DNA from: Halodesulfovibrio aestuarii DSM 17919 = ATCC 29578
Lineage (GTDB): Bacteria; Desulfobacterota; Desulfovibrionia; Desulfovibrionales; Desulfovibrionaceae
Direction of reading: 5' to 3'
DNA length: 64,000 nt
Assembly (NCBI RefSeq): GCF_000384815.1
Contig: NZ_ARQF01000016.1
Coordinates: 62,001 to 126,000 of the forward strand
The position numbers and the translations under genes were made by a program. The notes below the pieces were generated by a model. That model searched no databases and was not told the DNA's origin. It worked only from the letters and a program-made list of their open reading frames with translations. Shown in pieces: positions 1 through 64,000 of this stretch. Each line of letters starts with the position of its first letter. The stretch's first letter is position 1.

Positions 1-390
1 ACACTCGAAGATATTGGTATCTGCCTCGGTAATGCCCTTCGCGAAGCTCTTGGAGACCGAAAAGGTATCAACCGCATCGGCATGGCTAAAGTGCCAATGG
101 ACGAATCAATCTCTGAAGTGAACATCGACATTTCCGGTCGCCCTTATCTTGTGTATCGCGGTGACGACCTATTGCCTCCTGTTATTGCCGGTGATGAGTC
201 TGACCTGTGGCGCGAATTCTTCAAATCCGTCAGTTATGGCGCAAGAATAAACATGCATATTTCTTACCTTTATGGTAAAAATGGGCATCACCTGCTCGAA
301 TCAGCATGTAAAGGCTTAGGATTGGCTCTGCGCATGGCTGCTTCCTGTGACCGAAACCAACTACTCAGCACCAAAGGGAGTCTTGATTAA
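1..390 (+). CDS. hisB: Imidazoleglycerol-phosphate dehydratase, C-terminal part
   Basis: This is the C-terminal 129 residues of HisB, cut by the window's left edge. HisB dehydrates imidazole-glycerol phosphate to imidazole-acetol phosphate in histidine biosynthesis (cytoplasm). The reading frame is open from base 1. It shows family hallmarks: the DESISE-type segment ([12 protein letters not shown]) followed by [10 protein letters not shown], and the C-terminal metal-binding region with [10 protein letters not shown] and [14 protein letters not shown] (His-His plus Glu). The stop codon overlaps the start of the next gene (TAATG), so translation is probably coupled within the his operon. Confidence 0.95.
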
Positions 391-1040
391 TGCATAAACA
401 TCTTCGTCATACCGGCCTTATTCTTTGCCTAGTTGGCTTGTTTATGGTTGGCGGTTGCGCTAAACCCACACCACCTGCCCAATTACCACCATTAGCTATG
501 GGGCTGGCAAACTTTACCCAGCCGACCACCACTGGCGAATTGCTTGCTGGATACATCCCTTCCGACCAGTTTAAAGTTTCTGCTGAAACTCTGGACAAAC
601 TGAATGCTGATTTTGAAAAACTTTTGATGACAGAAACTACCCGCGTATATACGAGCGGTGCCGCTGCGAGCCAGTGTTACGAAATTACCACGGCACAACA
701 CAGAGAAGATCCGCTCAATGCGTTACAATTCTGGAATCAGGTTGGCATATGTATGAAGGCAGACGTTCTTATCATTCCGCAAGTAATTGACTGGACACCT
801 CGCGAAGGTGGCAATATGGGCGCATTCCAGTCTGCGGGTGTTAATATGGACTTCTACACATTACGCGTTGATGCTGAAGAGCCTTCAATCTCACGTTTTC
901 ATTTTGAAGAAACCCAAGAAAGCCTTTCTGAAAACCTTCTCAACATTAAAAAGTGGTTCAAGCGTAAAGGTCACTGGATTACAGCTGAACAGCTTGCTGA
1001 AGAAGGAATGCGTCAGGCTATAACGGAGCTTGGTCTGTGA
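390..1040 (+). CDS. Predicted lipoprotein inside the his operon
   Basis: A 216-residue protein of unknown function. The N-terminus is a lipoprotein signal: a basic start, a hydrophobic stretch and a VGGC lipobox, with the predicted lipidated Cys at about residue 23. The mature part is soluble, without further membrane segments, and ends in a conserved-looking block with [13 protein letters not shown] and [19 protein letters not shown]. It overlaps hisB by one base and hisA by four (GTGA), so the three genes are certainly co-transcribed. Nothing in the sequence links it to histidine synthesis; an envelope role is inferred from the lipobox alone. Confidence 0.85.
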
Positions 1041-1771
1041 TAATTTTTCCTGCTGTAGACATTAAAGGCGGACAGGCTGTTCGTCTTAAACAGGGTAAAG
1101 CCGATCAGGAAACTGTGTTTTCCTCCGATCCGGTAGCAATGGCAAAAAAATGGCAGGAACAAGGCGGCAAATGGCTCCATGTAATTGATCTTGATGGTGC
1201 TTTTTCCGGCGAACCAGTCAACCGTGATCTTATTAAAAACATCTGCTCCAGCGTAGATATGCCTGTTCAGCTCGGCGGTGGCATCCGCGATCTGAAAACC
1301 GCAAAAGCGTATCTTGACGCTGGCGTTTCCCGTCTGATCATCGGTACTATCGCGCTGACGGAACCTGAATTATTCGGCTCCATCTGCAAGGCATTTCCGG
1401 GTAAAATCGGTGTGTCCCTTGATGCAGAAGGCGGCGTATTAAAAACAAAAGGCTGGGTAGAAGACAGCGGCCTTACTATCTACGATGTGCTCCCGCGCAT
1501 GGAAGAACAAGGCGTAGCTTTCATCATCTACACCGACATCGACCGCGATGGTATGCAGACTGGTGTCAACCTGCCTGCACTTACCAAACTGGCGCAGACA
1601 TCGTCTGTTCCTGTAATTGCTGCAGGCGGTGTTGCAACTCTTGATGATATCAAGGCACTGTACCCGCTCACAAAGCAAGCCAACCTTGAAGGTGCTATTT
1701 CCGGAAAAGCTATATACACCGGAACGCTTGACCTTAAAGAAGCTTCTGACTGGATTGCAGCGCAAGACTAG
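1037..1771 (+). CDS. hisA: Phosphoribosylformimino-5-aminoimidazole carboxamide ribotide isomerase
   Basis: HisA, 244 residues, catalyses the Amadori rearrangement of ProFAR to PRFAR in histidine synthesis. It is a (beta/alpha)8 barrel of normal length. The N-terminal catalytic Asp is in [14 protein letters not shown], phosphate-binding glycines occur in QLGGGIR and AAGGVA, and the second catalytic Asp lies in [13 protein letters not shown]. The start is GTG and overlaps the lipoprotein gene's stop by four bases, giving translational coupling. A strong terminator follows at 1795, so this is the last gene of the operon. Confidence 0.96.
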
Positions 1772-1794
1772 CAACTCCGGACATACAAAGAGTA

Positions 1795-1828
1795 AAGCGA
1801 ACCTGTAGTATTCAGGTTCGCTTTTTTA
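1795..1828 (+). terminator. Intrinsic terminator of the his operon
   Basis: A perfect stem (AGCGAACCTG paired with CAGGTTCGCT) closes a 7-base loop and is followed by a T-run. It lies 24 bases after the hisA stop. Confidence 0.9.
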
Positions 1829-1960
1829 TTTAGCCTTTACATGACTATTGCGACTAGTTATTACTTTTAATCAACTATACCATTGTATAACAGTTCATTT
1901 GCACATAGACACGTATACTACAGTAAAGCACATTCATACGGAGGCTAAGTATACGACACT

Positions 1961-2944
1961 ATGAAACGCATATTAACCGCTGACATTGGCGGAACAAACA
2001 GCCGCTTTGCAGCCTTTACTATACAAGGAAAGACCATACGTCTGGTACGAAGCATTTGGCTTTCAACAAATGCTGCGGACAGCTTTGTACAATTACTGGA
2101 ACTGCTGGCAAATTCTAACTTTGAGTTGCAGCCCTCTGAAGCAGATGCGGTGGTCTTCGGTGTTGCAGGGCCCGTTGTGGACAGCACTAAATGTGACCCA
2201 CCGAACATTGCATGGGATATTGATCTCGGTGCGATTCCTAAAAAACTGTGCTGCAACAATGCGCTGCTCATTAATGACTTTCTTGCGCAAGCCTACGCAT
2301 CGTTCACTCCTGCTTTCGACGATGCCGTAGAAATTGCTGCGGGTGCCCCTGCTCTAAACTGCCCTGTGGCAATCCTTGGCCCCGGCACCGGTCTTGGAAA
2401 ATCACTTCTGGTACCAGATGGTACAGGGAAATACATACCCGTTCCATCTGAAGGCGGTCATGGAGCCTTCCCGTTCACAACTAAAGAAGAAACTGATTTC
2501 GCAGCCTTTGTACGTGAAAAAACAGGCAACAACGAAATCATTCAAGACAACATACTCACCGGCTCAGGTCTGGAATACCTTTTTGAATTTCACACAGGTA
2601 AGACAGCGCCTTCCCAGGCGGTTGTTGCACATTTTTCGGAGTATCCAATTGTTCTAGAGTGGTTTGCACGATTTTTTGGCCGGATATGCCGTAATTTTGT
2701 ACTCGATACTTTTGCCCTTGGCGGGTTATACGTTACGGGCGGCATTGTCGCAAAAAATCCCATTATTATTGAACACAACGAATTTATGAAATCGTTCCTC
2801 GGCGATAAACAAGACAAGGACCTGCTCTGCAATATCCCCATCAAACTCAATGCTAACGAGGAAGCCGGTCTATGGGGAGCCGCTCAATACGGTGCTGACC
2901 ATCTTATACGAAAAGCGAACAATCACCCTGCGATGAAAAGGTAA
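1961..2944 (+). CDS. glk: Glucokinase
   Basis: Glucokinase of the bacterial Glk family (327 residues, E. coli 321), phosphorylating glucose with ATP in the cytoplasm. Visible motifs are the phosphate-1 loop ADIGGTNSRFAAF, the sugar-binding/catalytic LINDFLAQAYA with the base Asp, ILGPGTGLG, and the glycine-rich GGLYVTGGI. A GGAGG lies 16 bases before the ATG, a longer gap than usual, but no better in-frame start is seen. The next two genes follow at 4 and 0 bases, so this is the first gene of a three-gene operon. Confidence 0.92.
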   Translation: MKRILTADIGGTNSRFAAFTIQGKTIRLVRSIWLSTNAADSFVQLLELLANSNFELQPSEADAVVFGVAGPVVDSTKCDPPNIAWDIDLGAIPKKLCCNNALLINDFLAQAYASFTPAFDDAVEIAAGAPALNCPVAILGPGTGLGKSLLVPDGTGKYIPVPSEGGHGAFPFTTKEETDFAAFVREKTGNNEIIQDNILTGSGLEYLFEFHTGKTAPSQAVVAHFSEYPIVLEWFARFFGRICRNFVLDTFALGGLYVTGGIVAKNPIIIEHNEFMKSFLGDKQDKDLLCNIPIKLNANEEAGLWGAAQYGADHLIRKANNHPAMKR

Positions 2945-2948
2945 CCGA

Positions 2949-3644
2949 ATGACTGCAATTCAAGCAAAACGCATCAGCCTGATCACAATAATTGCTCTTC
3001 TACTGGCATCAGTCTGGTACTTTAACCTTACAGACTACCTTACACTTGAATACATTAAAGAAAAACAGGATGCGTTCAGGGTACTATACAAAGAATACAG
3101 TATCCTACTTGTAGGCGGGTTCATTCTTCTCTATATCCTTGTCACTGCTTTATCTATTCCCGGGGCTACAATAATGACCCTTGCTGCGGGTGGTTTATTC
3201 GGCTTCTGGACATCACTGATTGCCATATCGTTCGCATCTACTATCGGCGCAACACTCGCCTGTTTTGTATCCCGTTATATTCTCAAGGACTGGGTTCAGA
3301 ATACATTCGGCAACAAAATTAAGAAAATTAACGAAGGAATCGAGAAGGAAGGAGCGTTCTACCTCTTCACCCTTCGTCTTGTTCCCATCTTTCCCTTCTT
3401 TGCAATAAATCTCATAATGGGCATCACCACCCTGCCATTGCGAACATACTTCTGGGTATCACAACTGGGGATGCTGCCGGGCACTGCTGTGTATGTGAAT
3501 GCAGGAAAACATCTTGCCACTATCAATGACGTCTCAGACATTCTCCAACCTGTGCACATTCTTTCCTTCGCCCTTCTCGGTATTTTTCCCTTACTTGCAA
3601 AATATTTTTTAAAAATTATCCGTAAAGTAAAAGAGAACACCTAA
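2949..3644 (+). CDS. TVP38/TMEM64 family inner-membrane protein
   Basis: A 231-residue polytopic membrane protein of the TVP38/TMEM64 (DedA-related, SNARE-associated) family. It has a first membrane helix near residues 8-27, then the family core: a helix ending in ALSIPGATIMTLAAGGLFG, the re-entrant-type segment with SRYILKDWV, and FTLRLVPIFPFFAINLIMG followed by a late helix near residues 205-225. Members are thought to be lipid scramblases or transporters; the substrate here is unknown. In many bacteria such genes sit next to a mercuric-reductase-like flavoprotein, as here (the next gene starts at the base after its stop). Confidence 0.88.
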   Translation: MTAIQAKRISLITIIALLLASVWYFNLTDYLTLEYIKEKQDAFRVLYKEYSILLVGGFILLYILVTALSIPGATIMTLAAGGLFGFWTSLIAISFASTIGATLACFVSRYILKDWVQNTFGNKIKKINEGIEKEGAFYLFTLRLVPIFPFFAINLIMGITTLPLRTYFWVSQLGMLPGTAVYVNAGKHLATINDVSDILQPVHILSFALLGIFPLLAKYFLKIIRKVKENT

Positions 3645-5105
3645 ATGGCAAAATACGATTTTGATCTCATCATTATTGGCAGCGGCGCAGCAGGACTAAC
3701 CGTAGCCTCCGGTGCAGCACAGCTGGGTGTTAAAGTATTACTGATAGAAAAAGAAAAACACATGGGTGGCGACTGCCTTCATTACGGCTGTGTGCCCAGC
3801 AAAACGCTCATTAAATGTGCCAACGTACGCAACCAGATGACAAAAGCCGAAAACTACGGGCTACCCGCTCCGGCACTTGAACCTGTCGATTTTTCAAAAA
3901 TCTCAGCACACATCAAATCCGTTATCGACACCATTCAGCCGCACGATTCTCCGGAACGCTTTGAAAAGCTCGGAGCCGTTATTCGCTTTGGCATTGCCTC
4001 TTTTACAGACCCGCACACTATCTCTCTTGCCCCCACAGACGGCAAAACACCTGAACACATCTCCGGTAAAATCATTGTAGTAGCAGCAGGATCTGCCCCT
4101 TCAATCCCGCCGTTCAAGGGCTTGGGTTCTGTCAATTATCTCACTAACGAAACCATTTTTTCCCAACAGAGGCTCCCGCAGTCTCTCACGGTCATCGGTG
4201 GCGGCCCTATCGCCGTGGAAATAGCTCAAGCTCTTCACAGATTAGGTTCCAAGGTCACGCTGCTCCAACGCTCTCCACACATTCTCTCAAAAGAAGATCC
4301 GGACATGGCAGAAATTGTCGAAACATCCCTCCGCAACGATGGCATTCGGGTCATAACAGGCACAAGCATTGAAGAAGTCACCCAGAACGGCGAAAAAATA
4401 TCCGTCCATTATGGAACCACAGAACATCCCGCACAGGAAATTACCAGCGAAAGCCTCCTCGTTGCTCTCGGCAGAGCCCCTTCAGTGCAAGCGCTCAATC
4501 TCAAAAATGCAGGCGTGGAATATTCAACAAAAGGTATCCCAGTTGATAACAGAATGCGGACTAATGTTCCGCACATATATGCAGTGGGTGATATCACCGG
4601 CAAGCATCAGTTCACCCATGCCGCAGGCTACGAGGGCGGCATAGTCATAGCCAACGCAGTGTTCAAAATACCGCGTAAGGCAGACTACACCCTGCTCCCG
4701 TGGGTGACCTACTGTGATCCGGAACTTGCTTCCATCGGCTATAACGAAAAACGCGCACAAAACGCCGGAATAGACTACACGGTTCATACAGAAGTTTTTG
4801 CATCAAATGACCGCGCACTTGCAGAAAACCAGCCAAACGGTAAATTAAAGCTCCTGCAAGACAGCAAAGGACATGTTATCGGCGTGCAAATCGCCGGACT
4901 CCACGCCGGTGAACTTATAAACGAATGGGTCGCCATCCTCGGTGGAAAAATGACACTCTCCACCCTTGCAGGCGCAATTCACCCCTATCCGACACTCGGC
5001 GAAATCAACAAAAAGGTAGCTGGAACCATACTCAGCGAAAAAGTTTTTTCGCCGTTTACACGCAAGGTGCTCCGTACCCTGTTCAGGTATCGCGGCAACG
5101 TCTAG
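3645..5105 (+). CDS. FAD-dependent pyridine nucleotide-disulfide oxidoreductase (mercuric-reductase-like)
   Basis: A 486-residue class I flavoprotein disulfide reductase. The FAD-binding site is IIGSGAAGLTVASG, the redox-active disulfide is in GGDCLHYGCVPSK, the NAD(P)H site is TVIGGGPIAVEIAQAL, and IYAVGDITG marks the second FAD motif. The C-terminal HPYPTLGE gives the His-Glu pair that completes the active site. It resembles MerA and dihydrolipoamide dehydrogenase, but it lacks a heavy-metal-binding N-terminal domain and the C-terminal Cys pair of true MerA, so mercury reduction is doubtful. It starts directly after the stop of the TVP38 gene. The physiological substrate cannot be read from the sequence. 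Confidence 0.9.
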   Translation: MAKYDFDLIIIGSGAAGLTVASGAAQLGVKVLLIEKEKHMGGDCLHYGCVPSKTLIKCANVRNQMTKAENYGLPAPALEPVDFSKISAHIKSVIDTIQPHDSPERFEKLGAVIRFGIASFTDPHTISLAPTDGKTPEHISGKIIVVAAGSAPSIPPFKGLGSVNYLTNETIFSQQRLPQSLTVIGGGPIAVEIAQALHRLGSKVTLLQRSPHILSKEDPDMAEIVETSLRNDGIRVITGTSIEEVTQNGEKISVHYGTTEHPAQEITSESLLVALGRAPSVQALNLKNAGVEYSTKGIPVDNRMRTNVPHIYAVGDITGKHQFTHAAGYEGGIVIANAVFKIPRKADYTLLPWVTYCDPELASIGYNEKRAQNAGIDYTVHTEVFASNDRALAENQPNGKLKLLQDSKGHVIGVQIAGLHAGELINEWVAILGGKMTLSTLAGAIHPYPTLGEINKKVAGTILSEKVFSPFTRKVLRTLFRYRGNV

Positions 5106-5223
5106 TTGGTCGATGCGGTCGTCTAACCATCTTCCAGTGACGCTTGTCAGCCTAACGCCATAGGTCAGTCTGCCACACTTTTTTTACATCCCCGACGTCT
5201 GGAGAAACTCTTTCTCAAAACAC

Positions 5224-5256
5224 AAAAAGGATGGAGCTACTGCTCCATCCTTTTCT
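5224..5256 (+). terminator. Intrinsic terminator after the glk operon
   Basis: A 12-bp perfect stem (AAAGGATGGAGC with GCTCCATCCTTT) around a 4-base loop, with a short T-run. It lies about 120 bases after the last gene. Confidence 0.8.
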
Positions 5257-5393
5257 GTTAACATAGCTTAGTGTTGATCTGCACTGGTTACGGGCAATGA
5301 AAACTCTGCACGTCAATGCATTCGAGAGGACGTTCTTCTGACAGAGGCCCGCCCGCCGGAGGCACAAACACTAAAACAATGCCCCATACACAC

Positions 5394-7118
5394 CTACTGT
5401 TTTAAATCAGCCATAAGTGATTCAAGCTCAACAGCCTGTGTGCGGACATCAAATAGAGAACGACTGAAGTCGCTCATTGATTCTGCGGTGGTTGTTGCAA
5501 TGGTGTTCACTTCTACCACTGCGCTACTTATCTGTTCACTGGTTGCAGACTGCTGCTCAGACGCTGTGGCAATTGAACGGATACTGTCTGCTGTTTCAAT
5601 CGCCATGGAGTTAATTTCTGTCAATGCAACAAGCGCTTTGTCAGAGCCGTTTGTTGTAATCTCCACGGATTTGTCCATTTCGTTTGCAACGGCAGTAGTT
5701 CCTTCAACGCCGCGCTGAATCCCGCCGACCTGATCAATAACTTCACGGGTTGCAACCATAGTTTTTTCTGCAAGCTTACGTACTTCGTCTGCTACAACTG
5801 CAAATCCCCGTCCGGCTTCGCCCGCGCGTGCCGCTTCGATTGCAGCATTAAGAGCAAGCAGGTTGGTCTGATCTGCAATATCAGAAATAGTGGAAATGAC
5901 ACCACCAATATTCGTTGCCTGAACCCCGAGGTCGGTAATTACACCACGCAGATTTTCTGCGCTTTGTGCCACAAATCCGATGGCATCTTTCAATTCTGCA
6001 ATAATTTTTGCGCCTTCATCAGAACGTCCCCGAGTCTGGTCAGCTTTCTTTGCAGCCTCGCTCGCGTTCCGGGCAATATCCAGAACTGTTGAGTTCATTT
6101 CATCAATGGACATTGCTGTTTCTGAAATACGTGAGCGTTGCTCTTGTGCACCGGACTCTATCTGACCGATTTGATCGGTAAGTGACTCGGTAGTTGCCAC
6201 AACAGAACGCATAGCATCGGAGGATTTATTCGCAGTCTCAATAATCCGGGAAGAAATCTTTTGAATATCCTCTTCGCGCGCTTCAACCTGAGCACGAGCA
6301 GCAAGTGCTTCTTTGGTGCTCTTTTCAGCAACGGCAGTCTTTTCTTTTGCATCCAGAATCTGCTTATGCAGACTCTGAACCATATTGGTAAGCGCTTGAG
6401 CCAACATTCCCAGCTCATCTGCACGGCTATTATCTAAAGAATATACTGCATCCGGATTATCACCAACATGCGCAGCTACACCGGAAACAATACTCAGCTC
6501 TCGGGCAGTCTTTGCATAACCAAGGCACACGGTAATGAGCACAGAAGTTACAATAAGGAGACCCATAATTAGAATATAATGCAGCATAGAAAGAGAGCTT
6601 GTAAACTCTGCAACAGAATGTTCCTTCAACTCGTCGTAATATTTTTCTATTACGGCAAACCCTTCAATCGCCAAATAATCACTTCTTTTCGCTATCTTAT
6701 CAATTTGTGCAGGCGTTTTGCCTTCACTCCAAAGGCGCTTCACGAGCCTGACATTCTCATCGTACAGAACAGCAACCTTTTCTAATTTTTGAAGAGCCTC
6801 GCGTTCCTCCGGAGTAATATCCTGCAACCCTTTATATTCTTGCAGTGCTTTGTCTATCTTCTTCTGGTTAGCCATAACCATATTGTAATACTTGTCTGAC
6901 CCACGCAGTACATAGTTTTTAAAGTTATGTATAATACCACCATAACCAAACTCGGACTTCATGGTTTGCAGCAAGTCCTGACGGGTTCCAACCCGTTCTG
7001 TAAACTCATTATAAGCAGATACAAGATGTGTTAGTGAATAATACGTCACCGGTGCAGCCACCAGTATTGTTACAATTCCCACCAATAAAAAATTTGAGGC
7101 TTTGCGTTTAATATTCAT
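5394..7118 (-). CDS. Methyl-accepting chemotaxis protein
   Basis: A 574-residue chemoreceptor. It has an N-terminal membrane helix (about residues 9-30), a periplasmic helical sensor (30-180), a second helix (about 183-203), a HAMP region and a full cytoplasmic signalling coiled coil. The hairpin tip is the conserved [20 protein letters not shown], which contacts CheA and CheW. The sensor contains [17 protein letters not shown], a GYGG/His motif seen in a subset of bacterial sensors whose ligand I do not know. The C-terminus ends at LMADLKQ with no CheR/CheB pentapeptide tail. It is monocistronic; no chemotaxis genes are nearby. Confidence 0.93.
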
Positions 7119-7427
7119 AAGCTCTCTATTCCTATAATTCGGTTCTAGCCAAAGGGAGTAATACTAAATAAAATTCTCAGTATTAACACAGTGCCGTTGT
7201 AGAAATATATTTAAAAATAGACGCTAGAAAATGTACAAAACAGATTGTTCAATCAACCATCGTCATTATTAATTGTATTCAAACAGCCGCACCGACATAA
7301 AACACACCTTCCCCGAAGCTATAAGAATACAAGTATCTTATCGGCATCCCTGTATCGACTTTAGCCATATTTAAAAATAAATATATTTTTATACGTAAAC
7401 AGGACGCTACGCATTTTCTATAAAAAT
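7119..7427. other. AT-rich intergenic region upstream of the chemoreceptor
   Basis: About 310 bases between the chemoreceptor start and the terminator of the next minus-strand gene. It should hold the chemoreceptor promoter. I see AT-rich tracts but no convincing -35/-10 pair, RNA gene or ORF. Confidence 0.5.
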
Positions 7428-7455
7428 AAAAAAAGCCGACAATGTCGGCTTTTTC
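7428..7455 (-). terminator. Intrinsic terminator of the solute-binding/deaminase-like gene
   Basis: On the minus strand AAAGCCGAC and GTCGGCTTT form a stem around a 3-base loop, followed by seven Ts. It lies about 30 bases after the stop of the gene at 7485. Confidence 0.85.
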
Positions 7456-7484
7456 AAGGTACAGAAATTATGGAGCGTTATAGA

Positions 7485-8645
7485 TTAATCGTAGGTAAAA
7501 CCTTTGTTACCAGACAAAATCGGGTACGGTAACAACCGGGACACCATGATCATTTTCACATCGCCTTTATCCGGCTCAACAGCCGCAAGGATTCCACGCC
7601 CGAACTCAAACAGAAACTGCCTATCTTCAGCAGTCGGGGCAACAACAGAACCATCAGGAGCCAATGCTACTACAGCACGGAAGTCGTACTCGCCGTCTGC
7701 AATTGCTTTAAGCATTGCAGTCTTAATGGCAGAAACATTTTCCTTAGCAGTCTCTACGTTACATCCCACATAGGTTTTGCCGGAACGAGTCAGCACTGCC
7801 GCGCCTACAGGAACTTTAGAATATGGCGCATACGCGTTTACTGCAGCTTCGGAAGCTGCTTCGAACAGCTTGTTCAATTCATCTTCATATAATTCAGGAA
7901 CAAACCATTTTCGGTAAATTCTATCATATTCGCCTGTAGCAACGACACGCTGGAAACCTTTGTTTACCATTTCCAGAATACGTCCTTTATCACGGTTAAC
8001 CGCGACAAAGGATTCTGTAACACGCAAAAGACTGCCCACCGCACTAACTTCACCGTATTTAAAGCGCTTCAGATAGTAGTATGCTGTCTCCTCCGGCCCA
8101 CAATACGCTTGTACTTCGTCACGACCAAGAGCATGGATTGCATCAACCATTGTGACGAATGGCTTAACATTCATTCCGCCAAACTCTTCGAGAACGCGCT
8201 GCTGGAACGACCCACGTTTTACAGACACCTTCTGCCCACGCAACAAGGTAACGTTCCCGACTCTGTTTGGAGTTTTGGTAAACAGACGAATCTTCATCGG
8301 TAACGTCGGTTTCTCTGAAAAATGGAAGAGCAGACTACGCTGCTTTGTTTTTGCCATACCTGTGGTCAAATCAATTGCGCCGGAAGAAAGTTCCATAAGC
8401 ACATGATCCCAAACAAGAGGACGTGTAACCAGCTTAACGTTCTGGCCTTTAAATATGGCGCGAATTAAGTCAACATCAAAGCCAACAGCCTTTCCTTTTG
8501 CTTCTTCAAAAGAAAATGGCGGGAACTCCCTGTCAAAGCCATATGTAACTCTAATTGGCGCTTCTGCGTATGCCTGAGGCACAACAACAAAAGAAAATAC
8601 ACTCAGGGCAATGCCCAAAAAAACAGCTAAAAATCGACAGCGCAT
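7485..8645 (-). CDS. Secreted solute-binding protein fused to a catalytically dead cytidine-deaminase-like domain
   Basis: A 386-residue protein with three parts. Residues 1-28 are a signal peptide ending in AYAEA. Residues 29-250 are a family-3 solute-binding domain (YGFDREFPPFSF, VGFDVDLI, ending GEYDRIYRKWF). Residues 255-380 align along their length with cytidine deaminase: AYAPYSKVPVGAAVLT, GCNVETA, DFRAVV, RQFLFEFG, LLPYPI. By comparison with human CDA, zinc ligands C65, C99 and C102 become S305, T338 and D341, and catalytic E67 becomes I307. The ribose contacts N54 and E56 are kept as N296 and E298. I infer a periplasmic pseudoenzyme that may bind a pyrimidine nucleoside. The start at 8645 is chosen for the AGGAGA ribosome site and the signal peptide; an upstream in-frame start at 8840 would bury the signal peptide. 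Confidence 0.88.
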   Translation of the reverse strand: MRCRFLAVFLGIALSVFSFVVVPQAYAEAPIRVTYGFDREFPPFSFEEAKGKAVGFDVDLIRAIFKGQNVKLVTRPLVWDHVLMELSSGAIDLTTGMAKTKQRSLLFHFSEKPTLPMKIRLFTKTPNRVGNVTLLRGQKVSVKRGSFQQRVLEEFGGMNVKPFVTMVDAIHALGRDEVQAYCGPEETAYYYLKRFKYGEVSAVGSLLRVTESFVAVNRDKGRILEMVNKGFQRVVATGEYDRIYRKWFVPELYEDELNKLFEAASEAAVNAYAPYSKVPVGAAVLTRSGKTYVGCNVETAKENVSAIKTAMLKAIADGEYDFRAVVALAPDGSVVAPTAEDRQFLFEFGRGILAAVEPDKGDVKMIMVSRLLPYPILSGNKGFTYD

Positions 8646-8842
8646 TACTATCTCCTGAAAAATAAACATGCCTTCCGGTAAGCCTGTATCACATCTCTTA
8701 CAAAACAACTGCCACTCTACTCCTGTTCCGCAATCTATGGCGAAACAACGCAAAAAGGCAGCATACAACACTCTTCGGCATAACCAGAGAAAACTGTAGA
8801 TAATGCCGCAAGAGCTATAACGCTGCCCTCTCAAACGCAATT

Positions 8843-9637
8843 TTAATTCTTTTTCAAGATCTCAATCAGCTGTTCAACCTTTGCACGGTCACTTTTGTAT
8901 ACTTCCGAAGCGTACTGCTTAATGAGAGATGACACCTTATTTCTTTTATCCAGCTTTGCTTTGAGCGCTGGAAGTTCCGGAAGCACCATTCCGGAAAATT
9001 CCTCACACGGAACAAATGTCAGACACATATCCTCTCCGGGGATGCATCCGGCCTTGCTGTTCACTGCTCCGACCGCTTTCTGTTTAGCCACCTTGTCCAC
9101 ATCCATCCCGCGTACGACACTGAGAACCTGTGACGGAGAGTGATCCCGATTAACTTTAGCAATGTGCTCGTTCAACTCAGTGCACCATTCCATGTATCGA
9201 TAGAATCCCGTTGTCTTACCATACTTTTCTAAGGAACCCTTTTTTTCATACAGCGTGCCATGCAAAAAAAACTCAAAGGCGTTACGCATACGTTCATATG
9301 TTTCAAGAACACACTTTTCGTACCGCCCCTCTGCTGTGAAGGCAAAAGGCAACTTCATACTCAGCCAAGGATCGGCAGACTCTACACGAGGCAAAAAGTC
9401 AACCGGCACACCAAGTACATATAACAGCCCTTCCATATTATGTTCACTGGTCAACAATGCCATCAACTGAGCACAGATAGTTAACGCGCGCTGTTCCGCC
9501 AGTCTGATATCGCTTTCGACGCGCTCAAAAAATTCACGTTCGTCATCAATAGCCTTACGCGCACCAAAGTACCCGTTGGCGATATCCACCATAACCTCGC
9601 CCTTCAAGGATGCCGAAAGAGACTGAAAATCTGTCAC
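8843..9637 (-). CDS. Conserved-looking protein of unknown function
   Basis: A 264-residue soluble protein that I do not recognise. It has no signal peptide or membrane helix and looks largely helical, with a Lys-rich C-terminus. A central segment has three cysteines (AGCIPGEDMCLTFVPCEEF), which could bind metal, but no known motif is matched. The start is GTG with a strong AGGAGG ribosome site. It lies 198 bases upstream of the solute-binding/deaminase-like gene on the same strand with no clear terminator between, so they may share a transcript. Confidence 0.75.
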   Translation of the reverse strand: MTDFQSLSASLKGEVMVDIANGYFGARKAIDDEREFFERVESDIRLAEQRALTICAQLMALLTSEHNMEGLLYVLGVPVDFLPRVESADPWLSMKLPFAFTAEGRYEKCVLETYERMRNAFEFFLHGTLYEKKGSLEKYGKTTGFYRYMEWCTELNEHIAKVNRDHSPSQVLSVVRGMDVDKVAKQKAVGAVNSKAGCIPGEDMCLTFVPCEEFSGMVLPELPALKAKLDKRNKVSSLIKQYASEVYKSDRAKVEQLIEILKKN

Positions 9638-9748
9638 CGCTTATGCCTCCTGTTCTTCACGCCATTCTACAGTGCAAACTGCGTCTCTAGCAAGGACTGC
9701 TTGCTATGCTACTCACGGAATGATAGCGAGTAATCAGGGAGTTATCAT

Positions 9749-10237
9749 ATGCATATTCCAGAATTATCCACACAAATTTTAGAACTCGGTGAAATCCTCC
9801 GCCAAAAGAAATACATGCTCGGCACGGCGGAATCATGCACTGGCGGGCTCATTTCTATGCTGCTTACTGAAGTGTCCGGTTCCTCTGACTGGTTTAAAGG
9901 AACCATTGTTTCTTATGCAAATGAGGTAAAGGAAAGCATACTGCACGTACCGCACGAAACCTTGCTGCAACATGGTGCTGTAAGTGAACAAACAGCACTG
10001 GCAATGGTACAGGGAGTACAGGATGCCCTGCAATTGCAGGCAGCAATTTCTGTAACGGGTATTGCGGGCCCTACCGGCGGCACAAAAGAAAAACCGGTCG
10101 GCACAGTCTGGATAGGCTTTGCTCTTGGCACACAGCGCTTTGCACAGCACCACGTATTCAGTGGCGACAGAACTGATGTCCGGTATCAGACTGCCATGGC
10201 GGCAATCTCTACCCTGCTGCATGAACTAAAACGGTAG
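9749..10237 (+). CDS. pncC: Nicotinamide-nucleotide amidohydrolase (CinA C-terminal type)
   Basis: A 162-residue stand-alone CinA C-terminal domain. PncC deamidates NMN to nicotinic acid mononucleotide in NAD salvage. The family signature TAESCTGGLISMLLTEVSGSS carries the catalytic Ser, GTIVSYANEVK and LLQHGAVSEQTA follow, and VTGIAGPTGGTKEKPVGTVW is the nucleotide-binding loop. The N-terminal ADP-ribose pyrophosphatase domain of full CinA is absent, as in E. coli PncC/YgaD. An AGGGAG site precedes the ATG. It is divergent from the unknown gene at 9637 and has its own terminator. Confidence 0.93.
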   Translation: MHIPELSTQILELGEILRQKKYMLGTAESCTGGLISMLLTEVSGSSDWFKGTIVSYANEVKESILHVPHETLLQHGAVSEQTALAMVQGVQDALQLQAAISVTGIAGPTGGTKEKPVGTVWIGFALGTQRFAQHHVFSGDRTDVRYQTAMAAISTLLHELKR

Positions 10238-10260
10238 CAGTAAATTTACTCGTATTTCAT

Positions 10261-10295
10261 AAGAAAAGGCAGCCTATCAGGCTGCCTTTTCTTTT
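10261..10295. terminator. Bidirectional intrinsic terminator
   Basis: AAAAGGCAGCCT and AGGCTGCCTTTT form a perfect stem around a 3-base loop, with A and T tracts on both sides. It sits between convergent genes. Confidence 0.85.
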
Positions 10296-10392
10296 AACTT
10301 CTTTTCGCAAGGAATGCTGCTGCTGTTGCAGATTATCGCCTCATTGCTCGCCACACAGTAGTCTATAAAAGACAACGGCAGCATCGTAAGTT

Positions 10393-10878
10393 TTATACGA
10401 GGTAATCCCCGCGATTCAATTTAAATTGTTCAGTTACGGTCATAACCTCAAGCTCATTGCGCACGTTGTCCAACTCCGGAAAGTCGGACTGAAGAGACGG
10501 TGCAGTCTGTTTGAGCGTTGCAAGGTTATGGGCGAGCTCCTGAAGAGTTCCAAACGCGCCCTTAAGGTCCGGTGAGCCTTGTGTACTGATCTGTGTGGAA
10601 TATTTTTCCCATTGATCGAGAATACCTTCTAACTCATCAGCCACTTTTTTCGGATCAACAGCAGGCTTATCGACTTCCTGTTGATCTGCATTCAGACGCG
10701 GGTCAAACGCAATGGAGCGGGTACCGGGAGGCAAGATTGCCTCTGTTGCAGACTTACTCTGCAACTCAATTTCCTGAGAAAGCAAATTATGGAAACCATC
10801 CGCAGCTCTTTTAGAGGCTTTGGTTGCCTGACTCTGCTTTTCAATCGATGTAATCTGTTCTGTAGTATTTATTCTCAT
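10393..10878 (-). CDS. Hypothetical protein
   Basis: A 161-residue soluble protein that I cannot assign. It has no signal peptide or membrane helix; the N-terminus (MRINTTEQITSIEKQSQATK) is polar and the rest is rich in charged residues and predicted helix. The C-terminal ELEVMTVTEQFKLNRGDYLV looks conserved. A GGGGAT lies before the ATG. It stands alone between terminators, and no neighbour hints at a role. Confidence 0.65.
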   Translation of the reverse strand: MRINTTEQITSIEKQSQATKASKRAADGFHNLLSQEIELQSKSATEAILPPGTRSIAFDPRLNADQQEVDKPAVDPKKVADELEGILDQWEKYSTQISTQGSPDLKGAFGTLQELAHNLATLKQTAPSLQSDFPELDNVRNELEVMTVTEQFKLNRGDYLV

Positions 10879-11145
10879 AACAATATCCCCGGCGATTAGG
10901 ATTTACACCTAACCTAGCAAAGAGCTTGCCAAAACGTCTGAGCCCTTGAAAACAGTACATTTTCGTTTTTCAGGAGCGTATCATGCGGAATTTTCTGCCC
11001 ATTATTTGCGGAAAAAAAAGCATGACTTCTGCAATTTACATAAGAACGTTATCCTTGTCTATCTTCACAGAATGTGAGTATATGGTGTATAAAACAAAAC
11101 AGTTACCCACTATAGACAGATACTCGTTATCCCTCAGGAGGTAGT

Positions 11146-11595
11146 ATGGTTGCTATAAACAAAGCTGTTGTAGCTGTCGATTTTTCCGATGAAAGTACCT
11201 ACATTGCAGAGTATGCACGACTTTTCGCTGAAAAATTTGATGCTGAATTAATTGTTATTTATGCGGCTCCATCACTGAACCAGTATGTTGGTTTTCATGT
11301 TCCACCAAACACAATTGAATCCTTTGTAGGTGAAATTGTTACCGGCGCGGAAAAAAATATGGAAGATTTCATCGAAAAACACTTCTCCGGTCTTAAGACT
11401 ACCGGAAGAGTTGTAACAGGCTTTGCAGCCGAGGAAATTCTGGAAATTGCAGCTGATGAAAAGGCCGACCTCATTATTATGGGGACTCACGGCAGAACCG
11501 GTATAGACAGACTTCTGTTCGGTTCCGTTGCTGCCAAGATAGTTCGCGGGGCAGAAATTCCGGTTCTTACAGTAAGGCCTGATTTTACTAACTAA
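11146..11595 (+). CDS. Universal stress protein (UspA family)
   Basis: A 149-residue single-domain Usp of normal length. The N-terminal strand AVVAVDFSDES and the C-terminal ATP-binding signature GTHGRTGIDRLLFGSVAAKIVR (G-2x-G-9x-G-S) are both present, so it is probably the ATP-binding type. The protein is cytoplasmic. An AGGAGG ribosome site sits 4 bases before the ATG. It is monocistronic with its own terminator. Two alternative -35/-10 pairs can be drawn around 11055-11095, but neither is decisive. Confidence 0.93.
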   Translation: MVAINKAVVAVDFSDESTYIAEYARLFAEKFDAELIVIYAAPSLNQYVGFHVPPNTIESFVGEIVTGAEKNMEDFIEKHFSGLKTTGRVVTGFAAEEILEIAADEKADLIIMGTHGRTGIDRLLFGSVAAKIVRGAEIPVLTVRPDFTN

Positions 11596-11634
11596 CACGC
11601 TGCCTCTTGCGATATGCATTTTTGTAGTCTATTC

Positions 11635-11666
11635 AAAAGGACGACTCTGAACGGGTCGTCCTTTTT
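11635..11666 (+). terminator. Intrinsic terminator of the universal stress gene
   Basis: AAAGGACGAC pairs with GTCGTCCTTT around a short loop and is followed by Ts, 40 bases after the stop. Confidence 0.85.
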
Positions 11667-11822
11667 AATTGTGCATTTTTTTTAATGCATAACTTGCTCA
11701 ACTATTGTCTAAACTAACGGCAATTCGCCTGAAACGAAGCTACATCCTTATATGATAGCCAAATCAACCACAGGCAGTATGTCAAAACATGTTGAAGAAT
11801 ACATCGGGGAAAGGGGCAATAT

Positions 11823-12944
11823 ATGAGCTCAAAAGTATCTGTATGTGACGCAGTTCGCGACGAGGTAAAAAGCTTTTCGCCTTACACGGCAGGAAAATCC
11901 ATCGATGAAGTTAAAGAGGCATATGGTCTCAACTCCATCATCAAACTTGCAAGCAACGAAAACCCGCTGGGAACTTCCCCGCGAGTGCAGGATACTATCA
12001 AGCTTCATGCTGCATCCGTATTCCGCTATGCTCAAGTCGGCACCCCGCATCTTATCGACGCAATTGCTCATTATTTCCATATTCCCAACGATTCCATCGT
12101 AACCGGAAACGGTTCTGATGAAGTCATTGATATGCTCATCCGTGTCAAAGCGACATCCGGCAAGAATAACATTGTGGCCTTTGCCCCATGCTTCTCCATG
12201 TACAAGGTGTTGTCACAGCTGAACGGTATTGAATTCCGCCAGACCCCCCTTAACGACGATTTTTCATTCGACTGGGACGGCCTGCTCAAACTGGTAGACG
12301 AACAAACTTCTATCGTTTTCATCACCACACCGGATAACCCTTCCGGCTATGCACCGGCAGTGGAGGAAATTATTGCCCTTCACTCCAAGCTTCCAGCTTC
12401 ATGCCTTCTTGTAGTTGATGAAGCGTACATGGACTTTGCGGAAAATGCAGAGAATCACTCCATGCTGCCACGACTTGCACAGTACGAAAACGTATGTGTC
12501 CTGAGAACGTTTTCAAAAACATTCGGTCTTGCAGGACTGCGTCTCGGCTTCGGTGCCATGCATCCGGAACTGGCAGAGTATCTGCGCCGCATCCGCCCTC
12601 CGTTTAACGTAAACATACTGGCGGAACAGGCAGGTATTGCCGTACTAAGTGACACACCATTTATCGAAGAAACTCTGCGGGTCACACGCGAAGGCCGTGC
12701 ATATCTTACACAAGAGCTTGAAGCCTTAGACTTTACTGTCTATCCGTCTCACGCAAACTTTATTATGGTTGAAGCACCGGAAGACGGTAACTACCTTAAT
12801 GAAGAGCTTCTGAAACGCGGGCTCATCATCCGTCCTCTTGTAAAGGGCTATAACCTGCCAAAGCACTTGCGAATTACCATTGGCACAGCCCATGAAAACA
12901 AAGTGCTTATTTCTGCTCTCAAGGAGATTCTTAATGCAGAATAA
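11823..12944 (+). CDS. hisC: Histidinol-phosphate aminotransferase
   Basis: HisC, 373 residues, a PLP enzyme of fold type I that converts imidazole-acetol phosphate and glutamate to histidinol phosphate. Visible features are LASNENPLGTSPRV near the N-terminus, the substrate region DEVIDMLIR, the PLP-ring Asp in VVDEAYMDF, and the PLP Lys in RTFSKTFGLAGLRLGF. The C-terminus carries LRITIGT with the carboxylate-binding Arg. It lies apart from the other his genes and overlaps cmk by 11 bases. Confidence 0.95.
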   Translation: MSSKVSVCDAVRDEVKSFSPYTAGKSIDEVKEAYGLNSIIKLASNENPLGTSPRVQDTIKLHAASVFRYAQVGTPHLIDAIAHYFHIPNDSIVTGNGSDEVIDMLIRVKATSGKNNIVAFAPCFSMYKVLSQLNGIEFRQTPLNDDFSFDWDGLLKLVDEQTSIVFITTPDNPSGYAPAVEEIIALHSKLPASCLLVVDEAYMDFAENAENHSMLPRLAQYENVCVLRTFSKTFGLAGLRLGFGAMHPELAEYLRRIRPPFNVNILAEQAGIAVLSDTPFIEETLRVTREGRAYLTQELEALDFTVYPSHANFIMVEAPEDGNYLNEELLKRGLIIRPLVKGYNLPKHLRITIGTAHENKVLISALKEILNAE

Positions 12945-13596
12945 CCTGCGCGTTGTCACCCTTGACGGCCCTGCCGGTGTCGGCAAAACAACTCTTGCCA
13001 AGCGCGTTGCACAGGAACTTTCCATTGCCTATCTCGATACCGGAGCGATGTTCCGTATCTTTGGATGGAAATTTGGGGAAGCTGCTCCAGGCATGTCTGA
13101 AAAAGAACTGGACGCGCATATTGCCCAGTACACGTTCTCTCTTTCCGGCATCGGATTTAATTCCGTTCTCTCCGTCAACGGAACACCGGTCGGTGATGAA
13201 ATCCGTACAGAAGAAGTTGCCGCACTCGCTTCGTCCGTTGCCAAACTCCCTGTAGTGCGTGATGCTCTGAAACGAGTCCAACGGGAAATCAGTACTCAGA
13301 CGTCTCTGGTGGCAGAAGGCAGAGACATGGGTTCCGTTGTGTTCCCAAATGCTGAATACAAGTTTTTCCTTGATGCTACAGCAGAAGAACGCGGCGCGCG
13401 CCGTTTCAAGCAATTGCAGGAAATGGGAAAACCGGCAGACCTCGATATCATCATTCAGCAGATTAAAGAGCGCGACGAGCAGGACAGAACCCGTAAAATT
13501 GCGCCCCTTGTTGCGGCAGATGACGCACACATAATTGATACAACGAAGCTTGATATCGATGGAGTCTTCGCAGCCATTATGAGTTTCTTTGACTAA
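12934..13596 (+). CDS. cmk: Cytidylate kinase
   Basis: A 220-residue (d)CMP kinase making (d)CDP with ATP. The P-loop is GPAGVGKTTLA, followed by LDTGAMFR, the NMP-binding VAEGRDMGSVVFPNAEYKFFLDA, and the lid-region Args in RDEQDRTRKIAPL. The start at 12934 is taken because AAGGAGA precedes it and homology begins there; an upstream in-frame ATG at 12880 lies inside hisC. The 11-base overlap with hisC implies coupling. The hisC-cmk pairing is recognisable in Desulfovibrio-type genomes. Confidence 0.92.
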   Translation: MQNNLRVVTLDGPAGVGKTTLAKRVAQELSIAYLDTGAMFRIFGWKFGEAAPGMSEKELDAHIAQYTFSLSGIGFNSVLSVNGTPVGDEIRTEEVAALASSVAKLPVVRDALKRVQREISTQTSLVAEGRDMGSVVFPNAEYKFFLDATAEERGARRFKQLQEMGKPADLDIIIQQIKERDEQDRTRKIAPLVAADDAHIIDTTKLDIDGVFAAIMSFFD

Positions 13597-13631
13597 GCCA
13601 AACACCGCGACATCCAATTCTACAGATTATC

Positions 13632-13664
13632 ACTCCCGTCAGACCTGTCTGGCGGGAGTTTTGC
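13632..13664 (+). terminator. Intrinsic terminator after cmk
   Basis: ACTCCCG and CGGGAGT close a stem-loop followed by TTTT, 35 bases after the cmk stop. Confidence 0.8.
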
Positions 13665-13841
13665 TTACTCCAGAAGCATACAACCTGCCAAAAGTCTAAA
13701 ATAGTTACCTTATTGGTTTTAACATCTTTTAACACTTTGTCTATAAAAAATATGTCATGGTGTTATAACAAAACTACACACTCCCCTCTCTCATTTTCCG
13801 CAAAATACTCCTCGTTTTTTGAAATAACCATCATACATATT

Positions 13842-14345
13842 ATGAAGCCCATACTTACAAAAGCAGAACTCCATTTTCTGCTGGACAAACACGAATTAAG
13901 CGATCTCCAACTTCGCCAAATTGAACGACTGGAGACATGCAGATCTGTGCTGCGCGCGCTACAGTTACTCTATCCGGAAAAGTTACAAGGCTACGTTGCG
14001 CTATTTCTATTCTTTTCCATCATCAACCCGCTTGAACACAAACTCATAACCCCGTTCCACCCGCAATTAGTACTACTTGCCATAACTATCGTCACAAACT
14101 GCATCGGGTTGATAATTTTAAAATATAACAGCTCGGAATGGATAAACACCTGCCTTGATGATCTACAGATTGGTTTACTTCCTCCGGTTTCCGCATACCG
14201 CTCAGGCATTATCGCCGTTACAGGAATGCTGTTTCTTTTACCGGGGGTCGTGTTCAGCGTTGTAGGCACAATTCTCCTTATCCCCCCCATCACAACACTA
14301 CTTGCTATTTATTTACAAAAACGAATTCTACTAAAATTTGAATAA
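13842..14345 (+). CDS. FxsA-like membrane protein
   Basis: A 167-residue membrane protein if started at ATG 13842 (MKPILTKAELHF); an upstream in-frame start at 13713 would add 43 poorly coding residues. It has an N-terminal helical charged part and hydrophobic segments near residues 47-60, 72-93 and 123-150. The last contains LFLLPGVVFSVVGTILLIPPI, which resembles the L-PG-(x)n-G-LLLLPP core of FxsA. FxsA is a cytoplasmic-membrane protein of poorly defined function. Assignment is by this segment only. Confidence 0.55.
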   Translation: MKPILTKAELHFLLDKHELSDLQLRQIERLETCRSVLRALQLLYPEKLQGYVALFLFFSIINPLEHKLITPFHPQLVLLAITIVTNCIGLIILKYNSSEWINTCLDDLQIGLLPPVSAYRSGIIAVTGMLFLLPGVVFSVVGTILLIPPITTLLAIYLQKRILLKFE

Positions 14346-14380
14346 AAAAAGCCCCTGCCGCATTGCGACAGGGGCTTTAG
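14344..14380. terminator. Bidirectional intrinsic terminator
   Basis: GCCCCTG and CAGGGGC flank a short loop, with A and T tracts on both sides, between the convergent FxsA-like gene and uraA. Confidence 0.85.
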
Positions 14381-14404
14381 CCTTATATTGGACGGAATTT
14401 CAGG

Positions 14405-15646
14405 CTATGCGCGTTGTTTAGGTAGAATGAGGTTCAGTACAATACCTATGATACCGGCAAGACCGATACCTTTAAGACTGAAGGCTCCAGCGCTGAAGCT
14501 CATACCGCCAACGCCAAAAATCAAAATTACAGCGATAATTGTAAGGTTGCGAGGCTCCATAAGATCCTGACCGGCACGAACAAGAGAGTTCATACCTACA
14601 ACAACAATGGTACCGAAAAGCAGAACAAGAATACCACCCATTACTGGAAGTGGAATTGTTCCAAGGAGAGCACCAAGTTTACCAACGAATGCCAGACAGA
14701 TAGCTATAATGGAAGCCCATGTCATGATACCCGGGTTAAAAGATTTAGTCAGTGCAACAGCACCGGTTACTTCCGAATAGGTAGTGTTAGGAGGCCCGCC
14801 GAGCAGAGAAGCAAAAGTTGTAGCAATACCATCACCAAACATTGTACGATGAACGCCCGGTTCTTTAATATAGTTTTTACCCGTCACAGCCCCGATAGCG
14901 AGAACATCACCTACATGCTCAATAGCAGGAGCAATTGCAACCGGTACTATGTACAGAACAGCTTCCCAGTTCCATTCAGGGGTCACAAAATTAGGTACTG
15001 CAAACCACGGAGCATTCATAACTGGAGTAAAATCCACGATCCCGTAAGCCAGGCTTAAAGAATAACCAACGACAATACCACACAGAATAGGTATCAGTCT
15101 GAGCAGTCCTTTACCGCACAAGGAGACCAGAATAGTCGTACCAAGGGATGCCATAGAAATAACAAGAGCAGTAGATTCCGGAACAAGCTGAAGAGCACCG
15201 TCACCAGTTTTACCCAGCGCATTGAATACAGCCACATTAGCAAGCATAAGGCCGATAACCATAACGATTGGGCCGGTTATGGTAGTAGGCAATACACGTT
15301 CAAGAATCTGTGGACCCTGAATCTTGATAAGAAGTGCGAGCCCCATGTACAGAAAACCGGAAGCAGCAAGGCCACACATAGTCGCCGGAATACCCCAAGT
15401 CTGCACGCCGTAAATAATTGGTGCGATAAACGCAAAAGAAGATGCAAGAAAGATTGGTACAGAACGTTTCGTAACAAGCTGGAACAGCAATGTTCCCACA
15501 CCGGCGGTAAAGAACGCCACGTTTGGGTTAAGTCCTGTGAGCAGCGGAACAAGCACAAGAGCACCAAATGCTACAAACAGCATCTGCGCGCCAAGAAGGC
15601 AATCTTTAAGCCTAAAAGAGTATTCCGTATTTCCGTTTGACACCAT
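14405..15646 (-). CDS. uraA: Uracil permease (NCS2/UraA family)
   Basis: A 413-residue polytopic transporter of the nucleobase-ascorbate (NAT/NCS2) family with about 14 membrane segments. The N-terminus AQMLFVAFGALVLVPLLTGL and the first half (SSFAFIAPIIYGVQTWG) match uracil/H+ symporters. Substrate-site glutamates are visible in PAIEHVGDVLAIG and in GGPPNTTYSEVTGAV. An AGGAGG site is 1-2 bases before the ATG. Uracil specificity is supported by upp directly upstream on the same strand (194-base gap with terminator-like structures). Confidence 0.92.
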   Translation of the reverse strand: MVSNGNTEYSFRLKDCLLGAQMLFVAFGALVLVPLLTGLNPNVAFFTAGVGTLLFQLVTKRSVPIFLASSFAFIAPIIYGVQTWGIPATMCGLAASGFLYMGLALLIKIQGPQILERVLPTTITGPIVMVIGLMLANVAVFNALGKTGDGALQLVPESTALVISMASLGTTILVSLCGKGLLRLIPILCGIVVGYSLSLAYGIVDFTPVMNAPWFAVPNFVTPEWNWEAVLYIVPVAIAPAIEHVGDVLAIGAVTGKNYIKEPGVHRTMFGDGIATTFASLLGGPPNTTYSEVTGAVALTKSFNPGIMTWASIIAICLAFVGKLGALLGTIPLPVMGGILVLLFGTIVVVGMNSLVRAGQDLMEPRNLTIIAVILIFGVGGMSFSAGAFSLKGIGLAGIIGIVLNLILPKQRA

Positions 15647-15687
15647 TCCCTCCTACTGTGAGTTTTTATAACTCATTTCTCAAACAA

Positions 15688-15728
15688 TTAGCGCAACACT
15701 TTGATATAAAACACTATATCTGCGCTAA
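15688..15728 (-). repeat. Inverted repeat in the uraA leader
   Basis: TTAGCGCA and TGCGCTAA form perfect 8-base arms that enclose a second pair (GATATA/TATATC). In RNA it would form a stem-loop about 40 bases upstream of the uraA ribosome site. A smaller GAGTT/AACTC hairpin lies between it and the AGGAGG. Confidence 0.55.
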
Positions 15729-15746
15729 ACCATATCCTGACCGCCC

Positions 15747-15816
15747 AAAAAAAGAGCATCCTCCCCCCAAATCCACTGCTTTAAAAAAGCAGAACCAGAG
15801 GGGGTCAAATGCTCTT
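15747..15816 (-). terminator. Extended terminator/attenuator between upp and uraA
   Basis: On the minus strand three nested stems can form: AAGAGCAT/ATGCTCTT outside, CCCCCTC/GGGGGG in the middle and CTGCTTT/AAAGCAG at the tip, followed by seven Ts. It lies 25 bases after the upp stop. It could end most upp transcripts or control read-through into uraA. Confidence 0.75.
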
Positions 15817-15840
15817 CCCGTTCAAAAACGGATCGAAACG

Positions 15841-16467
15841 CTATTTGGTTCCGAAAATCTTATCACCAGCGTCGCCAAGACCTGGTAAAATATATCCATG
15901 CTCATTGAGTCGTTCATCCACAGATGCAGTGTAAATATCTACGTCAGGATGCGCTGCAACAACGCGTTCAACACCTTCAGGTGCTGCAACGAGGAACAGC
16001 CCGATAATTCTTTTACATCCAGCTTTTTTGAGCAAATCGATGGTAGCAATGAGAGTACCACCGGTTGCAAGCATAGGATCCAGAATAATTGCCGTGCGCT
16101 CTTCAATGTTTTTAGCGAGCTTAACGTAGTATTCTTCAGGCTCAAGAGTTTCTTCATTACGGAACATACCAACAACGCTAACTTTAACGCCTGGGATCAT
16201 ATCCATAATACCGTCCAGCATACCAATGCCGGCACGGAGAATTGGAACTACGGTAGCTTTCTTTCCTTTAATCTGGTCTACTTCTACAGAACCAGCCCAT
16301 CCTTCGATGGTGCATTTCTCAGTTTCGAGATTTTTGGTTGCTTCATAGGTAAGAAGACGACAAATTTCATTGGAAAGTGCACGGAATTCTGCAACAGAAA
16401 TGTTTGCTTCACGAATTCGTCCGAGTTTATGTTTGACCAGCGGGTGGTCAACCACGTAAACAGCCAC
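15841..16467 (-). CDS. upp: Uracil phosphoribosyltransferase
   Basis: A 208-residue UPRTase converting uracil and PRPP to UMP in pyrimidine salvage. The PRPP-binding loop is [13 protein letters not shown], a [14 protein letters not shown] segment is present, and the uracil-binding C-terminus is [18 protein letters not shown]. The start is GTG at 16467 with AAGGAGG five bases upstream; an ATG two bases earlier is out of frame. A terminator-like hairpin and a good promoter lie directly upstream (see separate entries), which suggests pyrimidine-dependent control. Confidence 0.96.
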
Positions 16468-16492
16468 ATCGGCCTCCTTGAGCGATTGCTTT

Positions 16493-16516
16493 AAAAAAGC
16501 GGTCTAAAAAGACCGC
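16493..16516 (-). terminator. Intrinsic terminator in the upp leader (possible attenuator)
   Basis: On the minus strand GCGGTC-TTTTTA-GACCGC is followed by six Ts and sits between the upp promoter and the upp ribosome site, about 10 bases after the predicted transcription start. No minus-strand gene ends upstream for it to serve, so it may act as a leader attenuator. Confidence 0.7.
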
Positions 16517-16530
16517 GCCTAAACGCATGA

Positions 16531-16560
16531 CTTATACTCTGAAAATTTGCCAATGGTCAA
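16531..16560 (-). promoter_or_regulatory. Predicted sigma-70 promoter of upp
   Basis: TTGACC (16555-16560) and TATAAG (16531-16536) on the minus strand are spaced 18 bases apart. The predicted start is near 16524, giving a leader of about 57 bases that contains a terminator. Confidence 0.65.
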
Positions 16561-16588
16561 GAAACAAAAAATATAAGCTGAAAATATC

Positions 16589-18190
16589 ATGACAACACCC
16601 GAAGAATACAGTGAATTTCCCCATTTTACGCATAGCGTCCCAGCAAATATTGATGGTGTCAGACTTGACAAACATCTTGGTGATTTTCTTAAAAATGAAG
16701 TAGTTAGCAGGGAAAAAATAAAAAAACTAATTAAAGACGGTTTTGTGACAATTAATGAAAAAAAATGTACAAAGCCTAACACTAAAGTTTTTTCAGGTAT
16801 GAAAATATCAGTAACCATACCTGAAGTGCAAAACGAACTCATCCCGGAAGAAGGTGATATTAATATCCTTCACCGTGATGATGACCTCATTGTCATCAAC
16901 AAAGAAGCGGGTCTTACAGTACACCCGTGTCCAAGCTGTCCGGAAGGAACTCTCGTACATCGCCTTGCGCATTCCATTCCTGAAATCACAAAGATGGAAG
17001 GATTCCGTCCCGGTATCGTTCATAGGATCGACAAGGACACCTCAGGACTTCTTATTGTCGCACTCAATGAAAAAACTCGCCTTGCCCTTTCAGAAGCTTT
17101 TGCGGCGCGTACCATTTCGAAAGAATATCTTGCTATTGTCCACGGCACCCCGCCTGAGTCCGGCGAAATCAAAGAACCTGTCGGTCGTGACCCAAAAATG
17201 AAAATTCGTATGGCAGTTGTGCCTAATGCAAAGGAAGCACATTCTGCGTACCGGACACTCTACTCCGACCCCAAGGGCAAATTTTCACTCGTCGCTATTA
17301 AAATCTTCACAGGCAGAACACACCAGATTCGAGTGCATATGAGCCATCTAGGCTACCCGCTATGGGGAGACACGCTATACGGCGGTGGTGTCAAAGAGGA
17401 TTCCCCGTTGGCACCTTTTGCCTCCCGTCAAATGCTGCATGCATGGAAACTCAATTTTGAGCATCCAACAACCAAGAAACAAATGTCCTTCACGTGCCAG
17501 CCGCCACAGGACTTTATAGCACTTATCGAACGTCTGACTCTTGCGGTACAACGAGTGGCTCTTACCGGTATGCCGGGCTGCGGCAAATCTGTAGTTCTTT
17601 CTGCTCTTGCAGAAAAAGGCATTGCCACATGGAGCGCGGATGCTGTCGTTCATAAATTATATGAAAACGGTGCAGACGGCTGGTATGTACTCCGCGGGCG
17701 CTTCGGCTCTGAGGTTTCTCCCGACGACGGCCCTGTGAACCGCAAAGCGCTTTTCGCCCGTATGCAGAAAAAAAAATCTAACCGGAACGAAGTGGAACAA
17801 CTTGTTCATCCGCTCATTTTGCATGACCTTATGCTCTTCTGGCAGGAACATGCAGCCGACCCGTTTGCTGTGGCTGAAATTCCACTGCTCCATGAATCAC
17901 ATTGGGATCGCGAAGTGGATATTGTTGCCGGAATCCGTTGCAGCGAAGACTCACGCCAGAACAGGCTGCAGGAAATTCGGGGCTGGAACGATGATCTCAT
18001 TGCTACCATGGACTCGTGGCAATGGGCAGAAGATGATAAGATGAAAGCGTGTCATATTATTCTTGAGAACAATGGCTCACTTGAAGAACTCAACAACGCA
18101 GTAGATAAATTCATTGAGGCGATTATGCGTGTCCGCGCTAAAAAATTACAACAGACTGTAGAAGCTATTACTACTCTGTGGAGCGAATAG
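16589..18190 (+). CDS. RluD-type pseudouridine synthase fused to dephospho-CoA kinase
   Basis: A 533-residue two-enzyme fusion. Residues about 20-85 are an S4 RNA-binding domain (VRLDKHLGDFL), and about 95-320 an RluA/RluD-family pseudouridine synthase with the catalytic Asp in HRIDKDTSGLL and the GRTHQIRVHM segment. From about residue 328 the sequence is CoaE: P-loop ALTGMPGCGKSVV, SADAVVHKLYENG, DGPVNRKALFARM and VAEIPLLHE. CoaE makes the last step of CoA synthesis and is essential, and no other coaE is seen here. The ATG at 16589 lacks a clear ribosome site, and the first 200 bases are AT-richer than the rest. The domains keep their active-site residues. Confidence 0.9.
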   Translation: MTTPEEYSEFPHFTHSVPANIDGVRLDKHLGDFLKNEVVSREKIKKLIKDGFVTINEKKCTKPNTKVFSGMKISVTIPEVQNELIPEEGDINILHRDDDLIVINKEAGLTVHPCPSCPEGTLVHRLAHSIPEITKMEGFRPGIVHRIDKDTSGLLIVALNEKTRLALSEAFAARTISKEYLAIVHGTPPESGEIKEPVGRDPKMKIRMAVVPNAKEAHSAYRTLYSDPKGKFSLVAIKIFTGRTHQIRVHMSHLGYPLWGDTLYGGGVKEDSPLAPFASRQMLHAWKLNFEHPTTKKQMSFTCQPPQDFIALIERLTLAVQRVALTGMPGCGKSVVLSALAEKGIATWSADAVVHKLYENGADGWYVLRGRFGSEVSPDDGPVNRKALFARMQKKKSNRNEVEQLVHPLILHDLMLFWQEHAADPFAVAEIPLLHESHWDREVDIVAGIRCSEDSRQNRLQEIRGWNDDLIATMDSWQWAEDDKMKACHIILENNGSLEELNNAVDKFIEAIMRVRAKKLQQTVEAITTLWSE

Positions 18191-18215
18191 CAGCCTTGTG
18201 ACCATAAAAAAATGA

Positions 18216-18242
18216 TGCAGGAGGCTTATAAAGCCTCTTGCA
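18216..18242. repeat. Inverted repeat before the K+ transporter gene
   Basis: TGCAGGAGGCTT and AAGCCTCTTGCA form a nearly perfect hairpin with a 3-base loop, 30 bases before the transporter's ATG. No T-run follows on the plus strand. It may be a leader structure; the arm contains an AGGAGG-like sequence. Confidence 0.5.
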
Positions 18243-18272
18243 TACAACAACATGTAGGCGTATTGCACCCCC

Positions 18273-19601
18273 ATGGCTAAAAAGACGTTACTACCTTTTG
18301 TGCTTCCAGTAGCAGCCTTCGGTACAACAATTATTGTCGGGGCGATGCTGCTGTATGAGTTTTCATCTACAGGCACTATGAGTTGGATAGACGCACTCTT
18401 CACTGCAACTTCTGCCGTGTGCGTTACAGGACTTACGGTTATAGACCCTGCTTCATCGCTGACAGACGGAGGGCAGACAACGCTGCTTGCCCTTATTCAG
18501 CTTGGCGGACTTGGTATTATGACATACTCAAGTCTTGCCCTGTATCTGCTCAGGCGAAGGGTTACACTTACAGACAGGCTTGCTGTCGGGCAGGCTCTTC
18601 TGCACAACACATCGTTTGATCTCGGACGTTTTTTACTGCGTCTGGCTGCGATGACATTTACCATTGAAATAGTTGGAACTATTCTGCTTTATTTCTTCGG
18701 AGATGGCCGCTTCACTGTATTTTCTGCAATTTTCCATGCCATTTCAGCATTCTGTAATGCCGGATTCTCTCTCTTTCCAGACAACATGATGAGCATGACA
18801 ACCAACGTAGGGGTCAACTTTACCATTATGATACTCATCATTCTTGGCGGGTTGGGCTTTTCTGTGCTGGATGAGCTACACTTATGGTTCCGACAGAAAA
18901 GGAAACACAAACTCTCGTTTATTACCAAAATTATTCTCTCAACATCTGCAATGCTGATAGTTGTCGGAACAATTGCACTGTTTATTTCACGTATATCCTC
19001 CCCCAACGGAGAGAGTTTTACAACGAACCTGCTTACATCTCTTTTTCAGTCTGTGACGGCTCGTACTGCCGGATTTAACACAGTGAACATGGCCGAAATG
19101 ACAAACCTGTATCTGCTGTTTATGATTTTTTTAATGCTTATCGGCGGCGCACCGGGGTCATGTGCGGGAGGGATTAAAGTTACAACGTTCCGGGCTCTTG
19201 GCGCATTCATGCTTGCTCAGGCACGAGGTCAGGAACAAGTCGTCATTGGCAACAAGTCTCTGGATTCAAAGACAATCAACAAGGTTGTTACGCTTGTATT
19301 CATGGTCACTATTATTGTCTGCCTTGCCACTGTTGCACTAAACTTAACAGAGGGCGGAAACTTTTCTCACACGCAGCTGCGCGGACAATTTTTAGAAATA
19401 TTTTTTGAAGTTGTTTCTGCATTTGGTACAGTTGGACTCAGCATGGGCTTAACCGCAAAACTTACCACTGCGGGTAAGTGTATTATCATCGCCCTTATGT
19501 TCGTAGGCCGTATCGGCCCTATCTGGCTGCTGACAACGCTACAACAGTTTCATTCAAAAGTTCGGTATAAAGTACCGGAAACAGACCTTCCTATCGGCTA
19601 G
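18273..19601 (+). CDS. ktrB: Potassium/sodium uptake protein, TrkH/KtrB family
   Basis: A 442-residue membrane subunit of a Ktr/Trk K+ uptake system. Its four pseudo-repeats each show a P-loop filter: AVCVTGLT, FCNAGFS, TARTAGFNT and AFGTVGLSMG. About eight membrane helices and four pore helices fit the family length for KtrB (TrkH is usually longer). The conserved Arg of the last repeat is seen in FVGRIGPIW. The regulatory subunit gene follows 12 bases later. The ATG has no strong ribosome site. Confidence 0.93.
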   Translation: MAKKTLLPFVLPVAAFGTTIIVGAMLLYEFSSTGTMSWIDALFTATSAVCVTGLTVIDPASSLTDGGQTTLLALIQLGGLGIMTYSSLALYLLRRRVTLTDRLAVGQALLHNTSFDLGRFLLRLAAMTFTIEIVGTILLYFFGDGRFTVFSAIFHAISAFCNAGFSLFPDNMMSMTTNVGVNFTIMILIILGGLGFSVLDELHLWFRQKRKHKLSFITKIILSTSAMLIVVGTIALFISRISSPNGESFTTNLLTSLFQSVTARTAGFNTVNMAEMTNLYLLFMIFLMLIGGAPGSCAGGIKVTTFRALGAFMLAQARGQEQVVIGNKSLDSKTINKVVTLVFMVTIIVCLATVALNLTEGGNFSHTQLRGQFLEIFFEVVSAFGTVGLSMGLTAKLTTAGKCIIIALMFVGRIGPIWLLTTLQQFHSKVRYKVPETDLPIG

Positions 19602-19613
19602 GAGCATATAAAG

Positions 19614-20264
19614 ATGAAAAAAATGGAAGTAGGAATAATTGGGCTCGGTAAATTTGGCAGCGCACTTGCTGAATGTTTATCCGACCTCGGGCATACAGTT
19701 ATCGGCGTGGATAGCTCCTCCAACGCCACTAAGAAGGCTGAAGAATTTCTTGATCAGACATATCAGGCAGATGCAACCGACGATGTTGTCCTCAAGCAGA
19801 TGCGCTTTATGGATTTAGACAAGGTCATTGTCAGTGTCGGTAAATCTATGGAAACCTCCATCCTTATCGTCTTGAATCTGCAAGAAATGGGAGTCAAAAA
19901 GCTCGCCGTAAAAGCTATCAGTCACGAGCACGCTGTTGTTCTGAAGAGACTCGGTGTTGATACCGTAATTCAGCCGGAACGCGATGCAGCAAGCCAATTT
20001 GCACACCGTATAGCCAACCCGGGGATGCTTGACCTGCTCCCGCTGGGCGGCAACATCTTGCTGCAAGAGCTGGAAGTACACAAATGGGCAGGAAAAAGCC
20101 TTATCGATCTCGGACTGACCAGCTTCGGCGTTATGGTTGTAGCTTCCAAGAAAAAAGGGGACAAGGAGTACGAATTTGTTCCACCGGCGGACAGGATCCT
20201 GAAAGAAGGAGACATTCTTGTCGCCATCGGTAAAGAGTCTGACCTGCTTGAGCTTGAACCGTAG
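19614..20264 (+). CDS. ktrA: Regulatory subunit of K+ uptake, TrkA/KtrA family
   Basis: A 216-residue cytoplasmic RCK protein. The Rossmann fold starts GIIGLGKFGSALAECL, with the acidic end of strand 2 in VIGVDSS, and a TrkA_C domain occupies about residues 135-216. It binds ATP/ADP or NAD(H) and gates the membrane partner encoded directly upstream. The single RCK unit matches KtrA rather than the double-length TrkA. A GGAG site is present before the ATG. Confidence 0.92.
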   Translation: MKKMEVGIIGLGKFGSALAECLSDLGHTVIGVDSSSNATKKAEEFLDQTYQADATDDVVLKQMRFMDLDKVIVSVGKSMETSILIVLNLQEMGVKKLAVKAISHEHAVVLKRLGVDTVIQPERDAASQFAHRIANPGMLDLLPLGGNILLQELEVHKWAGKSLIDLGLTSFGVMVVASKKKGDKEYEFVPPADRILKEGDILVAIGKESDLLELEP

Positions 20265-20337
20265 TCACTCTCTCCGGCATATTTTTTCCCGCTTATTAAC
20301 GTTTACAGAACGACCTCGAGCAACAAAATCACTTTGC

Positions 20338-20378
20338 ATAAAAAAACGGGTGGAGTTTATAACTCCACCCGTTTTTTT
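20338..20378. terminator. Bidirectional intrinsic terminator
   Basis: ACGGGTGGAGTT and AACTCCACCCGT form a perfect stem around a 3-base loop, flanked by an A-run and a seven-T run, between convergent operons. Confidence 0.9.
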
Positions 20379-20527
20379 ATGAAAAATAGCAATTTTCACA
20401 GAACGATAAGGTATCCTCTACCTTCTTGAAAACAAAAAGCAAAGAGTTCCTCTCATCCATCCAGCTCTCGAATCAGCAGGTAACAATTTCAAGTCACTCA
20501 AAAAATATTCGAGACAGAATCCCTTTT

Positions 20528-21604
20528 TTACGCCCCAATCCCAAGAGCACTGTGCAAATGTTCTGAAACATTTGCGGTGGTTTCTGCGTATTTCTTTTTA
20601 ATTTCAAGCACTGCTGGCAATTCGCTCAAAAAAACAGTCACTAAGTCAGGATCAAAATGTTTTCCAGCATCTTCATGAATGAGCGCCACAGCATCTTCAA
20701 CCGACCATGCACTTTTGTAGGGACGCTCAGAAGTAAGGGCATCAAAGACATCTGCTATAGCAACGACTCTACCCGAAAGCGGGATATCTTCACCGGCAAG
20801 GCCATACGGGTAACCGGTTCCATCCCATTTTTCATGATGCGTAAGCGCGATTTCCCGTGCTGTTGATAACAACAGGGACGGATGATTATCACCGATAATC
20901 TCAGCGCCATACTCCGGATGCTTACGCATTATCTGCCATTCTTCCTTCGTAAGCTTTCCGGGCTTATTAAGAATGGAGTCTGGAATCCCAATCTTCCCGA
21001 CATCATGCATTGGTGCAGCCTGAAACACCAGTTGAACCCAATCATCACCGGTATCAACCTGCTGGGCAATAATACGGGCATAGTGGCTCATCCTGATGAC
21101 ATGCAAACCAGTTTCGTTATCTTTATATTCAGCAGCCTGCCCTAAGCACCGAATGAGTTCCAGATGTGTGTTCTGCAACTCCTTAGTTCTTTGTAAAACA
21201 AGCTCTTCCAAATGATGGGTCTGGTTTCGCAAAGCTAATTGGGTACCTACCCGGGCTTTTACGATTGCAGGCAAAACAGGTTTACTTATGTAGTCTACAG
21301 CACCCAGTTCAAATCCCTGCGTTTCATTATCTGCTGAGTTTTTTGCCGTTATAAAAATAATAGGTATTTCTGCCGTTGCCGGATCTTCTTTTAAACGACG
21401 ACAGACTTCATACCCATCCATGGACGGCATTACCACATCAAGTAAAATCATATCCGGTGAAGGATTATTACGAGCAATTTGTAACGCTTTTTCTCCTGTG
21501 CGGGCAGCCTTAACTTTATACTGCGGTTGTAGGATAGTCCGCAATATCTCAATATTCTCCGGTGCGTCATCAACCACCAGAACAGTCAGCTTATCTCGAG
21601 TCAC
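20528..21604 (-). CDS. Response regulator with HD-GYP cyclic-di-GMP phosphodiesterase output
   Basis: A 358-residue two-domain protein. Residues 1-125 are a receiver (VVDDAPENIEIL, phosphoacceptor Asp in ILLDVVMPSMDG, Lys in DYISKPV). After a short coiled coil, about 150-330 is an HD-GYP domain with HDVGKIGIPD, RKHPEYGAEI, LTHHEKWDGTGYPYG and the final DVFDALTSERPYK. All metal-binding His/Asp residues look intact, so c-di-GMP hydrolysis is expected. The start is GTG. It lies 147 bases downstream of the hybrid kinase on the same strand and is its likely partner. Confidence 0.94.
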   Translation of the reverse strand: MTRDKLTVLVVDDAPENIEILRTILQPQYKVKAARTGEKALQIARNNPSPDMILLDVVMPSMDGYEVCRRLKEDPATAEIPIIFITAKNSADNETQGFELGAVDYISKPVLPAIVKARVGTQLALRNQTHHLEELVLQRTKELQNTHLELIRCLGQAAEYKDNETGLHVIRMSHYARIIAQQVDTGDDWVQLVFQAAPMHDVGKIGIPDSILNKPGKLTKEEWQIMRKHPEYGAEIIGDNHPSLLLSTAREIALTHHEKWDGTGYPYGLAGEDIPLSGRVVAIADVFDALTSERPYKSAWSVEDAVALIHEDAGKHFDPDLVTVFLSELPAVLEIKKKYAETTANVSEHLHSALGIGA

Positions 21605-21751
21605 AGAACAGCCCCCAAGCCTATATATGTTCTCAAAATACCTATTCCATAGCTAGTTCTCTATATGGAACACCTGATTGATATATAAAATCGCGCTCAT
21701 TTCAAGTAAAAACTAGTTTTACCTCTTCCTTCCGATTCTATAACGAAACTT

Positions 21752-24700
21752 TTATGCGGAAAGTCTCTCTACTCCCGCTTCAAGTTCTTCCAATAACGCT
21801 AATGCATTTTCAAAATCATAGTCACGCACCATACCGGCCATATTACGGACAAGCTCCTGTAAATCAGGGTCGCCTCCCATATGATGCTGAATATCTTCAA
21901 TCAAATCCACAGCCTCTGTATCATCATCATCCAACAAGTTACGTAATTGTACCAATTCCCTCTCTATTACCTCTTTCGAGAGCTGAACATCAGAAACAAT
22001 AGGAGTAAGTACAAGTTTATTGCGGATATCATTTACGGTTGCAGCCAAAGTAGCATCAAGAGAATTAACTAATTGGCGCTGCATGGCAGGGGCATTATCC
22101 GCCATAATGTTTGCTTCCAGTTCTGTAGCAAGCTTCTGAATCCTCGTTGCACCAATATTACCCGCAACACCTCTAAGAGTATGTGCCTGCCTGCTTGCCG
22201 CTTCAATATCGCCTCGCTGCAATGCTTCGCTTATAACAGCGATGTCATCTGCCTGTATTTCAGCAAAACGTACTAACAACCGCCGCAACAAATCTTTGTT
22301 TTGCTGGCAAATGGACAAGCCTTTTTCAACATCCACACCGATAATATCCGGTAACTCATCACCCGAGTCGGAATCCTCTACACTCACCTGTACAGCCAGT
22401 TTAGGCGTAATCCAGCGTGCCATTTTTGAAAACATGTCAAGAAGTTCCAGCGGCTTGGAAATATGGTCATTCATGCCGACTGCAAGTACTTTTCTTCTAT
22501 CTCCAACCATCGCATTTGCTGTCATCGCAATAACTGGCAATGCAGCAAAACGAGGATCTTCCCGCAGCCTACGGGTTGCTTCATATCCGTCCATCACCGG
22601 CATCTGACAGTCCATCAAAACACCGTCGAATGATTTTTCTTCCAGAATATCCAAGGCTTCCTGTCCATTTGTAGCAACAGTAACCGCCATTCCGTTAGAC
22701 TCAAGCAGTTCAACAGCAAGTTCCTGGTTCACCTCATTATCTTCAACTAACAAGATAACCGCACCGGCTAGGTGCTGTACGGCTGCATTAATAGCACGTT
22801 TACGCCCTGTATTACGCTTTTCGGTCACATTCGGCACGCCTTTAATGGAAGCAATCGCCTGCAGCAATGGATTCTTAGTTAATGGCTTAGTTACACAGGC
22901 ATCAATAATACCCTGCTCCGCTGCATCCGTTGCGGCTTCACGACCAAAAGCTGTTACCATGATCAAATCCGGACAATGGTCTGGCCCATACTGTTCTTTG
23001 ATCAACGTCGCTGTAGTGATGCCATCCATATCCGGCATACGCCAGTCAAGGAAGATCATTTCATACTCTTCTGCCTTTACAGACTGTTTGACCATTTCGA
23101 CAGCGTCCATGCCGCATTCTACTGCATCAGCTATATATCCGAGTTCAGTTAACAGCGAACAAAGAATCTCACGCGATGTTTTACTGTCGTCGACCACAAG
23201 CACGCGAGCACCGTCAGACAATGTAATCGGTATTGGCTCTTCCAGTTCATTGACTTTCAAACGCACGTTAAAGGAGAAGGTTGCCCCTTTCCCGTATTCG
23301 CTTTCAACCCAGATCTCTCCCCCCATTAACTGGGCAAGTCTGCGGGAAATAACAAGCCCAAGGCCTGTTCCGCCATATCTTCTGGTCGTCGAGGTATCTG
23401 CCTGAGAAAAAGATTTAAACAGCTTAAAAATCTGTTCGCTATTCATACCAATACCGGTGTCCTGAACAGAGAATAACAGTGTTATCTCACTAGCATTTAA
23501 ATCTTCTATCTCAATTGTAACGACAACCTCACCTTCTTCTGTAAACTTAACCGCATTGTTACCGAGGTTGATCAAGATTTGTCTCAGGCGCATCGGGTCA
23601 CCGATCAGCTTTCCCGGAACCTCAGGACAAACTTTAAAAAGCAATTCAAGTCCCTTTTCCTCAGCCTTCAGTCCCACAACCCCAGCGACATCCTGCATTA
23701 CATCTTCAAGATAGAAAGGCACCTCTTCTATCTCCATTTTGCCAGCCTCAATCTTAGAAAAATCAAGAATGTCGTTAATGATGCCGAGCAATGAATACGC
23801 AGCCCTGTGTACTTTTTCGATGAAGTTGCGCTGACGTCTGGTCAACTCTGACTGTAATGCAAGGTGGGACATGCCAAGAATTGCGTTCATCGGAGTGCGG
23901 ATTTCGTGGCTCATATTCGCCAAAAATTCGCTTTTTGCGTTAGACGCCTCTTCCGCTGTAATTTTTGCAGATTCGAGTTCCTGTTCCATCCGCTTACGCT
24001 GTGTAATATCTGTAAATACAATTACACAGCCTTGAATTTCCTCTTCATTGATAATGGAGCGACACGAAAATTCCACAGGAAAGGTATGGCCTGACTTTGT
24101 TTGAAAAAATTCATTTTGATCAGTGGTCATCTGCCCGAAATATAAGGCGTTATAGATAGAGGCCTGAAGGAGACAACAGGTCTTACATTCATCAGCACAA
24201 AACCAAATATTCTCAAGAATCTTTTTGCCGACAATGTCATCATCAGTATAGCCAAGCAACGACAAGGCAGCATCATTCGCAAAAACAACCTCTCCTTGCC
24301 TGTTGAACCCCAGAAGCCCCTGACCGACAGATGTCAAAATCAAACGCCATTGCTTTTCAAGCTCCTGCAGATCCTGTGTCCGGTCAAGAACCTTACCCTC
24401 TAACTCTTCTTTGGACTGCAACAGGCTTATATTAGCTTTTCTGCCAAGGTGTAGGGTGAACAAAATGGACGGAATAGTAAACGAAAGCATAAGGAGCATG
24501 ATGACAACCACACTATACTTTAACCGCGTATACTGTTCTAACAAGTCTCCTGCACGAACTTCAGCAACCAGTCCGATATTCAGCCCGGGGATCCAGCGAG
24601 CCAGTCCGTACACTTTTTCATTGCGAGCATTGCGATATCTGACAATACGCATTCCGGACTGTTTGGATACGTCATCCATTTTTTCAACAGCAAAAGGAAC

Positions 24701-26752
24701 ATCACCCCCTACAAACGCGCTCAAATAATTCTTCGAAAGATCTTCATCCACGGATGCCCCTGGAGTGCTCCGCGTATATAAAACTTGCCCCTTCCGGTTA
24801 ACGGCAAAAATTTCACTCTGCTGTTTTGCAATATCCTCTTTTATTGATGAAAAGTAGAAACTATCATCAGCATCAATCTGAGCTGCAATAACCGCTATAG
24901 GCTTTCGTTTAGAATTTATAACAGGCATAAGCAGAAACGTCCTACGTTCGTTTAGCCCTGTTTCGGGGTCTGCATAATGGCAGGGAGGAACAAACACGGT
25001 CTGTCCTGCAAGAGCTTTCTGAAATAACTCAAAGTGTCGTTTTACCATACTCGAGTACTGGTCCTTTTCATCTCCGACGAGCAGCTCCCCCGTTACAGAC
25101 AGTAACGCTCTGGAATTCTCTCCCGAAAGGACTCCATATTCTTTCCAGTAATCTTCTAACGAATGCAACGCACGCGTATACTCTAAAGAATCTCTGTTGT
25201 CCGAAAGAGATGTCACATGATCAACAAGTGCAAAAAACAAGGGTCTACCTATCATGTACTGAAGAATATGCGAATGCACGTCAATCAGACGCAGCAACCG
25301 GGACTCGGTAACCTCAAGTCTTTCTTCTAAAAAATGCTCTTCTTTCTGAAGAATATCTTTCTTGCTCTCTGACAAAATGAACCATGACGTTCCGAAACAG
25401 AACAATACAAACAGTGCAATGGCAATCCACAGTGCCCGTGCAAAATTAAACGAACCGAGGACAAGCCCTTCAGTATGTTTTGTATGTTTGTTCAATTCGC
25501 GGCCAATAAAAAACAATGAACACAAAAAAACAAGAAACAACACAAACAACAACGCTATGCTTCTTTCGAAAGAATTTTTTACAGGCTGGTGTTGCATCAC
25601 TGCATTGGGTGAAAGGACGTAATTCTGTACTATTTCATTTTTTTCAGCCGCGGTTAGTGAAGAAAGCATTTTTTCTGTAATAGAATACAGATACGGTTCA
25701 CTTTTGCTTGTCATAAACTGCAAAGGCTGAGGTGTGAACTCTTCTTGAGGGATAGCCCTTATACCGGTTAACGAATTTTCTTTTTGCGCATACAGAACCG
25801 CCATATGGGCATCCAACAACGCATCAACGTCATTATTTAATACTGCGGCAATGGCGTCGACCAAACTGGGCATCAAAACCATATTAATACCGGGGAAGCG
25901 TCTTGGGAGTAACTCTTCCATAAGATACCCTTCCACTACAGCAACTCGTTTCCCGCGCAGGTCACTCATGTTCCTTATGGAATAGTCGTCCTGCCTGACA
26001 AACAAAAAATCTCGAACAGTCATAAAAGGCGTTGTAAAATCCCCATAACGTTCGAGAGATGAATGATAGTACATGTCAGGAATAAGATCGATTTCACCCC
26101 GTTTAAACTTATCCAGAAGCTCAGAAAAAGTTCCTCCGATAAATTTGAAACGTATAGGAAACTGCTTGAACATTTTCGCCATGAGATCAACAGCAATACC
26201 TCTGGGCTCACCATTAGAAGCAAAGAAGTTAAAAGGCGGCCACTGTTCTATACCAACACGTATTACTGGATTTTGTTTTACCCATTGTTTTTCTTCATCT
26301 GTCAGCAGTACCCCTCTGTCGCTGGCAGGCCCAGCGGGAAGAGCTTGATAATAGAGCTCCAGCCTACCAATTGTGCTGTCGTTATAGACAATTGATGCCG
26401 TATACTTAGGATATTGCTCTGCAGATACTGGAATTTTTTTATTAAAAACAGGCTCTTGGCGAAAACTGAAGTAGGTAAAAAAAGGCTCATTGGTAACGGT
26501 ATCTACAACCCGTAAAGCCTTAATCTGCGGTGTTCTTTTAATTATGACAGAAAGCATTCCCTCTAGTTGTCTGTCATCAAGATTATACAAAAAGACTGCG
26601 CTTATCTGCGATAACTCTGTCGCAAGATCTGAACCATTTTGAGCAGCTCTAACGATAACATCGTCTGAATGTGCTTCGGCAACAGAGACAGGCGCAACAA
26701 GCATAATAAGCACAACTGCCCACATAAAAAGACTTTCAAAATATTTTTTCAA
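21752..26752 (-). CDS. Large hybrid sensor histidine kinase (BvgS/EvgS-like plus Cache sensor)
   Basis: A 1,666-residue phosphorelay kinase. Order: signal peptide (1-27); an uncharacterised periplasmic part (30-140); a family-3 solute-binding domain (about 150-385); membrane helices near 398-418 and 440-462; a second periplasmic sensor of Cache type (about 465-750); a helix near 755-785; PAS (about 805-920); HisKA with H949 in [11 protein letters not shown]; HATPase ([22 protein letters not shown]); two receivers (acidic pairs near 1188 and 1337, acceptors in MIFLDWRMP and GVLMDCQMP); and an HPt domain with H1524 in QAHTLRG. All relay residues are present. The start is TTG, because it gives a Lys-rich signal-peptide n-region. 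It is upstream of the HD-GYP regulator. Confidence 0.93.
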
Positions 26753-26931
26753 AACTCTCTATCCCCCGCAGGTCTTGTCTCTGGAACATTATATGATACA
26801 AGGTTGTTGCCTTCTGAAACAACGTTAATGCAGCACATTAAAAATATCTTTAGGTCAAAATAAAAAAGCACAAGCATGAAAAATTAACACACTATCCATA
26901 ACAATTTTTCTGCTACTTATTACGCAAGAAT

Positions 26932-27654
26932 CTACTTATAGCACTCAAGGATAGCAGCAAGCCGACCACTGTCTTTCATTCTCTGCAGTGCAGCGTTAAA
27001 TCTTGGGAGTAAAAATTCATACTGCTTATTCAACCGAATAAGCTTTAAATGAGATGAAACTGCCTGCCCTGCAACAATGTTATATGAATGGCCAAGCATG
27101 AGATAACGAAAAATATCATCCGGCATCATAGAATAATGGCAGCGTTTTTTATCTATCATTTGTAAAAGTTGTTCCTCAGAAAGAAAGTTCTGCCGCTCTT
27201 CAAATATATCTGGATAATGAAAACCGAGTATTCCGCAAAACTTGCTCCCAATGGGAATATTTTCCTCTCCATAAAAACGTCCCAGTGCAGCATTAGAGAC
27301 ATAGACGTCCTTGGTCTCCATAAATGAGTCCGTGTATACTGAATTCGTTACTTCAGCCGTCCGTTGCCGCCACTGAGGGCTAATCCCCATTTCCACGTCA
27401 ATCTTACCAACAATCATGTACAGTCTAAGACGCGCTTTGGGCAGAGCCTTATACGAAAAGAAAATTCCTGTTTCTTTCGTAATCTCATCTAAGACATCAA
27501 TAAAAATGCCTTTGTAACCACCAGTGTTATCCTTCCAAAAATATGGTGGCCTATCAGCATTCATCAAGCCTACAACAAGCGAGCACGCATGTGATTCAAC
27601 TGCAAACGTACAGGCATACAGTGCCACCATAAGACACAGCAATAAACGTTTCAT
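26932..27654 (-). CDS. Periplasmic solute-binding protein, family 3 type
   Basis: A 240-residue secreted protein. It has a signal peptide (about 1-23, MKRLLLCLMVALYACTFAVE) and a family-3 solute-binding fold with ADRPPYFWKDNTGGYKGIFIDVLDEI and a C-terminal LQRMKDSGRLAAILECYK. No permease or ATPase gene is nearby, so it may serve in sensing rather than uptake. It lies upstream of the hybrid kinase, whose own sensor has a related domain, with 179 bases between. The ligand is unknown. Confidence 0.85.
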   Translation of the reverse strand: MKRLLLCLMVALYACTFAVESHACSLVVGLMNADRPPYFWKDNTGGYKGIFIDVLDEITKETGIFFSYKALPKARLRLYMIVGKIDVEMGISPQWRQRTAEVTNSVYTDSFMETKDVYVSNAALGRFYGEENIPIGSKFCGILGFHYPDIFEERQNFLSEEQLLQMIDKKRCHYSMMPDDIFRYLMLGHSYNIVAGQAVSSHLKLIRLNKQYEFLLPRFNAALQRMKDSGRLAAILECYK

Positions 27655-28130
27655 TGTGCCCTCTTACTCGTCACGTTAGTAACAAAAGCTACAACAACTC
27701 TACAAACACAAGAGGAATATCGATCCATTATGCAACTCTTACCTCTCAATATTTATGTGGCAATTTTCATAGACACACTCACACTAAGAAAGACTATAAA
27801 TCTCTCTCTGGCAAGAGAAAGATGTAAGCACTCACTTTTTAAAGTGCGTATACACGAAAACCGACATGTAAAGACTTTTACAAATGCAATAAGCTTATAG
27901 AAACACTTGCCGTCCCATTTTTTTTTACTTTACATAATGGTGTACATAAATTCACCAGATTATCAAAGAGCTAATCCCAAATAACTGTACAAATTATTTC
28001 CAACACATCACTACATCTTATCGACCGCATTACGGTTACACTTTACTTTTAGCCAGACCAAACATCTAATACAGACTGAGTCTGTTCCAATTTTACTGGG
28101 CATCACAGTAAGATTAGCTTATAGTTAACT
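27655..28130. other. AT-rich intergenic region between divergent genes
   Basis: 476 bases between the divergent solute-binding gene and the rhomboid gene. It should contain both promoters. I see AT-rich sequence and a small palindrome (CAGACTGAGTCTG near 28073) but no ORF, tRNA or clear riboswitch. Confidence 0.5.
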
Positions 28131-28898
28131 ATGATTCCTATTCACGACTCAATACCACGCGTCCATACGCCATACATGCTGTATACGATTATTGCGGTGT
28201 GTTTTGGTATTTTTTTATTAGAAAGACTTCTTCCAGTCTCTCAACTAACAGAATTTTTCTATGTCTATGGTGTTGTACCTGCACGTTTTACAGACCCGGT
28301 ATGGGCAGAACGTATGCATTTCCCTTCTGATGCAGAGTATGTTTTTATTACACACCTTTTTATCCATGGTGGATGGGTACATTTAATTCTAAATATGTGG
28401 TTTTTGTGGATCTTTGGGGATAATATTGAAGATGTAATGGGGCCGTTACGTTTTCTATTCTTCTACCTTACGTGTGGTGTTGTTGCTATCCTCATCAATA
28501 TTGCATTCACACCAACAAGTGTAACACCTGTTATAGGTGCGTCAGGTGCCATTGCAGGAATTATGGGAGCATATTTTTTACTTTACCCGCATGCAAGAGT
28601 ACTCACGCTTATTCCGATTGTGATTATCCCCTTTTTTTTCTACCTGCCTGCAGTCTTCTTTCTACTGCTATGGGTGGGGATACAGCTTGCACTCGGCATT
28701 GCAGCATTAAGCGGTCATGCCAGCACCTCCGTAGCCTGGTGGGCACACACCGGCGGTTTCATATGCGGCATTCTAATTTTGCCATTATTCAGGAAAAAGA
28801 ACCGATGCTACTATTGTAAAATACCGGAGGGAACACCGCCTGTTCGACCACAGCTTCTAACCCCGAAACCAAGCGAACTGCCCCCCCCGGAAGAGTGA
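28131..28898 (+). CDS. Rhomboid family intramembrane serine protease
   Basis: A 255-residue membrane protease with six or seven helices. The catalytic Ser is in VIGASGAIAGIMGAY and the catalytic His in WWAHTGGFICG. The family HxxxN-type segment is HGGWVHLILNMWFLWIFGDNIED, with the second structural motif around RFLFFYLTCG. The C-terminal tail after residue 220 is cytoplasmic and has CYYC followed by a Pro-rich end. Substrates are unknown. No strong ribosome site precedes the ATG. Confidence 0.94.
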   Translation: MIPIHDSIPRVHTPYMLYTIIAVCFGIFLLERLLPVSQLTEFFYVYGVVPARFTDPVWAERMHFPSDAEYVFITHLFIHGGWVHLILNMWFLWIFGDNIEDVMGPLRFLFFYLTCGVVAILINIAFTPTSVTPVIGASGAIAGIMGAYFLLYPHARVLTLIPIVIIPFFFYLPAVFFLLLWVGIQLALGIAALSGHASTSVAWWAHTGGFICGILILPLFRKKNRCYYCKIPEGTPPVRPQLLTPKPSELPPPEE

Positions 28899-28949
28899 TT
28901 AGCCACCACTTACCAACCTTTAAGAATTAATTCGCAACTCAAAACACGA

Positions 28950-28978
28950 TTGACTTGAGCCGATTGATACCGCATAAC
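28950..28978 (+). promoter_or_regulatory. Predicted promoter of the suf operon
   Basis: TTGACT (28950-28955) and CATAAC (28973-28978) are spaced 17 bases apart, about 55-60 bases before the sufC ATG at 29036. Confidence 0.5.
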
Positions 28979-29035
28979 GGGACGTCAGTTACATTAGACG
29001 TGACTAAAAAAGAATCCCGTAAGGACGGTTCTCTC

Positions 29036-29833
29036 ATGCTTGAAATAAAAAATCTTCACGTTAACATCGGCGATAAAGAGGTTCTTAAAGGAATTGACCT
29101 TATTATCGAAGACGGTGAAACGTTTATTCTGTTTGGCCCAAACGGTTCCGGTAAAACCACACTGCTTATGACCCTTATGGGTTTTGGTAACTACACAGTT
29201 ACTAAAGGGCAGATTATTTATAAGGGTCAGGACATTACATACGCTCCAATGTATGAACGTGCCCGCCTTGGCATTGGCATGTCCTTCCAGCGCCCTCCTA
29301 CCATTCACGGTCTCAAAACCAGCCACCTCGTACGTATGTGCGGTCAGGGACGTGAAGTTGATGTTGAAGGCCTTGCTAAAAAGGTTAACTTCAGCAACTT
29401 CCTCGAACGCGACATTAACGCCGGCTTCTCCGGTGGTGAAATCAAGCGTTCCGAAATGCTTCAGCTGATGGCACAGCGCCCTGATCTGGTATTATTTGAC
29501 GAACCTGAATCCGGCGTTGACCTTGAAAACATGGCTCTCATCGGCAAAACTGCACGTAACTTGCTCGATGGCCTTGCAGAAGGCTGTACCATGAAAAAGG
29601 CAATCAAGCGTTCCAACACTTCCGGCCTTATCATTACCCACACCGGTCATATTCTTGAATATGTGAATGCAGACCGCGGTCAGGTAATGTACAACGGCAA
29701 ACTGTGCTGTGAAGCAAATCCGCGCGACATTCTCGACCATATTTCCCATCACGGTTATCAGGAATGTTTGCGCTGTCTTTCCGCTGAAACCGGCGAGATC
29801 CTCGACCTCTCCAGCTTTAACGAGGCATCCTAA
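29036..29833 (+). CDS. sufC: Fe-S cluster assembly ATPase SufC
   Basis: A 265-residue ABC ATPase of the SUF system, which energises Fe-S cluster assembly on SufB. Walker A is GPNGSGKTTL, the Q-loop follows in FQRPP, the signature is FSGGEIKRSEMLQL, Walker B is LVLFDEPESGVD and the switch His is in IITHTGHIL. The FSGGE and EPESGVD variants are typical of SufC. The start at 29036 has AAGGACGG upstream and begins at the domain; an in-frame TTG at 28955 overlaps the promoter. A C-terminal extension with two Cys (ECLRCLS) is present. sufB follows after two bases. Confidence 0.93.
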   Translation: MLEIKNLHVNIGDKEVLKGIDLIIEDGETFILFGPNGSGKTTLLMTLMGFGNYTVTKGQIIYKGQDITYAPMYERARLGIGMSFQRPPTIHGLKTSHLVRMCGQGREVDVEGLAKKVNFSNFLERDINAGFSGGEIKRSEMLQLMAQRPDLVLFDEPESGVDLENMALIGKTARNLLDGLAEGCTMKKAIKRSNTSGLIITHTGHILEYVNADRGQVMYNGKLCCEANPRDILDHISHHGYQECLRCLSAETGEILDLSSFNEAS

Positions 29834-29835
29834 CC

Positions 29836-30996
29836 ATGAAAAAAATAGATCTTTCCAAATACAATGCCGAAGGTGCTACTGAAGCAGCTATCCCGGATTT
29901 CTCAGGTTTTTCTGCTGAAGACAAAAAACGCCTCCTGTTTGCAGGTATTGATGTAAACAATCCGAGTGATTCCGGCGCATTTATGCACCTGAACCACTCC
30001 GGCGTTCACTGCAAGACCCATCGCGAAGGTCTTGAAATCATGGATATCAAAACGGCTCTTAAAGAGTTTGACGGTCTCCCTGAATACTACTGGCAGCTTG
30101 TTGACAAAGACAAAGACGAATTTACAAAAGCAGCACATGACCATTTGCACGGCGGATACTTCATCCGTGCTAAAGCTGGTACAAAAATTACTGAACCTGT
30201 TCAGTCATGTCTTTTCATCGACAAAGCCGGTATCACTCAGAACGTCCACAACATTGTTGTTGTAGAAGAAGGCGCAGAACTTCATATTATCTCCGGCTGT
30301 GCAACTGCACACGATGCCAAAGAATCTGCCCACCTCGGCATTTCCGAGTTCTATGTTCACAAAGGCGGCAAGCTTACCTTCACCATGATTCACAACTGGA
30401 GCGATGACACGGCTGTACGTCCACGCTCTGCCGGTGTTCTGGAAGAAGACGCTGTCTTCCTTAGCAACTACGTTCTGCTTAAGCCTGTTAAAGACTTGCA
30501 GATGTACCCGAAAATTACCCTTAAAGGTGAAAACTCTGTTGCACGATTCAACTCTGTAATCGTCGCTCCGGAAGGTTCCTACATTGACTGCGGTAACCGC
30601 ATTGAGATGCAGGCACCTAACACCCGCGCAGAAATCATCGCACGCACACTTACCACCGGCGGTACTATTATCAACCGTGGTTACATTGGTGCTGACGCCG
30701 TGCCTGCCCGTGGTCACCTTGAATGCAAAGGACTTATCCTCGGCGGCGGCCGTATTCATGCAATCCCTGAACTTGATACTGATCAGGACGGCGTTGAGCT
30801 TTCCCATGAAGCTGCCGTTGGTAAAATTGCTCAGGAAGAAATTGAATACCTCATGGCCCGCGGATTAGACGAAGATGAAGCAACCTCTACCATCGTTCGC
30901 GGCTTCCTTAACGTGAACATGGAAGGTCTTCCTCAAGAGCTTCAAGACGCTATTGAACAGCAGATTGACGAACTTGATGCAGGCGACGCAATGTAA
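29836..30996 (+). CDS. sufB: Fe-S cluster assembly scaffold SufB/SufD family
   Basis: A 386-residue SufBD-family beta-helix protein, shorter than E. coli SufB (about 495). The core shows HNIVVVEEGAELHIISGC, FTMIHNWSD, YPKITLKGENSVARFNSVI and HLECKGLILGGGRIHAIPEL, then SHEAAVGKIAQEEIEYLMARGLDEDEA as in the C-terminal SufBD signature. With SufC directly upstream and no SufA, SufD, SufS, SufE or SufU nearby, it forms a minimal two-gene SUF-like system of the kind found in many strict anaerobes and archaea. Confidence 0.92.
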   Translation: MKKIDLSKYNAEGATEAAIPDFSGFSAEDKKRLLFAGIDVNNPSDSGAFMHLNHSGVHCKTHREGLEIMDIKTALKEFDGLPEYYWQLVDKDKDEFTKAAHDHLHGGYFIRAKAGTKITEPVQSCLFIDKAGITQNVHNIVVVEEGAELHIISGCATAHDAKESAHLGISEFYVHKGGKLTFTMIHNWSDDTAVRPRSAGVLEEDAVFLSNYVLLKPVKDLQMYPKITLKGENSVARFNSVIVAPEGSYIDCGNRIEMQAPNTRAEIIARTLTTGGTIINRGYIGADAVPARGHLECKGLILGGGRIHAIPELDTDQDGVELSHEAAVGKIAQEEIEYLMARGLDEDEATSTIVRGFLNVNMEGLPQELQDAIEQQIDELDAGDAM

Positions 30997-31017
30997 CCTG
31001 CTATATTCATAAAGAAT

Positions 31018-31060
31018 AAAAAAATCCCTCTAAAGTGGTACTTTAGAGGGATTTTTTTGT
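31018..31060 (+). terminator. Intrinsic terminator of the suf operon
   Basis: AATCCCTCTAAAG and CTTTAGAGGGATT form a perfect stem with seven Ts after it, 20 bases downstream of the sufB stop. Confidence 0.92.
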
Positions 31061-31154
31061 ACAATTTCAACCAGACTATCTAAAAATAACTATCCTAAAA
31101 AAGCAGCGCTGCTCGATGCAGACTGCATTATAAAAAACAACAGGAGCTTTTCTC

Positions 31155-31649
31155 GTGAAGAAACTTGCAACCACAGTCTTTGCTGTCATCTGCACATACA
31201 TGCTGTGCTTCAGCCTGCCTGCATACGCCAACGAAAAATGTATCAACTACGCTAAACCGCTTGCGAGTTCTGCCCGCCTGCTGGCCAAATCAATTGAAGC
31301 AACAACCGAAGCGCTTGTAGCCATTAATAAACGAGCCAATACTCACGAGATCACATCATTCAATGACACTGTTGAGGCTGCACAAAAACGCTCAGAACAG
31401 ATGGTACGAGATCTGAACGAAAAGCAGCAACATATTATGGAACGTGCCGAATCAACCACAGACTATACAATCTGCAAACAAGATATGCAGGATGAACTTG
31501 AAGAATTAAAAGCTGCAACAAAAGAAGCAAAAGACTTGCTGATTGAGCTGAAAGACTCCATCAAAAGCATGCTAGAGGAATTAAAAGGATCGTTCTTCGG
31601 ATTATTTAACAAAGAGGACAACAAAAGAAAGGATGCAATCACAATATAA
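31155..31649 (+). CDS. Small secreted coiled-coil protein, unknown function
   Basis: A 164-residue protein with a GTG start (GGAG site before it). It has a signal peptide of about 25 residues (MKKLATTVFAVICTYMLC, cleavage after AYA). The mature part has two cysteines (EKCINYAKPL and YTICKQDM), which could form a disulfide, and long charged helices rich in Glu/Lys with heptad-like spacing at residues 105-155. No enzyme motif is seen; an envelope role is likely. Confidence 0.7.
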   Translation: MKKLATTVFAVICTYMLCFSLPAYANEKCINYAKPLASSARLLAKSIEATTEALVAINKRANTHEITSFNDTVEAAQKRSEQMVRDLNEKQQHIMERAESTTDYTICKQDMQDELEELKAATKEAKDLLIELKDSIKSMLEELKGSFFGLFNKEDNKRKDAITI

Positions 31650-31807
31650 ATAGCAGCGCTAGCGACTGCCCGGAATTCCCCCAGCACTCCACGTGCATCA
31701 AAATGAATTCCGGTATTCAGACAGGAAAATATAAAAAGCCTGTCACAGAAGGAGTAGCAACGGAAGCCAGAAAGAGTGGCCCTGTCATGGAACTATAGAG
31801 CATGCCG

Positions 31808-32776
31808 CTATTCCATTACGAGAACTCTGCGGCCTGTGATTTTATTATTCTGTGGCATAAATTCGTTTCGGGCTTCTAAAAAAGGCGAGGCGCTTCCCAC
31901 AACAGGTTCCAGCTTTTCCTCATCAAAAAATGCGGCAATATTCTTAAGAGCCAGACAGTTACCGTGGGACACATACAAGTATTTAGACTTTTTGGCTGTA
32001 AAGAATGAGGAAACAATACCGAAACGGTCACGCTCCGGATGCGTTGTGATATAAACACCTTTCGAAGTAAGGTGCGGATTCATAGTCTCAAAATCCCAGA
32101 TGCCTGCCACGTCAAAGACCACATCAAAGGTTTCTTCAGAATGCAAAATTTCCTGCCGCGTATACTCAATAAAAGAATCAACACCCAGACGAAGCAATGC
32201 ATGCTGATGCCAGAAACGCCCCTGTGCTGTAATCTGAGCACCAAGCATTTTGGCAAACTGCACAGCATACACACCAACCCCGCCAGTGGCACCGCTTAAC
32301 AGAATACGCTGCCCAGCTTTCAGATTGGCGAGCTCCTGCAATGCACGCATGGAAGTCATGCACCCCACGGGGACGGTAGCAGCCTGCGCATACGTAAGCT
32401 TAACAGGCTTATGGCTTATCATCCGCTCAGGGACGCAAACAAACTCAGCATGGGTAACACCTCCCTTGCGAAAGTCTGTGTACCCGAACACATCGTCGCC
32501 TTCTTTAAAATACTCACCAGCAGTAACCACAGTGCCGGAAAATTCCACACCGGTAATCACCCCCCGCTCGGTACGCCGCCTCTTTGTACGAAAACCCAGA
32601 TCTTCTGCTTCGAACAACTCTTTATCGCGTCCGCCAATAGACGCAGCACGCACGCGTGCAAGCACCTCGCCCTTCTCGGGCACAGGTACCGGGCGTTCCT
32701 CAAAGGCGATCCGTTCTTCAGGCGTACGTTCTGGATATAAGACCATGACAGTCATGGTCTGCTGATGAGATGACAT
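31808..32776 (-). CDS. Medium-chain dehydrogenase/quinone oxidoreductase family protein
   Basis: A 322-residue zinc-independent-looking MDR protein. The N-terminal GroES-like fold has GVEFSGTVV and FKEGDDVFGYTDF, then the catalytic-domain Rossmann motif LLSGATGGVGVYAVQFAKMLGAQ for NADP(H). The zinc-binding residues of alcohol dehydrogenases are absent, fitting the quinone-oxidoreductase group. The start at 32776 is chosen over 32833 because AAGGAG precedes it at about 11 bases. Substrate unknown; probably a single-gene transcript. Confidence 0.88.
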   Translation of the reverse strand: MSSHQQTMTVMVLYPERTPEERIAFEERPVPVPEKGEVLARVRAASIGGRDKELFEAEDLGFRTKRRRTERGVITGVEFSGTVVTAGEYFKEGDDVFGYTDFRKGGVTHAEFVCVPERMISHKPVKLTYAQAATVPVGCMTSMRALQELANLKAGQRILLSGATGGVGVYAVQFAKMLGAQITAQGRFWHQHALLRLGVDSFIEYTRQEILHSEETFDVVFDVAGIWDFETMNPHLTSKGVYITTHPERDRFGIVSSFFTAKKSKYLYVSHGNCLALKNIAAFFDEEKLEPVVGSASPFLEARNEFMPQNNKITGRRVLVME

Positions 32777-32882
32777 ATGCGAAACGACTCCTTGTAATAC
32801 GTTTTCGCACCACACAGCTATCAGCTTACCCAACGTTGCGACATATAAGCAGTATATTTCGCAACATACCGAACAATACTAC

Positions 32883-34481
32883 CTAGAGACCTGACCTTAA
32901 CGTTTCTTCGAGCTCTGGTCTGAGTTTGACAAGAAGAGAGCCTTCAGACTCTGCATGCACTGTACCGGCAGCAGCGCCTTTTATTTTACGGACGTTCTTT
33001 ACACGGGCAAACATAATGCGCGCCTGTTCATCTTCCCGCTGCCAGCTTTTTACACCGACAAGAATCGCAGCCTCTTGCAAAGTCTGCTCAGGAACCTGCT
33101 GGTCCGGATAGTCCAAATGGAGCACAAGGTGTGCACTCGGACCGTCTTCCGCATGAAACCACAGATCATAGGATGAGACTCTGTTCAGAAGTTCATGATT
33201 CCCCTGTGCATTACGCCCGCGGAGCATCAGAAAACCATCTGAGCTTCTGAAACGCTGGATGAACTTATCCTTCGCCTGCCGTTTCTGCTGGCGTTTCAGC
33301 GCACCGCCTGTGAGCTTCTGCTCTGTCTGAGACTTCGGCACTTCACCTTCGCCGCGCTGCAAACGTGAATACTGCATTTCCAGCACCTGCCTTCGTTCCG
33401 CAAGCATATCCATACCGCGTTTTCCACGGGCTGCCTGCTTAAAGAGGTATGCCATATTTTCACGGATAGTCTTACGCGGATCAAGGGTAATGGTGCACTT
33501 GTCACCAGCGGTCAAACCGTCAATACCTTCCGGTACTGTCAGGCTGATAGAGGAAAGCTTACGGTCTGCATCAAGCTGCCACAGGCACGCCTGCAACAGC
33601 ACTGCATGCTGCTGCCCTGCAATCATGCGTTCAAGACGGGCCTTTTCCTGATCCAATCGGGCAAGCGTTTTCTTAGTACGCTTTAGCGCAGCAACCACAG
33701 GCTTTGCAGAGGTTGAGGCTTCAGCCTGTGCCAATTCTGCAAACAGACGCATTTCACCCACGGCTGTGGCTGCCTCCATGGCAGAGGCTACAGTTTTCTC
33801 TTCACGCTTACCGCGAACAGCCTCCGGCAATGGCCAGACATATGCATCAGCAGGCTTGCCATCCTTGAAGTAAAGATAAACCTCTCCAAGCTCAGCCAGA
33901 TCTTCCTGCGTCGCTACAGAACCGTATCCATACTCCAAATCAACAAACAATGCCTGCGCGTCCATAGGATCATCATGAATCAACGCTGAAAGTGTCTTCC
34001 GTAACGGAGGTGTCAATTGCGGATAGCTGCTCCACACCTCACTGCTTGCCAATACATGCGGCAAGTCTTCAGGTTCACACCATACAGGCTCATAACCTGA
34101 CCATTCCGGCTCTTCTTTTGTAATGAAGACACCATTACACAAATCAAGCACAAGCCACGTTACAGGGGTTGTTGTAAGCGGAAAAGCAATACGGCGGTTA
34201 CACCAGTCCACAACGGGAGTACCCAGACGTTTACCGGCTGCATACTTTCGCAGCCACATTGATTTTGCAGAGGGGGTATCGGGATTTACAGGACGCTTGT
34301 CACTGAGAAAAAGGAGGGGGAAACGGCGACCGGCCTGAAGCAGAAGATTCTGCTTCCGGCCGGCGCGGTGAATTACTATTGTAGTGGTATCGGAGGCTGG
34401 CTGAAAAAACTTTTCAATACGGGCACCAGTAAGGTGCACAGCAAGTTCTACGCACAACCGCCGAAAAAAATGTGCTTCCAT
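32883..34481 (-). CDS. rqcH: RqcH-like ribosome quality-control protein (NFACT family)
   Basis: A 532-residue NFACT protein. It has an N-terminal NFACT-N domain (MEAHFFRRLCVEL, MWLRKYAAGKRLG), a helical coiled-coil centre (about 255-390) and a C-terminal NFACT-R (DUF814) domain with SSDGFLMLRGRNAQGNHELL and YDLWFHAEDGPSAHLVL. RqcH/Rqc2 proteins bind stalled 50S subunits and add Ala tails. In B. subtilis the tailing motif is D97-R98; the matching site here reads N95-R96, so tailing may differ. The Lys/Arg-rich C-terminal end (NFACT-C) is missing. It follows dksA by six bases in the same operon. Confidence 0.85.
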   Translation of the reverse strand: MEAHFFRRLCVELAVHLTGARIEKFFQPASDTTTIVIHRAGRKQNLLLQAGRRFPLLFLSDKRPVNPDTPSAKSMWLRKYAAGKRLGTPVVDWCNRRIAFPLTTTPVTWLVLDLCNGVFITKEEPEWSGYEPVWCEPEDLPHVLASSEVWSSYPQLTPPLRKTLSALIHDDPMDAQALFVDLEYGYGSVATQEDLAELGEVYLYFKDGKPADAYVWPLPEAVRGKREEKTVASAMEAATAVGEMRLFAELAQAEASTSAKPVVAALKRTKKTLARLDQEKARLERMIAGQQHAVLLQACLWQLDADRKLSSISLTVPEGIDGLTAGDKCTITLDPRKTIRENMAYLFKQAARGKRGMDMLAERRQVLEMQYSRLQRGEGEVPKSQTEQKLTGGALKRQQKRQAKDKFIQRFRSSDGFLMLRGRNAQGNHELLNRVSSYDLWFHAEDGPSAHLVLHLDYPDQQVPEQTLQEAAILVGVKSWQREDEQARIMFARVKNVRKIKGAAAGTVHAESEGSLLVKLRPELEETLRSGL

Positions 34482-34487
34482 TGCGTA

Positions 34488-34850
34488 CTAGTCAGCGCGC
34501 TGGCGCTCGTCCTCTTCCTGCTTGCTTTTGCAGTTAATGCATAGCTTCGTAACAGGACGTGCTTCCAAGCGTGCAATGCCGATATCTTCGCCACATTCAT
34601 CACAAATGCCAAAAGAACCTTCATCAAGACGAGTAATGGCAGAACGAATTTTCTTAATAAGCTTACGCTCGCGGTCACGGATACGTAATGTAAACGCGCG
34701 GTCAGATTCAGCGGTGGCACGGTCTGCAGGATCTGCAAACATTTCATTGTTGTCAGTCATATCATCAAGGGTCGCATCGCCCTTCTGCTGAGCCTCTTCG
34801 AGCATCTTATTCAGAAGTGCACGGAAATGATCAAGATCTTTCTGTTCCAT
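34488..34850 (-). CDS. dksA: DksA/TraR family transcription factor
   Basis: A 120-residue DksA-family regulator that binds the RNA polymerase secondary channel and works with ppGpp. The coiled coil carries the acidic tip DPADRATAESDRA, and the zinc finger is CDECGEDI...TKLCINC. The start at 34850 has GAGGAGG six bases upstream; the in-frame start at 34868 would include that site. It is 6 bases from rqcH, so the two are co-transcribed. A GC-rich discriminator at the nearby tRNA promoter is the sort of target DksA acts on. Confidence 0.94.
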   Translation of the reverse strand: MEQKDLDHFRALLNKMLEEAQQKGDATLDDMTDNNEMFADPADRATAESDRAFTLRIRDRERKLIKKIRSAITRLDEGSFGICDECGEDIGIARLEARPVTKLCINCKSKQEEDERQRAD

Positions 34851-35303
34851 GTATATCCTCCTCGGCATCTATCAAACAGAGGCCGTCACTCTCATAACAT
34901 AACAGTCAAAACACACTGCATATAACGCCAAGAGTATGGTCGTATGCCCTTACCATAAAGAAGAACATTCCAATAAACTAAAACATCTCAAAAAGCAAAG
35001 CTCTCATTGCGTGTTATATGACTATTACTATTTTTATCTTATATCCCATAAATGTAGCCCCTGATAGCCAGCTTACCATTATTAATGAACATATTAGCCG
35101 GTTAGGTTGAGTTAATAACATGTACCACAGGTCACCCCCGCAGTAAGCCGGTTATCATAAACAGGAATACCTTTTTACAAGCCGAACAGTTAATCCCATA
35201 AATTCGCTACAAGCCACACTCTCGACATAAAAACGCCTACCAACTTTCCGCAGCGCCTCTATGACATTGAGGCAGCAAAAAAAGAAAAAAATACCTTTTT
35301 TAC
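34851..35303. other. Intergenic region between dksA and the tRNA operon
   Basis: About 450 bases between divergent units. It must contain the dksA promoter (minus strand) and upstream sequences of the tRNA promoter, with A/T tracts near 35279-35300 that could act as an UP element. No ORF or RNA gene is supported. Confidence 0.5.
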
Positions 35304-35332
35304 TTGACCGGTTGGCAACCTCTGCGTATACA
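35304..35332 (+). promoter_or_regulatory. Strong sigma-70 promoter of the tRNA operon
   Basis: TTGACC (35304-35309) and TATACA (35327-35332) are spaced exactly 17 bases apart, preceded by A/T-rich sequence and followed by a CCTCCCCC GC-rich discriminator, the hallmark of stringently controlled stable-RNA promoters. Confidence 0.85.
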
Positions 35333-35369
35333 CCTCCCCCGTTGGGGCGAATTAGTCCCTACGCAATGA

Positions 35370-35444
35370 GCGGGAATAACTCAGTGGTAGAGTACAACCT
35401 TGCCAAGGTTGGAGTCGCGAGTTCAAATCTCGTTTCCCGCTCCA
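35370..35444 (+). tRNA. tRNA-Gly(GCC), copy 1
   Basis: A 75-base cloverleaf: acceptor GCGGGAA/TTCCCGC, D-arm with AACTCAGTGGTAGAGT, anticodon loop TTGCCAA (GCC), T-arm with GTTCAAATC, T discriminator and encoded CCA. It is identical to five other copies in this operon. Confidence 0.97.
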
Positions 35445-35533
35445 TTAAAAAAATAAGACGCAGTTAATTTAGGACTTGATTATCACAAGAAAGTCCCTTA
35501 AAAAGCTGACTGCATTGCTTAAAAGCAATACGA

Positions 35534-35608
35534 GCGGGAATAACTCAGTGGTAGAGTACAACCTTGCCAAGGTTGGAGTCGCGAGTTCAAATCTCGTTTC
35601 CCGCTCCA
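35534..35608 (+). tRNA. tRNA-Gly(GCC), copy 2
   Basis: Identical in all 75 bases to copy 1, with encoded CCA. The spacer before it holds an ATTGCT/AGCAAT hairpin. Confidence 0.97.
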
Positions 35609-35699
35609 CTTAAAAAAATAAAAAAGCAGTCTATTTTAGGCTTGATTATCACATCAAAGTTCCTTAAAAAGCTGACTGCATTGCTCATATGCAATATGA

Positions 35700-35774
35700 G
35701 CGGGAATAACTCAGTGGTAGAGTACAACCTTGCCAAGGTTGGAGTCGCGAGTTCAAATCTCGTTTCCCGCTCCA
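35700..35774 (+). tRNA. tRNA-Gly(GCC), copy 3
   Basis: Identical to copy 1. The preceding spacer is homologous to the one before copy 2 but has diverged by substitutions and small indels. Confidence 0.97.
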
Positions 35775-35820
35775 TAAAATTTACTTTCGATACAGTTTAC
35801 TATAGACTGTGCGAACACGA

Positions 35821-35895
35821 GCGGGAATAACTCAGTGGTAGAGTACAACCTTGCCAAGGTTGGAGTCGCGAGTTCAAATCTCGTTTCCCGCTCCA
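35821..35895 (+). tRNA. tRNA-Gly(GCC), copy 4
   Basis: Identical to copy 1. It begins the Gly-Cys unit that is duplicated downstream. Confidence 0.97.
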
Positions 35896-35919
35896 TTAAA
35901 ATTTATTTTTCTCTTTTGA

Positions 35920-35994
35920 GGCGACATAGCCAAGCGGTAAGGCAGAGGTCTGCAAAATCTCCATTCTCCGGTTCAAATCCGGATGTCGCCTCCA
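35920..35994 (+). tRNA. tRNA-Cys(GCA), copy 1
   Basis: A 75-base tRNA: acceptor GGCGACA/TGTCGCC, anticodon loop CTGCAAA (GCA), T-arm with GGTTCAAATCC, U73 discriminator (the Cys identity base) and encoded CCA. Confidence 0.97.
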
Positions 35995-36001
35995 CTCAAG
36001 A

Positions 36002-36076
36002 GCGGGAATAACTCAGTGGTAGAGTACAACCTTGCCAAGGTTGGAGTCGCGAGTTCAAATCTCGTTTCCCGCTCCA
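36002..36076 (+). tRNA. tRNA-Gly(GCC), copy 5
   Basis: Identical to copy 1. With the following tRNA-Cys it repeats the unit that starts at 35821, including the spacer. Confidence 0.97.
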
Positions 36077-36101
36077 TTAAAAATTTATTTTTCTCTTTTG
36101 A

Positions 36102-36176
36102 GGCGACATAGCCAAGCGGTAAGGCAGAGGTCTGCAAAATCTCCATTCTCCGGTTCAAATCCGGATGTCGCCTCCA
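36102..36176 (+). tRNA. tRNA-Cys(GCA), copy 2
   Basis: Identical to the tRNA-Cys at 35920; it is part of a tandem duplication of about 181 bases. Confidence 0.97.
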
Positions 36177-36183
36177 CTCAAAA

Positions 36184-36258
36184 GCGGGAATAACTCAGTG
36201 GTAGAGTACAACCTTGCCAAGGTTGGAGTCGCGAGTTCAAATCTCGTTTCCCGCTCCA
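36184..36258 (+). tRNA. tRNA-Gly(GCC), copy 6
   Basis: Identical to copy 1 and the last gene of the tRNA operon; the terminator follows after ten bases. Confidence 0.97.
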
Positions 36259-36267
36259 AGTGCACTT

Positions 36268-36297
36268 TAAGCCAGTTCTTTGAACTGGCTTTTTTTT
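36268..36297 (+). terminator. Intrinsic terminator of the tRNA operon
   Basis: AAGCCAGTTC and GAACTGGCTT form a perfect stem followed by eight or more Ts, 10 bases after the last tRNA. Confidence 0.92.
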
Positions 36298-36452
36298 GCG
36301 TCCGGCAGCCTGTGCCAACAAGTCCTAGACGGTATCCTTGAAGCAATCACACGCCCCGCTCTGTTACTCGTTCTATAGCAGTGCGTTGACCACAGACTCA
36401 CCTTCTATTTCTTTTTAAGAAACGTTCCGCACTCCCCTTTTCAAACAGCATA

Positions 36453-36488
36453 TAAAAAAGCCCCCGCACAAACTATGCAGGGGCCTTT
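36453..36488 (-). terminator. Intrinsic terminator of the TPR/zinc-knuckle gene
   Basis: On the minus strand GGCCCCTGCA pairs with TGCGGGGGC and is followed by a T-run. It is about 50 bases after the stop of the gene at 36539. Confidence 0.8.
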
Positions 36489-36538
36489 GGGTATTTTTAT
36501 TTGTGCTATACGCTGCACAAAAAGCTTATAGAACTATA

Positions 36539-39151
36539 TCACGCAACGCCACGCGCCTTATTAAAGTATTTTTCCCGAACCTTATCAAACACTATGACAG
36601 TGCGGATGCACGCCACTATAATGGCAAAGATTGAAAAACCTAAAATAAGCTGTTTCTGGATATCCCATTTCTCTTTAAACAACAGACCTGTTGCCCATTC
36701 CATGCCCGTCTGTTCGCCATAGAACATTGAAAGCGGTAATGCGACAACAACAATACACATAAAAGTCACTTCAACCCAGAAAAACGTACGAGACATAATC
36801 AGCATAAATAACGTTGAGTCTCGAACTACCTTTAAAAACTTCAAACGATTTTCAAGCTTTTCAAGGCGCTTTTCTTCTGTTTCTGCAACAGCCTGAGCTT
36901 TCTTAAAAATATCTGCAACTTGGAAATGGGTATTTAATGCCCACTTAATATTAGCGGCGCACACATTATAATTCTTATTGAACTCGACAAGCGCCCGCGG
37001 GAACGGGAACCATGCAGCTTCTTCCCGAATATAATTCAGGCGTTCTCTTTGTTCCTGAAATTTCTTTTTAAGTTCATTTGCTTCTTTTGTAATATACCTG
37101 TCCAGCTCTTTTGAAAGACTCCTGCAGCCATGAAGGATAACCATGAACGATACATAGTTTTTGATATCACTGGCTGCGGTCATCCTTTCAATCCGCTTCA
37201 TGCACTTTGCAAAAAATGGACTCCCTTCATCAAACCACTCATGAACTTCTTTTTTCAGTCCTTCCAGCTTTTCAACAGCCTTTTCCACATGACTTTCCGC
37301 TTCTACCCAGGGTGCATACAACGCTGATAAAACCTGAATGTGTCCGCGCTCCATTTCCGGATCAATAAGCACTCTGTTAAAGTAGTGAGGAGTTTGCTCC
37401 ACAAGAGAAATCAGGGAAGACATCGCCTGCTCTGCAAATCCGATTTTAACCTGACACACAGATTTGCGGTACTGTGCATCTTGCATTGTAGGGCACATAC
37501 GCAGCACTCGGCTATACAGTTCAGAGGCTTGCTGGAACTGAGACGTAAACTCAAGCAAACGCGCCTGTAAAAAGACGCAGTACGCCTGCTTCAGCATCGG
37601 GCCGGAAAGAATCTCAGCCTCTTTCCACATCATCATGGCCTTATGGTAGTCACCCCGCTCCATGGCGACAAAACCGGCAAGCATTCGCGGCCTTGCATCA
37701 CGCGGAGCGCGAATAGACAAGTTTGTAAGCTCCTTGTCCGCCACAAGCAAATCACCGGCAAGCACATAAGAAAGAGCACTCCAGACAGGGTTGTCATCAC
37801 GTGGCACAACTTCGTCCAGCCCTTTCGCAAAATCTTTGCCACGGCAAACCCACATATGCTGCATCATACGCAACTGCGAAATCTGGTTCACACCATAAAC
37901 TGCATTCAGCAGAGTGCCCTCATGTCCTTTTGAGGTCTGGATGTCATTCAGCGTTGAGGGATCCTCGACATTTACCTTTGACTCAATAACTTCAAAAGCT
38001 TTGTTAAACTCCTCAAAATTTAACTTTGCAAGCTCATTCCATACCTTTGAAGTTAATTGAGTCAAAAAACGAGTCGGACACTGATGAGAAGGATGCGAAC
38101 GCATGCCGCAATAGAAACAATGGTCGTGACTACCGGCAATAAGGTGTTTGGAAATCTGCACCGGAAGCATGCCGCTTTCTTCAGAATGATTAGCGGCGCG
38201 TGTTACTTTACACCAATCATCAACACTGCTTGCATCCAATGAGAAGTTAACGTCATGCACTTCAAAAGAACGTCCGAGCAAGTAACCGGAACGAAAGCTC
38301 ATATGTGGAAAATCCGGAACCAGCTGATTCCAGTCCAGCGCCATTTTCTTCGGCAAATCAGGGTTAAAATTCAACCCGCGCTTATTCGTCACGGCTACAA
38401 CGGCAGGCCAGTATGCCTCACGGTTGTCCGCCTTAAGATTATCCACAAGCACCAGATGTTCGCGTGTCCACTGACGAAGCATCTGCAAGTTTTCCAATTG
38501 AAAAACTAAGTAGCTATCCTGAACAAGAAATTTAATTTTCAGTCTTTCAAAAAGCTTTTTTATTTCAAGAGCGTATTGACGCCAGCCTTCAAGAAAATTC
38601 TTTTCCATAGAATTGCCAAGCGGCTTAATGACGCCATACCACCCCAGTGAAGACTGATACGGAAGGCGCGGGTCAACCATCAAGGATGCCCATTCAACAG
38701 AAGCCAGACCGGAGCGCGTACCTTCCGGCTTAAAGGTCAGTCCCGGAAGACCTCTCCCTTCACCACGGATCTTGGGATGCACAAAAATCTGACAAGTGTC
38801 AGGGACGATAACTGACTGCGCCATTAATGATGGCTCAACAGAACACGAAATTTCACGCTTAGGGCTGAACAGCAGTTTTGCCGGAAACAGCTGGGCGTAA
38901 AGCTGCAAGGTATTAAATTTAGCCCAAACACTTAATCTGGCTGCCGCCAAAAATACATCAGGACTAAAAAAGAACCATAACGCTTGATCTCTATCAACTT
39001 CTACCTGCAATCCTCCGTAGTCTTGCAATGTCTGCACGACTGCCGGATTGAGTTCTCCATTCCAGCTGATCCACATTCCGTAGCCGGAGGCTACCATTCG
39101 TGATTCCTGGAACATCGGAAGTTTGTTGAGCAAGTTTGATAAATGAGGCAT
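36539..39151 (-). CDS. TPR membrane protein with a CCHC zinc-knuckle, unknown function
   Basis: An 870-residue protein with no recognised family. The N-terminal 340 residues are soluble and of unknown fold. Residues 345-358 match a CCHC zinc knuckle exactly (C345, C348, H353, C358; CX2CX4HX4C), a motif rare in bacteria. About residues 440-600 look like helical TPR-type repeats (AGFVAMERGDYHKAMMMWKEAE, FQQASELYSRVLRMCP). A long coiled coil follows (about 640-770). Two or three membrane helices lie near 770-800 and 835-860 at the C-terminus. There is no signal peptide, so the bulk is probably cytoplasmic and anchored at its C-terminal end. AAAGGT precedes the ATG. It is divergent from the MoaE-like gene with only 33 bases between starts. 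Confidence 0.8.
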   Translation of the reverse strand: MPHLSNLLNKLPMFQESRMVASGYGMWISWNGELNPAVVQTLQDYGGLQVEVDRDQALWFFFSPDVFLAAARLSVWAKFNTLQLYAQLFPAKLLFSPKREISCSVEPSLMAQSVIVPDTCQIFVHPKIRGEGRGLPGLTFKPEGTRSGLASVEWASLMVDPRLPYQSSLGWYGVIKPLGNSMEKNFLEGWRQYALEIKKLFERLKIKFLVQDSYLVFQLENLQMLRQWTREHLVLVDNLKADNREAYWPAVVAVTNKRGLNFNPDLPKKMALDWNQLVPDFPHMSFRSGYLLGRSFEVHDVNFSLDASSVDDWCKVTRAANHSEESGMLPVQISKHLIAGSHDHCFYCGMRSHPSHQCPTRFLTQLTSKVWNELAKLNFEEFNKAFEVIESKVNVEDPSTLNDIQTSKGHEGTLLNAVYGVNQISQLRMMQHMWVCRGKDFAKGLDEVVPRDDNPVWSALSYVLAGDLLVADKELTNLSIRAPRDARPRMLAGFVAMERGDYHKAMMMWKEAEILSGPMLKQAYCVFLQARLLEFTSQFQQASELYSRVLRMCPTMQDAQYRKSVCQVKIGFAEQAMSSLISLVEQTPHYFNRVLIDPEMERGHIQVLSALYAPWVEAESHVEKAVEKLEGLKKEVHEWFDEGSPFFAKCMKRIERMTAASDIKNYVSFMVILHGCRSLSKELDRYITKEANELKKKFQEQRERLNYIREEAAWFPFPRALVEFNKNYNVCAANIKWALNTHFQVADIFKKAQAVAETEEKRLEKLENRLKFLKVVRDSTLFMLIMSRTFFWVEVTFMCIVVVALPLSMFYGEQTGMEWATGLLFKEKWDIQKQLILGFSIFAIIVACIRTVIVFDKVREKYFNKARGVA

Positions 39152-39184
39152 ATTTACCTTTCACCATTACTTTTGGGAGGACTT

Positions 39185-39547
39185 ATGGACATTACCAGAA
39201 CTCTGGCTGAACTGAAAAAAGACCCGGGTTTTGCCGAAAATGTCGGCATGACACTTATTCATAACGGCACAGTGCGTGGTTGGTCTCGCAAGGACCGACG
39301 AGAAGTTAAAGCTATTCGCATCCGTCATGATTACGAAAAAATTGAAAGCATTCGCAAAGAGCTTGAACAAAGCGAAGGTATTTACCGCATTATTACCGAA
39401 GCATATGAAGGAGACTTCAAGCCCGGTGACGATGTGATGTACCTTATTGTTGCAGGTGACATTCGTGAAAATGTAAAAGCAACTCTTGCTGAACTGCTTG
39501 ACAGAATCAAGTCTGAAGCGGTCACTAAAGAAGAAATTTTTGCCTAA
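39185..39547 (+). CDS. MoaE-like molybdopterin synthase large-subunit family protein
   Basis: A 120-residue protein resembling MoaE, the large subunit of molybdopterin synthase, which moves sulfur from MoaD to precursor Z. Matching parts are TVRGWSRKDRREVKAIRIRHDY, then GDFKPGDDVMYLIVAGDIRENVKATLAELLDRIK. It is about 30 residues shorter than E. coli MoaE and lacks the usual PFWK near the end; two C-terminal lysines remain (RIKSEAVTKEE). No moaD or other Moco gene is nearby, so it may be a diverged paralogue. The start at 39185 follows GGGAGGA; the upstream in-frame ATG at 39143 overlaps the divergent gene. Confidence 0.7.
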   Translation: MDITRTLAELKKDPGFAENVGMTLIHNGTVRGWSRKDRREVKAIRIRHDYEKIESIRKELEQSEGIYRIITEAYEGDFKPGDDVMYLIVAGDIRENVKATLAELLDRIKSEAVTKEEIFA

Positions 39548-39663
39548 CTTATGATCGGCTTTTTTTTGATTTTCTCTAGGATCTGCCTAATTCTGATCAA
39601 AAAAATGACACTTTTTTCCGGAAGCATCACTCGCTAAGTAATTTGCAATATTTATTCCAACTA

Positions 39664-39698
39664 AAAAGAGCCTACATGAAGTATGCAGGCTCTTTTTT
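39664..39698. terminator. Bidirectional intrinsic terminator
   Basis: AAGAGCCTACAT and ATGCAGGCTCTT form a stem with A and T tracts on both sides, between the convergent MoaE-like and trehalose synthase genes. Confidence 0.82.
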
Positions 39699-39710
39699 CT
39701 GGTTTCATGT

Positions 39711-42700
39711 CTAGTTCCGATCACAGGCAGTTCGGGATTGCGGGCAATGAATATTCAAAGCGCTTTTTACTACAACTTCAAAATCTACCGGATTCATTGA
39801 CTCAAAGTACCTAAGATCAATAAATTTTCTTTGCAGACAAAAAACATCCAGCATACAGCGCAAAGCAGAAGGATCCCGTGGAAGCAGCTTGCTGCCCTCA
39901 ACTGTCTCAGCGTAGCTGCGAAGGAGCACCCCGCCTGCATTTCTGCGCCATACTTCAGCCCATCTTTCAAGTTTATTCTTATCCTCAGGGCGAATAACAG
40001 AAGTGTGATGCAACACTTCTAATGCCGTATTCTGCAATGAATCCAGCAAGTCTACAACGTCACGCAAGGCACTGTCTTTTAATCTACGTGCAGTAAATGA
40101 ACGATATTTATGCCCTTCAAAATTGACGAAAAGAAAATCTTTCCCGGTATAAAATACCCTGCGAAGGTACAGGTTGCCATGCAATCTAATTTTATGACAG
40201 TCGTACTGATATTCAAGAAATTCCTTCACATCATCCAACATCGCATGCTTACGTTCCAGTAACAAATCAACATGTGGAATAATGTCACTATGCAATCCCC
40301 CCCTGTTCCGCTTCAGTCTGTCCATAGTGCGTTTCACGACACTCTGTACACTCTGATACACAGAACGAGCATACAACTTCGAGTAAGGTTCCGGAACAAA
40401 ATCCTTGCCCGTTTTAGGTCGGGCCAAAGCAAGATGCATTTCTCCCAGCCGTTTTCCCAACAGCGTAAAGACTGTAATATCTGCATCTGTTAACACTTCT
40501 GCATTATTTAAATCAGGCCGTTCGAAGGCAATTTCAAAAACATCTGCATCAAGTTCCGCAGGTGATTTTTCAACAGTACTATCAAGAGCAAGTCTTCCCT
40601 CATAGAAGCGTGTAATACTATCAAGAACCATCTGCCGTAAGTCGGATTCACAATGTGTATATTGGCTATATGCCCCTACATAGTGCTCGTCTCCACGTTC
40701 ACAAACATACTTAACAGCACCAAAATAGCGGGGAACATTAGGAAAATCACACGTTACAGACAGATGCTCCAACATCTCAGCATCCGGATTAATACCGTCA
40801 CTCAGCCTGCGGTACATACGGAAAAACAGGTCATTACCGCAGACAACAGCACTTGATTCAGGAAAATCTATCCACCAGCCAACACAATTATGAAAAACCG
40901 GAAGTCTGCGTCTGTCTTGAACAACGGAAAATACACCATTTCTGCCGGAAACAGATTTCACCTGCTTATACAGTTGGATAAAAGAATCACAACTCCAGCC
41001 TTCAATAAAGCCTTCGACCAGAACAGAGTTATCTATTCCACCTTCAATTGTGCAAATCAATTCAGGAGTGCGTACTGTTATTAAATCCGCAGCAACGACT
41101 CCCTCCAGCTTACTTACAAACAACGTATATAATTCTGACGGTTGTTGCATGAAGCGGACTTCAACCACAAGAAGCCAGCACTGCTGCATTTCGCTACCAA
41201 ACGGTATAGCCTCGCGAATTGATATCTCCCGCAATATTGCTTTGCTTGTCAGCAGCTTATTACGGCGTATGAAGTAAGCCGGAAGCACACCTTCCAACCC
41301 GCGTCTAAACTCAGCATCAAACATATTAACGGTAGAAGAAGAAACAATCGCCGGTATTTCTTCAGAACGGGCTACCACTTCAGCAACATTCCGCTGCAGT
41401 GCAAACATAAAGTAGCCATGCGGGTTAAGAGTCAACTCGTACATAGCTATTCGAACCATAGGAAACTTGGTATGCGACATAAGTTCGACAGGTTCACACC
41501 CTTCGAAGCCTGTCAAATCCAGCGAGGCAGCTTGCGGGAAACGTGATAAGTTACAGACGATTAAAATAGTTTCGTCGCCATACGTACGAATAAATGCCAA
41601 TACCCTGTGGTTGTCCGGCATAAGAAACGATATTTCACCCCGTGCAAAGGCAGAATGCTTCTTACGCATCGCAATCATATCTTTCATCCACCAGAACAGA
41701 GACGATTTGTTACTCTGCGCCGTTTCCACATTTACAGCTTCATAGTGATATTCAGGATCAATAATAACAGGGAGATATAAGCTCTGAGGGTTTGACCGGG
41801 AAAATCCTGCATTTCTGTCAGCGCTCCACTGCATCGGCGTACGAACTCCGTCCCTGTCACCAAGATAGTAGTTATCTCCCATACATATTTCATCACCATA
41901 ATACAGTACCGGAGTGCCCGGCATAGAAAACAGCAAGACGTTCATCAATTCTATCTTACGCCGGTCATTGCCAAGCAATGGAGCAAGTCTGCGCCGGATG
42001 CCTAAATTAATTCGGCTCTTAGGGTCACGGGCGTACATTCTATACATATAGTCCCGTTCTTCATCCGTAACCATCTCAAGCGTCAACTCATCATGGTTAC
42101 GTAAAAAAATCGCCCACTGTGCATTTTCAGGAATAGTCGGAGTCTGTTCCAGAATATCGAGAATCGGGTACCTGTCTTCCATCTCGAGTGCCATAAACAT
42201 CCGCGGCATCAGTGGGAAATGAAAAGACATGTGACAAGCATCGCCGTCGCCAAAATATTCAGAGGCATCTTCCGGCCACTGGTTTGCTTCAGCAAGCAGC
42301 ATACGCCCTGCGTACCTGCTATCAAGTCGCGAACGGAGTTTTTTTAGAAAAGCAAATGTGTCAGGAAGATTTTCACAATTCGTTCCTTCTTTTTCATATA
42401 GATATGGTACCGCATCCAGCCGTACGCCATCCACCCCCATCCTGAACCAGAAATCAAACACCTTGAACATCGCCTTATGCACCTGCGGATTCTCATAGTT
42501 CAAATCCGGCTGATGATGGTAAAAGCGGTGCCAGTAGTACGCCTTTGCAAGAGGGTCCCAACTCCAGTTGGACGGCTCGAAATCTTTAAAAATAATTCGT
42601 GCTTCTTTGTATTTATCCGGCGTATCGCTCCAGACGTAAAAATCTCTATGCACAGAACCGGCAGGGGCAAGACGCGCACGCTTAAACCATTCATGCTGGT

Positions 42701-43043
42701 CTGAAGTATGATTTAACACAAGCTCAATAATAATTTTTAAATTACGCTTATGTGCCTCGCGGATAAGCTTTTTTAAATCCTGAATTGTCCCATAGTCAGG
42801 ATTAACATTCATATAATCCTGAATATCATACCCGTCGTCCCGCAGCGGCGACGGATAAAACGGCAGCAGCCACACGGCAGTAATGCCCAGCTCCTGCAAG
42901 TAATCAAGCTTTTCAATTACGCCTTTAATATCCCCTTTGCCACTCCCTGTGGAATCGTTAAACGATTTAATATGTAATTCATAAATAATCGCATCCTTGT
43001 ACCACGTAGCATTGTCGGCGTCTGAAACTTTTTTTTTCGTCAT
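39711..43043 (-). CDS. treS: Trehalose synthase fused to a maltokinase domain with substituted catalytic residues
   Basis: A 1,110-residue fusion. Residues 1 to about 560 are a GH13 trehalose synthase (maltose/trehalose interconversion) with GVDGVRLDAVPYL (nucleophile Asp), LLAEANQWPED (Glu) and FLRNHDELTLE. The C-terminal part (about 600-1,110) is collinear with Pep2/Mak maltokinases. The usual HGDxHLGQ reads HGNLYLRR (N957) and IIDFEGEP reads FVNFEGHK (N974), so the catalytic base and Mg-binding Asp are both Asn. I infer that the kinase half is inactive and structural or regulatory. The start at 43043 has AGGA upstream; 43085 is less likely. No glgE or glgB is nearby. Confidence 0.93.
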   Translation of the reverse strand: MTKKKVSDADNATWYKDAIIYELHIKSFNDSTGSGKGDIKGVIEKLDYLQELGITAVWLLPFYPSPLRDDGYDIQDYMNVNPDYGTIQDLKKLIREAHKRNLKIIIELVLNHTSDQHEWFKRARLAPAGSVHRDFYVWSDTPDKYKEARIIFKDFEPSNWSWDPLAKAYYWHRFYHHQPDLNYENPQVHKAMFKVFDFWFRMGVDGVRLDAVPYLYEKEGTNCENLPDTFAFLKKLRSRLDSRYAGRMLLAEANQWPEDASEYFGDGDACHMSFHFPLMPRMFMALEMEDRYPILDILEQTPTIPENAQWAIFLRNHDELTLEMVTDEERDYMYRMYARDPKSRINLGIRRRLAPLLGNDRRKIELMNVLLFSMPGTPVLYYGDEICMGDNYYLGDRDGVRTPMQWSADRNAGFSRSNPQSLYLPVIIDPEYHYEAVNVETAQSNKSSLFWWMKDMIAMRKKHSAFARGEISFLMPDNHRVLAFIRTYGDETILIVCNLSRFPQAASLDLTGFEGCEPVELMSHTKFPMVRIAMYELTLNPHGYFMFALQRNVAEVVARSEEIPAIVSSSTVNMFDAEFRRGLEGVLPAYFIRRNKLLTSKAILREISIREAIPFGSEMQQCWLLVVEVRFMQQPSELYTLFVSKLEGVVAADLITVRTPELICTIEGGIDNSVLVEGFIEGWSCDSFIQLYKQVKSVSGRNGVFSVVQDRRRLPVFHNCVGWWIDFPESSAVVCGNDLFFRMYRRLSDGINPDAEMLEHLSVTCDFPNVPRYFGAVKYVCERGDEHYVGAYSQYTHCESDLRQMVLDSITRFYEGRLALDSTVEKSPAELDADVFEIAFERPDLNNAEVLTDADITVFTLLGKRLGEMHLALARPKTGKDFVPEPYSKLYARSVYQSVQSVVKRTMDRLKRNRGGLHSDIIPHVDLLLERKHAMLDDVKEFLEYQYDCHKIRLHGNLYLRRVFYTGKDFLFVNFEGHKYRSFTARRLKDSALRDVVDLLDSLQNTALEVLHHTSVIRPEDKNKLERWAEVWRRNAGGVLLRSYAETVEGSKLLPRDPSALRCMLDVFCLQRKFIDLRYFESMNPVDFEVVVKSALNIHCPQSRTACDRN

Positions 43044-43197
43044 ACAACGTCCTAGGAGTTGAATAGTCGAGAAGCACTTAACCATACCAAGGACTCACTA
43101 AGGTTGAAATGCGATTATTTAATATAAGCGAATTTTGTAATGTCTCCATCCTGTATAAAACGAGTCTGCTGCGGCTTCTCTCATGAACGTTAACAAA

Positions 43198-43237
43198 TAA
43201 AAAAAGGCTGTCCCCCATTCGAAGGACAGCCTTTTTA
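43198..43237 (-). terminator. Intrinsic terminator of the Na+ symporter gene
   Basis: AAGGCTGTCC and GGACAGCCTT form a perfect stem flanked by A and T tracts, about 65 bases downstream of the stop at 43302. Confidence 0.85.
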
Positions 43238-43301
43238 TTGACAAAAGATAGTGAAGTATAAGCCGCTACGTTACAAAGGCAACGGTTAAACCACACTCAA
43301 T

Positions 43302-44663
43302 TTAGAATGCGCCAAGACCTTTAAGAAGCACGATAAACACAAGGATTGGGGTAATCCACTTAACGAGGAAGAACCACATTTTCAAAATGCCTTCGTTGGT
43401 GAGTGTACCACCGTTAGTAAGGCATTCTTTAGAACGTTCCCAACCCCAGACCCAACCTACGAACAGACAGATAAATGCACCGCCACAAGGAAGGAGAATG
43501 TTAGAGCTGAGGAAGTCGTACATGTCAAAAAAGTTTTTACCGAAGACTGTCACATCTGAAAGCACGTTGAACGACAATGTTGCCGGTACACCACACAGTC
43601 CGATACCGAGAGCAACAATAATAGTTGCTGTCTTACGGTTACAGGCCGGGATGGCTTCAATAAGGAATGCAACAGGCACTTCAAACAGGGAACACATAGC
43701 ACCGATGGTAGCTACGGAGGTGAGCACGAAGAACAGGGTCATAAAAAGCTGACCGGCAGGAAGTGCGCTGAACACTGCAGGCATAGTCATGAAGAGCAGA
43801 CCGGGACCAGCGGTAGGCGTCAGACCGTAGTTAAATACGGCAGGGAAAATAGCAATACCTGCAAGCATAGATACGGTAAGGTCAGCGAGCATTACACGCA
43901 GAGTTGTTTTAGGAATATCTGCTTCTTCAAGGAAATAGCTGCCATAGGTCATCATAGTACCCATACCAAGAGAAAGCTTAAAGAAAGCAAGTCCCATAGC
44001 ATTAAGTACTACAGCCACTGTTACTTTGGAGAAATCCGGAGCAAACAGGAACGCAAGTCCCTCACCGGCTTTTGGCAGCATTAGGGAACGTACGCAGATT
44101 GCGCACAGCATAAGGAACAAAACAGGCATAAGAATTTTAGTGGTTTTTTCAATTCCTTTTGCTACACCTGCGATAAGGATAAGAGCAACAAGGGCAAGGA
44201 CAAACCACTGCCATGCCAAAGCACCTACCGGATCTGATACCATAGAGCCGAAAGCAGCTTCGCCGATAGATTTATCAAGGCCGTTAAGCTGACCGGATGC
44301 CGCCTTAACTACAAAGGCAAAAACCCAGCCTGCCACGTCTGTGTAGAAAGCCATAATACAGAACGCAGCCAAAACACCGCCACACCCGACAATAAACCAC
44401 GGGGAGCCGGGAGCAATTTTATGCCATGTACCAATTGCGTTTTTACGCGCCTTACGGCCGAGCATAATTTCGCCGATCATTACAGGAAGGCCAACAACGA
44501 GAGTGGCAAGCAAATATACTATAAGAAAGGCAGCACCACCGCCCTCACCTGTCATGTACGGAAATTTCCAAATGTTACCTAGTCCAACAGCCGATCCCAA
44601 TGTCGCGGTAAGGACACCAAGAGCAGTGGCGAATCCTTCACGATTGTTCACAGGAGACGTCAT
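43302..44663 (-). CDS. Sodium-dependent transporter, neurotransmitter:sodium symporter family
   Basis: A 453-residue polytopic transporter of the NSS family (LeuT/MhsT fold) with 11 or 12 helices. Helix 1 shows the Na+ and substrate-site segment ATLGSAVGLGNIWKFPYMTGEGGGAAFLIVY, and GAPGLLF-type and FFKLSLGMGTMMTYGSYF sequences match helices 6-7. Such proteins take up amino acids with Na+, often Ala, Gly, Trp or Tyr; the substrate here is undefined. GAGGTGG precedes the ATG at 44663. Monocistronic; no glycine riboswitch was recognised upstream. Confidence 0.93.
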   Translation of the reverse strand: MTSPVNNREGFATALGVLTATLGSAVGLGNIWKFPYMTGEGGGAAFLIVYLLATLVVGLPVMIGEIMLGRKARKNAIGTWHKIAPGSPWFIVGCGGVLAAFCIMAFYTDVAGWVFAFVVKAASGQLNGLDKSIGEAAFGSMVSDPVGALAWQWFVLALVALILIAGVAKGIEKTTKILMPVLFLMLCAICVRSLMLPKAGEGLAFLFAPDFSKVTVAVVLNAMGLAFFKLSLGMGTMMTYGSYFLEEADIPKTTLRVMLADLTVSMLAGIAIFPAVFNYGLTPTAGPGLLFMTMPAVFSALPAGQLFMTLFFVLTSVATIGAMCSLFEVPVAFLIEAIPACNRKTATIIVALGIGLCGVPATLSFNVLSDVTVFGKNFFDMYDFLSSNILLPCGGAFICLFVGWVWGWERSKECLTNGGTLTNEGILKMWFFLVKWITPILVFIVLLKGLGAF

Positions 44664-45011
44664 TTTCCACCTCAACGAGTTTTACGGTTTTGTTATTGTC
44701 GTCCCCCTTGTAGTTCGCAACGGCAAGGCATTCAAGTTTTTTTGATCATAATCATCATTCCAATTTGTCATACCCCTGCTCCCAACTCAGGAACCATAGA
44801 AATACTTTGCGTATTTCCAACAGAGAGCAACACATTTACTGCATATCTTCATCGTGAACTGCGTTCATTCTATAGAAAGAATACAAAAAAACTGTTGAAC
44901 AGGAAGAATAACCACTGAAAAGATAAATATCATCCTTTATTTTTTCCATTTGAACAAAAAAAGACATTAACATAGTAAGTTTTGCAGTTTTTTATATTTT
45001 TTCAAATAAAC
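44664..45011. other. Intergenic region upstream of the Na+ symporter
   Basis: About 350 AT-rich bases that should carry the symporter promoter on the minus strand. No conserved RNA element, tRNA or ORF was recognised. Confidence 0.45.
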
Positions 45012-45053
45012 AAAAAAAAGAGAGCTCTTCCACAGTTGTGAAAGAACTCTCTA
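45012..45053 (-). terminator. Intrinsic terminator of the PP-loop gene
   Basis: On the minus strand AGAGAGTTCTTTCAC pairs with GTGGAAGAGCTCTCT (a few mismatches) and is followed by eight Ts, about 180 bases after the stop at 45232. Confidence 0.8.
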
Positions 45054-45055
45054 AT

Positions 45056-45231
45056 ATTAGCCCGGATTGACCGTTACCGGTGAGACCTTGCAAAATCCTT
45101 TAATTAAAGGATATGGCAGCCGCCGTCAGGAGCAACTCAATCCCCTTTGGTGACAACGGCAAGGTGCCTGTATTTGATAGTATTGATTCTGCCTACGTAT
45201 CAACGGCTGACGAATCATCCAGGAAATTCTA
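45056..45231 (-). other. Long 3' region between the PP-loop gene and its terminator
   Basis: About 175 transcribed bases without a convincing ORF. It contains a perfect 18-base palindrome at 45095-45112 (ATCCTTTAATTAAAGGAT) and other short complementary pieces. It could be a structured 3' UTR or a small RNA; no known family was recognised. Confidence 0.4.
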
Positions 45232-46311
45232 TTATTTCGCGCGGGCACGAGCCTCGTCGCGTATTTCTTCTTTTGCATCAGGCCAAAGCCATTCAGCCCA
45301 GCCCATTGGTGTTTCTCGCGTTGGAGTAACAGTAAGGATACGTTCTACTTCGTTCTCCTTACTTATAGTTACTACACTCACTTCAATTGGAACACCAGCT
45401 TTTTTTGCTTTTGGAGAATAAGAAGCTGCCCATGCTGCTGCATCCGCAATTGCTTCTTCAGACCAAGGAGCGCCTTCAAACTGGCGGCCGATGGAGATTG
45501 GCCCCGGATAGTCCACGACTTTAAAAACGAGGTCTGTATCTAACTTTATCTTAAGAAGTGACTCGTTGTCCATCTGGTTTCTGCCGACAGCCATCCAATG
45601 TGCACCGGACCAGTACTGACGCCCTATATTTGACAACTTAAAGTCTGCAACGGATGGCGTTGGGGAAAACTTAAGGACAGGCCAGTAACGGCGTCCGTTT
45701 TCACGCTCTGTCAGATTACAGCCGCCCCCCGGAGAAGGTATTTCTGTAAATCCATAATGTTCTGCAAGCCTTAATTGTTCCTTGCGGCCACGGCCGGATA
45801 GACCAAGCAGCTTATCACGCTGAACAAGTCCCGATTCTTCCATCGGAGTAGGACTCAGGCACAGGGCGCATAAAGGACGAAGCAGTACGGACTGCACGTC
45901 TGCATCACGCTTAATTACATTAAGAGTATCTCTGCGCTGCGACATCGGACGCTGCCCGATAACCTCACCGGAGATAATAAACTTGGCACCGTATTTCCCC
46001 ATCAGTTCATGAGCTTTTCTGAGCATGAGGATTTTGCAGTCAACACAGGGGTTCAATGTTTTACCAAACCCGTGTACTGGGCGTTCCACCATCATACGGA
46101 CAAACTCTTCCGACACATCAACAGCGTCGATTTCCATTCCGTATAATTTTTCCCAGCGACGCACTAAGTGCGGTTTACCAAAAAATGGGGTTACAAAATG
46201 CAACCCTTTTACCCTAAGCCCCTGATCCTGTATAACCTTTACAGCGAGCAGAGAATCCAGTCCGCCGGACAATAGTGCCACGGCGTCATATTGCTTCGTT
46301 ACCTTTTCCAT
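45232..46311 (-). CDS. PP-loop ATPase related to tRNA-thiolation enzymes (MnmA/ThiI-like)
   Basis: A 359-residue protein of the PP-loop family. The ATP pyrophosphatase motif is LLSGGLDSLLAVKV. NPCVDCKILMLRKAHELM and GEVIGQRPMSQR match the MnmA type, where CVDC and a later Cys (here GGGCNLTE) handle sulfur transfer to tRNA U34. The C-terminal half is unlike MnmA and is not recognised. Thiolation of a tRNA or a similar sulfur transfer is inferred, not shown. The ATG at 46311 is preferred to an upstream TTG; no strong ribosome site is seen for either. Confidence 0.75.
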   Translation of the reverse strand: MEKVTKQYDAVALLSGGLDSLLAVKVIQDQGLRVKGLHFVTPFFGKPHLVRRWEKLYGMEIDAVDVSEEFVRMMVERPVHGFGKTLNPCVDCKILMLRKAHELMGKYGAKFIISGEVIGQRPMSQRRDTLNVIKRDADVQSVLLRPLCALCLSPTPMEESGLVQRDKLLGLSGRGRKEQLRLAEHYGFTEIPSPGGGCNLTERENGRRYWPVLKFSPTPSVADFKLSNIGRQYWSGAHWMAVGRNQMDNESLLKIKLDTDLVFKVVDYPGPISIGRQFEGAPWSEEAIADAAAWAASYSPKAKKAGVPIEVSVVTISKENEVERILTVTPTRETPMGWAEWLWPDAKEEIRDEARARAK

Positions 46312-46543
46312 GCACGGCAAATAAGGCTCATTACATATAAAAGCAAGACTAGTTTTCCCCTGCTGACGCTATTCTCCTGAATTCATGAATAAAGATTTTC
46401 GGGCACATTTTTTTTTGATACTCATATTTGCACGATGTACATAACTTACGTTGCACATTTTGGAGATTGCCCCTGCCTCAGCGATTTGCTATTCACGATG
46501 AACACTCCCCAAACAACACTTTCCGCACGGAGATTTTAAAACA

Positions 46544-47623
46544 ATGGCTACTAAATCTGCAATGAGCCCGGATGACATGCGTCGTGAGGCTCTTACTACA
46601 GCAATGAGCACTATTCAGCGAAAGTACGGACAAGGTTCCGTTATGAGGCTGAACGACGATGCACATGTCGCAATTCCTGTTATCCCTAGCGGCTCTATTT
46701 CACTTGATCTCGCGTTAGGCATCGGTGGTATTCCTAAAGGCCGTGTTACTGAAATCTACGGCCCTGAATCTTCCGGTAAAACAACTCTGGCACTGCATGC
46801 CATTGCACAGTGCCAGAAGCAGGGCGGAACTGCGGCATTTATTGATGCTGAACATGCACTTGACCCGACATATGCACGCCGTCTTGGCGTAGATACCGAG
46901 GCACTCCTTATTTCCCAGCCGGACTACGGCGAGCAGGCTCTTGATATTGCAGATATGCTTGTTCGTTCCGGCGCTGTTGATATTATCGTTATCGACTCCG
47001 TTGCGGCTCTTATTCCGCAGGCTGAACTGGAAGGTAACATGGGCGAAACACAGGTCGGCAGTCAGGCCCGCCTTATGTCTCATGCACTCCGTAAACTTAC
47101 CGGCACCATCCATAAATCTAACGTAAGTGTTATCTTTATTAACCAGATCCGTATGAAGATTGGCACAATGGGCTACGGTAACCCAGAAACCACCACAGGT
47201 GGTAACGCTCTTAAATTTTACTCATCTATCCGTATTGATGTGCGTCGAATCCAGTCTCTTAAAGATAAAGAAGAAGTTTTCGGCAACCGTACTCGCGCAA
47301 AAATCGTAAAAAATAAGGTTGCGCCACCTTTCCGTGAAGCTTTATTCGACATTTTATACGGAACAGGCATATCCCGCACTGGTGAATTGATCGATCTTGG
47401 TGTAGAACACGGAATAGTAGATAAAAGTGGTGCCTGGTACGCGTTTGGCTCTGAAAGATTAGGTCAGGGTAAAGAAAATGTTCGAGCCTTCCTGGGCGAA
47501 AACGACGCGATCAGAGACCAGATTGAAAAAAAATTACTTACACATCTGGGCGTAATTGAGGAAGAAGCCGTGGAAGCACAGCCGAAAGAGGCTGCTGCCC
47601 CTAAAAAATCTTCCAAGCAATAG
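46544..47623 (+). CDS. recA: Recombinase A
   Basis: RecA, 359 residues, the strand-exchange ATPase and coprotease of the SOS response. The N-terminal helix is followed by [39 protein letters not shown] (Walker A GPESSGKT), Walker [13 protein letters not shown], the L1 and L2 DNA-binding loops around [22 protein letters not shown] and [22 protein letters not shown], and a short acidic C-terminus. A GGAG precedes the ATG. I could not identify a LexA box in the 230-base upstream region, where the group's site is not known to me. Confidence 0.98.
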
Positions 47624-47652
47624 CACCGCTTCTCATATTCGAGAATAAAGTA

Positions 47653-47684
47653 CGCCGCCCTGAAATCAGGGCGGCGTTTCTTTT
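47653..47684 (+). terminator. Intrinsic terminator after recA
   Basis: CGCCGCCCTGA and TCAGGGCGGCG form a perfect 11-bp stem followed by TTTCTTTT, 29 bases after the recA stop. It separates recA from alaS. Confidence 0.9.
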
Positions 47685-47724
47685 AACAATAAGCCGTTAA
47701 TGTTTTTCTAAGGGAGACAACGCT

Positions 47725-50370
47725 GTGATTACCGCAAACGAAATTCGGGAAAAGTTTCTCAAATTTTTCGAGGAAAGAGGACATGAAATTGTATCTTCTT
47801 CATCTCTCATTCCTGCCGATGACCCTACTCTGCTCTTCACCAACGCAGGCATGGTTCAGTTTAAAAAAACATTCCTCGGTCAGGAAAAACGAGCATATGT
47901 ACGCGCCACCACCTCCCAGAAGTGCCTGCGCGTAGGCGGCAAACACAACGACCTTGAAAACGTTGGCCGTACCGCACGCCACCACACATTCTTTGAAATG
48001 CTCGGCAACTTCAGCTTTGGCGATTACTTCAAAAAAGATGCTATCCGCTACGCATGGGAATTTATTACCGAAGAACTCGGCCTTCCAAAAGACAAGCTTT
48101 ACATCACTATCTACAACGATGATGACGAAGCAAAAGAATTATGGATGTCCGAAGCAGGCGTGCCGGAAGAAAGAATTTTCCGTCTCGGTGAAAAGGACAA
48201 CTTCTGGTCTATGGGTGACACCGGCCCTTGCGGTCCGTGTACCGAAATCCATATAGATCAGGGTGAACACATGACCTGCGGCCCTGACTGCGGCATCGGC
48301 AAATGTGATTGCGACCGTTTCCTCGAAATCTGGAACCTCGTATTCATGCAGTTCAATCAGGATGAACAAGGCGTTCGCACCCCGCTTCCTAAACCGAATA
48401 TCGATACAGGAATGGGCCTTGAACGTATCGCAGCAGTCTGTCAGGGCGTATACTCCAACTACGATACAGACCTTTTCCTCGAATTTATCAACTTTACTGC
48501 CGACCTTGCAGGTGTAACCTACAAGAAAGACGGTGATGACGTAGACACTGCTCTTCGCGTTATTGCTGACCACAGTCGTGCAATCGCATTCATGATCAGC
48601 GACGGCATTCTTCCTTCCAACGAAGGCCGCGGATACGTCCTGCGTCGTCTTATCCGCCGTGCGTACCGCTTTGGTCGCCTGATGGGTCTCTCCGGATGCT
48701 ACATCCACAAATCCGTTGCCAAGGTAGTGGAAGTTATGGGCGACCAATACCCAGAACTTCGCGAAAACGCAGATTTTATGGATCGCGTTGTTGTTATGGA
48801 AGAAGAAGGCTTCAACAAAACGTTGGATAAAGGTCTTGCTCTTCTGGAAGACGAACTCCTCGCTGTTGAAAACACTTCCGATAAAACGCTTAAAGGCGAA
48901 ACAGTATTTAAGCTGTATGACACCTTCGGCTTCCCTATCGATATCGTCAACGACATCGCTGAAAAACGCGGTATTGCTGTTGATGAAGAAGGCTTCAATG
49001 AGTTCATGGCTGAGCAAAAAAAACGTGCAAAAGCTGCATGGAAAGGCGCTGCAGGTGATACACTTTCCGCTCGCTTCCAGTCTCTTCTCGAAGAAGGACT
49101 TCGTAGCGAATTTGTAGGCTACAACACCCTCGGCACAGAAAGCCGTGTTGCAGTCCTCATGAACGAAGAAGCTGAAAAAGTGGATTCCCTTACTGCTGGC
49201 CAGAAAGGCTACATTGTAACTGGTAAAACACCATTCTACGGAGAATCCGGCGGTCAGTCCGGAGACCACGGAATAATCTCTGCTGATTCCGGTAAAGCTG
49301 CGGTTCTGGATACTCTGAAACCGAACACTGAACTTACCGTGCATCATATTCAAATTTCTGAAGGCACCATCCGTAATGAACAGGCTGTGAACATGCAGGT
49401 AAGCGAAAAACTTCGCCTTGCTTCTGCGCGTAACCACACCTGTACTCACCTGCTCCACGCTGCACTCCGCCGCGTACTCGGTGACCACGTAAAACAGTCC
49501 GGTTCTCTGGTAACTCCAGACCGTCTGCGTTTCGACTTCACCCACATCGCAGCTATTACTCCGGAAGAAATTAAAGCGATTGAGCTGGATGTTAACGCTG
49601 CAATTATGGCAAATATTCCTCTCGATGTTGCTGAAATGGAATACGATAAGGCTGTTGAAAAAGGCGCAATGGCTCTCTTCGGTGAGAAATATGCCAATCA
49701 GGTCCGCGTTGTTGCTATCGGTGACAACTCTGTTGAACTTTGTGGCGGTACTCACCTTTCTGCAACAGGTCAGGCCGGCTCCTTCTTCATTCTTTCCGAT
49801 AGCGGCGTTGCAGCCGGTATCCGTCGTATTGAAGCAGCAACCGGCTTTAACGCACTCAACCTCTCCCTTGCCAACCGTGAAGAACTGCAGGAAATTGCAG
49901 GTCTTGTTAAAGGTAAAGCGGGAGACGTTGTCAACCGCGTTAAAGGCTTGCAGCAAGAAAATCGCTCATTGCGCAAGGACATGGAAAAGCTTGCAGCAAA
50001 AGCAGCGTCCAGCCAGGGTGGCGACCTCATGTCCAACGTTACCGACGTTGACGGTGTAAAAGTTCTCGCAGCCCGTGTGGACGTTCCTAACGTAAAAGCA
50101 CTGCGTGATATTATGGACGACATCCGTTCCAAACTCGGTTCCGGCATCGCTTGCCTTGCCAGTGCTGACAGTGAAGGCAAGGTAACCCTGCTTGTAGCTG
50201 TGACAAAGGATCTCAACGAAAAATTCAAAGCAGGTCAGCTCATCGGTCAAATTGCCGGTGAAGTTGGCGGTAAAGGCGGCGGCCGCCCTGACATGGCTCA
50301 GGCTGGCGGTAACAATGCTGACGGTATCAGCGCTGCCTTTGACAAGCTCAAAGATCTCATTAAAGGCTAA
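47725..50370 (+). CDS. alaS: Alanyl-tRNA synthetase
   Basis: AlaS, 881 residues (E. coli 876), charges tRNA-Ala. The class II catalytic core holds [20 protein letters not shown] and TNAGMVQFK (motif 1 and 2 area) and [13 protein letters not shown] (motif 3). The editing domain has [16 protein letters not shown] and [10 protein letters not shown] with zinc-binding His/Cys. A coiled coil and the DHHA1 domain with [15 protein letters not shown] end the protein. The start is GTG with AAGGGAG upstream. Confidence 0.98.
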
Positions 50371-50389
50371 TCTGCTCTATTCCTTAATA

Positions 50390-50423
50390 CAAAGCCCATG
50401 CACTACCGTGCATGGGCTTTTTT
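50390..50423 (+). terminator. Intrinsic terminator of alaS
   Basis: AAAGCCCATGCAC and GTGCATGGGCTTT form a perfect stem with a TTTTTT tail, 20 bases after the alaS stop. Confidence 0.9.
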
Positions 50424-50436
50424 GTTATGCAACATA

Positions 50437-50471
50437 CAAAACGGGCTTAAGAATATCTCAAGCCCGTTTTT
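50437..50471 (-). terminator. Intrinsic terminator of the NTF2-like gene
   Basis: ACGGGCTT and AAGCCCGT close a stem-loop with A/T tracts on both sides, about 30 bases after the stop of the minus-strand gene at 50499. Confidence 0.8.
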
Positions 50472-50498
50472 CCATATACGCTGTGCCAGTCGGCTAAA

Positions 50499-50966
50499 TT
50501 ACAAGACATTAGATCCGCCATTTTGGTGATCTATAGAAAACAACCACGTCCCGTCTGCCTGTTTCTCCAAGACTTCTATACCGCTACTGACGACTTCTTC
50601 TATCTTACCGTCAGGCGTTTTATACACAGAACGGTATTTTGATCTAAACAAAACGGTGTTCTCAGCTTCAACCTGATATACGGTTTCAATATTAAGCGTT
50701 TCCACCATATCCACCATTATGGAAAATACTCTGCGAAGACTGCTCTGACCGCTTACTTCCAGCTTTCCATCCCTCAACACCATTACCGCATCATCTGTAT
50801 ACATCGAGCATAATTGATCAATATTTTTCTCATTCATCGCCTTAACAAATAGCGCATGTGCCATATCCGGATCAGTAATTTTCTCCAACGGAATCTCAGC
50901 ATGTTCTGCAAAAGCACCCACAGGTAAAAACATACACATGATGAGGAAGCTGATTAGTTTTTTCAT
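50499..50966 (-). CDS. Secreted NTF2-like (SnoaL/DUF4440-type) protein
   Basis: A 155-residue protein. Residues 1-20 are a signal peptide (cleavage near AFA), and the rest is a small NTF2/SnoaL-like domain: ALFVKAMNEKNIDQLCSMYTDDAVMVLRDGKLEVSGQ, then the beta-rich YRSVYKTPDGKIEEVVSSGIEVLEKQADGTWLFSIDHQN. Such domains bind small molecules or catalyse isomerisation; periplasmic versions are mostly uncharacterised. It is the only gene of its unit. Confidence 0.78.
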   Translation of the reverse strand: MKKLISFLIMCMFLPVGAFAEHAEIPLEKITDPDMAHALFVKAMNEKNIDQLCSMYTDDAVMVLRDGKLEVSGQSSLRRVFSIMVDMVETLNIETVYQVEAENTVLFRSKYRSVYKTPDGKIEEVVSSGIEVLEKQADGTWLFSIDHQNGGSNVL

Positions 50967-51084
50967 ACTATCTCCATACTCAATTATTACGGGAAGCTAT
51001 CATGATTTTTTAATTCTATGATACAGCCTCCTCCTATACATGTAAGCACGCAATTATTTCATATGGCTTATCATACTTCTCAAT

Positions 51085-51121
51085 AAAAAAAGGCTCGCAA
51101 CGGATGTTGCGAGCCTTTTTA
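51085..51121 (-). terminator. Intrinsic terminator of the dicarboxylate symporter gene
   Basis: GGCTCGCAA and TTGCGAGCC pair around a 6-base loop, with A and T tracts on both sides, 20 bases downstream of the stop at 51140. Confidence 0.88.
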
Positions 51122-51139
51122 CGTACGGTATAAAAAAAA

Positions 51140-52342
51140 CTACGAAGCGTTATAAACTTCTTCGTCGAGTTCTTTCTCAGTGCGGGAAACGAGAACAGCA
51201 GTCATTGCGTCACCGGAAATGTTAACAGTAGTACGAGCCATATCAAGGATACGGTCGATACCGGCAATGAGCGCGATTCCTTCCATAGGCAGACCTACAG
51301 AAGAAAGAATAAGGGAAAGCATAATAAGACCTGCCCCCGGAACACCGGCGGTACCGATAGAAGCGAGAGTACCCGTCAACATAATGGTCGCAATGTTGCC
51401 CATGGTAAGGTCGACATTGTATGCCTGTGCAATAAAGAGAGCACATACGCCCTGATAAATTGCAGTTCCATCCATATTAATGGTGGCACCAAGCGGAAGC
51501 ACAAAGCTGGAAATGGAAGAAGAAACGCCGAGGTTTTTCTCCGTACAACGAATAGTAGCAGGAAGAGTACCGGCACTGGATGTTGTAGAGAATGCCACCA
51601 TCTGCGCATCAAGGATACCGCGGAAGAACTTTATTGGGTTCAACCGGCCAAACATTGTGATGTAGCCGCCGTAAGTCAGAAGGATATGTAGAATTGCACC
51701 GACATAGACTGCACAGATAATTTTTGCGAGAGGCAGAAGAGCATCCAGTCCGTACTGAGCAACAACTTTTGCGATAAGAGCAGCAACACCGTATGGAGCA
51801 CATGCCATGACAATGGAAGTCATGGTATACATTACTTCTGCAAGAGATTCGAAGAAGGTCTTAACAGGAGCACCTTTTTCGCCGGCAAAGTTAATAGAAA
51901 GGCCAATAAAGATTGCAAAGACAATGATCTGCAGGATGTTCCCTTTTACCATTGCATCAATCGGATTTTTAGGAATAAGGCCTGTTAACGTGCTGGAAAG
52001 GGAAGGAGCTTCTTTAGCAACCTGTTCCCCTGCCGCAGCAAGGTTCATACCTGCGCCCGGCTGGAGCAGTTCACCAATAATGAGACCGATAGAAATAGCG
52101 ACCAGAGTGGTGGTGAGGTAAATGCCTATAGTTTTAAAGCTGATACGGCCAAGCTTTTTCACATCGTCCATGCTGGTCATACCAGTAACAAGAGATGCAA
52201 ATACCAATGGAACGATGAGCATTTTGATAGCATTAATAAACAAAGTCCCTACAGGGGCAATGTATGGTACAAATGCCGGTACAAGCGCACCGATAACCAC
52301 ACCCACAACCATACCGATGAGGATTTGAGTCCACAACTTCAT
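51140..52342 (-). CDS. Dicarboxylate/amino acid:cation symporter (DAACS family)
   Basis: A 400-residue Na+- or H+-coupled glutamate/aspartate or C4-dicarboxylate transporter of the GltP/GltPh fold. The HP1 loop is TTSSAGTLPATIRC, helix 7 has ATINMDGTAIYQG (the NMDGT motif) and HP2 is GTAGVPGAGLIML, followed by the helix-8 segment IDRILDMARTTVNISGDA. The start at 52342 follows AAAGGAG; an in-frame TTG at 52384 would add 14 residues. Substrate choice between glutamate and dicarboxylate cannot be made. Confidence 0.93.
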   Translation of the reverse strand: MKLWTQILIGMVVGVVIGALVPAFVPYIAPVGTLFINAIKMLIVPLVFASLVTGMTSMDDVKKLGRISFKTIGIYLTTTLVAISIGLIIGELLQPGAGMNLAAAGEQVAKEAPSLSSTLTGLIPKNPIDAMVKGNILQIIVFAIFIGLSINFAGEKGAPVKTFFESLAEVMYTMTSIVMACAPYGVAALIAKVVAQYGLDALLPLAKIICAVYVGAILHILLTYGGYITMFGRLNPIKFFRGILDAQMVAFSTTSSAGTLPATIRCTEKNLGVSSSISSFVLPLGATINMDGTAIYQGVCALFIAQAYNVDLTMGNIATIMLTGTLASIGTAGVPGAGLIMLSLILSSVGLPMEGIALIAGIDRILDMARTTVNISGDAMTAVLVSRTEKELDEEVYNAS

Positions 52343-52856
52343 TAAGAGATCTCCTTTACTTGCCGATGCAGCAGCATCAGACAAAATTCATACAAAACAG
52401 CAGATTACGGTTTTACAACGACATCTGGCACGCAGACTTCACCCTCCTCTCTGGTAATACAGTCTGCACGTCGCAACCGTCTTTATGCCCCCCCGATAGG
52501 TAAGTTAGGCACTTACTAAGAAGGTACATTTTTGAATAAATTCCACGATCATATTCATTCAAAATGAGTCTTTCACACTGCTATCCAAGCAACAAAAAAG
52601 GCAGATTTAAGACTGCCATGCGTAACTTGAAGTAGACAAAATTTTATAGTCCTAACGCTGAAAGCTTAGCGTGAATATCGCACCTTTGCTTTTTCGTCAA
52701 ACAACGCTAACTATCTATTATTACAAATAAACACACTGTACCCTTTTTCTCCTATTTTAGTTTGACTTTCATAGTAAAATTTATTTTTTAACATTTTCGT
52801 CATGCAATAACACATTATTCTACATAAAAACTTTCTTTATTTTCAGCATAGTACAT
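52343..52856. other. Intergenic region upstream of the dicarboxylate symporter
   Basis: About 510 AT-rich bases. A minus-strand hairpin GGCAG/CTGCC followed by six Ts lies at 52594-52617 (weak 5-bp stem, possible leader terminator). No ORF of useful length, tRNA or riboswitch was recognised; the symporter promoter should be here. Confidence 0.45.
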
Positions 52857-52890
52857 AAAAAACCTCTGTACAAATTTTTTGTACAGAGGC
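52857..52890 (-). terminator. Intrinsic terminator of the phoB-pstB-phoU operon
   Basis: CCTCTGTACAAA and TTTGTACAGAGG form a perfect 12-bp stem with a six-T tail on the minus strand, about 160 bases after the phoU stop. Confidence 0.85.
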
Positions 52891-53047
52891 TTCATTCGAC
52901 AATAACGTTTTTTTGCTATTTATGTAAAAAAAACAAAAGAAGCGGAAGCTCACATCTAGGAAAAAAACATGGAAGAAATTTTACCTTTTTTGGGAAATAT
53001 CCGACTGCCTAAAATCGACACACCAGACAGAGATTCTTTACCATGTT

Positions 53048-53722
53048 CTACAACCTGTCGTGCTGACTACAAACCTTGTGTTTGATGCTTTCGCCTTCGA
53101 CAATAAAGACGACGGCTTCACCAATATTAGTGGCAAGATCGCCTACCCGCTCGAGGCTCCGGGAAGACAGAATTGCAGCCACAGCACGCTTAACAGCGGG
53201 GGATTCATACCCCATATAGTTAACCAACTCTTTAATCACTTCTACATCAAGCTCGTCACACTCTTCATCCATGCGGCACACTTCGCGGGCAAGCAGAGAA
53301 TCTCCTTCACGCAGAGCCACAATAGATGTTTTCAACATATCCAGTGCAACATTGCAAAGCTCTTCCAAATTTTGTTCAAAAGGCAATGCAGGCCTGGACG
53401 ACAGATATTTAGCCTGTCTTGCGATATTTACTGCCTGATCGCCGATCCGCTCCAGATTCACGGCCACACGCATCATTCCCACAATGGAACGAAGATCAAC
53501 AGCGACTGGTGTATCAAGAGCCAGAAGACGCAAAGACATCTCATCAACTTCACATTCGATCTCATCAATGAGTCTATCATCTTTGATGACACGTTCTGCC
53601 AGCTCAACATCTCTCTGTAAAAGTGCCACAGTGGCAAATTCAACAGCATGCTGCGCCCGTGCTGCCATCTCAAGTAATTTAGCCCGTAAAGCATCCAGCT
53701 TCACATGAAATTTAGTCTCCAT
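53048..53722 (-). CDS. phoU: Phosphate transport system regulator PhoU
   Basis: A 224-residue PhoU made of two three-helix repeats, each with the metal-binding pattern (IDEIECEVDEMSLRLLAL and ECDELDVEVIKELV). PhoU links the Pst transporter to the PhoR kinase and represses the Pho response when phosphate is plentiful. GGAG precedes the ATG. It is 60 bases downstream of pstB and ends the operon. Confidence 0.94.
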   Translation of the reverse strand: METKFHVKLDALRAKLLEMAARAQHAVEFATVALLQRDVELAERVIKDDRLIDEIECEVDEMSLRLLALDTPVAVDLRSIVGMMRVAVNLERIGDQAVNIARQAKYLSSRPALPFEQNLEELCNVALDMLKTSIVALREGDSLLAREVCRMDEECDELDVEVIKELVNYMGYESPAVKRAVAAILSSRSLERVGDLATNIGEAVVFIVEGESIKHKVCSQHDRL

Positions 53723-53782
53723 GTATTCTCTCCAAAAACGTTGTCGTATATAATTCGGCGGGTATTATGACTACAGAACTTG

Positions 53783-54532
53783 TTAACCGAACCTGCCGGT
53801 AATGTAATCTTCTGTCTGCTTTTGCGAAGGTCTCGTAAACAGTACTTCCGTTTCACCATGCTCAATGAGTTTCCCCATGTAGAAGAAAGCGGTATTATCA
53901 GAAACACGCGCAGCCTGTTGCATGCTGTGTGTAACAATAATGATAGTATACTGTTTTTTAAGCTCAAAAATAAGCTCTTCAATTTTCTGTGTGGCAATAG
54001 GATCGAGTGCTGACGCCGGCTCATCCATAAGAAGCACCTCAGGCTCAACTGCCAACGCACGGGCTATACAAAGACGCTGCTGCTGACCTCCGGAAAGTCC
54101 TAATGCTGAAGTATCCAGACGATCTTTTACCTCATCCCACAAAGCCGCGTTTCTAAGACTTTCCTCTACCTTTGCAGCAATAAATGAAGCGTCCTTAATG
54201 CCGTTAACCCGCAATCCGTAAGCAACATTTTCAAAAATTGTCTTAGGAAACGGATTCGGTTTTTGAAAAACCATTCCAACACGGCGGCGCAGTTCTACCA
54301 CATCAAGTTTGGGATTATAAATATCTGTCCCTTCAAGAACGATTTCCCCTTCCACACGCGCCACAGGAATAAGGTCGTTCATACGGTTCAGACAGCGTAA
54401 AAAGGTAGATTTGCCACAGCCGGATGGACCGATAAGTGCCGTTACCTGATTCTGTTCAAACTCAAGGTTAATATTTTCCAATGCCTGAAAATCACCGTAG
54501 TAGAAATTCAGCCCCTTGGCATACATTTTCAT
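53783..54532 (-). CDS. pstB: Phosphate ABC transporter ATP-binding protein
   Basis: A 249-residue PstB. Walker A is [19 protein letters not shown] (the RCLNRMND tail is typical of PstB), the Q-loop is [11 protein letters not shown], the signature [15 protein letters not shown], Walker [13 protein letters not shown] and the switch His [11 protein letters not shown]. PstS, PstC and PstA are not in this window, so the permease must be encoded elsewhere or the ATPase serves a distant set. GGAG lies before the ATG. Confidence 0.95.
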
Positions 54533-54590
54533 ATTGATTTACTCCACCATTGCTACAATCATCCCCCAATGCAGTATGCACCAGTGGATG

Positions 54591-55277
54591 CTATTCTTTA
54601 AATCTATATCCGACACCACGCATTGTTTCGATATACTTTGCGTAGTCTCCAATTTTTTGGCGTAACCTACGTACATGTGTATCTACTGTTCGAGCATATC
54701 CTTCAAATTCGTATCCCCAGACAGTATTTAACAATTGATCACGTGTACGGACACGACCTTTATTCTTAAGCAGTTCTGCGAGTAGCTTAAATTCAGTTGC
54801 TGTCAGCAGCACTTCTTCACCGTCTATAAGAACCTTATACGCATCCATATCCACAACAAGACCGTCCATTTTAAGACTTGTTGCTTTAGCTGCCGGTTCA
54901 ACCGGAGCATTACGTTTGAGTACGGCACGCACGCGCAAAACCAGTTCACGCGGGCTGAACGGCTTAACCACATAGTCATCTGCACCGAGTTCCAACCCGA
55001 CAACACGGTCTACTTCTTCACCACGGGCAGTGAGCATTATTACCGGAATAGACTCTGTTTCGGCCTTGCGTTTAAGCATCTTGCAGATATCCAGTCCACT
55101 TATGGAAGGCAGCATAATATCCAGAATTACGACGTCCGGAATTTCTGCAATGGCAGCATCCAGCCCTTCCTGACCATCTGCGCGGGTAATTACATCAAAC
55201 CCTGCCGCCTCAAATGTAAATGTAAGCAGCTGCCTAATGTCTTCATCATCTTCAACAAGCAATATAGTATTGGCCAT
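54591..55277 (-). CDS. phoB: Phosphate regulon response regulator PhoB (OmpR family)
   Basis: A 228-residue OmpR/PhoB regulator. The receiver has LLVEDDEDIRQLL, the phosphoacceptor Asp in VVILDIMLPSISG and Lys in DYVVKPFSP. The winged-helix DNA-binding domain (about 130-228) has LLTATEFKLLAELLKNKGRVRTRDQLL and YARTVDTHVRRLRQKIG. It is first in the operon with pstB and phoU, which supports PhoB over other OmpR members; no phoR is adjacent. GGAGGAA lies before the ATG. Confidence 0.92.
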   Translation of the reverse strand: MANTILLVEDDEDIRQLLTFTFEAAGFDVITRADGQEGLDAAIAEIPDVVILDIMLPSISGLDICKMLKRKAETESIPVIMLTARGEEVDRVVGLELGADDYVVKPFSPRELVLRVRAVLKRNAPVEPAAKATSLKMDGLVVDMDAYKVLIDGEEVLLTATEFKLLAELLKNKGRVRTRDQLLNTVWGYEFEGYARTVDTHVRRLRQKIGDYAKYIETMRGVGYRFKE

Positions 55278-55300
55278 CAGTTTCCTCCAACTCGCATGAC

Positions 55301-55348
55301 GGTTACATCAGTAATTCATTACAACCTAATGGAGACATGGTTACATCA
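55301..55348 (-). promoter_or_regulatory. Direct repeats upstream of phoB (possible operator)
   Basis: TGATGTAACC occurs twice on the minus strand, at 55301-55310 and 55339-55348, with a related TTGTAATG between. They lie about 24-71 bases before the phoB start, where a Pho-type operator would sit. The E. coli Pho box sequence itself is not seen. Confidence 0.45.
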
Positions 55349-55413
55349 ATATGACAAAATGTATTATTTATGAACAATGGTGTGCAATCATAGCTTTTTT
55401 GTTTCAAAAAAAC

Positions 55414-55449
55414 AAAAAAGGCCGAAATCAAACGATTTCGACCTTTTTT
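55414..55449 (-). terminator. Intrinsic terminator of the exonuclease gene
   Basis: CGAAATC and GATTTCG flanked by A/T runs form a stem-loop, 22 bases downstream of the stop at 55471. Confidence 0.82.
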
Positions 55450-55470
55450 GCATTGCTGAAACGCAGTGCA

Positions 55471-56094
55471 TCAATCAAGGGAAACACCAGCCATAAGACC
55501 GGTTTCTTCCATTCTAATGTGAATAAGACGGCTAACCCAAGCATCAGTAGCAGCATATACTATCTGTTGATGTGTCAGCTCCTTGTTCGCCCAGTTGGAG
55601 CATTGAGCTCCTTTTGAAATCCTGAAATCCAGCAGGTTTGCAGCAAGGTTGCGCAATCCGTGAGTCTCAAGACCAATATGACGGGCGACCTCTCCCAAGT
55701 CAACCACACCTCTGTCTCTGAACGGGGACAGCTTCTGTAAATCTTTAATGTCGTCTCTGACGGCTACTCCGGTTTTTAGAATAGAGTCGTCGGCAAGCAA
55801 CGAAATAAGAGGTTCACTAAAAGATACCCAGTTCAGCTGGATGAGGAAGACAACATCCGAGCACGCTAATTGAACCAAAGAAGGAAGATTAATTTTACCT
55901 TTTCTGAAAGTCGGCCTTGTTTCGGTATCAAAACCGAGCAAGTCCTCCTCCTTCATGCGGTTTACTGCATACTGCAGTTCACCTTCTGTGCGAATGAGAC
56001 AAATGTCGCCATCATATCGCCGTAGCGGTAACGCATTTATCTCTTCTTTGGTAATTTTGCGCTTATATTGTTCTGGATCATACATCATAGTCAT
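55471..56094 (-). CDS. RNase D-like 3'-5' exonuclease (DEDDy type)
   Basis: A 207-residue single-domain 3'-5' exonuclease. The DEDDy residues are visible: Asp and Glu in LLGFDTETRP, Asp in TGVAVRDDIKDLQKL, and Tyr/Asp in VYAATDAWVSRLIH. It lacks the HRDC domains of full RNase D, so it resembles short RNase D/WRN-exonuclease-like proteins acting on RNA or DNA ends. The start is uncertain among three close ATGs (56094-56086). It lies downstream of the NapH-like gene on the same strand. Confidence 0.88.
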   Translation of the reverse strand: MTMMYDPEQYKRKITKEEINALPLRRYDGDICLIRTEGELQYAVNRMKEEDLLGFDTETRPTFRKGKINLPSLVQLACSDVVFLIQLNWVSFSEPLISLLADDSILKTGVAVRDDIKDLQKLSPFRDRGVVDLGEVARHIGLETHGLRNLAANLLDFRISKGAQCSNWANKELTHQQIVYAATDAWVSRLIHIRMEETGLMAGVSLD

Positions 56095-56164
56095 ATTTCG
56101 TGGACTGTAAGATACATGACCGCGATGCTCACGTAAAGCACTTTGGCTAACTACGGTTCATGAA

Positions 56165-57547
56165 CTACATCCTCGCAACACCTAAGAATATCGCATACAA
56201 AGATGTAACGAGCACTACAAATATATGAGTGACTCTGGGAGAAGCAATTCCGAAAAACCGAACTTCAGCCGCTCCATGCTTACAGACTGCGGTGCAATCC
56301 CGACATAATGAGCAGGAGAAGGCCGGCACCCCTGCCTCCAATCGCTCCGGCGTTATCGCATTGTACCGACAGACCGCAATGCAGGCATTACACTTTGTAC
56401 AGTCTTTAGAAAAACGTAACCGCCAAGGGCTTATTTTTCCCAAAAGATTCGACATTACACCTAAAGGGCAAAACGAACTGCAATGCACCATCAGCTTCAT
56501 TCGACGGCTCATAAAAAGCATGACCGCAACACCAGTCATTCCAAAGAGTGCAGCAAGCCAGACCGCAACAACTACCGGGACGCCTGACAACCCCATCCCG
56601 AGCGCGATTGCAAAAACAACTACAGCAAGAACAATGCGAACCTTAGGAGCCCATGCAGGCAGACGGCCTGTTCTACCTCTGTGGACACGGCTCATTCTAT
56701 CATCCCATGCGCCAATGTAGCATAAGTGACTACACCATGCAGAACCCACAAGAAGAACAGACACTGAAAAAAGAATGAGCATAAAAAAGCCGCTGCCTCT
56801 AAACAACGGCCCTGCCACAATGAGAGCAGGAACAGGAAGATGCAGTTCGCCGGTCATGAGAAAGGTTTTAAACCCAAGCAATCCCAGCGCAAGCTGGCTA
56901 AAAAAGACAAAGGAAAAGAACGCCCATGCATAGGAACGCACCTTGCGCTGCGTACGCCTGTCCAGCAACACCCCGCATAGCCATGCAGCATAGACAGCTA
57001 TAATAAAGATCTCCACAGACCCGCTTCCCGGAACAAAACGGTCAGCAAGAAGCAGCGTCATATTTTTCGGCATGACACGGCAAAGCCACAAACCACCACT
57101 TGCCAAAGCAAACACTGCGGTCTGACTGAGCGCCGTTGATCTCCCTTTAAAAAAACGGGCATCTGCTTTCTCTGTGGTCAGAATCCATGCCCCTAACAGG
57201 CTAAAGGCACATACACCGACCATGATCACCACAAGCCGCATCCAAGGCTGCCCTTCCGCCATACGGATTTGAACAAAATCTATCCCTGTCTGAACCCAAA
57301 GGAATGAACTGATAAAAAGAGTTGCTGAACAAACAAAGCGCGCCCAGCCGAGTCGGGTAAAAACCAGACCGGACATGGCAACAATAGCAACGGCCAGCCC
57401 CATATCACCGAACCGAAAAAAATGTGCAGCCAAAAGCAGCAAGCCCAACACAGGGACAACAAGCCACCCTGCATGAAGCGGAGGAACTGATGGTTCCTCG
57501 TAGGCAGTAATCACTGCCGGATCACACTTTTTTTGCGGTGTAGTCAT
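56165..57547 (-). CDS. NapH-like membrane protein with two 4Fe-4S clusters
   Basis: A 460-residue integral membrane protein with about ten helices. The C-terminal half has the NosR/NapH-type CSHLC and CSSFCPLG motifs next to helices, then two ferredoxin clusters: CTKCNACIAVC and CSLCRDCTAVC. A last helix ends the protein. Such proteins pass electrons from the membrane to a soluble partner. The gene starts three bases after the stop of the siroheme/ferredoxin-type gene, with AAAGGA before its ATG, so the two form an electron-transfer pair. The physiological donor is not known. Confidence 0.85.
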   Translation of the reverse strand: MTTPQKKCDPAVITAYEEPSVPPLHAGWLVVPVLGLLLLAAHFFRFGDMGLAVAIVAMSGLVFTRLGWARFVCSATLFISSFLWVQTGIDFVQIRMAEGQPWMRLVVIMVGVCAFSLLGAWILTTEKADARFFKGRSTALSQTAVFALASGGLWLCRVMPKNMTLLLADRFVPGSGSVEIFIIAVYAAWLCGVLLDRRTQRKVRSYAWAFFSFVFFSQLALGLLGFKTFLMTGELHLPVPALIVAGPLFRGSGFFMLILFSVSVLLVGSAWCSHLCYIGAWDDRMSRVHRGRTGRLPAWAPKVRIVLAVVVFAIALGMGLSGVPVVVAVWLAALFGMTGVAVMLFMSRRMKLMVHCSSFCPLGVMSNLLGKISPWRLRFSKDCTKCNACIAVCRYNAITPERLEAGVPAFSCSLCRDCTAVCKHGAAEVRFFGIASPRVTHIFVVLVTSLYAIFLGVARM

Positions 57548-57550
57548 ATA

Positions 57551-58216
57551 TTATCCTTTGCAACTAAGTTTTTTTGCCGGATCCAGCCGCTGCATTAATG
57601 ATTCGTAATTTTCCTCTACAAGAGTGCCGAAACGAAGCTTAGGACGGTACTGTTCCATGTAGTAGAAGACACATTCAGCGACAATTGCAAGAACCTGCTT
57701 TTCACAGAAAATTCCGCCAAGCTCGGATGCAAGACGCGGATGCCTGCCCAGTTTACCACCGAGCACTACCCTGTATCCATCTTCCACAGCGCGAATAGCT
57801 CGTTCCGGACATTTTTCCATGCACATACCACATTTCATGCACTGCGCCAGATCAAAAACAGGCTCACCCTTGTCATAGGAAATCGCCTTGTCCGGACAAA
57901 TTCGTCCACATAGTCCGCAATGCGAACACATATCAGGAACAAGCTCCGGCTGCTTTGCGCGAATAATGCCGATATCCGCAACATGAGGCCGCGAACACCC
58001 GTTAGGACATGCAGCCACAGAAATTTTAAGCGTATGATGATGCAGTAACGGCCCATTAATTTGTGATCGTAAAAAAGCATCCCACCCTGTCTGCTCCACA
58101 ACGTTACGTATCGCGGCAGGAAAGGCGTTGTCAGATTGTATTGCAAAACGACAGTTACCACCGGAGATACCGCGACAGGCAGTAATTTCTATAGATTCGA
58201 CAGCTGGTTTAGACAT
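57551..58216 (-). CDS. Siroheme/4Fe-4S sulfite-reductase-like protein with two ferredoxin clusters
   Basis: A 221-residue protein resembling the assimilatory/anaerobic sulfite reductase small type (AsrC). Cluster-siroheme cysteines are at C14 and C22 (ACRGISGGNC, X7 between, two longer than the usual X5) and C70 and C74 (ACPNGC, X3). Two ferredoxin clusters follow at C97-C107 and C126-C136. A C-terminal GGKLGRHPRLASELGG fits the NIR/SIR fold. It probably reduces an oxyanion or passes electrons from the NapH-like partner downstream. The start at 58216 has GGAG upstream; an in-frame ATG at 58288 is less likely. A CRP/FNR-type site lies upstream. Confidence 0.85.
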   Translation of the reverse strand: MSKPAVESIEITACRGISGGNCRFAIQSDNAFPAAIRNVVEQTGWDAFLRSQINGPLLHHHTLKISVAACPNGCSRPHVADIGIIRAKQPELVPDMCSHCGLCGRICPDKAISYDKGEPVFDLAQCMKCGMCMEKCPERAIRAVEDGYRVVLGGKLGRHPRLASELGGIFCEKQVLAIVAECVFYYMEQYRPKLRFGTLVEENYESLMQRLDPAKKLSCKG

Positions 58217-58360
58217 AAAAACTCCATGGATAATAGGACAACTTGATACCAACAACCGGCACAGCAACGCTTGGAAAAGCGGATGCACTGTTCACGGCAC
58301 CCGTAGAAAACAGCATGTATATAAAATTCAGGTATCAGGTTGAACCAGTTACATGACAAT

Positions 58361-58409
58361 AAAAAAACGGCACAAAATAGCTGTGACATACATCACACTC
58401 TTGTGCCGT
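58361..58409 (-). terminator. Hairpin terminator of mnmE overlapping a CRP/FNR-type site
   Basis: On the minus strand ACGGCACAA pairs with TTGTGCCGT, followed by seven Ts, downstream of the mnmE stop. The loop side contains a second palindrome that matches a CRP-family site. Confidence 0.75.
58382..58397. promoter_or_regulatory. CRP/FNR-family consensus site
   Basis: TGTGA-N6-TCACA, a perfect match to the CRP half-sites, lies about 165-180 bases upstream of the siroheme/4Fe-4S gene. Desulfovibrio has CRP/FNR-family regulators such as HcpR; which one would bind is not known from this sequence. Confidence 0.55.
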
Positions 58410-58476
58410 CATTCTGGTAGAATTAAGTGCTATCGAGAAATTATCCTGATAAAGGACAACGCTCAAGTACTTACTT

Positions 58477-59853
58477 TTATTTACCGATACAGAAGCTCTC
58501 AAATATTTTATTCAAAATTTCATTCGGCGTTGTTTCGCCTGTAATTTCAGACAAAATCGAGCATGCTGTTTCCAGTCGAACGCCGAGCAGATCATATGGA
58601 ACTTGCATCGCAAGGTCTTCAAGCAGCCCTTCGAGTTCTGTAGCAGATTGTTCAAGAGCAAGGCTCTGTCGCAAGTTAGGAACCAGATCGCCAGCCTCAG
58701 GTTCTTTTGCATCACCATTGCGGGTAAGAATATTAGTTCGGATTGCTTCTGCAAGCATATCCAATCCATCACCCAATTTTGCAGAAATCTGTACTACTGC
58801 GCAGTCGGCTGTATCAATTTCCTGTGCTTCATCAACCAAATCCACTTTGTTCCACACAAGAAGAACTTTTTCTGCACCTACAGACGCAATCAACTCTTTT
58901 TCATGCTGACCAAGTCCGTGGGTTGCATCAACAACAAGCAGTACCAGATCGGCCTGTGACGCAAGATCACGGCTGAGCCGGACGCCTTCCTGTTCTACGA
59001 TGTCACCAGTCTCACGAAGCCCTGCTGTATCAACAAGTCGAATTGGCAAACCATCAAAAGTTAGATGTTCTTCCAAAAAATCACGGGTTGTACCCGGAAT
59101 ATCGGTGACAATAGCACGCTTACGACCAAGCAGACCGTTCATCAAGCTTGATTTTCCTGCGTTTACCTGCCCTGCGAGGACAACAAGCGCGCCATCGCGC
59201 CAACAGCGAGCACGGTCGAAGTTTCCAAGCAATGTACGAAGTGCGTCCATTACGGACGTAATGTCGTCAGTAAATTCCTGCGGATCGAGACATTCCAAAT
59301 CTTCTTCCGGAAAATCCACAGCAACACACAGTTTCATACGAACGATTTCGAGGCGGGTACGCAGTTCACCAATACGCTGCCCAAGCAAGCCATCCAGTTT
59401 TGCCTGAGCAAGGCGGACACCTTCACGAGCCGGAGCTGCAATCATTTCTGCAATAGCTTCAACCTGTGTTAAGTCCATACGCCCGTTCAGGAAAGCGCGC
59501 TTGGAAAATTCACCACAGTCTGCGGGACGTGCGCCAAGGGAAAAAATCGCCTCAAGCACACTGCTTAAAATTGCCGGCCCACCATGACAGTGGATTTCGG
59601 CACTTTCTTCACCGGTGAACGTATTCGTACCCGGCATATGCACAACCAGCACATCGTCCAGATCTTCACCTTTTGCATCCAAAATGTGTCCATGATGAAG
59701 CACCCAAGGGCGAAAATCTGTAAAACTTTTGCTGGAAGAGCGGAACAGCTTGCGAAGGATAGCACCGGAATCATCACCGCTGATGCGGATAATACCGATA
59801 CCGCCCTGCCCCATTGCTGTGGCGATTGCTGCAATTGTATCGTTCTGGGTCAT
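58477..59853 (-). CDS. mnmE: tRNA uridine-5-carboxymethylaminomethyl modification GTPase MnmE
   Basis: A 458-residue MnmE (E. coli 454) that with MnmG modifies wobble U34 of tRNA. The N-terminal formyl-THF-binding domain has [20 protein letters not shown] and [24 protein letters not shown]. The G domain carries [27 protein letters not shown] and NKVD, and the C-terminus ends in CIGK, the conserved catalytic Cys motif. The start at 59853 has AGGA nine bases upstream; an in-frame start at 59892 overlaps the terminator. It lies downstream of jag, as in many bacteria. Confidence 0.97.
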
Positions 59854-59890
59854 GTGACTGTGTCCTAAAATATTTTCATAAGAGTAACAC

Positions 59891-59922
59891 AAAAAAGAGG
59901 AGCCGAGGGCTCCTCTTTTTTA
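59891..59922 (-). terminator. Intrinsic terminator between jag and mnmE
   Basis: GAGGAGCC and GGCTCCTC form a perfect stem with A/T tracts on both sides, 20 bases after the jag stop. mnmE may thus have its own promoter or depend on read-through. Confidence 0.85.
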
Positions 59923-59942
59923 ATGACTGTATCGTCAAAACG

Positions 59943-61118
59943 CTATTTGCGCTTACGACCGATGATAACACGCTTGAGCGGGCCATCACCTTTACTGCGG
60001 GTCTGGATTTCGTCATCCTCTTGCAAAGCAAGATGAACCACGCGGCGATGGTAGGAGCTGAGCGGACGAGTTGACTGCGGTTTTCCCATGCTTTTAGCTT
60101 TTTCAGCCAAATGCAGAGCTATGTCGCGCAATTTATCATCCTGACGCTCACGGTAGTCGCCAGTATCCAGTTGAACTCGCACTGCAACACCGAACATCTT
60201 AGCGATAATACGGTTTGCAAGATACTGGAATGAAGCAAGAGTCTGGCCTTCACGACCAATCAGGAGTCCAGAATTCTCACCGCTTGAAATGGAAGCTTTA
60301 ACGCGTCCGTCTTCAATACGGGCTTCAACCGGAGTCTCACCGATTACAGGAGTAATAAGGCGGTTTACTACTTCTGTTACCACCTTCAAAAGCTCAGTCT
60401 GATCGAGCTCATCAAGGTTTGCTTCAGGGATCGGATCCGCTTTTACCGGTTCAAATGCAGTTTCCGGTTTTGAAGCCGGACGCTGTCTTCTTGGAGCCGG
60501 AGCATTATCCTGTTTCGGAGAATGCTGTTTCTGCGGACGACGGCGCTGGTTATTACGACCACGCGCTTGTCCTTCCTGCGTCTCTTCGCCTGTCTCTTGT
60601 TTTTTACGAGCAGGTTTTGCACCTTGAGGCTTTTCAGAAGGCCTCTGAGTCAGTTTTTTCTGACCACGGCTGCCTTCCGGCTTAGAGCGCTGGGAACGAC
60701 CACGTTCCTGTTTTGGTTTTGCAGTCTGAGCTTCTTCGGAAGAGGCTTCAGGCTTTTCTTTTGCTTTTTGTTGATTAACAGGCTGAGGCTTTTCAGAACG
60801 TTTATTTGGACGTTCCTGCCGTTGTTTCGGCTTCTCAGTCTTGCGCTCGGTTGTTGGTTCCGCCGTAACCGATGCGGCATTTTTCTTAGATCGTCGGGAA
60901 GTCTCTGAAGGGGCAGACAATGCCTGCGAATCAAACTGAACCTGCATTCTGCGGGCTCTAATTCTAGCTTTCTTTGCCCCAACTAAACCAAAAATACCGG
61001 TCTTCGCGTCATTAATGAGGTCAATTTCCAGTTTTTCCCGAGGACTATTGAAGTAGCTGCACGCTTCCTCAATAGCGCTGTCAAGGGTTTTACCCTTGAA
61101 CTCTTTGTATCCATCCAT
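59943..61118 (-). CDS. jag: Jag/KhpB RNA-binding protein with long low-complexity insert
   Basis: A 391-residue Jag (SpoIIIJ-associated, KhpB) protein. The Jag_N domain (1-50) has KGKTLDSAIEEACSYF and GIFGLVGAKKARI. Residues about 65-225 are a disordered, Lys/Arg/Gln/Glu/Pro-rich insert that makes it nearly twice the usual 200-residue length. A KH domain with GLLIGREGQTLASFQYLAN (about 275-310) and an R3H domain with RERQDDKLRDIALHLAEKA and PLSSYHRRVVH (325-391) follow. It binds RNA and is encoded next to yidC as in most bacteria. Confidence 0.93.
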   Translation of the reverse strand: MDGYKEFKGKTLDSAIEEACSYFNSPREKLEIDLINDAKTGIFGLVGAKKARIRARRMQVQFDSQALSAPSETSRRSKKNAASVTAEPTTERKTEKPKQRQERPNKRSEKPQPVNQQKAKEKPEASSEEAQTAKPKQERGRSQRSKPEGSRGQKKLTQRPSEKPQGAKPARKKQETGEETQEGQARGRNNQRRRPQKQHSPKQDNAPAPRRQRPASKPETAFEPVKADPIPEANLDELDQTELLKVVTEVVNRLITPVIGETPVEARIEDGRVKASISSGENSGLLIGREGQTLASFQYLANRIIAKMFGVAVRVQLDTGDYRERQDDKLRDIALHLAEKAKSMGKPQSTRPLSSYHRRVVHLALQEDDEIQTRSKGDGPLKRVIIGRKRK

Positions 61119-61160
61119 GCATACACCTCAGAAGGTAATCGCGTTTCAAAAACAGAGGCG

Positions 61161-62777
61161 TTACGCCTTACGTAGCATGAGCCACTGCTGGAAGATGGAG
61201 AGCACGTTGTTTACAAGCCAATACACCACAAGACCGGCAGGGAAGTTCAAGAACATAAACGTAAAGACTACTGGCATGATGAGCATCATCTTACGCTGAG
61301 TCGGGTCGCCGGTGCTCGGGCTGAGCAGCTGCTGGAGCAGCATGGTTGCACCCATCACAATAGGAGTGATGTAGTATGGGTCTGGTGCAGATAAGTCAGA
61401 AAGCCAAGGCATGTTTGTAAACGGCAAGAAATCAATGAAAGAAGCATGACGCAACTGAATTGCGTTAAGCAACGCCTGATATAAGCCGAAGAACACTGGA
61501 ATCTGGATAACCATCGGCAGACAACCACCTACAGGGTTTACCTTGTAAGTTTTGTACAATGCCATGACTTCCGCATTCTGTTTTTCGCGATCATCTGCAT
61601 ACTTTTCGCGAATCTTCTGCATCATAGGCTGGAGCTTTTTCATAGACTCCATTGATTTATAGCTCTTACGAGACAATGGCCAGAATGCTATCTTGATAAG
61701 AATGGTAAGCAAGATAATTGCTACACCGTAGTTACCTACATATTGCTCAAAGAAGTTAATCATTTTGAGCATTGGCACTGCGAGAACAGTAAAGAATCCG
61801 TAGTTTTCAGCTGCGCTCAAAGTATTAGGAGCGGCGGCAAGATACTTGGTGATCTTAGGGCCAAAGTAGTAGGTGGCAGTCGAAGTTGACAGGTTACCGG
61901 GAGCAATTCCGATATTATCTTTTTCAAGAGCAATTCTATACACGCCGCTCTGGAACTTAGCTTTCAGAGCAAGATCAGCACCTTTAGGTGCTATGGCTGC
62001 AATAAAGTAGTTGCTTTCCACACCTGCCCACATCATAGGCAGAGTGCTGCTGATGCCGTTTCCGAGATCTTCAACATCATCTTCAGTATCAAGACCTTCG
62101 GCGTCAGTAAACCATGCAACACGTGTTTTATTGTACGGGTTGCCAGCGTCGGCCATACTGTCGGCATCAAGAGTGTAGTCCAATCGAACATTACGCGGGC
62201 TGGTACCTGCGTTAATGATATTAGTCTTTTCAGTAATGGTGTAGGTATCTGCTGTAAATGAGAATTCACGCTCAATACGCAACCCATTAACTTCACCAAC
62301 AAACACGAGCATACCGTTCTTACCATTTTCGAGGGTAAGATCAGAGCCTTTCAAGCTCCATGCTGCATTTTCCCAGGTACGGTCGCCATCAATAAGGAGG
62401 CCAAGAGGAGCAAATGCAGAAGCTGGTTTGCCGATGAGATCAACTTTTGGAGAATCAGGGGTATTTTCAGCTTTGTAATTTTTAAGAACAAAGCTCTGCA
62501 ACACACCGCCATTAGAATGGAATATCGCAGTGTAAAGGGGAGTATCAACAGTAACAGTGCGTCCATTTTCAGCTTTGAAAACTGGCAGTTCTGGTGCTGG
62601 TGTGTTTTGTGCTGGCTGAACCTTCGCAGGGGCTTTGGAATCTGCCTTTGCAGTTTCTTGTACTGCAGTCTGTTCAACAGGCTGCGGTAACCACCCCATG
62701 TACTCGGCAAGGTAATTCCACCCAACGGTGATAACCAGGCAGAGCACAACGGTAATTATGACTCGGTTTTTATCCAT
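61161..62777 (-). CDS. yidC: Membrane protein insertase YidC
   Basis: A 538-residue Gram-negative-type YidC that inserts and folds inner-membrane proteins, alone or with Sec. It has an N-terminal helix (RVIITVVLCLVITVGWNYLA), a large periplasmic beta-sandwich (about 60-340) and the C-terminal five-helix core: YGVAIILLTILIKIAFWPL with its conserved hydrophilic-groove Arg-type region after it, the cytoplasmic hairpin, and VVYWLVNNVLSIFQQWLMLRKA at the end. It follows yidD by 16 bases in the rpmH operon. Confidence 0.97.
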   Translation of the reverse strand: MDKNRVIITVVLCLVITVGWNYLAEYMGWLPQPVEQTAVQETAKADSKAPAKVQPAQNTPAPELPVFKAENGRTVTVDTPLYTAIFHSNGGVLQSFVLKNYKAENTPDSPKVDLIGKPASAFAPLGLLIDGDRTWENAAWSLKGSDLTLENGKNGMLVFVGEVNGLRIEREFSFTADTYTITEKTNIINAGTSPRNVRLDYTLDADSMADAGNPYNKTRVAWFTDAEGLDTEDDVEDLGNGISSTLPMMWAGVESNYFIAAIAPKGADLALKAKFQSGVYRIALEKDNIGIAPGNLSTSTATYYFGPKITKYLAAAPNTLSAAENYGFFTVLAVPMLKMINFFEQYVGNYGVAIILLTILIKIAFWPLSRKSYKSMESMKKLQPMMQKIREKYADDREKQNAEVMALYKTYKVNPVGGCLPMVIQIPVFFGLYQALLNAIQLRHASFIDFLPFTNMPWLSDLSAPDPYYITPIVMGATMLLQQLLSPSTGDPTQRKMMLIMPVVFTFMFLNFPAGLVVYWLVNNVLSIFQQWLMLRKA

Positions 62778-62793
62778 GGGCCCTCAATAGCTC

Positions 62794-63042
62794 CTATGCA
62801 TAGGGATTTTTATCTTTGGAAGGCGGGACGGGATCGTGCCCCCCTGCAGACCAGGGGTTACAACGCAAAATGCGCCATACGGCAAGAGCGGATCCCTTCA
62901 AGAAGCCGTGGCGCATCACGGCCTGCGCCGCATACTCTGAACACGTAGGGACAAAGCGGCAAGCAGGCGGAAAAAGAGGCGAAATACAGAGCTGGTAAAA
63001 TCGTATAGGCGCTACCAGCAGCGTGCGGAAGAGTTTCTTCAT
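62794..63042 (-). CDS. yidD: Membrane protein insertion efficiency factor YidD
   Basis: An 82-residue YidD. The signature is [31 protein letters not shown] with three conserved Cys, then [24 protein letters not shown]. It helps YidC-dependent insertion at the inner membrane. Its ATG overlaps the rnpA stop by one base (TAATG), so translation is coupled. Confidence 0.97.
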
Positions 63043-63428
63043 TACGCTTCGTCTTCCCCATCCCGAGCTGACCTTTCACGTAGCTTGTGAATGATAGGCA
63101 AAAGTTCCTGTGTGACAAAATGCAGGTCAACACACTCAGGATTCAATCGGCGTTTTGGCACAACAACTAAATCAATGCCGTTCGGTATTTCCCGCTGATT
63201 CAGTCGAAAAAACTCACGCAACACACGTTTCACGCGGTTACGTTGTACTGCCGATCCTGTTTTCTTCGTTACAGCCAACCCCACTCGCCATAAGGCGAGG
63301 GGTTCTTCCTTTTCTAAAACAAACAGAACGAAATTTTTAGAAAAGTATCGGCGGCCTTCATCGTAACATTTTACGAATTCAGGCCGCCGGGTCAGCCGAT
63401 GTGTTCTTGGGAACGTTAGGCAGATAAT
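63042..63428 (-). CDS. rnpA: Ribonuclease P protein component, with a non-canonical start
   Basis: RnpA, the protein subunit of RNase P that matures tRNA 5' ends. The conserved signature [13 protein letters not shown] and VVPKRRLNP are present. Homology extends upstream of the first GTG (63284) through [20 protein letters not shown] and [18 protein letters not shown], typical of full RnpA. In that stretch there is no in-frame ATG, GTG or TTG back to a stop near 63435. I therefore place the start at ATT 63428 (128 residues), which has AAAGG nine bases upstream and overlaps the end of rpmH; ATC (63425) and CTG (63395) are alternatives. The gene is certain; the start is not. Confidence 0.85.
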
Positions 63429-63550
63429 TTCGCACGACCTTTAGCGCGTCTGCGACGAAGAATCGCACGACCACCAACGGTTTTGAGACGAGCACGAAAA
63501 CCGTGGGTTCTTTTGCGCTTAATTTTGCTAGGCTGGTAAGTTCTCTTCAT
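63416..63550 (-). CDS. rpmH: Ribosomal protein L34
   Basis: A 44-residue L34 ([18 protein letters not shown] then [20 protein letters not shown]), of normal length and very basic. AAAGGAG lies before the ATG. It is the first gene of rpmH-rnpA-yidD-yidC-jag-mnmE and its 3' end overlaps the start of rnpA. The order matches the origin-proximal block of many bacteria, but dnaA is not in this window. Confidence 0.97.
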
Positions 63551-63581
63551 GAGATGACTCCTTTAAAAAAATGAACGGCCT

Positions 63582-63610
63582 CTTCTACAGAGTTAATACG
63601 TTCACGTCAA
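63582..63610 (-). promoter_or_regulatory. Predicted sigma-70 promoter of the rpmH operon
   Basis: TTGACG (63605-63610) and TAGAAG (63582-63587) on the minus strand are spaced 17 bases apart, about 25-30 bases before the rpmH ribosome site. Confidence 0.65.
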
Positions 63611-63627
63611 GTTTATCATAAACATAC

Positions 63628-63660
63628 AAAACGTCAGCCCCCGTTTTACCGGCAGCTGAC
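63628..63660 (-). terminator. Probable terminator of the gene at the right edge
   Basis: On the minus strand GTCAGC pairs with GCTGAC and an inner CCG with CGG, followed by a short GTTTTG. It is about 95 bases after the stop at 63756. Confidence 0.6.
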
Positions 63661-63702
63661 TATAAATAACAAAATATAGTACCGAACAGCTGTGTATACA
63701 TA

Positions 63703-63737
63703 GAGGGTTTTGCTTGTACCATCAAGCATAAACCCTC
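63703..63737. repeat. Inverted repeat downstream of the right-edge gene
   Basis: GAGGGTTT-TGCTTG and CAAGCA-T-AAACCCTC form imperfect arms around a 6-base loop, 20 bases after the stop of the minus-strand gene at 63756. No T-run follows; it may be an mRNA-end structure. Confidence 0.6.
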
Positions 63738-63755
63738 ACTTATAGCTATTTTTCA

Positions 63756-64000
63756 CTACCTTTTTAAATCAGCTGCATTCGCAGGCGAACTCAGTTCTGG
63801 AAAGTTTGTCAGATCAACCTGTCCATCTACCTCGGGCATAATCATATCTGGTGCAGACAACATAGCGCCTTTTTTGACTTTTGTCCTTTTTTCAGATGAA
63901 GAATATGCATTAGGCCGCTTATTATACATTGCCCACAAGTCACGCTGCTCACCTTTGTCTTCCCGAAGCAATACAGCAAACTCGCGTCTGTTTTTCAGCG
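63756..64000 (-). CDS. C-terminal fragment of an unknown protein (cut by the window edge)
   Basis: The last 81 codons of a minus-strand gene whose start lies beyond base 64000; the frame is open to the edge, beginning KNRREFAVLLRED. A basic, polar stretch (EKRTKVKKGAML) is followed by an acidic and hydrophobic end (PEVDGQVDLTNFPELSSPANAADLKR). No motif is recognised. Confidence 0.6.
   Translation of the reverse strand, partial: LKNRREFAVLLREDKGEQRDLWAMYNKRPNAYSSSEKRTKVKKGAMLSAPDMIMPEVDGQVDLTNFPELSSPANAADLKR

Follow-up and report, generated by a model that had tools for sequence, protein, structure and literature searches.

Cytidine deaminases (CDAs) of the T-type are homotetramers, and the C-terminal domain of Escherichia coli CDA is a CDA fold without zinc. 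In two examples of the dimeric-CDA C-terminal domain (PF08211), Ser and Leu stand at the positions of C65 and E67 (human numbering) and Glu at that of E56; this domain sits behind a catalytic-type CDA domain. A dead deaminase-fold domain is also found at the N-terminus of human CDADC1, where the authors assign an architectural role to it; CDADC1 belongs, however, to the dCMP-deaminase branch, is intracellular and has an active partner domain (PMC12088426). Exported proteins that join an SBP-derived domain (SBP, solute-binding protein) to a normally cytoplasmic enzyme fold are represented by the chorismate mutase-cyclohexadienyl dehydratase fusions, for which the authors suggest signalling-type roles; both domains are active enzymes, except in TaCMCDT, which is reported to lack CDT activity (PMC10520331).

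Here we analyse a protein encoded in a 64,000-nucleotide stretch of Halodesulfovibrio aestuarii DNA (hereafter, the window), in which a signal peptide, a family-3 SBP domain and a CDA fold follow one another. Its C-terminal domain resembles the T-type (tetrameric) CDAs (TIGR01354/PRK05578, 1jtk/1mq0) in fold, length and core motifs, and these are its best sequence and structure matches; unlike them, it lacks zinc ligands and catalytic Glu, has changed base-side Phe residues, is predicted to be exported and lies behind an SBP. The contrast with PF08211 is one of context, since domain 1 of the window protein is an SBP. This first domain has its fold and the binding-site Arg, Trp and Asp in common with family-3 amino-acid SBPs (ArgBP, GlnH, ArtJ) and with the histidine-kinase sensor domain 3h7m. 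Literature searches, with subscription journals mostly outside their coverage, gave no description of an SBP-CDA fusion, in agreement with the original prediction, in which no described family of this kind was known. Our preferred reading, for which we see roughly even chances on the basis of sequence and modelled structure, is that the exported, zinc-free pseudo-CDA would be an architectural, mainly oligomerising module of an orphan receptor-like SBP protein.

Protein layout and deaminase fold

The fusion-protein gene occupies 7485..8645 on the minus strand (386 aa; ATG at 8645, AGGAG ribosome-binding site, stop at 7485-7487), with the coordinates and content originally reported. Residues 1-28, approximately, form a putative signal peptide (8562..8645, minus strand), recognised from sequence and hydropathy as a hydrophobic helix followed by AYA-EA. 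The SBP_bac_3 domain covers residues 34-248 (7902..8546, minus strand) and is the strongest Pfam match of the protein (E 1.5e-27, 96.4 bits against a cut-off of 26.4); it keeps D38, F41, W79 and R103, and the amino-group Asp position is P184. The pseudo-cytidine-deaminase domain takes up residues 255-386 (7488..7883, minus strand), with S305, I307, T338 and D341 in place of C65, E67, C99 and C102. The closest named records are Halodesulfovibrio proteins, 89-91% identical. A hydrophobic segment precedes the SBP domain in 46/47 fusions vs 2/54 CDAs not fused to an SBP, a call made by hydropathy and not by a dedicated signal-peptide predictor, and this points to an exported protein, as had been claimed.

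The proposed CDA fold was supported by both searches and predicted structures. In a phmmer comparison of the last 131 residues with the PDB, Bacillus subtilis CDA (1jtk) was matched at E 1.8e-17 and human CDA (1mq0) at E 2.4e-17. Among Pfam families PF08211 is the top match for the C-terminal domain, and dCMP_cyt_deam_2 matches residues 257-326 (E 2.8e-9). The NCBIfam cytidine deaminase model PRK05578 matches residues 256-374 (E 2.3e-21, 76.2 bits vs a cut-off of 74), while the protein scores 71.9 bits with TIGR01354, under its cut-off of 113.65, and 37.4 bits with the NCBIfam dimeric-CDA model. AlphaFold2 returned a pLDDT of 90.0 and a pTM of 0.84 for the whole protein (alignment of 42 sequences from the window and the collected loci), and 90.8 and 0.83, respectively, for the C-terminal domain alone. 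Foldseek paired the latter with mouse, human and bacterial CDAs and with blasticidin S deaminases, at TMq 0.76-0.84 over the 50 matches listed, and the whole model with ArgBP and glutamine-binding proteins. A chance match is excluded by the E-values together with conservation across 16 genera. The core is not gapless, as first described: two residues are absent between E298 and S305 relative to human and B. subtilis CDA.

Distribution, ancestry and selection

Genome searches covered one phylum. With the C-terminal 138 residues as query, 97/348 genomes of the class gave a match, one each, and reading of the open frames placed the SBP-CDA fusion in 47 of the 97; these belong to the window's family and span 16 genera. 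An SBP part was verified for 46 frames, one of which (L084) is cut by a contig end; the gene of genome G023 is split over two contig ends. Of the other 50 matching genomes, 28 were read: 26 encode a CDA with its catalytic residues complete, and 2 a dimeric CDA. Two of the 26 scanned have their intact CDA domain behind another one, a PNP_UDP_1 phosphorylase domain (L078 3955-5313) or a GrpB domain (L080 2711-3958). At the level of the phylum 33/395 genomes matched; 30 were read, and among them a single fusion came from outside the family, and also from outside the class, that of genome G362 (L141 / L170 9985-11106, minus strand). In its class, 63 genomes judged by open-frame length gave no other fusion, and that of G362 was perhaps gained by horizontal transfer.

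In a tree built on 139 columns the fusions form one group. The branch uniting all 47 rows has a support of 29, and that of the 46 rows from the window's family a support of 87. The junction R[KR]WF[VI] is conserved in the 46 frames read and is closely similar in G362 (RRWFVPK), whose SBP scores 224.7 bits with a fusion-SBP profile vs 145.5 for an ancestral reconstruction, which came highest among the other SBPs tested. Two independent fusions, one in G362 and one in the rest, are thus not needed to account for the score and the junction, with the branch support for all 47 standing at just 29. Two dimeric-CDA C-terminal domains fall on a long separate branch outside the fusion group, deep support in these 139 columns being weak; the tree and the NCBIfam scores of the window protein (tetrameric-type 76.2 and 71.9, dimeric 37.4) do not favour an origin of the fusions from such a domain, and zinc loss in dimeric-CDA C-terminal domains was probably independent of that in the fusions.

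Scored with the window protein, unsplit fusions reach at least 237.6 bits and the best other SBP 81.1 (59 relatives, among the matches listed), so within these matches the fused SBP subfamily is not seen without its CDA domain. Plasmid homologues comprise 611 matching records, none over 80% of the query, and the 10 listed match the SBP part alone. Both parts of the protein are clearly under purifying selection: in Nei-Gojobori comparisons of the window with five members of the genus, the CDA part has a dN/dS of 0.015-0.035 and the SBP part one of 0.023-0.050, figures that are rough because dS is 0.9-2.4.

The lost zinc site and the two binding sites

Residues were compared in an alignment of 47 fusions (G362 included, L084 omitted) and 54 CDAs without a fused SBP. 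S305, I307, T338 and D341, as well as N296 and E298, stand at the positions assigned to them in the original prediction, both in this alignment and in the PDB phmmer matches. All 54 unfused CDAs have the three zinc cysteines and the catalytic Glu, and none of the 47 fusions has any of them; all four positions are replaced in the window and in every aligned fusion, none of which has C or H at 305, 338 or 341 or an acid at 307. The C65 position holds S or T in 42/47 fusions, the C102 position D or E in 45/47 and the E67 position L or I in 38/47. Since the helices modelled by AlphaFold2, in the whole protein and in the C-terminal domain alone, start at 306 and 339, S305 and T338 would lie at the N-cap and D341 at N3, as in a helix-capping box, and we infer that this box substitutes for zinc. 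S/T338 occurs together with D/E341 in 30/47 fusions, the full S/T-x-x-D/E box being missing in 17/47. Two further conserved residues are fusion-specific, R350 (39/47) and G351 (41/47), and a pure scaffold leaves their conservation unexplained.

Conservation of the losses, with intact zinc ligands in none of the 47 homologues, and dN/dS rule out a local mutation or a pseudogene. That the fusion protein is non-catalytic is well supported by these alignments, and the window protein probably serves in binding or as a scaffold rather than as an enzyme. Annotation software may miscall it. The NCBIfam cytidine deaminase model NF004064 (cut-off 74) was exceeded by the fusion and matched by nothing else at E 0.001 in 10/10 genomes of the genus, three further PF00383 matches in the window's own genome giving no match to it. 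Among 10 other fusions scanned, six exceed the cut-off (four of the genus, L017 and that of G362) and four fall below. A search of the fusion-carrying genomes found no separate CDA of the T-type. Under the name "cytidine deaminase", a metabolic model would credit a cytidine-salvage step that, judging from its residues, this protein should not perform.

The old substrate pocket is unevenly preserved. F24 and the Phe of the C-terminal LLPxxF are what we take to be the base-side (base-stacking) positions of CDA, with N54, E56 and A58 as presumed further pocket positions. Phe occupies the F24 position in 1/47 fusions vs 38/54 CDAs (Phe, Tyr or His in 4/47 fusions) and the C-terminal position in 2/47 vs 51/54 (Phe, Tyr or His in 9/47). 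The N296 position holds N in 29/47 fusions (N, S or T in 43/47) vs 52/54 CDAs, E298 is kept in 45/47 vs 49/54, and A300 in 35/47 fusions. The ribose contacts said to be retained are both present in the window protein, and across homologues E298 is near-invariant while N296 varies. Held more tightly than N296, E298 could mark a ligand site; it can also have a structural role, since both dimeric CDAs examined have the equivalent Glu in their zinc-less C-terminal domains, and its retention alone is no proof of ligand binding. With most base-side contacts gone and N296 variable, the residues lend little weight to the pyrimidine-nucleoside binding originally suggested. The fusion of G362 keeps the equivalents of F24, N54, E56, A58 and the C-terminal Phe, its zinc ligands and E67 being gone, which makes ancestral nucleoside binding possible, and the ancestor of the fusions may have bound a nucleoside. 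From the near-complete pocket of G362 to stripped ones, the fusions offer a natural series for how a metal-less enzyme becomes a scaffold or a sensor.

For the SBP module, the SBP parts of the 46 frames and of G362, 47 in all, were set against 15 references. Of these, 13 were stretches of SBPs found in relatives; the other two were chains of solved structure, one of which is an ancestral reconstruction. The fusions keep W79 in 47/47 and D38 and R103 in 46/47 each, R103 presumably being the Arg for the amino acid alpha-carboxylate and position 184 that of the Asp for the alpha-amino group. Unlike family-3 amino-acid SBPs, they have Asp at the latter position in 0/47 (P/A/L/T/Q/M instead; P184 in the window) vs 11/15 references, 2 being gapped, and they carry a CDA fold at the C-terminus. 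A permease of the PF00528 family (BPD_transp_1) was likewise not found on the window contig (C16, 143,576 bases), the whole of this genome having 32 matches to that family. A hybrid histidine kinase of 1666 aa, also encoded in the window (21752-26752, minus strand), has an SBP_bac_3 sensor domain of its own, and its gene adjoins that of a further SBP_bac_3 protein of 240 aa (26932-27654, minus strand).

Possible roles and genomic surroundings

If the pseudo-CDA is mainly architectural, as we prefer, a family-3 SBP module with an altered amino-acid site would be permanently joined to a non-enzymatic CDA fold. Zinc would be dispensable in the periplasm, where S305, T338 and D341 would cap the two helices once tied together at their ends by the zinc cysteines, and by analogy to homotetrameric CDAs the domain would most likely be the oligomerising part. 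The ligand would then sit in the SBP module, probably as a small molecule with a carboxylate group, bound through R103 and W79. Perhaps the pseudo-CDA module binds a ligand too. The original prediction, in a widened form, gives a two-ligand periplasmic sensor whose pseudo-CDA pocket would bind a nucleoside, ribose or nucleotide fragment unconverted and signal to the SBP module, a tentative proposal that we take seriously while thinking it unlikely. The persistence of E298 (45/47), A300 (35/47) and N296 (29/47; N/S/T 43/47), the occasional aromatic residue or His at the two base-side positions (4/47 and 9/47), the pocket of G362 and strong purifying selection on the fusion speak for such a sensor; the loss of Phe at those same positions in 46/47 and 45/47, the Glu that persists in the zinc-less domains of two dimeric CDAs, and the scarcity of nearby uraA (3 of 34 loci) and upp (2 of 34), some loci being too short to show them, weigh against it. 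More doubtful again is a Desulfovibrionaceae two-site receptor in which the zinc-free CDA fold would bind a signal derived from ribose or a nucleotide, to be sensed jointly with a carboxylate in the altered SBP; if true, a core nucleotide-salvage enzyme would have been turned into an extracytoplasmic sensor.

An SBP of the ordinary transport kind, its CDA-derived C-terminal extension being decorative or in decay, would fit SBP_bac_3 as the strongest Pfam match and the retained carboxylate Arg and aromatic residues. We consider it improbable, for the CDA part is as constrained by dN/dS as the SBP part, it recurs across 16 genera (47 genomes), the R[KR]WF[VI] junction being conserved in the 46 frames read, the amino-group Asp is gone and the contig has no PF00528 match. 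The preference for D/E at 341 (45/47) and S/T at 305 (42/47) might also suggest an active periplasmic deaminase with different chemistry or another metal, held by Ser, Thr and Asp ligands; helix capping accounts for both patterns, however, and the general acid/base position of E67 is non-acid in 47/47, so that we give this reading hardly any credence. Whether mainly architectural, as we prefer, or also ligand-binding, the fusion is a widely conserved exported pseudoenzyme derived from a core pyrimidine-salvage fold and joined to a receptor-like SBP.

Directly behind the fusion gene lies a terminator-like hairpin of 12 pairs with a T run (7429..7455, minus strand, by consensus match), in a region with 8 such sites vs 3.2 in shuffles. 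Upstream, a co-oriented gene (8843..9637, minus strand) encodes a protein of 264 aa that matches no Pfam or NCBIfam model; its unnamed family is present in 86/149 genomes of the bacterial family. In two genera, g1 and g11, this gene directly adjoins the fusion; by coordinates it lies at most 0.9 kb upstream in g15 and at most 0.2 kb in g16, and it possibly shares an operon with the fusion. The fusion could be placed in 26/34 loci, a divergent pncC/cinA-type gene being at most three genes away in 15 of them and a glucokinase gene at most four genes away in 12, a neighbourhood that looks like an old shared locus. A link to the neighbouring chemoreceptor was rejected, given a match in 5/34 loci and a terminator-like site in between. 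At 6 kb from the fusion, 14405-16467 (minus strand) encodes an NCS2-family nucleobase transporter (uraA, uracil-permease-like) and uracil phosphoribosyltransferase (upp); on the counts given above, a pyrimidine-salvage link through this pair was not retained. At 16589-18190 (plus strand), a single frame of 533 aa encodes an RNA pseudouridylate synthase, S4 domain included, fused to a CoaE dephospho-CoA kinase.
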